Notes under the pieces: generated by a model
Database searches by the model: none
What the model was told of the DNA's origin: nothing
Seen by the model: the letters and a program-made list of their open reading frames with translations, nothing else
In this document: piece after piece, positions 1 through 64,000 of the stretch
How the letters are laid out: each line of letters begins with the position of its first letter
How positions within the stretch are numbered: position 1 is the first letter of the stretch
Position numbers and translations under genes: made by a program
Source of the DNA: Botrytis cinerea B05.10
Taxonomy: Eukaryota > Ascomycota > Leotiomycetes > Helotiales > Sclerotiniaceae
Assembly (NCBI RefSeq): GCF_000143535.2
Contig: NC_037312.1
Location: 1,736,001 to 1,800,000, forward strand
Direction: 5' to 3'
DNA length: 64,000 nucleotides

Positions 1-199
1 CTACTCCCCTTCAGGCGTGACTGTCCAAGTTGCCGGCGCTGATGGCAAGCTCAGACCTATGCTTCCCTACGAAATTGATAACATGGCTCACCATGACAAC
101 ATGGCAATGGCAGAGGAAAAACGTCGCGCGCCCAAGAAGTCAAAGGGCAACTTCTTAACACGATACTTTGGTGGTCAAAAGAATCTCTCCACTGCGTGA
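1..199 (+). CDS. C-terminal fragment of an unidentified protein
   Basis: The frame is open from the left edge and ends with TGA at 197-199, so the gene starts outside the window. About 65 residues are visible. They are rich in Met, Lys and Arg, with a basic stretch (EEKRRAPKKSKG) followed by NFLTRYFGG and a short tail. No domain is recognised; the basic tail would suit a cytoplasmic or nuclear C-terminus, which is only a guess. The frame and the long T run about 110 bp after the stop support the end of a real gene. Confidence 0.5.
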   Translation, partial: YSPSGVTVQVAGADGKLRPMLPYEIDNMAHHDNMAMAEEKRRAPKKSKGNFLTRYFGGQKNLSTA

Positions 200-2189
200 A
201 GTTCTTATGCACTTCTCATTCTGGTTTCGGATCGGGAGTTTATCGGAAGGAAGGAAGAAAATGGCGTGTTTGGTTTACGAATTTCTTTGTATCAATTGAT
301 GAATTTTCGTCTTTTTTTTTTTTTTTTTTTTGCTCTTATCGAACTTGAGAATGGGGTCTCATGAGCATGAGAGTTTGCATTATATCACATCTTGCATCGC
401 AAGGAGTTTATTGGGCGTTTAGATTGGAGTTCAATCACATCACATCACATCGCATCATGGATGGGAATGTGGAAAGAGATGTCAGAAGGATAATCTTGAT
501 CTTCAGGATGAGAAAGCAAATCTGGATTTCTTTTGCCATCTGGAATAGGATGAGATGTCTTTTTGACCGGAAGGATTGGGATGGATGGACGAATTGGGAC
601 TTGGGCACGGGAATACCCTGAGTTATTTGAAGTGCATATACGCTGGGACTGGGTGGAAACACGTGATAACGTCAACGTTACATAAGCATGGAATGGCATT
701 GGTAGCATTAGCATAGAATTTTTTGGTCTGGTTGGACCTGATCGGCATGGATCTGATCGCTTGTGTTCGTCAGGGAATACATTGAAAGGTGGATTTTAAT
801 TATTAATATGTTACACTGCTACCAAGTTTGCTTGTGCCTTTTGAATTTGTGACTTGTGTGAGATTGTCAAGATGACTATTCTCTCTGATACCAAATATTG
901 TGTTAGGGGAAAGGTGCTGGTAGAAGTCTACTAGTGTATGAATTCACTTCAGAGGTCGTTTACTGCTGGCACTGAGAAAACTGTTCCTGGAAGACAAACC
1001 TTTTTTGGGTCAAATCGAACAACTGTTATTCTGATCCGGCCGTGATAATCTTCATCAGAGTCTTTGGTGTAGTTATGAGTCTGAATAGAGTGATATCCAA
1101 AGGACTATCAACAAAATAGCAGTATACACAAGAGATCTTGTTCCCAATAATCTATTCGATATGAGTCATTGAGAAGGTGTTTGATTCTACACAGAAATGG
1201 AACAAGCCGTAGGTGACTTTCAGCTATCTTCGAATATGGAATTTTTCCTTTTGCTTAAATCAGTAAGTTAAATGCATGGGGAAGATTGTTGAGATGCCAT
1301 TCTGAACGAAAAGAAACGAAGTGTAATTTCGTTTCGCATTCACAATTTTTTATTTACTTTGTCTATAGTTGATCTGTTCTTGTACTTATAATGGGAACGT
1401 TGATTTACATTGTTTTGTAATATTTCCATTGATACTTGTACCAGTATGAATGATCCCATATACGAAGCGATTGCTATCGCAATGGGTGCGAGATGTTGCG
1501 TTTGAGGTATGAGCGAGGCACTCGCAGGTTGTAGTGAATGATGGAATGATGGAAAACACATTTTTTGGAAGTAAATATATTAGGTTGTCGTTTCTTGATA
1601 TTTGTCTTTGTATTTGTATGTTGAATGACGGATACTAGTTGCGTATTCACTCTGCCATTCTGTCATTAATTTCTCACATTGAGGTAGTCAATTCCGGGGG
1701 TTTTTAACTCTACAAAATAGGAAGACTAAATTGATGGGGATGGGATTCACTAGATTCACACAAATTTGATTTTAAATTGTTAAAGGATCTACCTGACTGT
1801 TTATGCATTTGTAATTCGAAACTTGAGCCTTTCGTGATATCTTTAGTTCAGTAACACAGTACTAGTCAGCTCTTGTTCGAATCACACTTGACTAGAGTCA
1901 AGTGCGATTCGTGGGACAACCGCCATGGTTCAGCAACAGATTTTCAATTTCAAACACCTTCCGTAATCTCGGGCTTGATTTAGGACCCATCAAAAGAACT
2001 TTAAGTGTGGCGTGGCACTCATCCTATTATCGCAATCCTCTACTAGCTCTCAAGTAGGCAGCGCGATACTTCATCCATATCTTCCCAATGCTGATCTCAC
2101 TCATAACATTGAAGACTGACATTCATACAAAAGCCTGTAGTCATTGCAGGTAGCTGCCGAGTTAAGCATGAAAATGGTTTACAGAGCTG
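200..2189. other. Intergenic, no gene seen
   Basis: AT-rich sequence with only short unsupported open frames on both strands. It contains a run of 20 T at 312-331, probably in the 3' flank of the preceding gene, and a near-perfect hairpin at 1878-1911 listed separately. Confidence 0.5.
1878..1911. repeat. 34-bp near-perfect hairpin
   Basis: CGAATCACACTTGACT is followed by a 2-base loop (AG) and by AGTCAAGTGCGATTCG. The arms are 16 bp with one mismatch. No gene flanks it closely, so it could be a protein-binding palindrome or the end of a lost element. Confidence 0.7.
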
Positions 2190-2960
2190 CTAGATATCTC
2201 CGGCGTCAATGCCACCGAAGTTTACATCATTTGCGATTGTTTCAGGAGTTGATGGGTATTGCTCCAGTACCTGCGCAAGGACACTGTGAATCATAGCCAA
2301 TTGGCCTGGATACTCATCTTGTAGTAAGAGATGACATCCAAAGAAAAATGCTAGTGTAGTGAGGCCGTATCGAGGCCGCAGTGCTTTTATCAGCGTAGTA
2401 CAGAGTACCGAAAACGGAAATACGGAATTATTGGTATCAAAATCGCCCTACCCCAGTAATTTGCTCATATCTCGATCAAGGATCCAGTTTCCGAATTGGC
2501 TAGTGCCGATAAACTGCTAGATGCGGGCACGATCCTCAAATTGAAGCTCGGCTGATATCATGCAACATATCGGCTTCGCTAAGGCTGGGAATACGAAGAA
2601 GCTTCCAAATGTTCTCGTGCGTGTATATGGTTTGGATAATTGACTGAGAACTATATGCTCTGGAAATGATTTCATTGAGGACTGAAATCTAAGATTAGAA
2701 ACAGGACGAATCTGCTTTGGGTAGGAGTATTCGCTTCTTTGAAGTCTATCCATCAGAAAGAGGAAGTGGTCAATTGCACTCTGGCTTCAGGGAGTTGTGG
2801 CGGATTATAGTCTGTCTTGCTGACGCGACCAGTCATTGTAGTTAGATTCGGATTTTGCACCTTCCTCTTTAAGTAGACTACTGCAACTTTTGGCTTCAAC
2901 GAGACTATTCTTTAAGGGCTCTTGATAAGTTTCTCCGCTGAAGGTGGCTGAAAATCCTCT
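2190..2960 (-). pseudogene. Relic of a NACHT/NTPase-type (NLR-like) protein
   Basis: On the minus strand several coding-looking blocks in different frames line up in a sensible order. The first (about 2840-2950) is a charged alpha-helical block. The second (about 2450-2560) contains FEDRARI, an in-frame TAG, then QFIGTSQFGNWILDRD, like the segment before the P-loop in fungal NACHT proteins. The third (2190-2400) contains RPRYGLTTLAFFFGCH and QLAMIHSVLAQVLEQYP, like the strand and helix after the P-loop (xxFFFCxxx, LLxQLLxQYP), and ends in TAG. The P-loop itself is not recognisable. Stops and frame changes make it a relic. Fungal NLR-like genes are numerous and often decay. The family assignment is tentative. 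Confidence 0.4.
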
Positions 2961-3939
2961 CTTGACTATGAAAGGACAGCAATGTCCAATAGTACATATA
3001 CGTACAATTGGACGGGGGGAAGAAAGTGCTTTAATGGCTTGTGTAGAATATATTTGGGTGCTCCATTGATTGGAATGAAGCGACGACTAGATTCTCGCAT
3101 GCCTGGAGGATATTGCAATATATAGTCAAACAGTCCCATTGGAGTCCAACAAGATAACTACACTTGTACTCAACCAACATGAACAAGACAGTCCACTGCT
3201 TGTGATACTAGTTTTCTCTGATAACTTGGGATGATCTCTAATGACGAGAAGCTGTGTTGTCCAGTCCTGCACGCATACCCGCTGGGGTAAAGATGTTTCC
3301 AAATTTTTCGATGCTCTATATCGGGTAGTTGTGACAAAACAGAGCTATGACCGGGAGGGTCCATCACTAGGTTTTGGTATAATGTCGCGGTTAAGTGGAA
3401 AGTAGAAAATAGCTGCGAGGACGTCTGTAAAATGGGAATTAGTGAGTATAGGATCAGAACACAGAAAGATACGGTCGGATATCCATCGGGTAGGCGGATA
3501 GGTGTATTAGATGGGTCCTGGCTACTCGAGTTGGCTACCAAGATCTCATACGTAACTAGTTTTGAAAATGAAAGCAAGCATCAAGTCAGGTACTGGTCTC
3601 GGTTCAGGATAGCAAATCATCCCTCGACTCATCATGCACATAGCTAGGTTTACTCAAGATGTTTTTCGGGAGAGCGGGAAGGTCGGATATCGGATATAAA
3701 TCATATCATGGCATGGCATGTCCGAGACTAATGAATTTAACACCGTGAACTAATAGCTAAGTTAACTCCGTGGACTAACAGCCGTGCTTCTAATCAGTGT
3801 GCGCTAACTCAGAACGCCTTTGGATTCGTACCTTCATGATTAATACTGCCAGGGTACTTTGCATATACTACCCATAAAATTCCTATAGACACTTTAAAAT
3901 CACAACGTATAAGTTTCGATTCGTAAAGAACGGAAGACA
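2961..3939. other. Intergenic, no gene seen
   Basis: A 135-codon minus-strand frame at 3170-3577 and a 71-codon plus-strand frame at 3432-3647 overlap here. Neither shows a domain, a signal peptide or a matching splice pattern. The last part is presumably the promoter of the oxidoreductase that starts at 3940. Confidence 0.4.
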
Positions 3940-5493
3940 ATGGTGAATTTTCCAAAGACTACCGCATTATATCGAAGAGTCTTTTCACATTTCAAAAGTT
4001 CAATCAAATCATCCTCGATAGGGTCTTCGCTTGAAAAGCGCCACATCTCCTCCATGTTCAATAACAATGAAAAGTATAGGCCGCACATTTTAGTGATTGG
4101 CGGTGCCTATGGAGGGTTTTCTGTCGTCACAAATGTGTTGAACTTAATAGAGGGAAATCCTCAATTGTCTTCACCTCTATCCCCACCCCCACTGGAGGAC
4201 TTCAAGATTCGTACGACTCCGCGAATAACAATCCTTGACGAACGAGATGGAATATGTCAGTAGTTCATCGTTTTTTTGACACCAAATATTAACATTGTTC
4301 CTCTTAGATCATACCATGGGATCACCGTTAGCCCATTCCAAATCAGAATTCGCATCAGAAGCATGGAGGAGATTTGACGACATTCCCATTCTGCATCGCA
4401 ATAATGTTCGTACGATTCAGGGAAAAGCAAGTTCCATTGATATGGCGTCTCGAGTCGCCACATACCAGGAAAACTCAACCAGTCCGTTGATGGAAATCCC
4501 CTACGACTACTTGGTAGTAGCGACAGGGGCGAGTAGAAATTGGCCAGTAGTGCCAAAATCAACAACTAGAGAGGAGTACTTGCAGGATATTCATGGCCAT
4601 ATTGAAAGTTTGCGTCGTTCAAAAAGAGTGGTAATAGTTGGTGGAGGTATTTGAAGTAATTCCCCGCTAACGCTCACTATTGCTAACAGCATGCTTCAAT
4701 ATAGGCGCTGTTGGTGTGGAATTCGCTGCAGAGATCAAAGCCAATTTCCCAAACACAGAAGTTTATCTGGTTCAATCTCGTCCCCACCTTCTCCATGCCG
4801 AGCCTCTCCCCAACGAATTCAAACAGCGAGCAGCTGATATTCTTACTAAAATGGGTATCCAGCTTGTGTTGGGCTGTAGGGTTACCAAGATCTTAGATGA
4901 TAGTACACCGGGATTCAAGAGTATGGTCACATTGTCGAACGGAATGCGTCTCGGAGCAGATCATGTAATACAGACGAACTCGCTCCACGTGGCCCGCACG
5001 GAGTTCCTCCCGAAAAAGGTCCTGGACTCACATGGGTGTATAAATGTCCGACCTACGTAAGTTTCCACTGTCCTATCTCCAAAGCATCTTGTATTAAACA
5101 TTCCCAGGCTCCAATTTCCGTCGGATTTAGTAAACGCAGATTTTCATTATGCAGCCGGTGATGTAGTGTCATGGTCTGGCATCAAGAGGGTGGGTAATGC
5201 ATTTATAATGGGTCAGCATGTTGCCACAAACATCGTACGTCAAATATGCAGCAGCCGAGTGAAGGAAAATCCTACAGCACTAGCTGTATGTCCTCAAATC
5301 AAACCCATGATGGCATTATCTATTGGAGATACGGCTTTGGTTTATCCTAAAGACGAAAACGATTCGTGGGGCGAGGAGCAACAAAATTTAGTTGTGGGAC
5401 GAGGTCTTGGTATTGATTGTAAGTTGTCATTTTGGCACAAACCCTGATAGACTAACTGTTGTTCTAGTATGCTCAGCCTATCTTCGACTTTGA
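3940..5493 (+). CDS. AIF/AMID-like FAD-dependent pyridine nucleotide-disulphide oxidoreductase
   Basis: Five exons: 3940-4255, 4308-4646, 4705-5056, 5108-5418, 5468-5493, giving about 447 residues. The FAD-binding Rossmann motif ILVIGGAYGGF is at residues 50-60. After it comes DERDGIYHTMGSPLA (spanning intron 1), typical of AMID/AIF-2 proteins. YDYLVVATGAS precedes a second Rossmann motif, VVIVGGGAVGVEFAAE (around residue 215, across intron 2), that would bind NAD(P)H. AAGDVVSW near residue 353 is the C-terminal FAD-contact motif. The family oxidises NAD(P)H with FAD and is linked to mitochondria or lipid droplets; the true electron acceptor is unknown. The N-terminus is basic and Ser-rich, so a mitochondrial presequence is possible; Met at 4054 is an alternative start. 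The last exon is short and its acceptor less certain. Confidence 0.85.
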
Positions 5494-6139
5494 CCTGGCT
5501 ATATATGGCGATATCACCCAAACTCAACGGTTTTATACGTTGGATGATGGCTCTGATTCCCAGTGGATCATGAAAAATCACGGTCATAGCCACCGAGTTG
5601 TGAGAGGAAGGTGCTACAGCTTACAAGACGCTTGATAACAGCGTAGACAAGCGGGGCTCAATACGAAGAAGGATATGATTGATCAACCCAGAGGAAACGG
5701 TGGTTATATCTTTATTATGACATAAGATCATCAAAATCAATTCGGGTAATTAAAAGTAGTTTACTAAGTTTTTTTCCTTCAAAGAAAATGCCATGTGCAT
5801 AAAATTGTCAGGGTTAGTAGATTTTTGGCATTTTACCTTCTAGTGTTGTTGAAACCGTTCGCCTGCCATGAGCGCAAACTCGTCAATAGACCGAGAGTGG
5901 GGAACCATTGTTAGGTGTTATTGATACGACACAAGAAAGATCTCGAATAAGTTAGTGAAAGAAATCTTGGTAGATCAACGGATTCTGTGAATATGAATGG
6001 ACTACTGAATTTGGGCGTTGCAAATCACATTGTGATGTATCGTTCATGTATTTTTCGCACGTCAAACAATAATGATTTGAATATCAGGTTTGCAACAACA
6101 AGAAATTGTCAAGTTTTATTTGATCGGATCAGTAATCTC
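5494..6139. other. Intergenic between convergent genes
   Basis: AT-rich 3' flanks of the oxidoreductase (plus strand) and the amidohydrolase (minus strand). No supported gene; a minus-strand frame at 5342-5593 is a shadow of the oxidoreductase end. Confidence 0.5.
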
Positions 6140-7791
6140 CTAATAGTTCTTCTGCATTGAAGCCTTCAACTCCGGAAAATCTGGCACAATAGGGTGAGAA
6201 TTTCCATCCTGCCCTGCGATTGGTGGGGCCACATATTCTTTCCTCCCCGCTTTGTGTACCCGCCCGTTGATCGTGATGACATTCAACCGATCGTGGTCTT
6301 GTAAAATGGTAATATCCTCTAGCGGATTCCCATCGACTAGAATACAATCCCCGTAAAAGCCAGCTTGAATCTTACCCAGCTCATGATCTCTCATAAACAG
6401 TTTGGCGACCCCCGCCGTCGCCGCAATTATTGATTCCATAGGCGTAAAATCAAGGAGGTTGACGAAGTGCGCTAGATCTCGTGCGTAGGTACCATGTGGC
6501 GTCCACGCGAAGCCATAGTCTCCGCCAGGGAGGACAACGATTCCACGCTTGTGCATCTCGCGAAGAGCGCGAATCGCTGCGTCAAGTTCTTTTTGATAAC
6601 CGACGGACTCGGCCTTTTCGTGTGTATAGCCGAATGCAGCGGCGTCGTTTACTAGTAGAGTTAATACTAGCATACTGCTTGCATGTCGGGGAATACTTAC
6701 GAGTGGCAATAAGCCAGTTCAAAGCAGGTGCTACAATATGCTTATCTTTCTTTGCATCGAGCATCTCCATTCCCTCGTCGTCGGTGTAGGATGCGTGATA
6801 TATAACATCGACGCCATGTCTGATGCACATCTTGACCGAGTCGCGTGCCCTTGCATGAGCACAGAGTCTTGCACCCAGGCTGTGGGCTTCATCCACGCAA
6901 GCTGCTGTTTCGTCATCGGTGTAGTAACAATCTTGTGCCGATTTTGTTTCAGTAATCTGTTATTGTTAATTTGAGCTTTTTTGTATAGAACTATGAACGT
7001 GAATAGACGGACCTCTTCTCCACTCATGCTTAATTTGACTTGATCTACACCAATGTTGACATGGTGTCTAATAACTTCTCTCATCTCCTCAGGTCCGTCG
7101 GCATAAGCTGTGATTCCTGCAACCAAAGTACCATCTCGACGGGCCATTTCTTTTCCATTGGCGAGATATCTCGGCCCCGGGATATCACCTGCGTTAATAG
7201 CATCTCGAATAACTACGTCGAGTCGTTCCTTTGCTGATGCCGCACCAAAACACCTGAATATCAGTCAATCTTCTGGTCAAAGTAAAAAGGAAGTTCAAGT
7301 AACGTTACTTGCATTGTGTAACCAGAATCGAGATAGCACTGTGCACTCCTCGCCGTCAAGAGCACATGCTCCTCAACTCCCAAGTCTCCTAATCTATTCA
7401 AATCGCCCCCATTCCACGAAAAGTGTGTATGGGAATCTCCCAACCCGCTCATCAGCGTTCTTCCGCGACCATTGAATACCCGGACTCTATGGTCCTTTCT
7501 CAATTCCTCGACATTCTCTACAATTCCTACCTCACTGATTTTTTCACCTTCGATCAACACATCGCCACGGTATGGGTCACGTCCAGTGGAATCAAGAATG
7601 TTTACGTCGAGAAAGAGAAGCTTAGACTCAGGGTGAGTACCTAGTATCTCGTAGTTTTTCGGCTGTAGAGAGGAGTCAAATTGAATATTGTTGATAGCAG
7701 CAATGTTTCGTGGGGGTCCGCTGTATCTTTTGGGGCTCGTTGTTTCCTCGAGGAGAATAGGAATCGGCGATCCAATTCGGGATGGTGCCAT
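6140..7791 (-). CDS. Metal-dependent amidohydrolase (imidazolonepropionase/prolidase-like)
   Basis: Four exons on the minus strand: 7791-7313, 7253-7013, 6956-6701, 6651-6140, about 495 residues. The amidohydrolase TIM-barrel metal sites are visible: His-x-His in GDSHTHFSW (residues 121/123), the Lys of VKLSMSG, the His of LCAHARA, the His of VIYHASYTD, and the Asp region PGGDYGFAWTPHGTYARDL. The C-terminal beta-sandwich strand FYGDCILVDGNPLEDI closes the fold. The family hydrolyses cyclic amides, dipeptides or related C-N bonds; the substrate cannot be read from sequence. Intron 1 (7312-7254) fits the frame only with a GC donor (GCAAGT) and CAG acceptor; introns 2 and 3 are GT-AG. A TATAAATA box lies on the minus strand about 120 bp upstream of the ATG. 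Confidence 0.9.
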
Positions 7792-8414
7792 AGTGTGGCT
7801 TGAAGTAAGCTAATGATAAGGTAATGATGATATGAAGAGATAGGTAGTTCTCACATTACTTGTATTTTGAGAAAACCATTACATGGTATGTATTGTGCTG
7901 CCTCCCCAGTGTATATTTATATTCACATTGTGACCACTTACAGAATAACAACAACTCAAGCATAGACAGCTAGCTATCGACACCGGGTGACCGGACTAAT
8001 GAATAAAGCTCGGTTGTTTGGAAGAGCTGACTATTAGTCCAAAATGGCCACTTGCCAGCCAGCCAGCCATCATGAAATTGCGGAGGTAAGAATTCAGCGG
8101 TACATGGAATGTGTGGATGTGGGCCCAATGATGCATGGCATGATGCGGGGTCTGTTCTAGTGCATTCTTGACCCAATCACATGTCACGTTTTGATCTCCG
8201 TCTTCTCCGTCTTGTCATCTTCAAACGCTCAGACTTTAATCGTGGCTCCAATTGTCGGTTCTCGTTAGCCGATTAGCGCTGGAGCAAGATCAGCATATAT
8301 ACATATTAAAGTTGAAAGTGCGTCACTTGTGTTGATTCCAGTAGCGGCGTTTGTACACACATTTTTAGTCATTGCTTTTTATCGTTCATCGCTCCAACTG
8401 ATTCAAGCGATATC
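7792..8414. promoter_or_regulatory. Shared divergent promoter region
   Basis: This 623-bp gap separates the minus-strand amidohydrolase from the plus-strand cytochrome b5-like gene. A minus-strand TATAAATA is at 7921-7914. No other gene is supported; the two overlapping minus frames at 7970-8187 look spurious. Confidence 0.4.
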
Positions 8415-8946
8415 ATGGGCTGGATAACTTTAAGAAAGAAAAGATCTAGAAACATCACGCCGGATGTGGACTTCCAGCTTGAAGAGGACTTGAAGATTAC
8501 GACTCGACACGTCGAGAATGTATCTCTAAACGAGTGTTCACGTTCTCAAAGATACCCCTTCATTTCCCCGAATGTATCAGATTCCGAGCTTCCATTCATC
8601 CCGGCGACTGCAGTCAGCCAAGGAACGTCGTCTGAATTGGGCGGCTTGCGTAAAACCCCCTCCATATTTTCTTGAATGGGTCATAGTCTGACAGGTAGTA
8701 GTGTTAGTGATAGATGATGTAGTTTATGACTGCACAGAATTCACAACGGAGCATCCGGGCGGAAAAGGCATTCTAGAAGGCTTTGCAGGCAGCGATTGTA
8801 GCTGGCAATTTTGGCGGTTTCACGGGAAGAAGGATATGGAGATCGGGAGGGTACTAAGGGTGGGGAGGACGAAGGGGGCAAGGAATAAATATGCAGAGCC
8901 AGTGAAATGGGTTGGATTAAAGAGCCTTGGGGATAATGATTGGTGA
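8415..8946 (+). CDS. Cytochrome b5-like heme-binding protein
   Basis: Two exons, 8415-8649 and 8699-8946, 160 residues; the 49-bp intron ends at TAG 8698, the acceptor that keeps the frame. Exon 2 carries the b5 core: VLVIDDVVYDCTEF, then the axial-ligand motif EHPGG, FAGSDCSWQFWRFH with the presumed second axial His, and a conserved tail ending LGDNDW. The first strand of the domain (VIDDVVYD) follows LPFIPATAVSQ, the form seen in a fungal-specific b5 group, so the gene looks complete rather than truncated. No membrane anchor is seen, so a soluble electron-transfer protein is likely. Its partner is unknown; it is divergent from the amidohydrolase. Confidence 0.8.
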
Positions 8947-9389
8947 TTAGTGAAGGAGTGAGGTGAAAGTTGTGCCACAATATCGCGAGTGCAGTCTTGG
9001 AATCGCTGCTACACAAACACGTTAAAAAAGGGAAAATTCCGATTAAGTTTATTGATTATCTTAAATAACACCCTTGACTGAAGGGAGCGTATGTGTACCT
9101 ACGCACTTTGTGATGCCGGTGTTGTGAAACTCATAATTCCAGCTCCAGTATTAAAATGCTAAGGAATGTGCAAATGAACATGAGACAGTTTATTAGAAAG
9201 ATTGTGGGTGATGATATTCGAGAATGCTCATAAAACTGAGCTTAATTTAAAATTGACTCTAATTGGATACTTTATCAGTTAAACCACTCAGTTCATCGAG
9301 AATCTGAAGTAGTGCTAACATAAGGAGATACATGTGAGTATTAAATATGTTTGATTAAGATGATTTCTACGCCAAGTAATCCCTATCAT
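8947..9389. other. Intergenic between convergent genes
   Basis: AT-rich 3' flanks of the cytochrome b5-like gene and the acetate transporter; no gene seen. Confidence 0.5.
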
Positions 9390-10284
9390 TCAAACGCCTT
9401 TGTACATTGGAAATACGGGGATATTGATGCTAGTGATCCCATTTGCAAAAAGTCCAGCTGTCCCGGCCCAATCTGCATTGTCACAAATTAGCACTTGAAA
9501 GTAGTCAATAAGGATAGAGCGACTTACAGCTCAAAAAAGCAACCACAAAACCCAATGCACTTCCAGCGGTCTCTAAAATCTTCATGTCTAACATGTAGCC
9601 GCATGCGAGCAAGATCAGAACAAGATCTAGGAAAAACAAATCCAGGAACAGGACCCATGAGGAGCGCATGGCAGCCACAGTGAAGATTACAGTTAGGATA
9701 AACCACGCCCATAGGTACATAGCTAGGGCGGTTGCAAACTGACTATTGAGTTGGCCAGTCTCTGGGTCGGTATACGCCGCCATGATTCCAGATCCAGGTA
9801 GATATATCATGGCATAAGAAAGGTTGAATGCGCCATAACTGGGGAACACCGTTGCTCCAAACTGTTTCGTTAGAATCTATGCAAAACATGTTTGATGGCA
9901 TTGACCCACAGTGTTTCCCCTGAAAAACTCCATAATACCGGCGATGAATTGGCATACCCCTCCGAAGAATACCAGGACGCCAATCAACACATTGGGAGTC
10001 GCTACTCCGCGAACATTAACTCCGAATATGGAGATTAAGAATATGCCTAGATTTGTAAGTTTCATATTCACTAGGACGGATATAAGAAGCAAACCAGTTG
10101 CAAAAGAAAGTAATCCCAACGGAGAAGGATTTGCAAATCGTCGATGGACAATGGGAAGAGAGGGTTGTGTTCGGTCGTCCACATGCCCGCCATCAGTTTG
10201 CAGTCTCTCAAGATGTGTGGCATTTTCGCCGTTAGATTGTTCAATCTTAGAGGCCTGATCGAACGATGCTGTGTTTTGGGCCAT
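9390..10284 (-). CDS. GPR1/FUN34/YaaH (ATO) family acetate transporter
   Basis: Three exons on the minus strand, 10284-9910, 9861-9528 and 9472-9390, giving 263 residues. After a polar cytosolic N-terminus comes the family signature NPSPLGL (residues 52-58), then six hydrophobic segments. Typical family pieces include GGVCQFIAGIMEFFRGNT, FGATVFPSYGAFNLSYA and FPMYKG near the C-terminus. These plasma-membrane proteins take up acetate and other short monocarboxylates or ammonium. The last intron splits a codon (T|AT) and yields a normal sixth helix. Position beside hydrolases and a regulator suits uptake of a small carboxylate, but that link is inference. Confidence 0.88.
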
Positions 10285-10685
10285 AACTATGATAAGCGAG
10301 GGATTTGTGATGAAGAGAATTAGAATGTCTGCCCTTGGTTCTCTTGTGCAGCATCACATGAGCTTTATGTATTCATTTTTTTATGTCTAGATTTGCTCTA
10401 CGAGTAGCTCTTAGATTCTGAAGTGAGATGGCTTGAGAGATTGTCTTATTTCTTGACAAAATTACCTGCAATAGCATAATTCTATCAATCGGGTGTAACA
10501 CTAAGGAATAGGGGAGAATGTACCCGATTGCCAAAGCGTAATGACGTTAGATTGGAGCAAGAGTACCCGCATACTCCATACTCCAGGTTTCATTTTCACA
10601 CTAGGAAATAGAATTAGTTGAAATGATAGCTGTTTCGTATTTGCGATTTGAGCATATCGCGAGGTGCATGGCTATTGTTAGAAGA
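10285..10685. promoter_or_regulatory. Promoter region of the acetate transporter
   Basis: AT-rich sequence upstream of the minus-strand transporter start. No gene is supported; it runs into the CGG-rich block belonging to the next divergent gene. Confidence 0.35.
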
Positions 10686-10852
10686 CGGAGAAGGACGGAG
10701 ATGGACGGAGATGGCGGGGCGAGTCCGTTTGCTTCTCCAATTTATGTGGATCGGTTAGTCTTCGGTTAAGAAGATAGTTCTACGCGGGTCTAATGTTAGA
10801 TTTGGATATGTGAGCGGACATGACGGAGAAAGTGGGTCAGTATGTATAAATA
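10686..10852 (+). promoter_or_regulatory. CGG-repeat block and TATA box upstream of the fusion hydrolase
   Basis: Three 10-bp direct repeats of the type ACGGAGAWGG start at 10685, followed by CGG at 10715-10717 and an inverted CCG at 10725-10727. TATAAATA is at 10845-10852. CGG triplets are the usual half-sites of Zn2Cys6 regulators, and such a regulator is encoded 2.9 kb downstream. Binding is inferred. Confidence 0.45.
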
Positions 10853-11147
10853 CCCCACTAACGCTAAATTCATTAGCTTTGTCCGCGGGGTGAAGGCGGA
10901 TTTCCCGGACTTCTTAGAATGAGGATGAGTCTTGCAGCAAAAGACTGACTACCTAGTATTTTCAGCAGACTTTGAGACTATACTAAGTGCCGGTACGGGC
11001 GTCTGCTTCATCAATTCTAGCGTGTTGATAAAGGTGGGGGGAAGCAGTAGATCACCCAAATATTTCTCCCGTCATACAAATACTACTCAATCAACACAGA
11101 TTATTCGAAGACTGTGCAATTTTTATCTTCGTCGAACAAATCACAAA

Positions 11148-12982
11148 ATGGCTCAAAATGGGCACTCCCACAATAGCTTCACAAACTATGTTGCATATCG
11201 CGATCCAAAACTTCTTGGACAATCGCGAATTGGGCATCTAGAACTCGAGAGTTCTACAATCCAACCTTTGAGCTTCACTTCCGGAGCTCCAATATCAGAT
11301 CTTTATCAAGTTATTGAGGTTGGCGGCTCGCAGATTAAACCTGCTGGCGAGAAATTTCCTCTGTCTTCAGTCGAGCTCCTTGCTCCTATTTACGGAAGAG
11401 ATGTACTAGCAGTAGGGAAGAATTATGCCGAACATGCTGTAGAATTCAATACTTCGGGCTACGACTCTAGCGATAAGGTCGATCAGCCCACACATCCTGT
11501 TATCTTTACGAAGCGAGCTACAAGTATCATCGCAAGCGAAGAGGCGATTTATCCACACGATGGGTTTACCGAAACCTTAGACTACGAAGGTGAAATAGGC
11601 GTCATAATTGGGAAATCAGGATTCAAGATTGAGGAGGCAGATGCTATGGAACATGTTTGGGGTTATACAATCATCAATGACATGACTGCTAGGGAGCGTC
11701 AAAGGGATCACAAGCAATTCTATATCGGAAAATCTGCAGATACCCTCTGCCCTATGGTACGTACTATCCATTTTGTTTTAATTTGAGACGATGACTGACA
11801 CCTCGGTCTCAGGGTCCGATCGCAGTGCCCGCCAACAAACTCCCGAAATCCCTTCGAGTTCAAACACATGTTAATGGGGAGCAACGACAAAGCTCCACTA
11901 TTGAGAGCCTTATATTCTCAATTCCAGTCCTTATTAAAACTCTCTCCGAAGGACAAACTTTACAGCCAGGTGATGTCATTGCGACTGGCACTCCTGCAGG
12001 TGTTGGTATTGGCAAGAAGCCCCCAATTTTCCTGAAACCAGGGGATGTGGTTGAGGTATCCATCACTGGGCTTGGAGTACTTCGGAACAAGATTGGAGAA
12101 TTTGAATCCACAAATCAGACTGTAGATCGTGTGGCGAAAGCCACCCATATCCATACCAACAACCTTGAAAAAACATGTGGTGGTATTGGACTTACAACAA
12201 TCAATTCGAAACAATTGTACTATCGCCATACTGGGGAAGCTAATGGTCCGCCCATTATCTTCATTCATGGTCTTGGTGGTTCTTCTGAGTTTTATACCCC
12301 CCTGGTCAACGCTCTAGGCTTGGAAAAGTCCCATTCTTTACATTTCATGGATCTTGAAGGTCATGGACTCTCTCCCACAATTGCGACTTCAATTGTTTCT
12401 ATATCAAGTTACGCCGCAGACTTTGCAGCATTAGCACAGCATGCCAAAATCAGTGGAGCAACAATAGTGGCTCATAGTATGGGGTGTACTGTGGCATTGG
12501 CATTGGCCTTGAAACATCCCTCGCTCGTCTCAAAATTAATTCTCCTTGGTCCACCACCCACACCCCTCCCTGAAGCCGTCCAAACCGGATCCATCTCTCG
12601 AGCCGCAATTGTGAGAGCAAATGGAATGGCTGCCGTAGTAGACGCTATCGCAACCGCAGGCACGTCTACCAAGTCTAAAACAGATAATTCTCTTGCAATA
12701 GCAGCGGTACGCATGTCCTTGCTAGGACAAGATCCTGAAGGCTATGCTAAGGGATGTACGGCTCTTGCTGGTTGGAATGCCACAGTCCCAATTGAACAGA
12801 TCAAGACTTCGACTCTAATTATTACAGGCGATGAGGATAAGGTATCGCCGCCGCAGCTTTGCGAAAAGTACGCAGCGGAAATCAAAGGTGCAAAAGTGAT
12901 CACTCTGGAGGGAGTTGGCCATTGGCATATCTTTGAGGATCTGAGCGGTGTTGCAAAAGCAGTTTCATCCGTCCTGGCGTAG
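11148..12982 (+). CDS. Fumarylacetoacetate hydrolase-family / alpha/beta-hydrolase fusion protein
   Basis: Two exons, 11148-11756 and 11813-12982, about 592 residues. Residues ~1-325 are an FAH-family domain: VLAVGKNYAEHAVEF, then TLDYEGEIGVIIGK with the metal-binding Glu residues, YTIINDMTARERQ, and GDVIATGTPAGVG. After a short linker, residues ~345-590 form an alpha/beta hydrolase: HGLGGSSEF (oxyanion loop), AHSMGC (nucleophile elbow, Ser), ITGDEDKVSP (acid) and GVGHWHIFED (catalytic His), most like 3-oxoadipate enol-lactonases. FAH-family enzymes cleave or decarboxylate diketo acids from aromatic-ring cleavage; the second domain would hydrolyse an ester or lactone. Together they suggest a two-step catabolic enzyme, which is inference. 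The Met at 11148 was chosen because the upstream extension (frame open from 10932) has no domain and covers the leader. Confidence 0.88.
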
Positions 12983-13647
12983 GGTCGAGGATGCTGTTCG
13001 TATTTTTTATTATAGACAATCTCGCATTTCAATGCTGCAATTCGAGTTACCCCGTTAGTCTCCGAGTTCCACACAGATGATTTGTACCGTTTTCCTCATC
13101 TGACTGTGGAGATTTTGTGCACTCAGTCTCCTGTTAGAAAGGCAAAAGCATGAATGGAATTGTAGGAATTGTAGGAATAGTAGGAATTGCAACTAGTATG
13201 ATAGAACAGGACAATTGCGTTTATGTAAACCATAGAGCTTGACCCAGACGTGACAGATATCAACCTAGGAGGAAGCCCAAGAAACCGACCCCCGTATATC
13301 ACTGTTACCCCGCGTGCCCGGCAGAGGATAATGCAGATCTTCTGTACAGGATGAAAGAGCTAGTCTTGAAAGAGTATAAAATGTTCAAAAATAGTCAATT
13401 TCTATGCCTTTAGAGGTATGGCCTAGCTCAATAGCAGTCTAGTCCCTTTTTGACCCCTCCCCACCTTGAGCTACCGATAAGTAAGTCATATTACCACATC
13501 GCAACGCATTGACAATCTCAAAACCCCTCGAGAGTAATTAGTGCTGCTCGCTGTCGTGGCGTCCCGACCCGCAGTAACAGAAAAGACAACCCTTCCTTCA
13601 ATTGTAATCGGAACGACAATTCAAGTGAGGTCAACCACCCACAAACT
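12983..13647. other. Intergenic with a short tandem microrepeat
   Basis: Downstream flank of the fusion hydrolase and promoter of the Zn2Cys6 gene. A GGAATTGTA-type 9-mer is repeated about four times at 13157-13189. No gene seen. Confidence 0.45.
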
Positions 13648-15998
13648 ATGGATAACACCAATGAAGCTAGAATCCAAGCCATCCGTCCTCACAGTGTCCG
13701 GCAACCCATCAGCTGTGAGCCGTGTCGTCGACGCAAAATCAAATGCTCACGCACCCGCGTTCCCTGTGAGACATGTCGTCGAAGGGGATGTGCAAGCAGC
13801 TGTTTTTACAAAGGTTCGAGGGAATACATGCAGTATAATAATAATAGTTCCACGTTCAACAAGGAGCTTCTAGACCGCGTTGCTAGTCTGGAGATGCAGC
13901 TGGAGAAATATACTGGAGCTAATATTGATGCGAATTCAAATGTGACCGGGAAGCAGAAAGAAGATAGGGATGTGCGTAATGCTATACTCTCACCTCCCGC
14001 AGAACCTACAGCTGCAATTTCCCCATACAACGCGATGCCCGAATCGACGTCTTCATCCTCGACGAGCCCCCCGCCGCGACATTCGCCCCCCCTTCCGCGA
14101 AACACGGGCATCTTAACTACCCTCCCTAACGGGAATGTACATTACTCGCCCCGAATCTCGCAATGGAACTCTGTACTCGTGGATACCGATCTCGAAGTTG
14201 AAGTGCCTTCCTTGGATGAGATAGAGAATTCCTTTCCAATTGACAGTGGATTTCCATTCTCCGCATCCTCGGTCTCGATCGATGGGTTGCTTTCAATGTT
14301 GCCACCTACGCGCCAGTGCACGTATTTGAAGGATATGTACTTTTCGGTGTTGTCTCCTGTAAGCTTCACTTGATGGTTTATACTTTAAACACAACAGTTG
14401 TGGAAACGATTTTAATGAAATTTATGAGACATAAATAGTTATTCCACATACTACATGACCCAACATTCCACTCCCAGTACCAGCAATTTATAGAGGATCC
14501 AGCCTTGACGTCGCCGTCCTGGCTAGCAATTCTGTTTGTTTTACTGGCTTTGGCTGTGACGACTCTGGATGAGAATGATCCTATCTTGCGCGACTTGGGA
14601 CGGGGCACAGATTCTTACGCGAATATAAGAGTGCTGGGGAAGCGGTATCGAGAGGGGGCGATGCAGTGTTTGGGGAAGCAGGGCGTGTTCTGGGGGCATC
14701 ACAATGTACAGTCACTTCAGGCGTTAATTTTGCTGATCTATGCGATGAACCATAACCAAGATCCAACTTGGACTATTTTAGGTGAGTGCATTTCCAGAGT
14801 TCACAACCTGGTGAAATTTTGAGATAAGTGCAGAAATCAGATGCTGATATGCGTTCAGGCACTACGTATCATGTAGCAATTGCCCTGGGCTGCCACATTG
14901 ATCCTTCAATTCTTCATCTCGACCCCATCCAAAGCGAAGAGCGTCGTCGCTGTTGGGCTGGACTGAGGATGCTCTATACCATCCAAACTACCGCCCTCGG
15001 AAACACCGAATCCTTTTGGACGTGCAAAAACACCGTCCGTCTCCCCGCCGACGTAAACGACACCGAAATCACCCTCACTGATATCCAAACCCCTCTCCCT
15101 GGCCCAACCCAAATGTCGTATTTACTCTTCAAATTTCAGCTGTATGATCTCGCTAGCGCTATTTGTAGAGAAACATTCACTTCCTCCATACCCAGCGAGC
15201 GCACCATCAAAGACCTCGATACACAAATTTGTGACGTGCAAGAACTCTGGGACAAGCGATACGCGTTGCATTCGGCACGAGGACCGCTCCCAACACACCA
15301 CGTCGTACATCTGCATATCCTGTACGGGTATTCGCACCAGCTATTTCTGTTGCTGCACCGACCTTTTTTCGCACAATCTCTGCTGGGCCTTAACCTAGAT
15401 GTTCCCAACGACTCGCAGATTCGGTGTCTAGCAAGCGCTGAGGCCCTCCTGGATATTCACCGCACACTGGTAGAGACTCCCGCAAATAGACCGTATATGT
15501 GGTACACACGGGGTCTGGGAAGCTTCCATGCATTTCATGCGGCGGTGGTACTGGCGGTAGCGCTGTTGATGCCGGTTTATAAAGCGCAATATGAGAGATT
15601 TAGGGAGATGCTGGAGGGAGCGTTGGCGAGGTTTGAGGGAATGGGGGCGAGGAGTCGTGTGTGTAAGAGGGGAGCGAGGATTTTGAAGCACTTGCTGTAA
15701 GTAGAATTAGAGCATTTGTATTTGTGCATATATGAAGGGAACTGATGATAATGAAGGGCAATGCCGTCTCCAAATCGAACACCGATGGAGGCAGTTCGGG
15801 AGCAGGAGTGGGATTCAAACCGCTTGAAAGGTTTTGCGACGAAGCTGCAGGCTGAACAGTGGTTAGGGCCGGACAGTATGGATTGGGTAAGTTTGATAAC
15901 GAGATGTGATGATTTTTGTGTGGTTAGTTAAGATTCGTACTGATGTTTGTTTATAGAATGGATGGGGTGACCTTATGACAGATGTAATGGTGGACTAA
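13648..15998 (+). CDS. Zn2Cys6 fungal-specific transcription factor
   Basis: Five exons: 13648-14358, 14439-14781, 14859-15696, 15757-15886, 15957-15998, about 687 residues. The binuclear zinc cluster is at residues 23-52: CEPCRRRKIKC, then CETCRRRGC and a last Cys in ASSC. A short coiled-coil-like stretch follows (LLDRVASLEMQLEKY). The middle has the fungal_trans region: FHILHDPTFHSQYQQFI, TTYHVAIALGCHID and EERRRCWAGLRMLY. The last two exons end in KLQAEQWLGPDSMDW and a short acidic tail. Intron 2 has two possible acceptors (14840 or 14858); 14858 gives the more typical family sequence. Such proteins bind CGG half-sites and often control the adjacent pathway. Neighbouring hydrolase, transporter and amidohydrolase genes are candidate targets. 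Confidence 0.88.
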
Positions 15999-17166
15999 AG
16001 GTTATGCTTGTAGCACTATATGAATTTGAACTGAGAACAAGCCAAGTACTATGATCAGAGAGACGACTACGACTTGCGCTTTTGGGAAACAAAGATGCCA
16101 TCTGGATTCTCGGACCGAATTTCAATCTGGAAAGAGAAGTTGGGGGCAAGAAGAGAAAATTAGAACAAGCCTGGATGATGAATTGACGTTTCATCATTAT
16201 CGATACGTTAAGGTCCGCAATACTTAAATCCATTTCAGTTCTGAGTAAAATGGTACTGGATTTGAAATTTACATCCGTGATGGCGCAGGGCGGCGAGAAC
16301 GGGAATACCCCAGGAAAGTACTTGGGATTGGACACCCTTAGTAGAATGAATAGAATAAGTATTCTTTGTCTTTTCTTTTAGGGGGGTGCTCCTCCAAGCC
16401 GCCAGACTCAATTCCTTCGAATGCACGGGATCTCCTAGATGTTTTTCCCTTTTTTGTCTACACAGCTACTCGATCTATTGTTTAGCACACACCCTATTAC
16501 AGTTACTCGTTCACTTCCAAATCTGGAATCGACTTTTTCATCCTAGGAAACTGCCGTTTGGGTCGAAAAACTTTCTGAATTAATGAGCCCTTTAAATAGC
16601 TGTCCATTCAAGTTTTCTACTCGAGATATAGCTGAATGTTGTAAGGCTAGGGGAGGCAGTAGTAGATTTAAGAAATTGTATAACAGCCTGTAAACTATTA
16701 CTCTTATTCTTCTAAAATAAGTTTATATCTAGATAGCACAACTCCCAGCGGAAAATTTAACATAACGAGAATACATGCTTCTTCAAAACTCCGTCAAGTC
16801 TTTTCAATTAGGTCCTTTTTAGGTTATAACTTTCGAAGATATAAAAATGTAATATAATGAAAGCTTATTGCTGCGTAAATATAGATCATTAAGGATTGAG
16901 AATCGTTGGTAAAAGTAATATTCAAAATTTGAATGTGAAACTGTGTGATTAGTATAATTATCTCCTATTGTTTAGTATAAATCATATTTCATATTTTGAG
17001 CAAGACTCGTACTATATATAGCGCTTACGCTCTTTTAGTATGTGATATCATGCTTTGACGAATCACGTGACAATGAATCCTCGTAGCCAAAATATTTCAT
17101 TTAGTGTCGCTATCAATGTTGACTTTATTCTTCTATTCATTCCTGCTTTAAAACCTAGCCTCCAAA
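15999..17166. other. Intergenic, AT-rich
   Basis: About 1.2 kb with high A+T, especially 16600-17040. No supported gene. The last 150 bp are the promoter of the metalloprotease gene. Confidence 0.5.
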
Positions 17167-18669
17167 ATGCCTCCCAAGCGCAAACCTTCTTCCTCAACCC
17201 CCCCTATTCTTCCCCCCTGCACTCATCCCCACCTCCTCACCGCCTCGCATCCCTTATCCCAATTTCCCCGTGTCTCTGCATCGCGTCGCGCAGCTGCCAC
17301 GACAGCGACCGCAATACATCGAACAGGGATCACAGATACGTATCTTCATGATTTCGCATCGGATATAGAGTTTGCATCTACATTTCCTGCCCCTTTGGGG
17401 CTGAAAGACGATGCGTTGGAGATTGACCCGCAAGAGCTTGGTCAAACTTTTAGGGGATGGGAGAGAGGGAAACATAGGAATGCGGTGCCTAGAGTGGAGG
17501 ATGGGGGGAGGAGGATAATTTATGTTTTGGGGCCGCCCGGGGTGGATGGTGAGGAGATAGAGAAATTTATGAGAGGATGGGAGGAGTGTGAGGGTGAGGG
17601 TGAGCGCAGGGGGGGTAGAGCGGGAGGTAAAGGTGCTGAAAAAGAGAAACGGGAGATGAATGATTGGATGCTAGATGTCATTTCTTATCTCCAAGCATTC
17701 TACCACGGTCTCCCGGTTAAACAAATGGATTGGTCACTTCTACAATTCACGCCATGGGAAGAAATGTCTCCACCCTCAACTTCTAAATATAAATCAAAAT
17801 CAAAATCCAAGCCAAAATCCCGAGCCGCCTCCAAAAATAAACCACCCACCTACATAGGCCTCCGCACCTCAACTTCCAAAACAGGCATCCGTTACCGTTC
17901 TACCCCATCTTCCCCTTTCTCGCACCAACTAAATCTCTCCGATCTTCTCGATCTCGCTATCGATATCCTACCCTCCGATGCATACGCATTACTAATGCTC
18001 GTAAACCATGATTTGTACGAAGACGACGATGATGAATTCGTGTGCGGGAGAGCGTACGGGGGAAGCAGAGTGGCCGTTGTGAGTACCGCACGCTACAAGC
18101 CCGATTTAGATACTATGCAGGAAATCGAACGCATCCACGCTTGGCCGGGAAGTCACTGTATTGAGTATATGAACGAAATATATGGGATCAAAAAGGGAAA
18201 ACGAAAGAGAGAAGGAGATGAAAATAGAGAAGAAGAATATGCAATTACAGGAAGTCCTTTAGTGCGCGCAGTCACTCGACAAAATTTTCTTCCGCCATTA
18301 TCTCCATCTTCTACTCCTGCCGAAGATGCGCTGAAAGGTCTGTTCCTCAGCCGTATATGTCGCACTGCGTCTCATGAGCTCGGACATTGTTTTGGAATCG
18401 CACATTGTACTTATTATGCTTGTTGTATGCAGGGGAGTGCGTCGATTCAGGAAGATGCAAGACAACCTCCATATCTGTGTCCGGTGGATTTGAAGAAAGT
18501 AGTTACAGCAACGGGGGTAGATGTTAGAGAGAGGTATGAGACGTTATTGGGATTCTGTGAGAGGCATGGTAGTGCGCATATGTTTGTGGCCTTTGGAGAA
18601 TGGATTCGAGGAAGGTTGGAACAGATTGAGAAGGTGGAGAGGGGTGAGATCTTGGACTCATTGGGGTGA
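17167..18669 (+). CDS. Archaemetzincin-like zinc metalloprotease
   Basis: A single exon of 500 codons starting at MPPKRKPS. The zinc site HELGHCFGIAH begins at residue 403 (consensus HExxHxxGxxH) and continues into C-x4-C-x-M (CTYYACCM). About 16 residues later comes LCPVDLKK. This is the archaemetzincin pattern HExxHxxGxxHCx4CxMx~17CxxC, except that the last Cys is Asp here. Upstream parts match the family: LQAFYHGLPVKQM and LPSDAYALLMLVNHDLYED. Archaemetzincins (AMZ) are aminopeptidase-like metzincins of unclear physiological role. A low-complexity Lys/Ser insert (around residues 205-222) and an acidic-basic insert lie between domain blocks. It is convergent with the glucanase gene. Confidence 0.88.
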   Translation: MPPKRKPSSSTPPILPPCTHPHLLTASHPLSQFPRVSASRRAAATTATAIHRTGITDTYLHDFASDIEFASTFPAPLGLKDDALEIDPQELGQTFRGWERGKHRNAVPRVEDGGRRIIYVLGPPGVDGEEIEKFMRGWEECEGEGERRGGRAGGKGAEKEKREMNDWMLDVISYLQAFYHGLPVKQMDWSLLQFTPWEEMSPPSTSKYKSKSKSKPKSRAASKNKPPTYIGLRTSTSKTGIRYRSTPSSPFSHQLNLSDLLDLAIDILPSDAYALLMLVNHDLYEDDDDEFVCGRAYGGSRVAVVSTARYKPDLDTMQEIERIHAWPGSHCIEYMNEIYGIKKGKRKREGDENREEEYAITGSPLVRAVTRQNFLPPLSPSSTPAEDALKGLFLSRICRTASHELGHCFGIAHCTYYACCMQGSASIQEDARQPPYLCPVDLKKVVTATGVDVRERYETLLGFCERHGSAHMFVAFGEWIRGRLEQIEKVERGEILDSLG

Positions 18670-19035
18670 GGCTATAAAAATGCATGCGGATGATATAACT
18701 TCGTCTGCTTCTTCATGTTTTATCCTACATCTAATCAATTTGTTTCATTTCAAGTTCACATCGATCGATCTTTACGATAAGTATCAGGGTTGTAAGAAAA
18801 ATTGATATTTATAGGTAGCTGCGGGTATACTTGGTCCCTCAAGGGCGTTTCACCCAGCCAATGCAAACCTATCGCTAATGTGGTATCTCAAGCTTCCGGA
18901 ACTATTGCCTCCCATAAAGTGATATCTTGTAGTTCTCATTCATAACTCCAACCAGTTTGAAGCATGCCAGCATTATTCTTCAAACTGTAACATGTACTAA
19001 TATCCCGCCCATCATCTTAACGTCCCCTTCTTTGC
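18670..19035. other. Intergenic between convergent genes
   Basis: 366 bp of 3' flank shared by the metalloprotease and the glucanase; nothing else seen. Confidence 0.5.
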
Positions 19036-21916
19036 TCATGGCGAACCTCCTAGTCCTGTAATCTTATTAGTAATCATTTCACCTCAGCAGACAAAAACGG
19101 GAGAGGCAGAAGCAACGAAAAAGGTTCAAAGAAGAGAAGAACTTACCAGCAGCCATGGCCAAATACCACGTACGACTAGCTCCTCCATCCAACCAACTGG
19201 CATCAAATTCTGCCTGCGCAAAGAAGTTCCACGACGCTCGAGGATCAATAATTGCCAAATTAGCATACAGAACGCCCTTCCAGCCACCAATCACGCTATC
19301 AACTCTCCCATTTGAAAAATAAGTATTCCATTCTTCCGTAACAAATTCCTCTGTTCTCACAAGTGTTGAATGTGGAAGAAGTGGAAGCATATGTATTCCT
19401 TGAACCAACTCTGGAGCTGCCCCGAAGTAGGTGACATGGTCGAGTTTGTTCTCAAAGAGAATACCCGATACTTTGTTGCCGATGTAATTGGATGGCTGAA
19501 CCGTATTTGTAGATTCGTAGAGGAAGTAGTTTTGTAGGGATCGAGCAGCAACTGCCAGTTGTAGATTTCCTCTCGCTTCCATATTTGAGTCTCCTATTGT
19601 GCGGCCCCACATTTTGATGGCGTAAGCTGATAAAGTATCTTCGGACGAAGATTCTTCATCTTTACCATCAGCAGTTTCGTAGAGACCGTGAGCCCAAGAA
19701 TGTCCGTGATACCAATCGAAGTTACGGGAAACGGGAAAGAAATTGTCCTTGGGTGAAGGATTGGCATAATCTCGTACCATTGTATTTATATATGCTTTGT
19801 TGCTTGCTATCCAGGTAGGATCTAGGTATCCGATAATAGAAGCTGCGTATACGAAATATGAGTAATGAAAATGGTGGTCGTTATAATATGTGTTTCCAAA
19901 ATCAACACCTGAATCTCCAGTTTTGTATGATGCACTAGAGACAATCCCTCCCCAAGCAGCTGATTTCAATTAGTCTGAGCCATGTTGATTTAGAATGAAC
20001 AGAACTTACATTCATATACCAAGGGGTATTGTTGCTGATTGTCAACAAAACGTGCAAAGCTTTGCTTTAGGATGTTAAGACCTGCTTGTGCTAAAGCTGC
20101 ATCTCCGACGAAATCATGAAGTGTATACACAATTTGCGCGAATTTTGCAAGTGCCTGCGCAATGTTAATGGGATAACTTCTATCGGTGGGTGATAAATAC
20201 CTTTCCACTATAATACATAGAATTCAAGTTTGTTTGATCTGTCATATTTTGTGAAATCTCACTAGCAGCGATATTTGCGATGGTAGACTTGGCGGCCGCA
20301 GAAAGCGAGTTCGAGCTCCCTTTCGTTGGACTCCAGGGCGCAAAGTTCATGCTTACTGGTAAATCCTCTTCCATAGTCCACGAATCGGCAACGATAGCCG
20401 TCGCCATACCCTTGGTTGTTGTCGCTAATTGCACTCCACTGGCCACAGAGCAGAGCGTATTATCATCGAAAGATTCTAAGTGATGCGGCAGAGCGAACAT
20501 TGCTAAAGTGGTATCGTTCAATCCTGCCTTGTTGAAAGCAATTGTATAAGAACCAACTGCATCACTTACATGACCCGAAACGCTTGCAGAAATTGGGTAA
20601 GCACCGCATGCTTCATCAAACATAGCTTCATGTGCAGCACTTGCACTTTTTGAAATCTGGATGATCCCATTAAAGCCACTAGTAGCCTGAACCAGACCAT
20701 TATTCACCGCCGTGAGAGTGAGATTCTGTCCAGAGGGTGAATAGGCATATAACAACCATGTCTTTCCATCTTCAAGTAACATTGAGTACTTCGTGATTCC
20801 TGACTTTGGGGGTGTGGAATCCAAAGTCAACGTCCGGAAAAAGATACCACTTTGTATGATTGGGGTAGCACCTGCAAAAACAGCTGTCACAAAGCCCATT
20901 CCCTGAACCAAAGGAAATTTGATCGCAGGGGCGGCACCAGGGGTAGGACTTAAGTTGACATTGACCGAAAGATCAGTCAGAGAGTCAGTCGTTAAAGTTG
21001 TTGATGAGCCTAGTTCTGCCGCAGAAAGAACCAATGATTGTAACCCACTTGGATTTAAGAAATACGAAGCGGAATTTACTGTGTTATTCGGTCCAAATAC
21101 TCTTTGATTGGCATCTATATGGACGAGGGTCATTCCCCAGCTTTTGGTTGCTCCACCTCCTTTTGACCAAGCAAGCGAGTATGGATGCGTCCAGGTAGGG
21201 GATGTTTGACTTCCTATTCAATAATTAGTTTTCATCTCAAAGGCTCTTCAAAAACAATATCTCTCAAAGACGTCCATTCTCCACTTCCGCATATTAGACT
21301 ACGTACCGAGAAAGAAATTAGCGTAAAACTTGTTGGTATCAAGTGGCGCACTTTGAGGTTTTATTCCTAGCCGAGGTACTGGATGATCTGAACGAGAGCC
21401 CAGATTAGATGGAGGGGGTGAAGTATCGATTGGCTGGAAGATATTGGCATCTGCTGCAACGGTATTGATTTTAAAATTGACAGGTGTTGGTTCAGTGGGT
21501 GCCATTCGAGTTACGGGTGAAGGGATAGACGACGTAATTATAGGAGGGCTGGTAGCGTGGCCAAATGTTTCGAGACTGGAAATAACTGTTCCTGTTGTGT
21601 CGAAAGAACCGGTACTCAAGGGGGGTAGAACTTGTACTGTAACCTGCACGGTCCCAGAGAGTGAGGAGGTGGTCAGCACGGAGACGGATGGGATGACCGT
21701 CGTCGTTTTTATGGAAGAACTTAGAATCGCACCCGGCGAGGAAAAAAATAGGAATCCATCTGAAGAGGTTTCGTCTGGCAGAAGGGACTTGGGTTGAACA
21801 GGATGTATATTCTTTGTGATTAGCGAGGCATGGCCGCCTTGTCCTTGAGGAAAAGGTGCACCGCTCACAATTGCGGCAAGAATATGGGGAACAAGAAATC
21901 TGATAGTTCGCTTCAT
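19036..21916 (-). CDS. GH81 endo-beta-1,3-glucanase, secreted
   Basis: Five exons on the minus strand: 21916-21307, 21213-20201, 20154-20010, 19959-19147, 19055-19036, about 866 residues. The N-terminus (MKRTIRFLVPHILAAIVSGA) is a signal peptide, followed by a Ser/Thr/Pro-rich linker of about 140 residues. The catalytic domain begins at KFYANFFLG/SQTSPTWTHPYS, as in yeast Eng1/Eng2. Catalytic-region motifs follow: GNTYYNDHHFHYSYF, FDWYHGHSWAHGL and DGKDEESSSEDTLSAYA, whose acidic residues form the active site. GH81 enzymes cut beta-1,3-glucan in cell walls during cell separation and autolysis. The final exon has only 20 bp and adds the last few residues. All five exon joins keep the frame with GT-AG introns. 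Confidence 0.92.
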
Positions 21917-23993
21917 ACTTGAAATTGTTTACTACCAAAACAATAGGAAGAGTATAGGTAGATCGAGGTAAAAGAAATAGAATGTGGTGAGAGTGAAGGG
22001 TTCTTAAGTGATTTCTCGGCCTCTGCTAAATGATACATCTCGAGTATAATTTTAGGTCTAATCTAAGTATATCATTCACTTCTTCATCTCAATATCACTG
22101 GCAAATTAAACGTGCTTGTAAAATGAGGAGAGACTTTCCGTCTAAGTATGCTTGTCATTATTTTAGATAATGACAACTAAGATGCTAATAGGTGATAGGG
22201 TGAAAATTAGAACGTGAGTAATTCAATAGGTTTGTGACAGCATAACAATCACGATGGATGCAAATTGGCAATAATTCAATACTTGTGGAATGACGAGAAA
22301 GTTCGGCATCATGAAGCTCGAGGAAGGTACATTCGGCCCGTTGTGTATCATCAGATTTATACTACTGACGGACGTCCCTTAAATCGACGTCAGTATAGTA
22401 GTGTGATACACAACTACTTGGACGACGTATGGTCATTATGGAAATAAGATTGAGATATCAAAAGGGAAATATTTTTGTGATAGAGGAAGGCCAGTTGGTC
22501 GCGTGTCTGAAAAAAGGTCAGAATGTCTTGGGGCCAGGAAATTTTCACAGGGAAAGTCGAGTTGAGTTGAGGAATGTAAAATCTTACGCCTTGAGTTTTT
22601 CATACACCTCTAAAACTTCAGAGATAAATGGAAGTAAAAATAAGAGGAGGACAACATATTTCGCAATTGTTCTCTAAAAATCCTCGAGAAGCATCAGATG
22701 AGCGCGACGTTGTGATCATCTTTCCTAAACTAATCAACTCTATCATTGGAAGCCCCAAGAATTGTCTTACTTTTAGGGTTCAGGTGCATGGTATATGTAT
22801 AACATGTGTGACTACATTAGTATGATGAGTATCTCTTGAAACTTTTCAAAGAGATACAATTATAAATATAAAACAAAAAATTAAGGATATATGGTATATA
22901 CCGACGAATACTCGAAAAAAATGATGAATAGATATTGACAATCAACCAACATATTTGTTAAGAATATCCAGGTAGGTTTGTGCACCAGGTGGTACAGCTT
23001 CAATGTTTTGCGATTCGCACATGACCTTAACCTTAGGCCAACCTCCCATCTTCCTACCTCGGCCTGGTCCAATTCAAATCATCTCTAAAAAGTGTAATTC
23101 ACTGTATGATGTCGGTCCGCTGAGAGAAGCGGGAAGTATATATTGATATCTAGGTGTCTTTCGAGAAAAAGGAGAAAAAAGAGACGTTGTCAAATGTTTT
23201 CAGACAACTTATCAGCGTCGCCTATGAAGAACAGGAGGGAAGAGAACTGTATTCACGTGATGCAACTCAAATTATGATCACCTGAAAGATAGCACGTGAG
23301 TGGTTTGTATAATGTTTCCATGGCTTGTATCTCTGAAGGAAATATTAAACTTTAGGTACTTCTTATCGAAGCATCAGTGGAATCAGTATATAAGTCAAGT
23401 GATTTGTTTGGCTTGACCTTGAAGTTAGTAAGTGTTGGGAGGCGGTGCAAATGTGTGTCAATCTTCCGATACTCAACGAGGCTGGAATAAAATAGTAAAA
23501 ATAGCCTGTTCCACCAATATTCGATGATCAACAAAATCTGCAGTAATAGCTTCGGTATGTGAAAGATATTGAGTATCTTCCAAGTTATTTCGATGCCTTT
23601 TCCGCAATGTGAATATTTAAAGATGTTGTAAGTTCAGCTCTCTTCTGTAAGCCCACCGCAGAATGGGTTGAACAGAAACATTCGCTAATATTTCTGAGAG
23701 AAATAAAGAGACTCATATGGTCATTTATTAAGGAGAGATATAAATCTTTGCTATACTGCTAGATGTAGTACTGAAAAAAGGGCCTTGACAAAGGAGACTC
23801 TGTGTCCTATGGTCTAGGACTTGCCGAGATGACAAACCTCCTTCGCTTCTATGTAACCGAGTTGCTGTCTAGCAATTCTTTGTGGGATCCCAAGGGGGTC
23901 GTCTCCGTTTTAGAAAAAACCAATTAATTCCCAATAGTGAGAATACCAAAACGGAAGTTTTTTTATTGAAAAAGGAAATAAACTGGATGAGAT
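21917..23993. other. Intergenic, AT-rich, with a hairpin
   Basis: Promoter of the glucanase at the left, then about 2 kb without a supported gene. Short open frames at 22265-22825 show no domain. A fold-back structure at 22340-22414 is listed separately. Confidence 0.45.
22340..22414. repeat. 75-bp imperfect hairpin
   Basis: GTTGTGTATCA at the left pairs with TGATACACAAC at the right. The inner part pairs TACTACTGACGGACGTC with GACGTCAGTATAGTA. Arms are about 29-37 bp with small gaps and a short loop near 22378. Confidence 0.65.
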
Positions 23994-24294
23994 TTATACG
24001 GCAAGGATTCCAGTCGCCATCCAATAAATTACTCCAGCATTGTTGATCAAAACACTAATGTCTTTACCGTCTAAGAGAGAAGCAACCTGATTTTCCGCTT
24101 GCACACTGGATCTACTTGTAGCATCGAGCATTATGTACATGACTGTGCTTGGGGATGACTATCAATCCTTCAAGGATGGGAGTGAGATTTCCTCGAGCAG
24201 TTATAAAGACGAAATAGCTAGCCTTCGAGAACTTAGTAGCAAGAGCCAAGCCTAGCCCTCGAGCGCATCTAATTATGGAAATCGTTGCCACCAT
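23994..24294 (-). pseudogene. Relic of a short-chain dehydrogenase/reductase
   Basis: The minus strand starts with a degraded Rossmann segment (CARGLGLALATKFSK, like TGxxxGLG), then shifts by one base near 24125. In the new frame it reads IMLDATSRSSVQAENQV and DISVLINNAGV, the SDR NAG motif, and soon hits TAA at 23996-23994. The catalytic YxxxK part is absent. The family is NAD(P)-dependent; this copy is truncated and frameshifted, so it should not make an enzyme. Confidence 0.65.
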
Positions 24295-25714
24295 GTTTTG
24301 AAACTAGTTGTCGAGAAGTGAAATTCCGTGCATGCATTTACTCTGCGGTGGAGAAAGTCCTGGTCTGTTAATTACGTCAGTAGTTTTTTTATTTGTGGCC
24401 TGACGTTGACTCCGATGCCTCTTGGGCCGCTCAAATTAGATGCTGTAGGACATCTTCACCTAGGCGCGCCCTAAGATTACGGAACAGTCATTTCACTCCG
24501 CGAGAATCAGGGGAACGACAATAGAGTACCCAAGTTTACGCTGGGGTAGATGGCAGTTTAATGAGAGATGCCGTTGTGCCAAATTCTGAAATTGATGGCA
24601 AGCGGATTAGATTTCAGTGCGTTGAGTCAACAAAGTACCCCGACGAGATACTTTGAATAAATTGGTCCACCGAAACTCCAATTCTACACCGTTAACAAGT
24701 CGTTGTTAATTCATGCGGATGTATGAACTAAGTTAGAAACCAAGTTGGTTGGTACAAGAATCGGACACATGCACAAGTCTTTAGAACGAAATGTAATGAT
24801 GTAAAATTTATAGTACAAATTTGGTAGATAGTTCGGCAACAGGCCCGATACCTTCGTTTATCGCCGACGGGGTTTGAGTTGCCAATTGCTCTTCACACGA
24901 TCTCAAGATGTCGGAACTCGTCAGAACTGGCCGCCAGGATTGGTTGCAATAATAATGGTATGAGAGAAGTAAGGGTGTAATGTCAGACTTTGGAGCTATA
25001 CAATGGGTGTCAATCTTATGATCTGGGAAAAATTATGGCGTTAGATTGCAGTATGAGTAGAAGACCGTGAGCTCGAAGTGGGGGAAGTATACAATGTTGA
25101 GAGATGAAATCCGACAAGAGGAGAGACTGATCCCCGTTGGAACCCCTCCGTTTTGCGAGCACGTTGAGGGGTGGATTTGGGGACATGATTGAACTTCAGT
25201 CAGACAAGAAGGCATTCAATGAATTTCAAATGCCTAGGAAACTCCTTGGTTTAGCACCCCCAGAAGACTAATAAGATAGTACTGAATTCTTGCTTCGCTG
25301 AAAATCCAGCGGATATCATAAGGAGTTCGGCTTCAAAAGCAAAATTATAAGTTCTTGTGCATACGCAATCTTCTAGGATGGATCTCGACGATGTAAGCAT
25401 ATACAAAACAACATTGCAGGTCAATCAGCGCCATCATTATAATAGCCAATGAACAACTTAGCTGCTCAAGTGCAACTTGCTAGTATTATCAAGTATGTTC
25501 ACTTCACAGTGTACGCCCAGTTTTCAAATACTGCGAACATGCGTTACTTCATCTCACGCTCCAGGTTTCAATCCGAGGGGTATGATATTCATGTAATCGT
25601 TTTGATACATTTTTGGATACAATTGTCAACGCCGTTTTCCCATAAACCCTAAGAATATTTAGTAAAAGAACCTGCAGAAGGATAAAAGCATCCATACCAA
25701 TTCACACCAATTAT
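24295..25714. other. Intergenic, no gene seen
   Basis: AT-rich, with only short unsupported frames. The right end is the 3' flank of the mitoribosomal gene. Confidence 0.5.
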
Positions 25715-26086
25715 TTATGTCATTCCATCCGAAATATCCTTCCACTTCCGCAGGTATGCCTCTCCACTGAAAGCACCTTTGGGGTCATTTTCGAATCTTC
25801 CTCTCGGCGGCAATATCTTTTTTGTGACGAACGGTGTGAGCTAAATCCCAGTCAGTATCCCTTGGAGCATTCCAAATTGATCTTTGCAAATTCGTACTTT
25901 ACACTCCTTAAGGTTTTGCGGCACGACGTATGTCCTGACTTTATCCCACTCGATTATGTACCCTCCATGTTGTGTGTGTCGACCCGTTGAACCACTTCCG
26001 GTACCCTTGTAGAATCCCTTATTTGCTTTCTTCGTACTCAGGGCATGTCGAGCCACCCGTTTCATTAGACATTGTGTGGGCTGCAT
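25715..26086 (-). CDS. MRPL27: Mitochondrial large-subunit ribosomal protein mL41 (L27 family)
   Basis: Two exons on the minus strand, 26086-25898 and 25840-25715, giving 104 residues. The N-terminus is basic (MQPTQCLMKRVARHALSTKK), as expected for mitochondrial import. It is followed by KGTGSGSTGRHTQHGGY, YVVPQNLKECK, LTPFVTKKILPPRGRF and FSGEAYLRKW, the order seen in yeast Mrpl27 and human mL41. The 57-bp intron sits after KECK in phase 0. It works in mitochondrial translation. The start is 232 bp from the divergent UTP14 start, so the two likely share a promoter. Confidence 0.9.
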
Positions 26087-26318
26087 GATAGCGATCGATG
26101 TTTATGAGTTTATTTTGGATTGTGCAGACTCAAGATGCTTCTCCAAAATTGTCTTTAGAAGCTAAAGTTCATCCGGCGGCCGCATTATCCGATCTCAAAA
26201 TACCTAATTAGGTCACCGCCTTTCTACATCAGCAGAAAAAAAGTTTCCCAATAAAATTGATAAAAGATTATCAACGCTTCTAGCACAATATTGCGACAAG
26301 AATTTTCAAAGCGCAATC
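26087..26318. promoter_or_regulatory. Bidirectional promoter of mL41 and UTP14
   Basis: A 232-bp gap between divergent start codons of two ribosome-related genes. It contains a GC-rich patch (CCGGCGGCCGC, 26174-26184) in otherwise AT-rich sequence. Confidence 0.5.
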
Positions 26319-29240
26319 ATGCCTGGAAGACAATCGCATGGCAGATCGCTGTTGAAGCAGCCCAAAGTTAGAACAAAATCGAAGAATAAGACTATCGATG
26401 CATTTTCCGCCGCACAGCAACAAATTGGGGAACGCCATCGAGTAAGACAAAGCCGATTGGGTCACGCTGAAGGCGGGAATAGACCTGGGAAGCGAGACAG
26501 AGATGAAGACGACGAAGACGAGGGAGAAGACGAAGAGTTCAGTGCGAAGAAACAAAAAAAGGGTCCAGCAAAGGGTCGATTTGATGAGTTAGATATCGAC
26601 GAGGGAAGCGATAGCGAAGGGAACACATGGAAAATGGGTGTGGTGGACAGCGATGATGACAGCGACATTGATAGTGACGAAGCTTTTGGAGAGAGTGACG
26701 AGGAAAGATTCGAAGGATATGCGTTTTCGGGGAGCTCTAGTAATAATAAGAGCTCCAAGAAGCGCATGCCGCAAAACAAAGAATTAAACCTAGATGAGGA
26801 TGATGATGGGGAGGATTCCGGATCAGAACTGGAGGAAGGTGATTTAGGAGAGGGTGCTGTCGATCTCGCAGATATGTTAGACGCTTCGTCAGATGATGAG
26901 GATGAAGCTGAGGCCGAGGGCTCAGACCAATCCGGCTTCGACGATGAAGATGAAGACGAAGTAAGCGACGAAGATTCTTCCGCATCATCTGCCGATGACG
27001 AAGATGAAGATGATTCTATAGATCCGTCGAAACATGCGGCACTACAAGATCTGATTGCGAATCTTCCACTCAATGACAAAGCCCTCGCCAAACGACGGAA
27101 TGATGGTGTGAGCGAATATGCTACCCCCGGAAATTTTGGTCTCCCATCGACAAAAGAATTCATCGCAGACCTTGGCTCAAGCAATATCAACGATCGTTCA
27201 ATCAAAAAAGCTCTCAAGTCTGAAAAAGGCGATGACAAAAAAAAGGTTGCTAGCACGCTAGAAGTACCTCTCGCAAGGCGTCAACAAGACCGTCTCGATC
27301 GCAGTGTAGCATACGACAAGAGCAAAGAAACTTTGGATAGATGGACAGATACCGTAAAACATAATCGACGAGCAGACCACTTGGTTTTCCCCTTGGCGGA
27401 TCCAGATGCAGATTCTGCACGCGCAAACAATCGACTTCAATCTACAGCACAATCCAAACCTTTCAATGAACTTGAAGCCACGATCCAGAGTATTCTCGAG
27501 GAGAGTGGACTCGCTACCGCAGGTGGAAGAGATGACGAAGATAAAATCCGAGAGTTCGAGGAATTGGAAATGAACAAACTATCCATGGAGGAAGTGAAAG
27601 CTCGTAGAGACCAGTTAAGAATGGCTCGGGAGCTTCTCTACCGAGAAGAGCTTAAGGCGAAGCGAGTTAAAAAAATCAAGAGCAAGTCTTATCGCAAAGT
27701 TCATCGAAAACAACGTGAAAGAGAAGAAGCGAAAAACAAGGCAGCTCTTGAAGAGGGAGGGTTTGTTCCTTCTGAGGATGAGCTTGAGGCCCAGGACAGA
27801 AGGCGTGCGACTGAGAGAATGGGGGCAAAGCACAGAAACAGTAAATGGGCCAAAGCTACAAAGGCTACGGGTCGAGCGGCATGGGATGAAGATGCTAGGG
27901 ACGGTATCACCGAAATGGCTCGAAGAGAGGAGGAACTGCGAAAGAGGGTGGAAGGAAGGGCAGTAAGAAAAGAGTTTGAAGACGACTCGGATGAATCTAT
28001 GGACGATTCTGATGATGATATGAGCGATGACGACGAAGGAACAGAGCAGAAACGACTTCTTCGACGCCTGGAAAGGGCAGGAAAAGACGACATCATTGAC
28101 GACTCCGCTCCAGGAGCAAAGTTGGCAAATATGAAGTTCATGCGGAATGCCGAAGAATCTCGCAAGAAGGCGAATGATGCTATGGTAGAGGAAATGAGAA
28201 AGGAGCTCGCAGGAGAAGAAAGCTCTAGTGAAGAGGAAGAAGATGGCGATGTCGGACGTAGAACATTTGGACCTGGATCTAAAGTTAAAGATGTTCCAAC
28301 AAAATCACAAAACGTCAACGAATTTGAAGAAGCTGCAGACTCGGAGGATGAGGATAATATGGATGTAGAATTCACAGGGGTTGATAATGGTCCTAAAGCA
28401 ACTGCTAGTGCACCAAAGGCAAAGAAGACGAATGGCTCGAGTGGAGGTTCTGGAAAGTCATTTGTCGCAGAACCAGAGGTGGCTACTGAAGGTGGAGCGT
28501 GGTCAAAAGTACCTCTCAAATCGGGAATGGTTAGCAAAAAAGAGGCAAATAAACGCAGACATAAGAGCAACAGTGCTATGGATGTGGAAGAGCTTGATTT
28601 GTCACAAGCTGCTGTAATGGCCAAGCAACCCAAATCCAAGAAGACCAAGGCAAAGACAGCCCAGATTCTTGAGGCTTCTGATGAGGATAGTGAGGATGAT
28701 GGCGCTATTCATCTTCCATTTGCCATCAAAGACCAAGAACTTATCAAGCGTGCCTTCGCTGGAGCTGATGTCGTCGGTGATTTTGAAGCGGAGAAAAAGC
28801 AGACCATCGAGGATGAGGATGAAAAAGTCATTGATAACACCATACCAGGTTGGGGAAGTTGGGTAGGAGATGGCGTGAGCAAGAGAGAAAAGGCAAAGAA
28901 CAAGGGAAGATTCCTTACTAAGTCCGAGGGTATCAAGGAACAGAACAGGAAAGATGCAAAGCTTGACCGCGTTATCATTAACGAAAAACGTGTCAAGAAG
29001 GTACGTACAACACAGCTGTTCCTCTTTTTTTTCTACAGTTACTAACGAAAACTTCAGAATGGTAAATACTATGCATCACAATTACCTCATCCTTTTGAGA
29101 ACCGCCAACAATACGAGCGCTCATTGCGATTGCCAGTTGGTCCGGAATGGGCTACCAAGGAGACCTTCCAGGACTCGACCAAGCCGAGAGTCATGGTCAA
29201 ACAGGGTATCATTGCTCCTATGTCCAAGCCTTTGTTGTAG
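26319..29240 (+). CDS. UTP14: U3 small nucleolar RNA-associated protein 14
   Basis: Two exons, 26319-29000 and 29058-29240, about 954 residues. The N-terminal third is highly acidic (many Asp/Glu/Ser runs). The conserved core includes VPLARRQQDRLDRSVAYDK, then KRVKKIKSKSYRKVHRK (around residue 447), a hallmark of Utp14, and IPGWGSWVGDG near the end. The small second exon supplies LPHPFENRQQYERS, PVGPEWATKETFQD and APMSKPLL, the strongly conserved C-terminus. Utp14 belongs to the nucleolar SSU processome and activates the helicase Dhr1 in 18S rRNA maturation. The long open frames on the opposite strand are composition shadows. Confidence 0.95.
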
Positions 29241-30409
29241 ATTAATATATGTAGAATCCACAATCATCACAATTCTAGTTAATACATACAGCCATTGGCT
29301 ACATTTTCGTGCACTCACATAAATCGTACATTGAGATAGTGTGTTGACCATTTACCCAGCTACCTCAGGTCTTGTCGTAGATCCGTTTTTCAAACCGACT
29401 TGATTCGTGGATCTCGCAAACTTCGAAATTAAATTCAAGCAATGAATCCTCAATATCCAGAACAATGACAGCGATACTCCCTGATTACCCCTGCATCACC
29501 TTGACACTATTTTAATACCAAGAGACCCTTAGCAATTCGATTCAGCCTTAGAGTCTGGTACCATTAATTATTGCCAATATTGGGAAGGATTGGGAGAGTC
29601 ACACAACGTCACAGATGCAGGGTTTGAAGTTTAGTGTTGATTAGCGTTGACTGTCCGTCGAATTTCTAGTGCATCTATTCTATGTTTAAGCTCTAGTTAA
29701 GCGGTGAAGAAAGGGGTCGGCAGATGTGCAAGCGCTCCCATCTGAATTGTCTAATTTCAAGTGGTTGAGACAGACGCGTAATTGCAAAAAGCACGTCTTG
29801 TGCTCGAATTTATGGTAGGTGCACGTAAGCGTTCGTTATCATGACTATCGTAATAATGACACTGCGAACTCAAGAGAAATATAGGTCTTGATGACTAACT
29901 ACATAATGCTAGCTATTTTACATGTTGAACAGTAAATGATATTGGCAGAAGTTATCACCAAGGTTCGGATAGTATAACTGCATAACACACAGAAAATTTA
30001 TGATAGCAGCTAGGGCTAAATAATTGAAATTTTCGTAATGGTATCTTTTTATCTATCTAATAATCTGGGTTAAAACGACTGTAATGATGTTATAACACCA
30101 CCCGATATTCCCCCATTCCCATCAAGGCCATTTTATTGAGCCTTGATGAGTGATCTACTTCTCTTTGCATGATCTTTTGATCTGCTCCAGGTGTTCGAAG
30201 AACTTGTGATTTTCAAGTTTCCATCATCAATGAGTTGCCATAAGCAGGTTTGGTCATATGATGCGGAGCCCTACACACTCTAATGATGGTGGCAAGGCCA
30301 CAGATGTCTCAAGATCAGGGGCAGCTGTTCGCTTCTACCCATTCGTGATCTATGTAATTCTCCTGACCCAATCGCATAAATTGCTGTTTGGGACATATAT
30401 CCGTACGTC
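29241..30409. other. Intergenic, no gene seen
   Basis: About 1.2 kb of AT-rich sequence between the convergent UTP14 and MFS genes; no supported gene. Confidence 0.5.
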
Positions 30410-32520
30410 TCATCTCTCCAAGTCTGTTGCGCGTTTGGCCTCTTCCTTTTTCTCCAACTTTTCGGCTCTTTCCCTCCTCCATCTTCCTCCATGATACCAC
30501 TCTAACAATAGCAATGGACTACACGCAAAAGTTATTCCAGCGAATATCAGGAATGTCACCCCAGAACCTAATGCATCAATAATTGGCTGCACCGCAGCCA
30601 CACCAGCTGCTCCCAACAAGCATCTACTAAGGTTATTTACAGCAGTAGCGCTTGCGGATTTACCAGGGTAAAGGTCGATGATCAAGGCGCTGTTGGAAGA
30701 AAAGACCGCAGTAGCCGTGTATGCAATAAAGAATTGTAGAACAAGTGGAAGAGCAATAATTTCGAGGCTTAACGAGTACCCGTAAAGAGCCGTGGTCACA
30801 ATGAAAACAATGATAATCCACCAAATGTTTCTCATTCTTGCGACTTCGATAGGAAAATCTAGCAGTTCATTGGCCTTGATATGAACATCAGCCGGAACAT
30901 TGTGTTGTTCACGGTAACGAGACTCAACGACTTTGTAGTTGTAGTCCATGAGATAACCTGTGAGGTAGGAACCACAGATGCAACCGGCGCCATTTGGCAA
31001 GAAAATCAATCCAAGTTCCAAATTGGTGAGATCGAAGTGCTCTGAGAATAAGGCGGTGGTACTGGATGTTACCATGGACCAGACAGTATAGATGATGGCA
31101 CCGAACAAAAGTGTAACGAAGACATCTTTTTCAAGTAAAAATTTGAGAGGGGCGATGACTGAGGAAACTGTAACATTCTTCTTTGTGGGGAGTTCTTGAG
31201 AGGAGTGTTCTGTGGATGGCTGTGCGTAGAACAATGGTCGATGGATACCTTTAAGGATGATAGAACCGTTCCCAGCCACACTTCGAAGCGTTTCCGGGAG
31301 GACTGCGACTATCAAGAGAAGAGCTAGCGCACCCAAGCCAAAAAGAAACCAGAAAATTGCGCGGTATCCCAGATACTGAGTTATAATTCCTCCGAAGACT
31401 GGGCCCACAGATTGTCCTAGCATTCTAATGCCACCAAATATACCAATGAGACCTACATACTTATTATTAGTCCCGAGCGATCAAGAAATAGAAGTCGAAA
31501 ATGAAATGAAATTTACCTCCGCGTTCTTTAGGAGTAGTGATATCCCCAATGACTCCAGCACCTGTTCAGATTATCAGTCAAGTTCATCATCAACTTATAA
31601 GAGTTACCCACCAACAGCTATTGTGGCAGCACTACCGGCAGCTTGTATTGCGCGGAAGACCATGAGGGTCGCGAAGTTATCACTGAGAGCCAGACCGATA
31701 TTTGAAGCGAGATATACGATAAATGTGCCTAGAAAAAATTAGACATATTCGTATTTCGATCATCCAAGAGCATACCCATGAATGTAATTCTCCTTCCTAA
31801 TGTGAGAATGTGTTAGTGTGATATCAAAAAAAAGATTCCGTTAAAATCCATGGAGTGGGGGGCGCTAATAAGGGTACTATGTATAACGCAATGAAGTACT
31901 AACCTTTTGTGTCACTGATTGGCCCCCAGAATGACGGAGCAAGTCCTTGAACAATCATATAAACCGTTACAGTTAGACTGACCAGTGAAAGAGAAACATT
32001 CAAATCCTAAACGATGTTAGACTCAGATAGTACAGAATTATGGCATAGGCTGTGTACATACCGTGGAAATTTCCTTCAAGGCTGGAAAATAGATGTTACT
32101 TGATAAGGGAGAGAACAGGCCTGCAAGAGATACTATATACACAAGCTGTCTTTTCTTTGCCATAGAAAAGATGTGATAGGGCGGCTGTTCTAACTCTTGC
32201 TTCGCGACATATACACTATTGGCGGAAGATGTGAGGGCACTACTATCTTGGCGTTCTTTGTCGTCAAAGAGTTCACTAGATCTTTCTATATCGCCTTCAA
32301 AGGAATCTCGGGTTCTCGGGTGATTGGGCTCTATGATAAAAATGCCATTGGGTCGGCTCTCGAGAGATGCATTTGTGACTTCATTTCCTCGCTGGCTTGA
32401 GTTATTCAAGTCTTCATGTTGAGAGCTCAAAGTTTGTGACTGCTCTGGGACTCTGTGTGATTGATCCAAAGACGATGAAGGTTTGCCATCGATAACAGGG
32501 CCGGGGTTGACTGAATCCAT
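30410..32520 (-). CDS. DHA1-type MFS transporter (Qdr/Flr-like drug:H+ antiporter)
   Basis: Six exons on the minus strand: 32520-32062, 32006-31904, 31796-31776, 31728-31612, 31561-31517, 31452-30410, about 595 residues. A long polar N-terminus (about 125 residues) precedes TM1 (VYIVSLAGLFSPLSSNIYFPA). The MFS motif between TM2 and TM3 is GPISDTKGRRITFMG, split over two introns by a 21-bp micro-exon. TM5 carries the antiporter motif C form GQSVGPVFGGIITQYLGYRAIFW. The C-terminus is basic and helical. These plasma-membrane proteins export drugs, polyamines or other small molecules by proton antiport; the substrate is unknown. All five introns are GT-AG and leave the frame intact. It is the nearest gene to a long gene-poor stretch. 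Confidence 0.9.
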
Positions 32521-35500
32521 ATTCTAGATCTAGGCTGTAATTGGAGAAGTAGAGATACAGCTCGTCAAAAGGCTAATGTTTAGAAGAGATGGATTGAAGG
32601 AAACACAATGAGTAGCAAACCTAGGTAGAAGGGTCTTTCTCCATGTTTAATACTCATCTCTAGAAGAGCTGTGGATCACCTGGGGGACTGAAGGTGATTG
32701 CGCACAGTCATCTATCACATCAAGCATGCAGAGATATATCCTCGCAGCCCACTTGATGGCACAGCCCTGGGGATAGTGAAGCACTGGTGGAGACAGGTGA
32801 GAAGGAAAAAAAGATGAGAATGAATCGAAACCTTGTGCTCACCGTTGATCCATCTCCTGTTACGGCCGAGTTGAGATTTTTTTGGAAGTTAGCATGAAGC
32901 AATGAAGTATCTGATAATCTAAAAGATAAGATACATGTTTAATGCAGTGCCGGAGTTCGAGGAGTAGTTCGCCATCCACACTAAAAGGGGTTCGAGAAGT
33001 CCACACAGAACGAGAACAACAATCCTGATTAGGCAGGTATGGACATATAACAGCGGACTGAGGCGCTTGGCAGACAAACACGGCCCTGCGCACAAGGGAG
33101 AACGCCAAATTATTGAACCAGACTCGCAGGTGGAGTACATATAACAGCTTTCAATTCCTTGCCTCGAGAACTCTCAAGACGTGATTGGCACCAAGGAAAC
33201 GGAAGATGAACTGGCAAAAGTCAATGTACTTCTCCTGGCTCCATCATAGACAATGCGCCGAAAGACAAGAAGCGCCAAGCTTGGCAATGAGTGCCTCGAG
33301 CGCATTTTGTTGCACCGAAAGACACAGCAAAAACAACTGAAGTAAGCGTGCTATCCAAATGTACATTTGGTACGGAGAGTAGAATATACTTTGGCAGCGA
33401 AATGTCTTTCTGGAAGAGTATATGTTGTAACTGTCGTATAGGAGGAGATCGACGAGAAGCAAAAAGGTTATTGATCAACATTATCTCCAACCTCCGAATC
33501 GTCTCAAGACATGTTGGGCGTTAGTCTAAAGGAGTGCCAAGAAGAAGCATGGGCCCGGCAACAGATCCGGTAATGGACCGACGGAGCTAAAATAGACTAC
33601 CGGTAGATCGTGCAAAGCTCGACAACACAAGAAGTCAAGCTCCCGCCCAAAGTTGCCCAGAGAGATGAGATGATTGTTGATTGTTGCACGTACTTAGCCG
33701 GCGCATATAATTTAATCCGGCATTTAAAATAGAGTGGCTCTTGCCCAGGCATTAGAGTCGCGAGATCTAGCCAGAAATGGCTAGTGCGTGTCTGAGACAT
33801 ATCCACACTTCACTTCATGTGAAGATTGGGATCTTTGAAGATTTTCATTACGGGTGAAAAATACCTTATCACACACCAACGTCATCATCGTGCTCGCATT
33901 CGTTTGAATATTGCATACATATATGTAGCCAAGCTCTCTAGTGAGAGAATATACACCTTCGTCGGCCCCGAACGGCGACTGGTGACATTTATCTCACAAT
34001 ATCATCATGCAGTCCTTCGGCAGCCAAGAAACTCAACTTTATGAATTAACGAAGTTGCGCCGATACCTCTTTTTTCAGTTTTCCATGACGAAGAATGATT
34101 CTATGGTCTGTTAATCTTTATTCTCAAGGTACTTCGGAATAGATTCTACCGACCATACTGCTGTTGCAAATGAGAGCGGGTGATCGACCCTTCCCGAGTA
34201 TCCCCATTCTGAATCTTCAGAGAGGCACAGCCAGCCTGAACTTCGAAGATTTTTCCTAGATGAGATGGATACAAACGTTTCGGGCTGAGGTGGATCTGGA
34301 GTGGATTCCCTATCATCAATGCGAAAAGCGACGGCACCGCGGTCTATTTTCAGGGTTCTAACAGTCTGAGAAGCCTTTTTGTTTCCGAATTTCATTAAAT
34401 TTGCCCAACCTAATTTTATCAAGCATATCATTCAGAACTTCAAGCCATTCAAAATTGACCACTACCTTCAAAATCTGAACGCTCAGATCTAGGTCACCGG
34501 CCTAGAGTAGTTGAAGGCCTGGCCATTTCCCCCTCCAACCACCTCTTCATACTTGAGTAGCACGCAATCGGAGCAGGGGTTTACAGTTCAAGCACCAGTT
34601 TTATTTTCTCTTTGCCATTTGCAATTATCACTCATTCACGCTCCTGCAGATAAATATGGGATTGGTGGCGAAGTATTGCGTATTTGAGGTTTTGTGATCG
34701 ACGGGATCTTTGAAGTGAGAGATCCCATATTGTTATCAAATTTTCGCACAATACACCAAATCGGATCAAGGAGGAAAGTTGAGTTAGCTGCTGCAATGAT
34801 CCACCTAGTGAAGGACGTACAATGCTTGCGATGTGATCAAAAAACATCTTTCATGAGCATATGCGCCCAAAGTCTTGGGGATGTCACTGTCTGAGTATAA
34901 TTATAAACCATCCTCCGTACTCCGGTCGCGTTCCATTTCTATTGTTTTGTAGAAAGCATGCTTTGATGCGTTGGTTGAAGTGTGTGGATATTTTGAGTAA
35001 GATGAACAAAATCGATACAATAGAAATACTGGCTAGTTAGAATCCGCATTCGCAATATGCCAAGAATGTCTAGGATGGCTAACACAGTACTTTTGATTTC
35101 TCGAATACTCACTGGCGACGCACAAGCCAAACACCGGTTTTCTCGCAGCAACAATGTTCCTCTAATCTACAGGGGAGTTGAACTCCCTTCTCTTCTTCAA
35201 AGCAATCTTGGGATGTCAAACTCATTAACGGGTTTTTTCATGATTGAAGAACAAGCCATAATTGTTAAAAATATCTACCTGTTTCAAATTTTACAACAGA
35301 GCGGCATTTCAAGCGGTATCAATGTGGCACTGTACTGCTATTCACCGTTATTCCCCACTTGAGGTTGTATGAACTGAACTTTGATTCATGGAGAAGGGAG
35401 GAAAGTGATAGCAGTACCAGCTACTTCGATTGTATCGAAAAACTAAATTGTGTGGGGGGAGGAAGGAGGAAGGAAGACCTCTCTACTTTCAAATATTCTG

Positions 35501-37052
35501 CTCCTATCTACTACATGGCGGTCGTCAGCTCGAGGAGTTTTAAAATAGATTATAGACATAATTAAGGTTTGAAACAGGGCAGAGAGTGCCCAGTCCTTAT
35601 ATAACCAATTATCATACATAACATTATCTCTAAAAATTGGGCCCATGGCGTCAAACCGGCGAAATTGAGGGGCCGCAATGTGATCGTGGTCTTACGGAAG
35701 ATATAGGGATCAAACTCTGGTCGCCATCAATATCAAATAAAAGCCCTTGAATGTACATGGATGAAATATTTTCGGATTTAAAACGTCGATCTCCGTTCTA
35801 TGCAATGTAAAATATCAATACCAAGACTTACCTTATGTGATTTAGAGCGGTGAGGTGCATGAGTGGATACAGTATTCTCTGGGCATCGATCTTGCTTGTG
35901 ATACGCATGTGAAAAGCCATATAGATATCGAGGATCTTTAGGCGCAATGGTATTTTCTCTATCCGAACCGACACCGTTAGCTGTCTCCATCGATGCTATC
36001 TAAGAGGCATGTACCTGGTTGCTATCTGGAAACTGGAGTATCGATATCGGGGACGGTAGAGAAGTACCAGCATACATAGCAGGCCATAAACATGGACCTC
36101 AGGATGCACAGCCTAGTTTCGGAACCCATGTTGGATGGACTCTGATAATCGATATCAGGGACGGTAGAGAAATGCCAGCATATAGAGCTGGCCATAAACA
36201 TAGACCTCAGGATGCACAGCCTAGTTTCGGAACCCATGTTGGATGGGCTCTGACAATAGATATGGAGAGATGTACAGTACTATAGGTTGCGGGTCGTTCG
36301 ATGCAATATGCTTATAAGGGGGGGCGAGAATTCCTTTGAAAGCCGTGTATTAGTATGATTTAGCAGAACTACATGGAATGCACAACACACTCGTAGATTC
36401 TAAATTCTTTCAGGAAGAATAGAAATCGTCTACATAACTCTTTGCCAGATGGGTCCTGGAAGGATAAATGTCTAAGGACCATACCTTCTGAGCATCGTCA
36501 GTGGATGCATCGACTCACAGAAAGCTCAAATATTTCACATAGCCACATAGTTGCAACTATCATTTATACACCGCAAGAAATGACGAAAATTTTCAATGCA
36601 GGCCAAGTATTTATTAGATACACGATTTAAATGAACCGAGTGCAGGTAGCAGGTTGAAACACATTGTGATTTTTGAAAATCAGTTGTGAAACCGTATATC
36701 CACTGTTGAACTCAAATTGACATAATACCATGGCAATAATTCAATGTGATGAAGAGGAAGATAACGCATAATTTAATTTGTCGTATGAGGGAGGGGAGGA
36801 GAGAAAATTTGAAACATCGCTGTCTTCGGAGAACATAAACATGTAGAAGTCACTTTGTTCAACATGTAATGTGTTCGGCATGACAAACGCAGTTTAGATC
36901 AAGGGTTAGAGTCTTGTAAGCCCACAATGATTCGATTAATAGAATCATCTCTCGATCAGGCCATCCAGAGCCCATTGTAGGCATGAGTATCATAAAATAT
37001 TGTGGCTTGTTTAAATTCATTTGGGGTATGTACAGTGGTTGAGCCAAAGTCT
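32521..37052. other. Gene-poor stretch of 4.5 kb
   Basis: No convincing gene on either strand. Frames of 60-106 codons occur (for example 34111-34431 minus and 35057-35362 plus) without domains, signal peptides or consistent splice sites. It contains a 108-bp tandem duplication at 36041-36256. Remains of old elements are possible but not recognisable by eye. Confidence 0.45.
36041..36256. repeat. Tandem duplication, two copies of 108 bp
   Basis: TCGATATC starts copy 1 at 36041 and copy 2 at 36149. The copies differ at about ten positions, mostly transitions, and share the long identical core from CCTCAGGATGCACAG to CCATGTTGGATGG. Because 108 is divisible by 3, the duplication keeps frames open on both strands; there is no evidence that it is translated. 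Confidence 0.85.
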
Positions 37053-37563
37053 CTAGATGAATCTCTTCTCGAGCTGTTGAGTTGAAGTTAGTAAAAATAA
37101 AATATTTATGAAGAAGACTCTCTGAAGCCCAATAAAAAAACTTACTCTCCATGGGTTATTCAACTCGAATCCTAGAGGAGCACTTGGATTATCGGTTTGC
37201 CCTCGAAGGAATCCAGTCAACCTTCTATCACGGTCCATCACTACATCGCAGTCAGTATCATACACAACAGTGTAGAATCCCGAGGATAGAGGTTACTTTG
37301 CTGCGTGAACGATTAGTTTCCTTCATCAATGTAAGGTTAAGACGTAGGGATGCTCACTCTGTCCCAGGCATCTACAGAATGTCTGGCTCTCTTTCCACCA
37401 TTTTGCAGAGCTCTAACTCCAGACATTCCAGCACCGGTAATACCGAACATCTGCGTGGTACTCAGTATTATGATCTTTGTAGTGGAAGGGTCGTGAGAAT
37501 CGTAGAGGTACGAACGGCAAGCATGATTCCATATGGAAGGAGAGCTTCGAAAGGAACACCCAT
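37053..37563 (-). CDS. NADH:ubiquinone oxidoreductase MWFE-type (NDUFA1) subunit
   Basis: Exons on the minus strand: 37563-37516 (MGVPFEALLPYGIMLA), 37450-37358 (MFGITGAG ... NGGKRARHSVDAWDR), about 37240-37146 (MDRDRRLTGFLRGQTDNP ... GFELNNPWR) and 37073-37053 (LEKRFI). Order and motifs match the fungal homologue of NDUFA1, a small one-helix membrane-arm subunit of mitochondrial complex I needed for its assembly. Introns 1 and 3 are GT-AG and in phase. Intron 2 is not: donor GTGAGC at 37357 and the only nearby acceptor TAG (37241) leave exon 3 out of frame by one base. Either an unusual splice site, a small assembly error or a real lesion is present. Intron 3 (72 bp) has no stop, so retention would keep the frame open. 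Confidence 0.78.
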
Positions 37564-38240
37564 CGTGGCGATTTCGTAATTATCTATTGATTCATGGTTA
37601 GCATTGTAACATTCATATAGCCTCACAAATTGTATAGCACGTACCTTGTATTTGTTGTTGGCTTCTCAATTGGAGTGATAAGGCTTTTTGAGAGCCTCAG
37701 AATTGATTGACGACGTTGGTTTGCGCCAATTTGAAGTGAAATGATGACTAAGACTTCGCAGGCCGCCCGAACGACGACTTTGGGGTATTGATAACCCTTG
37801 AGAACGCAATAACAACACCACACACGATTATCAATTCAAATCAAGCTTGATCTACGCGTCGGAAGGTCTTATGCATAAATATTTGAGGCTCTCATAATTG
37901 TTTTTCGATGGAATTGGTTTAAAACATCACGTTCACTTCTTCGAACTGCAGTGCTTAATACCTAAATTACAACAATCCATCCAACAATTATCTGGCAAGC
38001 TGCGCATTACTTGCGTTAACTTGGCTGGTATAGTATGTCCTCTGGCATCTAATAAATCGAATCGGCGACAAAAATCGAACACTGTTTCATCTTCTACTTA
38101 ATTACCCGGCGGGGCGCAGAAGCAACGATTGCAAAGGCTATCCAACCGCCTAGGCCACATTCTCCTATATTCTCGGCATCGATAAATATTCCTGTCGTGC
38201 CAATATATCTACATCGCGCATGAAAACCAATCTATAAAGA
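37564..38240. promoter_or_regulatory. Divergent promoter region of NDUFA1-like and SAS3 genes
   Basis: 677 bp between two divergent start codons. The frame at 37623-37823 (minus) shows no family features. Nothing else is supported. Confidence 0.4.
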
Positions 38241-41200
38241 ATGGCGGGAGCGGCAGCAGCAGTGGTGCTTATGGATGGGGAGCCTTCCCGTAGTTTAGCT
38301 ACTTCTGAAGACGATGCTGATTTTGAGGAGGATGACGACATGGTTCCTGACATAATCAATGAGGACGCGAATGCATATGCTGCTAATATTCAATTACAAA
38401 ATGGGTTGATTGGGGATCACAGCGATCTAGAGGATGACAGAGAGGGACCGGAAGGAGAAGAGGATATGTTAACAGATGAAGATGCAGATGGAGAGGAGGA
38501 CGACGAAATGCTTGACGGGCCAGACAACATGGATCATACTGAGGAAGAAGAGGCAGATGAAAACCGAGAGCTGGGTGAAGGAGATGAGGATGACGACGAT
38601 GCGGAGGGAGTTGGTGCAGTCAAAATTCAGCCTGGCTTAGAGGATGACGATGATGAAGACGCAGAGAGTGGCTCCGATAGCGACAGCTCCGTGGAAATTG
38701 AACAAGATGACGAATCTAAGGGCTCTAGCGATGTCGAGGAAGAAACACGATGGCAATCTAATGGGGAAGGTGAAGAGGAAGAGGAAGAACACGTAAATCC
38801 GAATCGCTGCATGTATGTTTCTCTTCTTTTCCTCAACTTACAGTCTTCAACTTACTCATAGCTTCTTAGATTCTGCGAGCAAGACGAGGACGATGATCCG
38901 AGTGAAGAATTCGAACTTTATCTGGCATGTGAGATGTGTGGAGACAATGGTAAGTTGACCCAGTATTTATAATCGGTAAGGCTGACAAAGCTGTAGCGCA
39001 TCGGCAATGCGCCCGAAATTCAAATGCGCTCAAGTCTGACGAAGGTATGTACTGTTCCGTCATACAGAAATGTATAATGCGGCTAAAATAAATTCCAGAG
39101 GCGGAAAAATGGTATTGTCCAGGATGCCACGAAAACAGTCTCGTGCCCGGAAGTCCAAGTGCAGATGTCGATATGCTTGAAGGCCCAGAGGAAGAAATAG
39201 TGGAGGCAGTCGGTCAAGAGGGAGATGGTGTAGAACTTCTTGATGAAGATGCATCAATAGCGGCCAAGAGGAGAATATCGAGGGACAGAGTTCCAGGGGA
39301 CCTATTACCGCCAAGACGTGGTACAATCAAATCAGATTCACACTCCGTCTTCGAACAACTAATACCACCAGAAGATCCCATGGATGGCTCACGTTTGTTG
39401 CGTAAGAGAAAAACTTCATCCGTGGAGGCTGATGAGGGACTAGTTTTGAGAAAAAGGACTCGTGATCGAGATGTACTTCCCGACAATTCCAAACCATCAT
39501 TTGACGAACCACATGATGAAGCCAAAGTCGACAACGATAGCAACTTATCATTGACTAACGGCAAAAGGAATAAGAAGAGGGTAGATACGCCTACAAGCCC
39601 GCGTGTTTCAAGATCCTTACGTCAAAAGACTTCTTCATCTTTAGGTCCGCCAGTTAACATTGTCGAGAAAATACCTGGCACTCTCAAAATCTCCTTTCGT
39701 GTTGATCCTATGGAGTTGAGGCATATTCTCTCAATACCCCCTAAACCAAAAAAGAAACGCGGTGGTCGTGGCGTCTCAAAGGCTCGATCCACAGCTACTT
39801 CTACCGCTCTTGTCCCCTCGAGCTACTCACAACCTTTCTACCCCTCCATTCACGAGAAAGAATTGGAAGAGCTGAAATCCAAACCTTACGGTGGCATTCT
39901 TTCCGAAGCTGACGCTGATACATCTTTGACACTACCTAGAGCAGAGCATCGGCGTCAATTTGAAGATGCTCGTCAAACGGCTGAAGAGGATTGGAAAGCA
40001 AGGGCAGCGGCTGCGGCAGAAGCTGCTGCCAAGGCAGGATTGAGAAAAGCACGCAAGGTGTCAGGTCCAGCCAGCCAAATTGAATATATTGATTTTGGGG
40101 CATATCAAATCGATATTTGGTATGCTGCTCCATATCCAGAAGAATATAGCCGGAATAAGGCACTTTTCATATGTGAGTTCTGTTTGAAGTACATGGAGTC
40201 CGATATTGTTGCTTGGAGGCATAAAACGAAATGCCCATGGAAGCATCCTCCTGGCGATGAAATATACCGGGATGGAAAGATTATGATTTTCGAAGTGGAT
40301 GGCCGCAAGAACCCACTGTACTGCCAAAATCTTTGTCTCCTAGCAAAGCTCTTTCTCGGATCGAAAACTCTTTACTATGATGTCGAGCCTTTCCTTTTTT
40401 ATGTCATGACAGAATATGACGAACTGGGTTGTCACTTTGTGGGCTATTTTTCGAAGGAGAAGCGACCTAGCAGCCTCAACAACGTCTCATGTATTCTCGT
40501 ATTGCCTATTCATCAACGAAAGGGATATGGTCACCTGCTCATCGACTTTTCGTATCTTCTCACTCGCGTTGAGAAGAAGACTGGCTCTCCTGAGAAGCCA
40601 CTTTCGGATATGGGTCTAGTCTCTTACCGTAATTACTGGCGACTCGTTCTATGTTATTACTTACAAAGATTTCAGCCCTCTGAACGTGTTCCAAGTATCA
40701 AGGCTATTTCTGACGAAATGGGTTTAACGCCAGATGATGTTATATCTGGCCTTGATGCCATGGGCACTCTCGTCCGCGATCCAACAACTGGTACCTATGC
40801 CATGAGATTAAAGCCGGATTACTACAAAGAGGTTATTTGCCATCATGAAGCAAAAGGGTACGCTAAACTCAATCCTAAAAGGTTGGTCTGGACGCCTTTC
40901 GTCATGGGTAGAGGTAATGCTTCTGCTTATGATCATGCACCGCCACTTAACACGGTCGCACCACGCGAGGAGGACGAAGACGAAGTACCCAGTGTTGAAG
41001 GCATATCTAATGGAAGTGTCCAAGGCACATCTTTGAACGGTCTTACGAATGGTGATACAGAAGAAATGACAGCATCGTTAGGCAAAATGACCACCGGGGC
41101 TGGTGAAGTCATTAGAGTTGCAAGTTCAGAAGGTAGTGTTGGAAAGTCAGCGATGACGCAAAAGCTCAATGGTATGACCAAAAAGTCATACTATGATCTT

Positions 41201-41914
41201 GCCTCCTCGATCCCGGCTATACGATTTGTTGTGTTTCCTCCCTTGCCTGGTGCTCGAAGTCGAACCGTCTCACGCCCAACCTTAGCGCGACCATCCTCAC
41301 GTGCAAGAATATCAACCTCTTCATCTGCTCGGCCCAAATCTCGAAGGGCGGTAGGCGTGCCTATTAGACGTGCATCCACTACATCTGCATCTGCTTCAAA
41401 GGCGCGGACTGCAGCGCGTAGAAAGAGCGGAGGTACAGGGCGTGGGCCTGGTAGATGGCCAAAAGGAACCAAGAAGAGCGATTTTGGGAATGCGGAGAGT
41501 GGTCCTGGCTTGCCACCTAGGTTGTTGAAACAGCGCAGTAAGCTGGGAAACGAGGTAATGCTTGGCGACGAAGAGGAAGAGAATCAAGAGACAAGAAGTG
41601 ATCTCGATGAGTCCGCAATCTACGATACTCCCGCGCCGAGATCGAGACGAGATCGAGATTTGTCACGCAAGGGTGCCGGACTAGGCAAGCCTATTCTCTT
41701 GGGTAAAGGCAAAGGAGCAGGGGTAGGAAAAGGCAAAGGCCCTCTTGTTGATGCGGAAGGCGATCAAGAAATGGCTGATGTACCAGTTGACGAAAGTGAA
41801 GTTGATTGTAACGCGGATGTAAATCAAGATGCCAACATAGACCCAAATCTTGATGCGAACCCGATTCTGGGCGTAGAAGGAGAGGATTTGGATGCAGAAG
41901 GTGAAGATGAATAG
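38241..41914 (+). CDS. SAS3: MYST-family histone acetyltransferase SAS3 (PHD finger plus MYST)
   Basis: Four exons: 38241-38812, 38870-38949, 38997-39044, 39099-41914, about 1171 residues. The first 190 residues are acidic. A PHD-type zinc finger follows across three introns: CIFCEQDEDDDP, CEMCGDNAHRQCA, then WYCPGCHEN. The MYST domain (about residues 560-850) has the C2HC finger CEFCLKYMESD...HKTKC (near 592), YDVEPFLFYVMTEYDELGCH, the acetyl-CoA loop QRKGYGHLLIDFSYLL (near 710) and SYRNYWRLVLCYYL. The C-terminus is Ser/Arg- and Gly/Lys-rich and ends acidic. Yeast Sas3 is the catalytic subunit of NuA3, acetylating H3K14 and H3K23; the built-in PHD finger matches animal MOZ/MORF and filamentous fungal forms. 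Confidence 0.95.
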
Positions 41915-42515
41915 AAAGCGGTCTGTATGCTAGCTTCATGGGGCGTGAATTTGTGCGTTACGATATTTGGAATGGTGAGCAAGGATACCTAGGCTTTAAA
42001 TGGCGTTTGGAAAGGGTATTCATGAGCTTTGGCATGTCGGCATTGGCAAAATATCCTATTGCTTCAGGCAAGTATTGGCGTCAACATGTGTATGGGGCCT
42101 TTCGCAAAATTTCTTAAACTGTAATCATTCATGTACTACTATGGTTGCTTTCGGTATCTCAGAAAGATACCACACAACGAACTAATCCTTGTGTAATATT
42201 ATTTCCCATGTAATATCAGCCTAATGGCAACGTGCAGAGATCCACTGTATCACTTATCGCAATCTCGTCCTCGCTGTTCTTCTCATCTTCGTCCTAGTCT
42301 ACTTGATCTAGATATCTGGAGCACATATCCTAAAAACAAGTGGAGATTCAGATATCATGATGTTATAGCGAGCTCGTATTCACCGGATATCCATATCGCT
42401 CTCCAGCACACTACTGTCGGTCTTGTATCCTCTCTGGTGTATGAGTTAGCTTAGCATTCAAAGGTTTTAAAAGCAAAATCGAAACTGGGTGCATCCCATT
42501 CTAGTTCGCCATTGA
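41915..42515. other. Intergenic, no gene seen
   Basis: 3' flank of the acetyltransferase gene, then AT-rich sequence with short unsupported frames. Confidence 0.45.
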
Positions 42516-42707
42516 AGATACATATCTAGTTCATATGTGGAAAGAGATGCTTTGTTTCTACTTCTATTCGACTTCCATAATATTGGAAAGCACGAGCTAC
42601 AGACATATTCCCGAGACCCAGGATTTGGACCAGAGAAAGTGATGAACCTCTATGGGTCATATTCGATTCGAGATCGTACGGACAAAGTTGTCCAAGCACT
42701 CAAATAG
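42516..42707 (+). pseudogene. C-terminal fragment of an unrecognised protein
   Basis: A 63-codon open frame without a start codon ends in TAG at 42705-42707. It reads like real protein: DALFLLLFDFHNIGKHELQ, then DPGFGPEKVMNLYGSY, then a charged helical end (IRDRTDKVVQALK). A stop lies directly upstream (42513-42515). I do not recognise the family. It is probably the tail of a lost gene or an isolated last exon. Confidence 0.35.
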
Positions 42708-42852
42708 GCTCAGGTATGATTTAAACTTGGTACTGCCAAGTGAGGGGCTCGATCAAGTTCGGTTTGGAAGCTCATCAAACCAAAGTGAAACTAAGCATCC
42801 GATCTTCAGTTACGTGGTATGATAAAAAAAAACTGTTCATTATATATCACTA

Positions 42853-43188
42853 CTAGTGAGAAGTCCGGACTGCGCTGAACACGTTATCATACTGTAAAGC
42901 AGAATAAAAATACTTAGTGTTAGGTGTCAGTTGTTGCTTATCCTGGCTTTTACTAAAGTTTCCGTTCTGCTCATTCCTCAAAAACTCCACACCGTGACAC
43001 TTCCGATAATTTTGGCCAATTGAATTGCACGCAGAAGCCAGTACATGCAGGACATAAGTCATTGATACACATACTGACCATATCACTTGGGATATGATGA
43101 TCCAATACAAATTTCTGCTATCAAGATTCTGCCAATTTTTGCGCTTTCTGCTTTCAAATTGCTGAAATTCAAATGGTACTATGGTCAC
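42853..43188 (-). CDS. Hypothetical one-helix membrane protein (possible UstY-like N-terminus)
   Basis: A 111-codon frame with a basic N-terminal part, one hydrophobic segment (WIIISQVIWSVCVSMTYVL) and a polar lumenal-type tail containing SALQYDNVF. This layout resembles the N-terminus of UstY/DUF3328 proteins (cytosolic basic end, one helix, then a P..AxxY..V.F stretch). No HxxHC motif follows. It could equally be chance or a fragment; it begins 5 bp after the methyltransferase relic ends. Confidence 0.25.
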   Translation of the reverse strand: MTIVPFEFQQFESRKRKNWQNLDSRNLYWIIISQVIWSVCVSMTYVLHVLASACNSIGQNYRKCHGVEFLRNEQNGNFSKSQDKQQLTPNTKYFYSALQYDNVFSAVRTSH

Positions 43189-43192
43189 GTCA

Positions 43193-44081
43193 CTAACTGG
43201 CCTCCAACAAGCTCAAACTCTTGAGTTTAGATAGGTTCCATCTTGCTTCGATAAAGTACAGTTTTGAGTCTTTTGGCTGTTCCATTCCGATGAAATCAAA
43301 ATTCTCATCAGCATTCTTGAGCAATATCTTCCATTCGTCAAGGTCTCTTTCTTTTGCATTGAGAAGCTCAGCCATCGCAAGGCCCATAGATCTGATCAAG
43401 AAATTGTATGTTAGCACGAAATAATCAAATTTATGAAAATGCATTATACGCGCCGGATCAACCGCTCCTTATATTTTGAGACGGAGCCAGGTGGTGGAAC
43501 GATGTATTCCGCGATGACAATTCGAGCGCCAGGCTTTAATTCTGGGATTAAGCGTTGGAGAATCTCGATACAGTACTTGTCAGAGTGATTATGGAAAATC
43601 GCAGCGGAACAGATAGACATCGGCTCCCATAACAGGCTGCTCAGTAAAGAAGTCGTGGATCATGAAAGTCACCCTGTTAGATATATCTTGCGACACGGAA
43701 ATAGATGCTTGATCCACGGCAACCGGAAGATCCTGACTGGTAAAATGAAGCCTCGGAAAGCTATTTGCAAGAGCGATACTGACTTCTTCAAGAGAACCGC
43801 CAACATCGACGAAAGTTCTGATGGAATCCCACCATATGAACGCATCAACTATGTGAGATGATTCAAGGCCAACTTCTCTATTCACCATAGCCATAGCGTT
43901 ACTAAACCTCTTGGCTCAAAAAGGGTGTTTGCCTAGTTCCGAAAACAGCGTATTTTCGATGTTGCTCGCAATCGCAAAGCCCTGGTGAACGTAAATCAAG
44001 ATCTTTTGTACTCGCAGTAAGAAAAATTACCGTATGATCAGGCTCTTGTGATCCCGGCCATTTGACCATCGCATCAACAGT
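43193..44081 (-). pseudogene. COMT-type O-methyltransferase relic
   Basis: The minus strand carries a recognisable SAM-dependent O-methyltransferase (Methyltransf_2) in broken form. In order: VKWPGSQEPDHT, a normal GT-AG intron, GFAIASNIENTLFSELGKHP, an in-frame TGA, AKRFSNAM, the SAM-binding motif FVDVGGSLEEVSIAL, HFTSQDLPVAV, GADVYLFR, and the C-terminal LNAKERDLDEWKILL and YFIEARW. Lesions are the TGA, a one-base frame change near 43600, and an intron near 43440 whose phase does not fit. The N-terminal third is missing; the opposite-strand tyrosinase relic begins there. Relatives methylate hydroxyls of secondary metabolites. Confidence 0.85.
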
Positions 44082-44239
44082 CTTGAAAAAATGTATGTTA
44101 GCAGATATTTAGCCATGTTCGCAGGTAGTTGAAATCAGCTGGTGGAAGCTCACAAGAGATGCAGCAACTTGAATTGCAATAGTTACAAGTTATCGGATTT
44201 CTGGACTTTGGGAATCATACATGTGAACTGTCTTCGTAG

Positions 44240-45052
44240 CAAGCCATCCATGCTAGGAATAACCACTCACAATACGATGATTTTGGCTACTCGCATATTC
44301 AGATTGGCGACTACACACATGAAATTGCCGGGTTCCTGTCCTGATATCGTTATTTTGTTCACATTTACGAGCAGGCTTTGAAAGGTCAATACAACTACAC
44401 TGAATATCTATCTTACTGGGACTGGGAGTTAGACTGGTCAGATATCGAAATATCACCAATCTGGGACAGCGAGGACGGGTTCGGGAGCGATGGAACGGGG
44501 GATCCCAGTGTAGGGGAAGGGAGATTTGTTATCGATGGACATTTTACAAACATGAAACTTTTCTATTACGAAGATAGCTAACAAGAGCATTGTTTATCTC
44601 GTGGTTTTCGACATGGTTCAGAGAAAGATCAGTTCGTTACTTCAAGATTCCATCCTTCATCTCTTCAGAAAGCATTCAACTCCCCTGACTACAGAGGATT
44701 TAGTCTTGCCTTGGAAGATGGTGCACATCGTGATATACCTGTAGTCTTGCTGGGAGAATTTGGAAGTTTTACATCCCCTAATGGTTCGTGTACCCAAGAA
44801 AGTCTAAATCTAATTCTCGAAGACTTGCATATTAATTATGTCACAGATCCGATCTTTTTACTTCATCATACAAAAGCTGATCGCTTATGGTGGGAATGGC
44901 AGAAAGTTGGATCTGAAAGAAGGCTCAGAGACTACGGTAGACAGGCAGATACAATTGAGTCCAGCAGAGAAGCTTCGATCAATGACCTTCTTCACGTCGG
45001 TGGCCTGGGACGAGCAATAGCTGTGTCGGATATAATGAGCACGGAGACATAA
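44240..45052 (+). pseudogene. Tyrosinase (common central domain) relic
   Basis: One frame (after TAG at 44237) carries tyrosinase landmarks in order: SQYDDFGYSHIQIGDY, the copper-A segment HEIAGFLS followed by an in-frame TGA at 44342-44344, YRYFVHIYEQAL, YLSYWDWELD, FVIDGHF, a TAA at 44579-44581, HCLSRGF, LEDGAHRDIP, FTSPN, and copper-B DPIFLLHHTKADRLWWEW. It ends at TAG-type stops around 45052. Two stops in the same frame, without any frame change, show recent loss. Secondary-metabolite tyrosinases of this size act in dikaritin pathways (UstQ, PhomQ). The 5' end is unclear. Confidence 0.88.
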
Positions 45053-45109
45053 ATACTGTGTTACATTTACTAAGTCCAATAATTCATGCCAGATGAGCAG
45101 ACTATACAG

Positions 45110-46008
45110 TTAAATTTCTCCTAAGAAAGACTGGTTTTTGAGACTGCTCATTTCTTCATCGTCAACTATCCGTCGCTGTATCTTAAGCCGAAGATCTTCC
45201 CAAATAACGCATGTATGTTTCGGTACATCTAATTTCAGCATCGGTTTATCACTCTTTGGACTCCACTCAAATGTCATTAATGAAGTGTCTGCATGACAAA
45301 TAATTGCTTGTCATAACAGCTCAAAACAGTGATCTAAAGATGTTAGAAGTGTTCCACAATTAGAGAAAATAGATTCAAACCTGCATGCAGAAGCAAGTGG
45401 GCTTCCTTGTCTCTCGAAACATCGGGAAAGTAGTGCTTGTGGTATATGGCTTGCCTTAAAAACTTCTAATGGGGTTTCAAATTAGCAAGAGGGTAGATCT
45501 ATGCCGTGCAGGTGATACAGACTACACAACGAAATTGATGAAAAGCCTCAAACCATACAAGGTGGTCTTGTCCATCCGACAATGGAAGAGATGTCTGTCT
45601 GATTCTTCCTCTCAAGCTCCCTCTGAGAGACTCGAATGTTTATTCCGGAGAGTAAGTCTTGCCACGCGTTATCCAAGTCTTTATTGGGTGCCCCAGCGTA
45701 AACACTGAACTCAGCAAGCTCAAAGTACTGTTGATTTACCCAGGGTTCTTCTTGATCGAAGCCTGGAAAATGATCAGCTCGCTATTTAGCTCCGTTGATT
45801 GTCTTGGAGTCCACATACTCATTTCAGTTAGGAGGCTTCTACCCTGAGAAGTATAAGATTTCAAACATAAGAAATTCGCCAAGGAATATAGAAGAAAGGC
45901 ACATAGGTGTAAGCCAATAACTCTGAGATAATTTTGCTTTTCTTTCTTTCGACCTCCAGTAGAAAGAAGGAACGGCAATGAATCCAACTCTTCGTCACCT
46001 AGTTCCAT
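45110..46008 (-). pseudogene. UstY-type (DUF3328) oxidase relic
   Basis: Start MELGDEELDSL at 46008, then one helix (YLRVIGLHLCAFLLYSLANF), SMWTPRQS, and the UstY block FSVYAGAPNKDLDNAWQDLL followed by INIRVSQREL. The two catalytic HxxHC-type motifs follow: HQFRC (45540-45526, second His replaced by Arg) and DHC (split by the intron 45380-45334), with the family's C-terminal FEWSPKSD and HTCVIWEDL. Lesions: a frame break near 45740, a 4-bp tandem duplication (GACA) breaking the frame at about 45591-45601, and TGA at 45313-45311 at a conserved position after the second motif. Two in-phase GT-AG introns remain (45525-45466, 45380-45334). UstY proteins cyclise dikaritin peptides in the secretory pathway. 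Confidence 0.85.
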
Positions 46009-46420
46009 TGATTTCTGGGTTTTACAAAATGGAAAATAGTTTAAGGTCTTCGGAATGATGCCTAACATGTTCAGATTTGAGGGTTGTCGGCAAACGCACA
46101 GGGAGTGAAGAATTGTGTAATATGCAACAAGCACGAAATCATATAGGCTAACAGTTGAAGGGGTGTAGCTGCGGGGAGATAATTAGGGATTCTCATCAAG
46201 AGTTTGCTGATTCTAGAGTGTTTTTTTGTTCGGAATTTTCGTCATATGATTGCATGTAGAACCGCAAACACTAATTCCTTAAAAACAAAAAACATACAAA
46301 GATTGTCGAAAATCCCACCTAAAGCTCTCGATAGACATTCAAATCCTAGTTTCACAAGGTCTCTGAAATATCAAGATACTCGTCCCAACTCAGATTTAAC
46401 ACACGCCGCTCAAAGTCAAG

Positions 46421-46828
46421 ATGTTTTTCATGAAACTTACGGTCCTTGCAATCCTCCTAGTTGGGTTCTGTGCCCCAATGAAGTCTTCTAGTGTGTACCG
46501 CATCAAGCTTCACATATTTTAATCGAAAAATCTACTAACCAACCCTACAGCACTTGCTAGAGATACCCATAAAGCCGACGAGAGCGTTGTCTACCCAGAC
46601 TATCGCAGATCGACTAGTGACGAATCTGTCGTCTATCCGGAGTATCAAAGAAATGCACCATCTAACGACGATAAATCCATCATCTATACCGACTATCGCC
46701 GATCAGTTAGTGACGAGTTCGTCATTTAGCCCGATTACAGTAGAGAAGTGGTGGGCAGAGATATTGACGCTGCAAAAGAGGATGGTTCTGTAATTTACCC
46801 AGATTATCTCCGAGATATTGATTATTAG
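46421..46828 (+). CDS. Small secreted repeat peptide, candidate dikaritin-type RiPP precursor
   Basis: Exon 1 46421-46490 encodes a signal peptide (MFFMKLTVLAILLVGFC). A 60-bp intron with CTAAC branch site and CTACAG acceptor follows, then exon 2 46551-46828. Exon 2 holds five spaced copies of a nine-residue unit: SVVYPDYRR (46583), SVVYPEYQR (46625), SIIYTDYRR (46676), a copy starting FVI with TAG at the first Tyr position (46727-46729), and SVIYPDYLR (46787). Spacers are acidic. Signal peptide + repeated short core + dibasic Kex2-type sites is the layout of fungal UstA/PhomA-type precursors, where each core is cut out and cyclised. Two Tyr per core suit UstY/tyrosinase chemistry. The stop removes the last two copies; three would still be made. 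A longer open frame (46554-46793) is the wrong frame. Confidence 0.6.
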
Positions 46829-47756
46829 ACGGTTATAATTGGCTTCTATGTTTATATTATAGCATTATACAGTTTAAATCCCTGTTACTGTTACTTCCAA
46901 GGTTGTGGGGATTTATTATCAAAGATTTTTTTAAAGCCGGGGATTGTGGAGAATTGATCTTAGCTACAGTTACCTGTTTGATATTCTCTCATTCTTTATT
47001 AGTATAGCCCATTAGTTTCATCTATCTTAAAGCACAATAACAACAAATCTTATCATGCAATTGAGCGGCGCGAACCGCAATGGTGTGTTGTATAATGCCC
47101 ACATCATCTCCGCAGTGGAACGTTCAATCACCTATCATGACCGAATACGATACGGAGAAATGGGGCGCAGTCGCGCAGGATTGATAAAAGCCAGTTGAGC
47201 TGCAAAATTCAGACCGTAAGAGGTGATACTCTGTAGGCGAGCACAAGGTAGAAGTGTGGAAAAACCCGCCACCCACGGAGCAACAGATGCATCAGCTGGA
47301 TCGATTGCAACGTCGCGATGCAGGATGAATTAGATCTTGTAGATGAAGGTAGCACCTGTGTAGTGCAGTGCCAAACAACCGATCAGTAGCCTAGCGCAGT
47401 AATACCCAGTAATAATATCTAAGCGAAAGTGGAGCAAGACGCCACAAATATCTAGAGGGCTGTATTGACGTGATTGGGTAAAGCTCACGACGGGGTGGCG
47501 TGCTTCCTGATATTTCCCCGACTCCTCATTTTGTTAGTAGCAGCTTGTGAGAAGAAACTAATAAGGTAGTGTGATGAAGATTGAAAGTAGCGCGCCCCAT
47601 ACACATTGCGCGATGTACTGACTTGACCCGACAGTGTGGTTCAGTATGCACCTCCAGATACGAACAAGCAAAAATGATTGGGAGGCTTGTGGCCAGTTAT
47701 ATTGCAGCAGTATATGGGGCTAACCGGGTGTTTCGGCTTTTACGTGCCGATGTTCT
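46829..47756. other. Intergenic, no gene seen
   Basis: AT-rich at first, then 47040-47560 is somewhat more GC-rich without any supported gene. The frame at 47581-47817 runs into the fold-back element and is not credible. Confidence 0.4.
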
Positions 47757-48152
47757 CTATGGTGTGTTTTTGAGACAAAAAGTAACAAAAACCAACTTTC
47801 TTAGTGTAAATTACTAGTTTTTTAATATAGATTGCTACATTTTTAGTATATATCACTCATTTTCTATATAGATTACTAATTTCAGATCCAGATTACAAAT
47901 TTCAATTATATAATCGTACAATCACAAAATCGCAAAATCACACTAGTATTTTTTTTAGAATTTCCAAAAAAAAAAGGGTTTAAAATATCTATAAAAAAAA
48001 TTATTAGTGTAATTATACGATTATACAATTATGCGATTTTATAATTGAAATTAGTAATCTGGATCTAAAATTATCAATTTATATTAAGAAACCAGTAATC
48101 TATACTAAAAAGTTGGTTTTTGTCACTTTTTGTCTCAAAAACACAACTATAG
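47757..48152. mobile_element. Fold-back / MITE-like palindromic element
   Basis: The two ends are inverted copies: left CTATGGTGTGTTTTTGAGAC..., right ...GTCTCAAAAACACAACTATAG, sharing about 60 bp including the GACAAAAAGT.ACAAAAACCAAC core with few mismatches. Inner parts also pair (left 47878-47945 with right about 48000-48065), so nearly all of the 396 bp forms one large imperfect hairpin around 47965. It is extremely AT-rich with no coding capacity. No clear target duplication was found. Confidence 0.75.
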
Positions 48153-48372
48153 TTCTTTTCAAAATTACAATGTTGTAGTCGGATGTATGGTTCGCTTCCA
48201 GGTCTGTGTGTTTTTAAAAGTCGCCCCCACAGGTGATCTAATCTAGTGCAATAGTACGAGATTGTCATGCACCCCATATTGAGATGGTATTCAACGGCAC
48301 GCTGTCTTCACAGAATGGAACAAATCCAGAAGGAAAGATTGAAAAGGTCAGAAGCTATCTTCTAGGTATTAA
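48153..48372. other. 3' flank of the P450 gene
   Basis: Short non-coding gap between the fold-back element and the minus-strand P450 stop codon. Confidence 0.4.
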
Positions 48373-49875
48373 TTAAAGTATCAATCCAACCTGGGCGCCG
48401 TTCTTGCTCACGGTTGTTACCCTCCAACGATCCACAAATTCCATCACGGGATCACGATTCTGAATAACCTTGAACTTTTGCAGGATCCTGATGGTAGTTA
48501 TCGCAATCTGGGTAACGCCAAGATCACTAGCCGGGCACATTCGTGGCCCAGCCCCAAAAGATAAATTTATCCAACGATCAGGTTTGAAATCACCTTCCCA
48601 TCTCTCAGGACGCCATATTTCAGCGTCTTCCCCCCAAAGATCCTTTCGTCGAGCCATTGACGCGAACCAAAGTACAACCTTTACACCTTTTTTGACAAAA
48701 ATCGGAGAGCTTGCATTTGGCCCTCCTCCTGTTGGAAGGACTGTATCGCGAAGGGCAATGCGCTCATTGGCACTCACACCGGGATATAGTCTCATTGTCT
48801 CATTAATGACACAGTTTAAATAGCTCAAGCTCTTCAGAAGTTTCGGAGTGAGTTCTGCAGATCCAATAGCTGTTATCTCCTTTTGTAACTTTGCCCACGC
48901 CTGAGAGTTGCGTGCTAGATTAAAGAATATATTCGTAAGAGGCGTCGCGATGGCATCGTGGACTGGAAGGAATAACCCCAAAAGCTCATCTCTAATCTTC
49001 ACTCGATCTTGACCTAGATCTGCTAGTCCGTATGCCACCGAGTATTTTTGTTTCTCGCTGGCCGATACGGCTTTGTCCATTACTTTGTCAAGTATTTTAT
49101 CGACAAAATCTTGCGCATCTTTGCATGAAGACCAGAACTTCGGATCCCGAGATAGAAAATCCCAGAATGGCAAAACCATTCTCATACCTACACCTTGTAG
49201 AGAGTAATTGTAGGCATCTAGAAATCTCATGGCATCTACTGGAGTCTCTGGCAATAGGGTCAATGTCGACTCTCCAAATAAAATTTCAGAGGAGCTATCC
49301 AGTGCTAGACGGTCAAAAAGCGGCTGTAGATCAACAGTGGAGCCATCTTCAGGAATCAATGCCAAAAGCCGTGCAACGTGTTGCTCAAACATGTGCTGGT
49401 GGTGTGTGGCTTTTGCAAATATTGGAGTGAGCACAGAACGATGAGCCTTCCACACAGCACCGTCTGTGGACATTAAGCCGTCGCCTGCCAAAGGTTTTAA
49501 ACCAAAAGATCTCATCGGACCGACTCCAAAAGATTCGAAATCTGTTCCATAGATAGCTTTGACGTGTTCCGGTGCTTCAGTAACTATTTCAGCAACGCCA
49601 TACGGAAATGATTGAAATGTATGGCCATATTTTGAAAAGAGACTTCTGGCAATTGTATCACGCGATTGCTTTTCATATGTTTCCGTGAACCGGCCGTAGA
49701 TTATATCAAGCCCAAAGAATGGGTCTTTCTGAGGAATTGATCGCGGTGGCTGGCATCCCTTTCGCAATCGATTGGTGCTTATGTGATTCGTTAGAGCACG
49801 AATTGTAAGTAGGAGAACTGCGCAGAGGAACAGCAATGAAGGATAACTGATATAGAATATAGTGTAAAGTGCCAT
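48373..49875 (-). CDS. Cytochrome P450 monooxygenase
   Basis: A single intact exon of 500 codons. An N-terminal membrane anchor (YPSLLFLCAVLLLTIRAL) precedes a Pro-rich hinge. The heme-binding loop FGAGPRMCPA places the iron-ligand Cys at residue 447. ExxR is present as ETMRL and the meander as RPERWEGDFKPDRW. The I-helix reads LFLPVHDAIATPLTN, with HDA in place of the usual GRDTT oxygen-activation stretch, an unusual form. It resembles fungal CYP52/CYP63-like membrane P450s in overall pattern. No introns, unlike most neighbours. It is divergent from the DHA2 transporter across a 639-bp gap and sits beside the decayed RiPP-type genes; a tailoring role there is inference. Confidence 0.9.
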   Translation of the reverse strand: MALYTIFYISYPSLLFLCAVLLLTIRALTNHISTNRLRKGCQPPRSIPQKDPFFGLDIIYGRFTETYEKQSRDTIARSLFSKYGHTFQSFPYGVAEIVTEAPEHVKAIYGTDFESFGVGPMRSFGLKPLAGDGLMSTDGAVWKAHRSVLTPIFAKATHHQHMFEQHVARLLALIPEDGSTVDLQPLFDRLALDSSSEILFGESTLTLLPETPVDAMRFLDAYNYSLQGVGMRMVLPFWDFLSRDPKFWSSCKDAQDFVDKILDKVMDKAVSASEKQKYSVAYGLADLGQDRVKIRDELLGLFLPVHDAIATPLTNIFFNLARNSQAWAKLQKEITAIGSAELTPKLLKSLSYLNCVINETMRLYPGVSANERIALRDTVLPTGGGPNASSPIFVKKGVKVVLWFASMARRKDLWGEDAEIWRPERWEGDFKPDRWINLSFGAGPRMCPASDLGVTQIAITTIRILQKFKVIQNRDPVMEFVDRWRVTTVSKNGAQVGLIL

Positions 49876-50514
49876 AGTTAAAATCTCGGTATTGATTTCA
49901 AGTAAAAAAACAGCGACGGTAGAATTGAGTGAAAAGCTTCAAAGACTCTGACCGTTTGAAGTAGAATTTTTGGGGGGATCGTAAAGTATCCCAACTTTGG
50001 GCAATCTCTCGGTTTATTGTGGATAGCATAGCCTTGCAACCACCAGACCTTTACCAAAAAGCGAACTCATAACTACCCGGCAGCTACAATACCCAACAGC
50101 GACAAGTATTAGCGCGGAAAATGGATGCAACATAAGCAGCCAACAACTATCAGGGATGTGCAGAAATCTATGACCACTAAATTTCACAGGGGTGGCGTAA
50201 GCGAGTGTACATACCAACATAATGGAAGGATTAAACAATTCTAATATTCTAATTTTGTACGGATCAATTAAACCATCGTGATTCGACAGGTGTGCCGATT
50301 ATTTTATATCCGAAATCGAACAATTTTATGAACAGTTCCAAGTGTTGTAGGTGTTCACCTAATATCTTTCGGCTTTAATGCGAAACAAGTGCAATACCAA
50401 GTTCAAGAACCAGCTAATAACCTTTGGTCTCAGAAGTGAACTTAATTGTTGTAACGAAACGCTTTCATCGGAATCCGACAATATTACTCTTTCTTCTGAA
50501 TCTCAAAAGACGCT
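49876..50514. promoter_or_regulatory. Divergent promoter region of P450 and DHA2 transporter
   Basis: 639 bp between divergent start codons. The minus-strand frame at 50014-50238 has no family features. Shared control of the two genes is plausible. Confidence 0.4.
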
Positions 50515-52371
50515 ATGACACCTTCACCAGTACTTTTGGATGAGGATAGCTCGACCAGAACATCGGAGAGCCCACAGCTTGTTGGAGGTTCTGCTACTGA
50601 AGCCGGAAAAGTACCCGAGAAGGAAATATCTTCTGCCAATGCCATAGTCGAAAGAAATAGAGATACTGTAGCGGAAAGCTCTACTCGAACAATCAATGGG
50701 CTTTCCTGGATTCTAGTGGTGGCTTGCATCTCATCGTCGACCTTTTTGTTCGCGATAGACAACACTATCGTCGCCGATATTCAGACGGCAATTGTCGAAG
50801 AATTTGACGAAGTGGGGAAGCTAACATGGGTTTCGGTGGCTTTCATGCTGGGAGCCGCTGGAACAAATCTAATGTGGTAAGCAGTTAAGATCATGTGTAC
50901 ACAACCTCGTACTGACATGTATTGGTACGCAGGGGAAAAGCATATGGTACATTCGACGCGAAATATGTCTATATATTCACAACCTTAATTTTCGAGGTCG
51001 GCTCCGCGATATGTGGAGGCGCTCCCAACATGAACGCTCTCATTGTCGGTCGAGCTATATGCGGACTAGGAGGAATAGGAATGTATATCGGTGTCATGAC
51101 TGTGATGTCGGAGAATACATCAAAGACTGAGCGGCCAATATATCTTGGATTGATAGGTGTAAGTCGACTAGATTGAACTTTGATTTCCAATATGCTAATC
51201 TGGAATGATCGCAGATACTCTGGGGTATTGGCACCGTGTGAGACTCAATGACATTCCAAATTTCACACAAAGCTGACATATCCATAGGGTCGGTCCTTTT
51301 ATAGGAGGGGCTTTTGCTGATAGTAGCGCCACATGGCGATGGGGATTCTATATCAACCTTTGCATCGGAGGAGCTTTTGCTCCTGTATACGTATTTCTCA
51401 TCCCAAACTCCAAACCCCGATCTAACTTGAGCCTTCTTGGTCGATGGGGTCAAATTGACTGGCTAGGTGCTTTATTCCTCTTGGGTGCCATAGCATTCTT
51501 GCTGATGGCCATTGCCTTCGGTGGTGTATTATTTCCATGGAATTCTGGATCTATCATTGGCCTTTTCGTTACCGGAGACATTCTGTTCATTGCATTAGCC
51601 ATTCAGCAGTCATATGTAATGGGCACAACGGAGGAACACAGATTGATTCCGATAGAATACCTTCACTCAAAAGAAATAGTCATTTTATTCATTGAGACAG
51701 CCTGCGCTGGAGCAGCAGTGTTCCTTCCAATATACTTCATTCCTATTTTCTTCGAAATCATCCACGGCGAGTCTGCATTAGGCTCAGGTCTCAAACTCCT
51801 CCCATTTATTTTGGTCATGGTTACCATGACTTTTGTCAATGGTTTCACACTATCAAAATGGGGCTACTATATGCCTTGGTATTTTGGATGCTCTGCTCTC
51901 CAAGTCATTGGTTCTGCGCTTCTCTATACTATTGAAAGAGATACTTCTATTAGTGCCATCTATGGATATACTGTACTCATGGCATTTGTCGGCGGTTGGA
52001 GCCAGGCATCATTTACAGTTGCTCAATTCCTTGTCGCTCCCAAAGACATTCCGATTGTGACTGGTTTCTTGACGTGTGCCCAGTCAGGTGGAGCAGCGCT
52101 ATCACTGGCAATTGGCGACACTGTCTTCCTGAATACCGCACAGAGTGGTATAATGACTCTCCTTCCAAATCGAAACTCATCTGAAATTCAAGGACTCATC
52201 TCTGGTTTGGGAAACTCATTCTTTGAAACTTTAGATGATGATATACAAAACGCTATTTTGGACATCATCATGAGCAGCTTCAAGAAGCTTTTCGTCCTTC
52301 CCATTGCTGCCGGAGCAGTAGCGCTTTCCTTTTCAGTCTTTTTGAAAAGGCAGAAAATTGACGTCTCTTGA
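50515..52371 (+). CDS. DHA2-type MFS efflux transporter (14 TM, toxin-pump-like)
   Basis: Four exons: 50515-50876, 50933-51158, 51215-51237 (23-bp micro-exon), 51288-52371, about 564 residues. A polar N-terminus of about 65 residues precedes TM1 with FLFAIDNTIVADIQTAI, the DHA2 form of the LDxTIVNVALP motif. VGRAICGLGGIGMY and the antiporter motif GPFIGGAFADSSATWRWGF follow, then many further helices; the spacing suits 14. The family exports fungal toxins and drugs; UstT and PhomT of dikaritin clusters are MFS pumps. The frame is intact, in contrast to the broken neighbours at 43-46 kb. Confidence 0.9.
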
Positions 52372-53877
52372 AAAGCTGTGGGTATTTTTAGGGAACTACC
52401 TAGCATACTTGTTACGGGCCGTCAATTGTACCAATGGTCAAATAAACAAAATCGAGCTTGTCAAGGGTCAAGATCAATAGCTGTGATTACATTTAGTATC
52501 TTTTTCTTTCGAGAAGCTCAACAGTTTCTTTATTATCTTTACAACCTTAATTGGTATAATATGAGAATGAAATTTCTGAATATGAGGTTTCTTTCTGATC
52601 TTGATTAGCAGCATTGTTACAAATAAGAAAACACCTTCGTAGGTTTATTGCAAGGGAGAATTTCTCCTGATATTGGTTCGTATTGTCATAAAACCCAAAT
52701 ATAAGTGAATATAAGTGAATATAAGTGAATATAAGTGAATATAAGTGAATATAAGTGAATGTAAGGAGAAGTGAATATAAGAAAAGAGAAGAGATTAAAA
52801 AAGAATGGTTAAGAGAAATAAGGACAAATAGGATAACATCTCGACACGATATTTGACATTTCAGACCTTAGGTAGTATATATTAGATATATTTAGGTATA
52901 CGCTGAGATACTATTGACCCATTGCTAGACTACTCGTCGCGAATTCTTGACGCCATCTAGTTTTTATTTGCGGCTACTTCCTAGAAAAAGAAAAATATAC
53001 ACAAATGGGGTAATCATTATATCAGTCGATCCTAAGCACCACTTAGTGTTTAGAGATTGATTAATCACTATTGCTATGATTTACGTATTCAATGACTATC
53101 ATTGTAATTTAATACTTCATTGGTAGTTACTTATTAACCTACTTGTACACTCGGAAACTTCTGGTATTGAAACGTACACTGTCCTTATAAATCTTTATTC
53201 CTAGAATTGTATATTCTGGGAATCAAGATTTAATTTTTCCAGCTATCCTACGGAAAGACTAATTTCTCTGTGCAACGCCTTGATCAACCAACAGCTACGA
53301 TTGACCGGAGCAATGAATATACAATAGCATCATGACGTGATAGCAAATTCGTATACTAATTTGCGTTGTAAAAGACGCTAAAGTGTGGACTCACAACTGT
53401 TCTAGCTCTGACCTGCAAGTCAAATATTCCTCCAACCTGAGCTATTTCTCAATTTAATAACCCTTCAAACTCAGATATTTTGAGTCTCCTAATTCAGATT
53501 TGACGAGTAGAAGGTCTTCAAATGAGAATCATGTAAAAGGCTTACGTATGAATACTGCCGCAAGCTGATACATTGTAATCTTCGCTCATTGGGTGGCCGA
53601 AGGCTCCAGCTGATTCAGACCTAATTGCTTCCTCTAAAAACATGCTTCTATGTAATCGATCTTGATGGGAAAATGTGACTTCATGTAGTTCTGTGGCACC
53701 GAAAAATTGAGTAGCCAGGACACGAAAATAGTGTCATTGTAATAAGAGAAATGTTTTATTTCACATCAATATCATAGCTATGAACAGTAAACAATAATGG
53801 TATATGCCAAGACCCAAACCAGACTCCTCGCTAAATAGTAGAACAATAATTTAATGCCCAAGTAAAACAAATTTCTT
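52372..53877. other. Intergenic, AT-rich, with a minisatellite
   Basis: 1.5 kb without a supported gene; contains the 10-bp tandem repeat at 52701-52760. Ends at the 3' flank of the minus-strand SUN gene. Confidence 0.5.
52701..52760. repeat. Minisatellite, six perfect copies of ATAAGTGAAT
   Basis: Six identical 10-bp units in a row, flanked by degenerate copies (GTAAGGAGAAGTGAATATAAG at 52761). It lies about 330 bp past the DHA2 transporter stop. Confidence 0.95.
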
Positions 53878-56800
53878 CTATGGGCTTGGGCCTCCATCAG
53901 GTAAAGCCGGCAAAGGTTTTTGCTCATTAATTTGCTCGTTAACATGCTCTTGTGTAGGTGTTAGAAGAGACCGAGATTCTCTGATATCATCAACACTTTG
54001 CCCTTCCAATGTATCGTGTTGAATACTCGTGGGCGTAGAGTTCAGCTCATCCATGGGGTCGTGACTCTCAATATCACTAGGCGGGGGGCTAGCCAAAGCA
54101 GTAGGGTTTCTATCTCTGACGCCCCTTTCTTTCGCATCTGAAACCGACAGGAAAGAGGCAGGCGAAGAATTATGAGATCTAAGCGAAGGTCCAAAAGACG
54201 AGGTGCGAAGAAGTTCATGTTCTCTCGATGCAGATAGCAAGGGGTTAGAACTTTGGTATTTCATAGTGATGCTTCTGCGAAGTCGAGAAAAGGTACCAGT
54301 TGTTGCTCCGGTCATGGTATTGGTGGTTGTTTCGTCAAATGAACGTGGAGGAGTCAACTCGTTGTCAGAGCGGGAATATGTTGATATGGGTGTTGGAGGA
54401 CCCCAACCTCTTGATCGGGAGCGCGAGTTGACAGATTCATCCGAGGGCTGACGTCGATGATGGCCGGACCACGCATTTACGGGAGAAGCTGCGTCACCGA
54501 TGTAATCTTCGCGTTCCCGAGAGGTGTAACCCGGCGTATCGAGTGGGCTTTCTATATTAGTCATGTTGCTGGTTACACGGGAACGTCGATTATGGAGAGA
54601 GAAGCTGAGAGGCTCTGCAGTAGAGACACGAGAGAAAATCACGAGGCCAAGACACAGAAGAAGCAGTACAGATTGGATAATAGACATGCGCTTTTGAAAG
54701 ACAACTTCATCTGCTAGGATGTTGAGACGAGCACTAATAGCCAAAATTTCTCGACGGGATTCTTCTCGTTGACTTTCAAGTGAAATAACAGTCGATTGCC
54801 ATATTTCATCGTATTGTTGACGAAACACGCGTAGTTCGGTAAGAACTGTGCTATTGAGATTTTCGAGGAAATCAGTTGTCTTTTGAAGTTGCCTTTTTTC
54901 GACTCTCAGAAAGGCTTCTCGTAGCATCTTTGATTGCTCCTCAATATACTTCAATGACAAAGTTGAGTTGGTTTCCAACAGCTGCAGGCGTCTTGACACA
55001 GCCTTAAAAAAGCTCTCTTGAATTGTGGGAAGAGAGGCGGATCCAGAAGAAGTGTTTGTACCTCGGGTCTTGTTTGTACTTGTAGCATCTTGTGATTTGT
55101 TAACTATAATAGTTGTCGAACTTGTCGGGATAGTTGAATGTGAGCTGTCCTGAATTACCTTGGAAGATTCATGGGCCTCTTGGGTAAGTGACGTGCTTGC
55201 TAGGGATGCTTTAACCTCAGATAACGTTTGCTGTGCGGAAGGCCCGGTGAAAGACAGTGATGAGGATGTGATCCCATTATCTGTAAAGGCAGTAGAAATC
55301 ATTTCAGGTGATGGTGGAACTTTCATAGTAGTCTTGAAATTATATGACTCATTCTCCACCGCGGCTTGACTGGTGAGAATATGTTCCGGGGTATCTGAAG
55401 GATAGCACAAGTCTAGAGGTCGTATAGAGAGCATTTCAAATTCTCTGGCTATAGGCTTTTTCCAAAGAGAAGTTGGTGTTGGCGGTGGTTTAAGGTGTGT
55501 CTCCATTGGCATTTCTTCCCTTTGAACGTCTCGAGTAGTATATAATCCTGTAGGCTCTGTCTGGCTACCCACTGTTACATGCACAGCTTGCATTACAGTC
55601 GATTTCGTCTGAATGATTTCTGCTACAGCTTCTGGAACAAATCCTTCTTCAGGATCCTCATCCGCTTCCTCGTCGTCATCATTGTTAGCTTCAGTATCCT
55701 TCCAACTTTCAAGCATGCGAGTACCATGAACCCTCACGAGCGAGAGTGGGCAATAATACTCCTTTCCGTAATGTGTCAAAAATTCGATGCGTATATACCT
55801 TGCCCAAATTTGCGGATTCTCTATTAGAAAAGCTTGTATTTCTCGCGAGTTGCGAGCCTCATAAACACCCAAATCCTTCCACTTATCAGTCTTCACAGGC
55901 CATCGATCGCTAACACTGACTCGAAATGTTCTCAACATGCTGGAGAAGAATTCATAATTCGCAAGAACTAGAGTGTCGATCCATATATCTTCCTAATGAT
56001 TTGTTAGTAATGTGATTTCTGCTGCGGGGAAGCACAACTCCTACCGAAAGCTCAATGACTAAAAATTTGTTCTGTGTTTTACATTCCGAAAGCATATAGG
56101 AATCCTTATTCTCTATCAACACAGCTTTTGAATTTTTTGCACCTTGATGGGTCTTTAGAACAGTAGCTCCGGCATCAAATGATGCATAGGAAAAACGCTC
56201 TTTGCAGGTCTTGCCAGCATCCTTACTTCGGTGTTCCTTTCGATGCCCAGAACCACTTTTCTCTTCTTGTGAATCCTGATTTGAACCCACGCCTTTATCT
56301 TTGGTCGTTCTTGAGGTTTGCTCAGCCCCCCCATTCCGGAAAGCGCCAAAGTCCAAATCAATTTCCCCATCATCTCCCAGAGATTCAAGATTGTTTTGAA
56401 ATGCTTCCGACTCTCTTTTCCTAGCCGCTTCCGCGGATCTTCGCTTGCCCAGATTCAAATCTTGCTGCCCAGCTTGCTCCAATGTTTGTTTCTTCCACTC
56501 TTCGAATGACAAGAATGAGGCATCATTAAGCTCTCCTTCATCGACAGTAGTCGGAGATGCCGTAGGAGACGGTATGCCTGGAGATGGGCTGGACGATTTA
56601 AGCTGAATGACGGATGTACGACTTGTTTCGTCCGTGATTTTAGTTTCGTCATTTGTTTGGGCAACAGACTCGCTGAAAGGTGCATTCGATATTGTGTCCG
56701 TTACAACATCAATTTCCTGGCTTTCGAGAGTTCCAGCTGCACCAATAGCATTTGTCTTTGTAGTTGGCGGAGAGTCCGTATTACTCCAAGATGAACGAAG

Positions 56801-56995
56801 GCACTGTTGAGGTAATATATCTGTTATGTAATTGATCGTTCTAAACTCGCATGTTCCAGTAGTATTCGGGACATTTAATATAGGGCCTGTGCTGGCAGTG
56901 GTTGGCACACTGCTCGCGATTATGCCATTAGGTAGGCAGAAGAGGAATGAAAGCGCAGTTGTTGCCACGATACATCGATGACATGCGAAGACCAT
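53878..56995 (-). CDS. SUN-domain membrane protein, SLP1-like
   Basis: Two exons on the minus strand, 56995-56045 and 55992-53878, 1021 residues. The N-terminus is a signal peptide (TTALSFLFCLPNGIIAS). A Ser/Thr-rich region leads to the SUN-like domain at residues ~265-410, spanning the intron: RFSYASFDAGATVLKTH, AVLIENKDSYML, VIELSEDIWIDTLVLANYEF, RYIRIEFLTHYGKEYYC and LVRVHGTRML. A coiled-coil region (LENLNSTVLTELRVFRQQ) and one TM helix (SIIQSVLLLLCLGLVIF) follow, then a Ser/Pro-rich cytosolic tail. Unlike nuclear SUN1/2, the domain is in the middle, as in yeast Slp1 and animal SUCO, ER proteins that with Emp65 protect soluble ER proteins from degradation. The tail is long. Confidence 0.9.
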
Positions 56996-57616
56996 TCTGG
57001 CTCGGCGGCATAGTGTTTTGGATCGAAGGCGGGATGTTGAGAGGAATGAATTAATGAATTAGCTACGATAAAGTGCCACGGCGTACCGGAAGTAATAGTA
57101 ATGCAACCGCAGATTTGGGACAATGCACGCCCAAGAAGTTTTGTGGATTCAATTGTGCGGTGAGTAAAATACAGCAGAGCAAAACATATTTTTCTTTGAT
57201 TCCTTGTTTCTCCCTGCTGTTCGTTACCTGTTCGAAGGTCTGGTCAAACTCACCGTTAAAGCTAGATCTAGAAGCGGACATGTCTCCTTTGATTTTAATT
57301 GGTCCTATCAGCCCTGTCTTCACGTGATCCATTCAAATGATCAAGCCTTTTAATTCTTCTCCATAATGATGCATGAACTTTGACCACGATAGTCTAGGAA
57401 GTGGGATGTTTTTGACGCTATTTTCACGATACAGAGCTTTCCACAATTCACTATAGTGGGGTGTATTTACTTGATGCAAGTACAACAGTGAAACATTTCT
57501 GCGCTATCAGACATGTTATATGGTAACATGTATGCTATGTTGACACGGGCCTCAGCTCTCTCATTCATTACTTTGCCCCTCCCTATGGCCTGGGTAAGGC
57601 ACCCCTCTATGCATGG
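56996..57616. other. Intergenic between two minus-strand genes
   Basis: 621 bp holding the promoter of the SUN gene and the 3' flank of the aminopeptidase gene; no gene seen. Confidence 0.5.
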
Positions 57617-59816
57617 CTACAACGGCTCGATCTCCCTCTCTAACCAACTCATAGTGAGCTCATCTCCCTTGAAGAAGTCTTTAGTTTTAGAATAAATATC
57701 AGCATGATACTCGTTCAACCAGTGCTTTTCTTTTCGGGTCAGGAGAGTCTCGTCAATAAGTTTCCTGCAGTATGGCACCATTGTCACATGCTCAAAGCCC
57801 AAATATGGCTTTTCGCCAAATTGGTGCTTAGTCTCAATCTCCTTCACCATGATAATGTTTTCAATTCGGATACCAAAGGAGCCATCCTCGTAATACCCAG
57901 GTTCGTTGGAGATGACGTTTCCAGGTGCTAGTGGGACCTCCGAGTATTGAATCCTAGTCCCAATTCCTATTGGTCCTTCGTGAACATTCAAAAAAGAGCC
58001 AACTCCGTGGCCTGTTCCATGCCTGTAGTCCAAGCCTTCTTCCTGTTTGTATCTTAGCATAATAGGAGCAATATTGAGTGGTTGGACTTACCCAGAGGAA
58101 CTGTCTAGCAAGGACGTCGAGAGCAAATCCGCTAGTTCCTTTAGGGAAAATGGCGACGTCTAAAGCAATGTTGCCTTTTAGAACTAACGTATAAGCCTTC
58201 TTCTCCATTTCTGTTGGCTCGCCAAAATGTAGTGTACGAGTAGTATCAGTAGTGCCATCGAAATACTGGGCGCCAGAATCACATAAATAAACAGCGTTTG
58301 GGTCGATTATTGAGCAGTTGCCGGGCTCAGGCTTGTAATGAATGACTGCTGCATTAGGCCCAGTAGAGGATATCGTGTCAAAGGATAGTCCAACAAAATT
58401 CTTCTGCTTTGACCGTAATTGCTCGAGTCTGTCAGCCGCAGTAACTTCATCCATCTTTACTTTTTCGACTACGAGCTGATGCTCTAGCCATGCAAAGTAC
58501 TCGATAAGTGCTGCTCCATCTCTTACATGACAAGCTCTCATTCCTTCTAATTCGGTCTCATTTTTGACAGATTTAGCGTCACCGATTGGGCTTCGCACTT
58601 CATCGACTTTAGCATCACCACCAAGAGCGCGCTTTAGTGCCCATGATGCCCTGCTTGAGACTAGGAACTTCTTGACTTTGGTGTCTTCTGCGTCCAGAGA
58701 TTGGCTCAAGACTTCCGCGTCGCCAAATATCTTCGAGTAGTCTCTAACTGAAACCCCGTTTTCATTGAGATGCGCTGTGCATTCATCACTTAATTTGCTT
58801 GAATCCACATATAAAGTGGCGGATGAAGATGTGACCGAAGCGTAGGAGAAGAAAACTGGGTTGTAAGGGATATCATTTCCACGGAGATTGAATAGCCAAG
58901 CTATTTCATCTAACATGGATACAATAAGACCGGAGCTCTTTTTCTTCAGCAATTCCTTTCGAAGATCTTCAAGTTTAGTCTTGACATCTTTCCCGGCAAA
59001 TTTACGGGCCAGAACTTTGACGGGCTCCTTTGGTCTGGATGGGCGACTGTCTCCCCAAACAAGGTCCACCAGATTTTCTTCCACGGCAACTAAGTCATTT
59101 CTACCACAATCATATCAGTATCTCTTATACAAGGCACAGATCAGAGACAGCCCTCTATCAATTATGGAAGCAATAGATGTGCCATGCTTACCCGCCACGT
59201 TTTTTTATCTTCTCGGTGAGTTTTCGAGCGTCGGATGCCGACATGATAGTAGGATCAACACCGACCACCTTTCCGTTCTCAGACTGTTCAGCGGCCCATT
59301 CTTGCCACGTTGGGACATCCTGTAGACCTTGTTTTAAAAGGAGCCAATTGTCTAGATTATCATGATTAGTCTCCAAGTGATCAGTAGCCATAGGAGGATG
59401 CCAGCAATAAAGATAAATGGCAGCCTTCCGTGAGAATACAGTCGAACCAATTTACTTACTATCAAGCTGGCGTGAGGCCTGGTTGAAATATCGACCTGTG
59501 AGAAGCTTAGCGGAGTCTCTGCGCAGACCAAATGTTATAACCCACCATCCGTGGCTAGAGCAGCTTTCTCCAGAGTCACTACGGCACATCCAGCTGATCC
59601 CGAAAACCCTGATATAAATTCCCTCCGTGCATCACACGCTGCAATATATTCGGAGCTGTGGCTATCTTCCGAAGGAACGACTGTATGATGGTTAGGCAGA
59701 GTTGATATGTGGAGGAATGGCCACTAGGTGACTTACATACTGTAGATATCGACCTTGTTCTTTTTCATGAGCTCCCGCAACCCCGCCAAGCGCTCCGTTG
59801 TATTAATGCTCTCCAT
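57617..59816 (-). CDS. ampp: Xaa-Pro aminopeptidase P, cytosolic
   Basis: Six exons on the minus strand: 59816-59741, 59680-59546, 59495-59460, 59351-59192, 59100-58092, 58042-57617, about 613 residues. The N-terminal non-catalytic domains contain [20 protein letters not shown] and [14 protein letters not shown]. The pita-bread catalytic domain has the dinuclear Mn ligands: [19 protein letters not shown] (two Asp), [16 protein letters not shown] (His), [11 protein letters not shown] (Glu) and FGIRIENI (Glu). It removes an N-terminal residue preceding proline in cytosolic peptide turnover. The start at 59816 matches the family N-terminus; the frame stays open to 59969, giving a 51-residue extension that would be unusual. 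All five introns are GT-AG and in phase; the largest is 108 bp. Confidence 0.95.
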
Positions 59817-60865
59817 ATCTGTTTCTAAGATCTCGTCAACCCCACGCCTCAATAAAGAGAGCACTCCTTGGATCTGCAGTGCACGTACTGGCAAAACTGG
59901 ACGAATATCGAATGCGAGTGTTGAGAGATTGTGCGAGTGGTTGAAAAGAGCTACCAGAACGGATTCCACGTAAGCAACTATTTAAGGGACGGAGGTATCG
60001 CATTGGGTTTCCCAAGATGGTAGGTAGTGGAACAGAAATGAGTGGTCAAAGAAGATGGGGTATGAATTGTGTAGATCTGAATCAAGAAACTTATTAGGTA
60101 ACTAACACCGCGCTCTTTATCTGTTGATTGCCGAATGTCTACTTACTCGAGTACTATCTTTCTATATGGCCACGAGCTGCTTGAACCTCTTCTGCACATT
60201 CCAATGAGGGTACTCTGCGTGCCGTTCACTGTACCGTTTGAAGTGCCAGACCTGGTGAGGCTACCTACTGCCACCTCGAGGCTACTATCACCGACTGGCG
60301 GGCTGAGGTGGGGTTAACAATATCTTATCGGACACCCAACCCAACATCACCAAATTTCCAAGAAGCTACTCAACGCAACCTGCCGTACGTACAACTACAT
60401 GAGATAGATTGCGTGTTAAAAATTGCTACAATATTCCCCCAAACAGAAACATTCTGGCTGTAGATGGTTCCTGGCATTTCTCTCTTTATTCTCCCACGCC
60501 AGGAAGTGATGAAATAAAACCAGCATGAATTGTCTTTGAGAGTGCGCATCGATCAAGTCTTTTCTATCCACTTTGCAAGGCTTATAAAGGCTTGCTTGCT
60601 ACCGCTATCAAAAAGGCTGGGCCACAGATTCACCGGCCATAACAAAACAAACAATTTACAGCATAGAATCTTGCAGCTTTCTTTCTCTTCCACATCATAG
60701 ATCCTCAAGATTGGAGTTGAGAATCTCTCGAAATTACAACCTTCATATCTTTTGGCTACGGTCATGTATCAACCCCAAGCTTCCTCCTAACCTGTCTTGC
60801 TTTTAGATCGCGTGTGCTTCCGTCTTTGCTTGATTGGTACACAAACGATACCTTTTCGAAAGGAC
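59817..60865. promoter_or_regulatory. Divergent promoter region of aminopeptidase P and importin genes
   Basis: About 1 kb between divergent starts without a supported gene. Frames at 60135-60317 and 60553-60765 have no recognisable features. Confidence 0.4.
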
Positions 60866-63800
60866 ATGGAGACCGAAACGTTGCCTTCATCACTGGATGA
60901 GGTAGAAGCCGTGAGTCCATCTTTACCACAATGCCCTGTGATAGTTCAGCTGCTTGAAGATGACGGATATTTTGTTCAACAGAATTTTGCTGCAAACGGA
61001 ATGTCACGAGATCAGTCAAGATATCTTTTACGAGCAAACACACTCATCTTATCATATTCAATATCCAATCTAGAAGACTTGCTGATTTGGCTATAGCTCG
61101 TTCATCAACTATACAAGGCTGGTCCTCCTCAAAGGGTTTCAAAAATTCAAGAAACTCTCCAAAAGCTACAGCGTTCTCCTGCTGGTTGGGAGCTAGCCAA
61201 CGGCTTGCTGGGCAGCAACTCGGAAAATGTCAAATTCTTTGGAGCATTAACGTTCACTATCAAGCTTAACACAGATTCGTATGTAGACTGGTCCCTGATC
61301 TTTTCATTTTTTGCCGAATTTTACTGACGTCTTATTCCAGACAATCTCTAAAGGATGACGATGCACAAATTGTGCTACAGCAGATCATTGGATGGCTTAT
61401 CAAATGTTTGAACTCTGGCTGTGGACCACTCGTCGTCAGAAAACTATGCACAACATTGGTCACATATTTCCTTCATTTCTCTAGCTCCTGGGCTCGTTGC
61501 ATTTCTCATCTCACATACTGCCTTTGCCTTGGCGAAGCCGTCCCTTATCACAAAATCGAGGATGCTCCTGCTATGGCGGCCCTTGCCCAGAATCTACCAG
61601 ATGATAAAAGTCTAGCGATACTGTGGTTCTCAGCTACCTTGGTAGAAGAAGTTGGAAAAACGGATTCAAATTCAATGAAGCAGTGGGTAAATCACTTCTC
61701 TACAACCAAATCAGTTGCTAATATCCCTTAGACACAAATTTCACGAATATGTGGTTCAGAATGTTGAAGACATTGTGACCATATTGACGAAGGGCATTGT
61801 GAATACAACAGGGGTTCCTATAAACACAAAGGTTCGCCAGGAATCGATGAAATGTTTTCAGGTTAGTCTTCGATTTCTATTCACTACTACTTTTTTGCAA
61901 TGTAGAGTTTGTCATTGCACAAGTGATATGTGAATGGCCAAGGTATGCTGAAGTATCTAAAGGCTGTTCCTTGGATCAGGGTATCCAGTAGTGCAGACTG
62001 CAGTCAAACGATGTAAGGTTTTGAATGTCCAAAAGCAATTAGAAATCTGAAAGTGGTTCAATATTCCAATCAAATTCAATATTTCAAATAATTTGAATGT
62101 TCTAATTGGTCTGGAGATTTGATAATCTTCATTGTTGGACTGCAGTCCAGACTATTGAACACCCTATCTTGGATCGCATTTGAAAGCCTTGTGGGATCAA
62201 CGATCTATTCAAATTGACCCAAGTAGCTCAATTCTTGAACAGAGCCAAACAGCCTCAATCGTGTTAGAGATGTTGAATACGTCGAGAATCATTTCTGTGC
62301 CGTTTCTAGAATCAACACTAACATGAACAGTCATGGGTTCTTTACTCCCATCGTGCATTTCTCGATGCCGCCATTGTTCTTGATCCTTTAAGAACTCTAA
62401 CCCAGCCTGCATTGATGCTGATCATCAATGATGATTTATACGAAATCACTGTGGAGCTGTTTGCAGACATACTAGCCAACTACTCGTCCTTCCTTTCTGA
62501 GAATGACTTCACGATGCTTTACGATCTCTTCAGTAGCTCTTGGGCACAGGAGAGATATTCGAAATTGATCCAAGGCGATTTCGACTTTGATTCAGTGCAG
62601 TTCGGCCAATTCCTGCTGAGCTTTGGCGACGCCACGGTGCAGGATCTAGCCCAAAATATCTCGACCGATTCTCGAAGTCAACAGATACTTTCTGCTCTTG
62701 TAGGACTACTTGGCGCCGATGGTTACATCGTCAATGAAGACAAGATATTTGTCCCGGCAGTAGAATTCTGGGCTGTTTATCTGGAAACTGTACTCGACTT
62801 ATCATACAACGTGGATGCTTCGCCTCCTTGGCTACCAGCAGCGCGATCAGTGTTGATGCAAGCAATTGAGAAATGCTGGCTTAAAATGCAATTCCCTCCC
62901 AAACATGAATTCAGTTCGTGGGATTCAAATGAGCGTGCTGCCTTCAAAGATGCTCGAAGAGACGTGGGAGACTTAATACAACAATCGTACATGTTACTTG
63001 GCTTACCACTTGTTTCTAGCTTCGTTGATCTCATCCTGAAATCGGTTGAGAAAGGAGACGCTTGGGGCGAACTCGAAGCCTCATTGACCTGCTTAGCTGA
63101 ATTTCAGGACTATATCAAGGAGGAGTCAGATGAATACTTGGACAAAGTTTTTGGATCTCCACTTTTCTCTATGCTTACAAGGTCTGATTCAACTGTCCCT
63201 TCACGCACAAGGCAAGCATTCCTCATGGTCATCAATGGCTATCCAGACTACTTTGAACGTCATACACAACATCTTCCGAGCGCCCTTAATCTTATGTTTA
63301 GTATGCTACACTCGCCAACGTTGGCCAGAGTAACATCAAAGTCAATTGCAATGCTCTGTTCATCCTGCCGAAAAGTACTCGTTCCAGAACTTGCGGCATT
63401 TCTGCAGCAATATAGTGAGATTAACAGAGAGAACTCTGTGGAAAGTTACGCAAAAGAAGGTGTCATTGGCGCCATAGCATCGATTATCGAAGCAATGCCG
63501 AACGATGAATTGAAGCTAGACCCTCTTAGACAATTATTGGATTTTGTTCAAAGGGATCACGAACGAAGCCTTCATTTATTGAGCACACAATTCACAAATG
63601 TAGCCTCAAATGTACCGGTTCCGGATAGCCAAGTAGCTACTGATGAAGTTGAACTCACTGCTATACGATGTCTAATAAGTATCGGAAAGGGTCTCCAAGT
63701 ACCCGCTGATACCCCTGTTGATCTCAACACCAGTGAAAATAGTTATTCATACTGGAAGAATGGTAATGGCAGAGGAATTCAGGTACAGGTTTTAAACATT

Positions 63801-64000
63801 CTAACCGCAGCGAACGAAGCTTTTCCCGGCCATGGTGAGGTAACAGAGGAAATCTCGCACGTTTTCCGCACTGGGTTGGTCGAAACTGATGGTCCATTTG
63901 CTTTCCCTCCTGAGGATGTCGCCAAGTAAGTTACTTTTAAGCATGTTTTGGTGAACTTTTTCAATGCTAATTAAATGGCTTAGATTCATCTTCAGGTCCA
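60866..64000 (+). CDS. Importin-13/Kap122-like karyopherin, 5' part
   Basis: Exons: 60866-60910, 61097-61278, 61341-61682, 61732-61861, 62331-63925, 63984->64000; the gene runs off the right edge with about 770 residues visible. Exon 1 gives METETLPSSLDEVEA, joined to LVHQLYKAGPPQRVSKIQ, the importin-beta N-terminal repeat; then GWELANGLLG and FFGALTFTIKLNTDS. Later come VRQESMKCFQ joined to SWVLYSHRAFLDAAIVLDPL and YEITVELFADILANYSSFL. Helical HEAT-type repeats continue throughout. The pattern fits fungal Pdr6/Kap122 and human importin-13, nuclear transport receptors using Ran. Intron 3 uses GTGGGT at 61683, the donor that keeps the frame. Intron 4 is 469 bp, far longer than its neighbours, because of an inserted element. 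Confidence 0.88.
61977..62167. mobile_element. Small hAT-like MITE inside an importin intron
   Basis: The ends are inverted repeats of about 36 bp: left AGGGTATCCAGTAGTGCAGA..., right reading inward AGGGTGTTCAATAGTCTGGA..., meeting at the shared GACTGCAGTC. Both sides are flanked by the same 8-mer CTTGGATC (61970-61977 and 62168-62175), an 8-bp target duplication as made by hAT transposases. About 190 bp, no coding capacity. Left/right differences are mostly transitions. Confidence 0.75.

What the first reader, a model, noticed from the sequence alone, without database searches (positions are those of the whole stretch)
43193..52371. Decaying dikaritin-type (UstY) ribosomal-peptide cluster
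Within 9 kb lie an O-methyltransferase relic, a tyrosinase relic, a UstY/DUF3328 relic, a signal-peptide-bearing repeat precursor, an intact P450 and an intact DHA2 pump. Repeat precursor + UstY + tyrosinase + methyltransferase + MFS is the set known from ustiloxin and phomopsin clusters (UstA/UstY/UstQ/UstM/UstT and Phom counterparts). Three biosynthetic genes are clearly broken here while the pump and P450 are intact, suggesting recent loss, possibly with retained export or self-protection. Seen: the domains and lesions. Inferred: that they once formed one pathway.
Basis: partly seen in the sequence, partly recalled or inferred. Interest (0 to 1): 0.9.

Follow-up and report, generated by a model that had tools for sequence, protein, structure and literature searches.

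The report
Decayed fungal cyclic-peptide gene cluster
The reference grey-mould fungus carries the wreckage of a small gene set for a gene-encoded, probably ring-closed peptide; a relative keeps matching parts apparently whole, and so does a genome labelled as the same species.

Summary
The window is chromosome 3 of Botrytis cinerea B05.10: its precursor is BCIN_03g05260. Between a MYST acetyltransferase gene and a SUN-domain gene lie relics of an O-methyltransferase, a tyrosinase and a UstYa (DUF3328) protein, plus a truncated signal-peptide repeat precursor with core [VI]Y-P-D-Y-RR. The grouping is not accidental: in Sclerotinia nivalis the precursor homologue (OCU04_006956) and a full-length tyrosinase homologue (OCU04_006958) are two locus tags apart, the same order with one gene between. 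I read it as a dead UstYa/tyrosinase-type RiPP cluster. (2) The loss does not look recent: the relic tyrosinase has 21-23 private changes against 1-3 in its intact homologue, and other B. cinerea entries share the relic form. (3) P450 and pump are intact, but membership is unproven; species distribution argues against the P450, two paralogues beside other UstYa genes argue weakly for it. The core is not of ustiloxin/phomopsin type. Most interesting: a full-length tyrosinase exists in a genome labelled B. cinerea, so intact and dead versions may coexist.

The parts
43193..44105 (-). O-methyltransferase relic (PF00891), spread over several frames; N-terminal part probably absent (inferred)
   Evidence: Pfam matches in 43447-43656 and 43592-43912; best paralogue 47% identical at C15:1103811. 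The outer pieces have no methyltransferase match in Pfam; 43905-44105 is assigned only by a weak resemblance (about 19 bits) to two paralogues at the fitting place, 43193-43465 only by position.
44223..45070 (+). Tyrosinase (PF00264) relic; corresponds to residues 98-380 of an apparently intact 380-aa homologue; first 97 residues, with a hydrophobic anchor-like stretch, absent; frame change near the new 5' end; internal stops; one histidine of the first copper site lost
   Evidence: copper-ligand assignment recalled from the family
45113..46008 (-). UstYa/DUF3328 (PF11807) relic; N-terminal and middle parts in different frames, altered first histidine motif, internal stops
   Evidence: nearest paralogues among the loci compared C2:3168k (40-44% identical) and C15:1398k (36-37%); limits read from sequence, motif recalled
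46421..46490 (+). Precursor exon 1: start codon and signal peptide
   Evidence: sequence; matches the annotated 82-aa BCIN_03g05260
46491..46550 (+). Precursor intron, GT...AG with a CTAAC branch-like site
   Evidence: sequence; agrees with the annotated protein
46551..46729 (+). Precursor exon 2: three repeats ending in Y-[PT]-[DE]-Y, then a stop inside the fourth
   Evidence: 2 dibasic sites preceded by similar segments, against 4 in the S. nivalis homologue
46730..46828 (+). Remnant of the repeat array downstream of the stop
   Evidence: tblastn of the S. nivalis precursor runs 46421-46822 in one frame
47763..48145 (.). MITE-like inverted-repeat element between the relic block and the P450 gene (not part of the cluster)
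   Evidence: 37-nt terminal arms, 97% complementary; 77 matching pieces genome-wide, its own included
48376..49935 (-). Intact cytochrome P450 (PF00067), membership in the cluster uncertain
50503..52371 (+). Apparently intact DHA2-type MFS transporter with introns, membership in the cluster untested

Best explanation
This is the dead remnant of a small UstYa/tyrosinase-type ribosomal-peptide (RiPP) cluster, consisting at least of precursor, UstYa and tyrosinase and probably the head-to-head methyltransferase. In the living form (inferred from family knowledge) the secreted precursor would enter the ER/Golgi, Kex2 would cut after the dibasic RR that follows each [VI]Y-P-D-Y repeat, the membrane-anchored UstYa oxidase and tyrosinase would cross-link or oxidise tyrosine side chains, and the methyltransferase might methylate the product. 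In B05.10 the pathway cannot run: the tyrosinase has lost its 5' end and a copper-binding histidine and carries stops, UstYa carries stops and probably a frame change, the methyltransferase is split over frames, and the precursor is cut short with most cleavage sites eroded. P450 and pump are neighbours whose membership is undecided. Shown: the domains, the lesions, the S. nivalis tag adjacency, a full-length tyrosinase homologue elsewhere. Inferred: cross-linking chemistry, order of events, that the methyltransferase also lost its 5' end, and a common promoter between it and the tyrosinase.
For: Pfam domains in relic frames. Precursor homologues in S. nivalis (97 aa, four regular YPDYRR repeats) and B. 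aclada (98 aa, irregular). Relic-only against intact-only changes 23:3, 21:3 and 22:1 with three outgroups. No credible match in the window to residues 1-97 of the intact tyrosinase. Stops in the UstYa frames.
Against: The gene between the two S. nivalis tags (OCU04_006957) was not seen; that it is UstYa is inferred. No methyltransferase tag was seen in a relative, so its membership rests on position. The methyltransferase is PF00891; its kinship to PhomM was not tested. No DNA of any relative could be read. Frame changes could in part be introns. No expression or product data.
Confidence: 0.85

Rival explanations
1. One reading: a six-gene pathway including P450 and pump, lost recently, with the pump and P450 kept for export or self-protection.
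For: P450 and MFS are adjacent and intact; 2 of 17 paralogous P450 loci in this genome lie close to UstYa genes, C6:915-918k and C2:3168-3172k (my count from the tables, about 0.2 expected by the 10-kb reckoning).
Against: P450 homologues of 87-90% identity in B. byssoidea, galanthina, paeoniae, porri and Botryotinia convoluta, none of which appears among the 7 tyrosinase hits; no S. nivalis or B. aclada name among the 120 listed of 196 P450 hits. A MITE-like element separates the two halves. Decay looks old.
Confidence: 0.2
2. The truncated precursor still works: an 82-aa secreted protein releasing one or two unmodified Kex2 peptides after loss of the modifying enzymes.
For: Signal peptide, intron and three repeats remain open; it is annotated as a protein.
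Against: Only two dibasic sites with a similar preceding segment remain, against four in S. nivalis; the homologous array beyond the stop is cut off.
Confidence: 0.08
3. Sequencing or assembly error, or introns mistaken for lesions: the genes are intact.
For: Some frame breaks in such fungal genes are introns, for example those of the MFS gene and of the precursor and an in-frame intron in the tyrosinase.
Against: The tyrosinase lacks its first 97 residues in the whole window, has lost a copper-binding histidine and changes fast at conserved sites; another B. cinerea entry is 99% identical to the relic form.
Confidence: 0.02
4. Accidental neighbours: unrelated pseudogenes.
For: UstYa genes are common here (24 loci).
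Against: Tag adjacency in S. nivalis; a UstYa gene 0.9 kb from a tyrosinase is unexpected by chance.
Confidence: 0.03

Closest known systems
Ustiloxin and phomopsin clusters (dikaritins)
   Same: Signal-peptide repeat precursor with dibasic sites, DUF3328 (UstYa) protein and tyrosinase close together; a methyltransferase nearby.
   Different: Core YPDY-type, without the Tyr...Ile pair of YAIG/YVIG; one UstYa found instead of two; no S41 peptidase match on this chromosome; no zinc-finger regulator in the neighbouring frames that were scanned; the whole block is dead.
Asperipin-2a cluster
   Same: Core rich in tyrosine with a Tyr-x-x-Tyr spacing (FYYTGY there, YPDY here); a single UstYa-type enzyme.
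   Different: The asperipin cluster as reviewed has precursor, aprY, a transporter and a reductase, and no tyrosinase (PMC6514808, passages).
Kex2-processed repeat proteins (KEPs) beside DUF3328 genes
   Same: This precursor architecture; Botrytis and Sclerotinia are listed among KEP-bearing genera (PMC7329392, passages).
   Different: Here truncated, with eroded sites. Whether this precursor is in that survey's tables was not checked.
Putative RiPP cluster of Sclerotinia sclerotiorum chromosome 3 (PMC6941272, passages)
   Same: DUF3328 genes with possible RiPP genes in a related genus.
   Different: That one has a pair of adjacent DUF3328 genes and is co-expressed in infection; whether it is homologous was not tested.

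Membership tests
Dikaritin RiPP cluster (ustiloxin/phomopsin) | Precursor with signal peptide and several core repeats flanked by dibasic Kex2 sites | tested here: met
   Met by the S. nivalis homologue (4 similar dibasic segments); the window copy is truncated with 2. Signal peptide judged by eye.
Dikaritin RiPP cluster (ustiloxin/phomopsin) | DUF3328/UstYa protein in the cluster | tested here: met
   PF11807 in relic frames; broken
Dikaritin RiPP cluster (ustiloxin/phomopsin) | Two UstYa homologues (UstYa and UstYb), essential for ustiloxin with UstQ | tested here: not met
   One UstYa match in the window in the whole-genome PF11807 search; a second, fully eroded copy cannot be excluded
Dikaritin RiPP cluster (ustiloxin/phomopsin) | Tyrosinase (UstQ/PhomQ type) | tested here: met
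   PF00264, relic and full-length homologues; direct kinship to UstQ/PhomQ not tested, their sequences were not at hand
Dikaritin RiPP cluster (ustiloxin/phomopsin) | Methyltransferase of the PhomM/UstM kind | tested here: inconclusive
   Methyltransferase present but PF00891; PhomM not compared
Dikaritin RiPP cluster (ustiloxin/phomopsin) | S41 family peptidase | tested here: not met
   Two PF03572 matches in the genome, on C7 and C10, none on C3
Dikaritin RiPP cluster (ustiloxin/phomopsin) | Zinc-finger regulator (PhomR type) | tested here: inconclusive
   Nearest Zn2-Cys6 match 13513-14370, about 29 kb away; 24 of the 42 window frames of 130 aa or more listed were scanned
Dikaritin RiPP cluster (ustiloxin/phomopsin) | Core with N-terminal Tyr and Ile at the third position (YxI) | tested here: not met
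   Core is [VI]Y[PT][DE]Y
Dikaritin RiPP cluster (ustiloxin/phomopsin) | Ether-cross-linked peptide product | not testable with these tools
   No metabolite data
Asperipin-type cluster | Tyr-x-x-Tyr core with one UstYa-type enzyme | tested here: met
   Spacing as in YPDY; core FYYTGY from PMC6514808 passages
Asperipin-type cluster | Isoflavone-reductase-like AprR and transporter AprT | tested here: inconclusive
   No reductase among the ten frames of the block scanned; an MFS gene starts about 3.7 kb beyond the precursor but AprT was not compared

The most novel reading that the evidence does not exclude
The cluster is an old presence/decay polymorphism: intact and dead haplotypes coexist within B. 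cinerea or are exchanged with close relatives (balanced or introgressed), so that some strains make a secreted tyrosine-cross-linked YPDY peptide and others, including the reference strain, do not.
Probability: 0.3. Interest if true: 0.7.

Novelty: new member of a known kind. Interest (0 to 1): 0.45.

Why it matters
It supplies a dead/alive pair of a fungal RiPP pathway at a known place in a model fungus, together with relatives that carry apparently intact precursor and tyrosinase. That makes three things testable: which genes form the minimal UstYa/tyrosinase unit, what a YPDY-core product is and does, and whether the reference strain's chemistry under-represents the species. It also warns that gene models at this place (BCIN_03g05260, 'Tyrosinase 7' and similar entries) are annotations of relic DNA.

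Tried and rejected
RIP (repeat-induced point mutation) as the cause of decay: composite indices of the 2-kb bins over methyltransferase, tyrosinase and UstYa are -0.72 and -0.58, within the window's range of -0.90 to -0.27; the bin with the precursor (46001-48000, part of the AT-rich element included) is the window's highest at -0.27, still negative. No second copy of the block was found. I hold RIP unlikely, not excluded for the precursor. Dead duplicate of a living cluster in the same genome: rejected, no second copy of the DNA or of the repeat was found. Relics as introns: accepted for some frame changes, rejected as a full explanation. Prokaryote, phage, viral and plasmid collections were not searched; I expected no fungal relatives there. 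Fetching the head-to-head methyltransferase/tyrosinase pair on C10 was not possible. An NCBIfam scan gave only matches far below the cut-offs. Solved structures gave hemocyanin, catechol oxidase and tyrosinase for the S. nivalis tyrosinase, and general P450s. Literature: no paper in the library holds any of six neighbouring locus tags, BCIN_03g05240 to 05290; Botrytis cinerea with UstYa and RiPP gave 2 papers, Botrytis with dikaritin 3, Botrytis cinerea with ustiloxin and gene cluster 33, of which 25 listed, Botrytis with DUF3328 7; further searches. I read only passages of PMC7329392, PMC6941272, PMC10971195, PMC9233826 and PMC6514808, nothing beyond the listing of the others, and no supplements; so I do not claim that the locus is absent from print.
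Full report
Where it is. The window is bases 1,736,001-1,800,000 of contig 3 of a 42.63-Mb genome in 18 contigs. The precursor piece matches 'BCIN_03g05260 [Botrytis cinerea B05.10]' at 100%, and the contig lengths seen fit the chromosome sizes tabulated for B05.10 in PMC10971195 (passage; lengths). The block sits between a MYST acetyltransferase gene (39092-41911) and a SUN-domain gene (53881-55992).

What is there. Minus-strand methyltransferase pieces at 43193-44105 (PF00891 in the middle two), plus-strand tyrosinase pieces at 44223-45070 (PF00264), minus-strand UstYa pieces at 45113-46008 (PF11807), and a plus-strand precursor at 46421-46729. The precursor has a signal-peptide exon (read by eye), a GT-AG intron and three repeats ending in Y-[PT]-[DE]-Y; a stop falls inside the fourth, and repeat sequence continues beyond it. 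Further on lie an intact P450 (48376-49935, minus) and a DHA2-type MFS gene (50503-52371, plus) whose frame breaks have GT and AG intron borders. An inverted-repeat element of MITE type (47763-48145) lies between the two halves.

How it is broken. An apparently intact 380-aa tyrosinase from a genome labelled B. cinerea (P0124) aligns to the window over residues 98-380, in two frames near the start. Residues 1-97, which hold a hydrophobic anchor-like stretch, have no credible match in the 64 kb; the best is a 26-bit, 31%-identical alignment with stops at the precursor stretch, E 0.014 for the N-terminal query alone, which I take for chance. The relic tyrosinase also has internal stops (one TGA and two TAA) and a histidine of the WHR motif replaced (its role as a copper ligand is recalled). 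UstYa has its N-terminal and middle parts in different frames, an altered first histidine motif (motif recalled) and several internal stops. The methyltransferase faces the tyrosinase head to head. Its Pfam-recognised part ends near 43.89 kb; the next piece towards the tyrosinase has no Pfam match and only a weak resemblance to two paralogues, and ends about 120 bp before the tyrosinase remnant. The reading I prefer, inferred and not shown, is one deletion that removed both 5' ends and the promoter between them. On C10 a methyltransferase/tyrosinase pair stands head to head with roughly 890 bp between points that are roughly 360 bp apart here (extrapolated by me from the match coordinates; the C10 DNA was not read).

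Relatives. The precursor piece found 3 proteins among 3 candidates: B. cinerea, S. nivalis OCU04_006956 (97 aa, four regular repeats) and B. aclada EAE96_003236 (98 aa, irregular repeats). The tyrosinase piece found 7 of 118 candidates at E <= 1e-5: a full-length 380-aa protein (ACHAO1_000512, 90%) and relic-type entries (133 aa at 99%; 190 aa at 85%, named 'Tyrosinase 7') labelled B. cinerea, an unnamed 196-aa relic-type entry, B. sinoallii (359 aa), S. nivalis OCU04_006958 (363 aa), and an unnamed metagenome protein (362 aa). This is the main evidence that the grouping is real.

Age of decay. Over columns shared by relic and intact tyrosinases, relic-only against P0124-only changes are 23:3, 21:3 and 22:1 with B. 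sinoallii, S. nivalis and the metagenome protein as outgroups. A pseudogene drifting freely beside a conserved homologue fits this. A relic-type entry at 99% identity, standing for three sequences, and a second relic-type entry labelled B. cinerea put the decay before the spread of those strains. 'Recent' is therefore not supported. P0124 is 86-88% identical to the relic pieces but 91-95% to B. sinoallii over the same columns; whether its source is true B. cinerea, a look-alike species or an introgressed stretch could not be tested.

P450 and pump. Against membership of the P450: homologues of 87-90% identity are named in B. byssoidea, galanthina, paeoniae, porri and Botryotinia convoluta, and more distant ones in Rutstroemia and Clarireedia; the five Botrytis/Botryotinia species were not seen with the tyrosinase, and no S. 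nivalis or B. aclada name is among the 120 listed of 196 P450 hits. Database clusters at 90% identity can hide species and many hits are unnamed, so this is not proof. For membership: of 17 other P450 loci related to it at E <= 1e-20, two (C6:915k and C2:3171k) lie within about 3 kb of UstYa genes, and the second lies by the UstYa gene nearest to the relic one among the loci compared (counted by me from the tables). I leave it undecided at about one in four. The pump was not tested in relatives.

Classification. In mechanism it works like a dikaritin: Kex2 repeat precursor, DUF3328 oxidase, tyrosinase (features from PMC6514808 and PMC9233826, passages). As a member of the ustiloxin/phomopsin family it fails three tested features (two UstYa proteins, S41 peptidase, YxI core), so I file it as a UstYa/tyrosinase-type fungal RiPP cluster and not as a ustiloxin or phomopsin cluster. 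The Tyr-x-x-Tyr core recalls asperipin-2a (core from PMC6514808), whose cluster as reviewed there has no tyrosinase.

Context in the same genome. UstYa genes occur at 24 loci (grouped from the 44 matches). I fetched and scanned 8-18 kb at 22 of the 23 others (all but C2:1697k); 4 of these 22 showed a Kex2-repeat precursor by a simple scan. That scan reports nothing in the window itself, whose precursor is too eroded, while the S. nivalis homologue passes it. Among the loci I had fetched, the relic tyrosinase pieces are nearest to the one at C15:1390k (40-53% identical), which has UstYa genes 3-9 kb away. With P0124 as query, an unfetched tyrosinase at C5:2281k scores slightly higher in a single match (192.5 bits, 45%) than the C15 gene (183.2 bits, 50%, split over exons) and has no UstYa match near it, so tyrosinase kinship alone does not point to UstYa loci. 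The fungus keeps several candidate RiPP loci and has lost this one.

Noticed in passing
L020:168-812(-), L024:5987-6574(-), L031:7512-7919(+), L033:2224-2439(-): Four other UstYa loci of this genome carry repeat precursors with dibasic sites (for example YPEDDYNTKR nine times, ELSYVNSKR in eight near-identical copies), candidate living RiPP clusters.
   Followed up: partly
L016 and L017 (C15:1389938-1399350): A tyrosinase with several UstYa genes 3-9 kb away, the nearest paralogous locus to the relic among those fetched; no repeat precursor found by the simple scan.
   Followed up: partly
47763-48145: MITE-like element with 37-nt terminal inverted repeats, 97% complementary, with many relatives genome-wide (77 matching pieces, its own included).
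   Followed up: partly
C10:376453-378229 (not fetched): A methyltransferase and a tyrosinase stand head to head, the same arrangement as in the relic, with no UstYa match nearby.
   Followed up: partly
C6:915184-918454 and C2:3168561-3172537: P450 paralogues of the window's P450 lie within about 3 kb of UstYa genes.
   Followed up: partly
P0124, P0128, P0129, P0130; L016:4238-4438(-): This tyrosinase subfamily has H-x-x-x-P where two other tyrosinases of the genome (L013, L015) have H-x-x-x-H at the second copper site, in 4 of 4 full-length homologues and the C15 paralogue.
   Followed up: partly
44784-44846: A 63-base intron of the tyrosinase homologues is free of stops and divisible by three, so some gene models keep it as coding sequence (borders read).
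   Followed up: no
36040-36263: 108-base tandem repeat, 2.1 copies.
   Followed up: no
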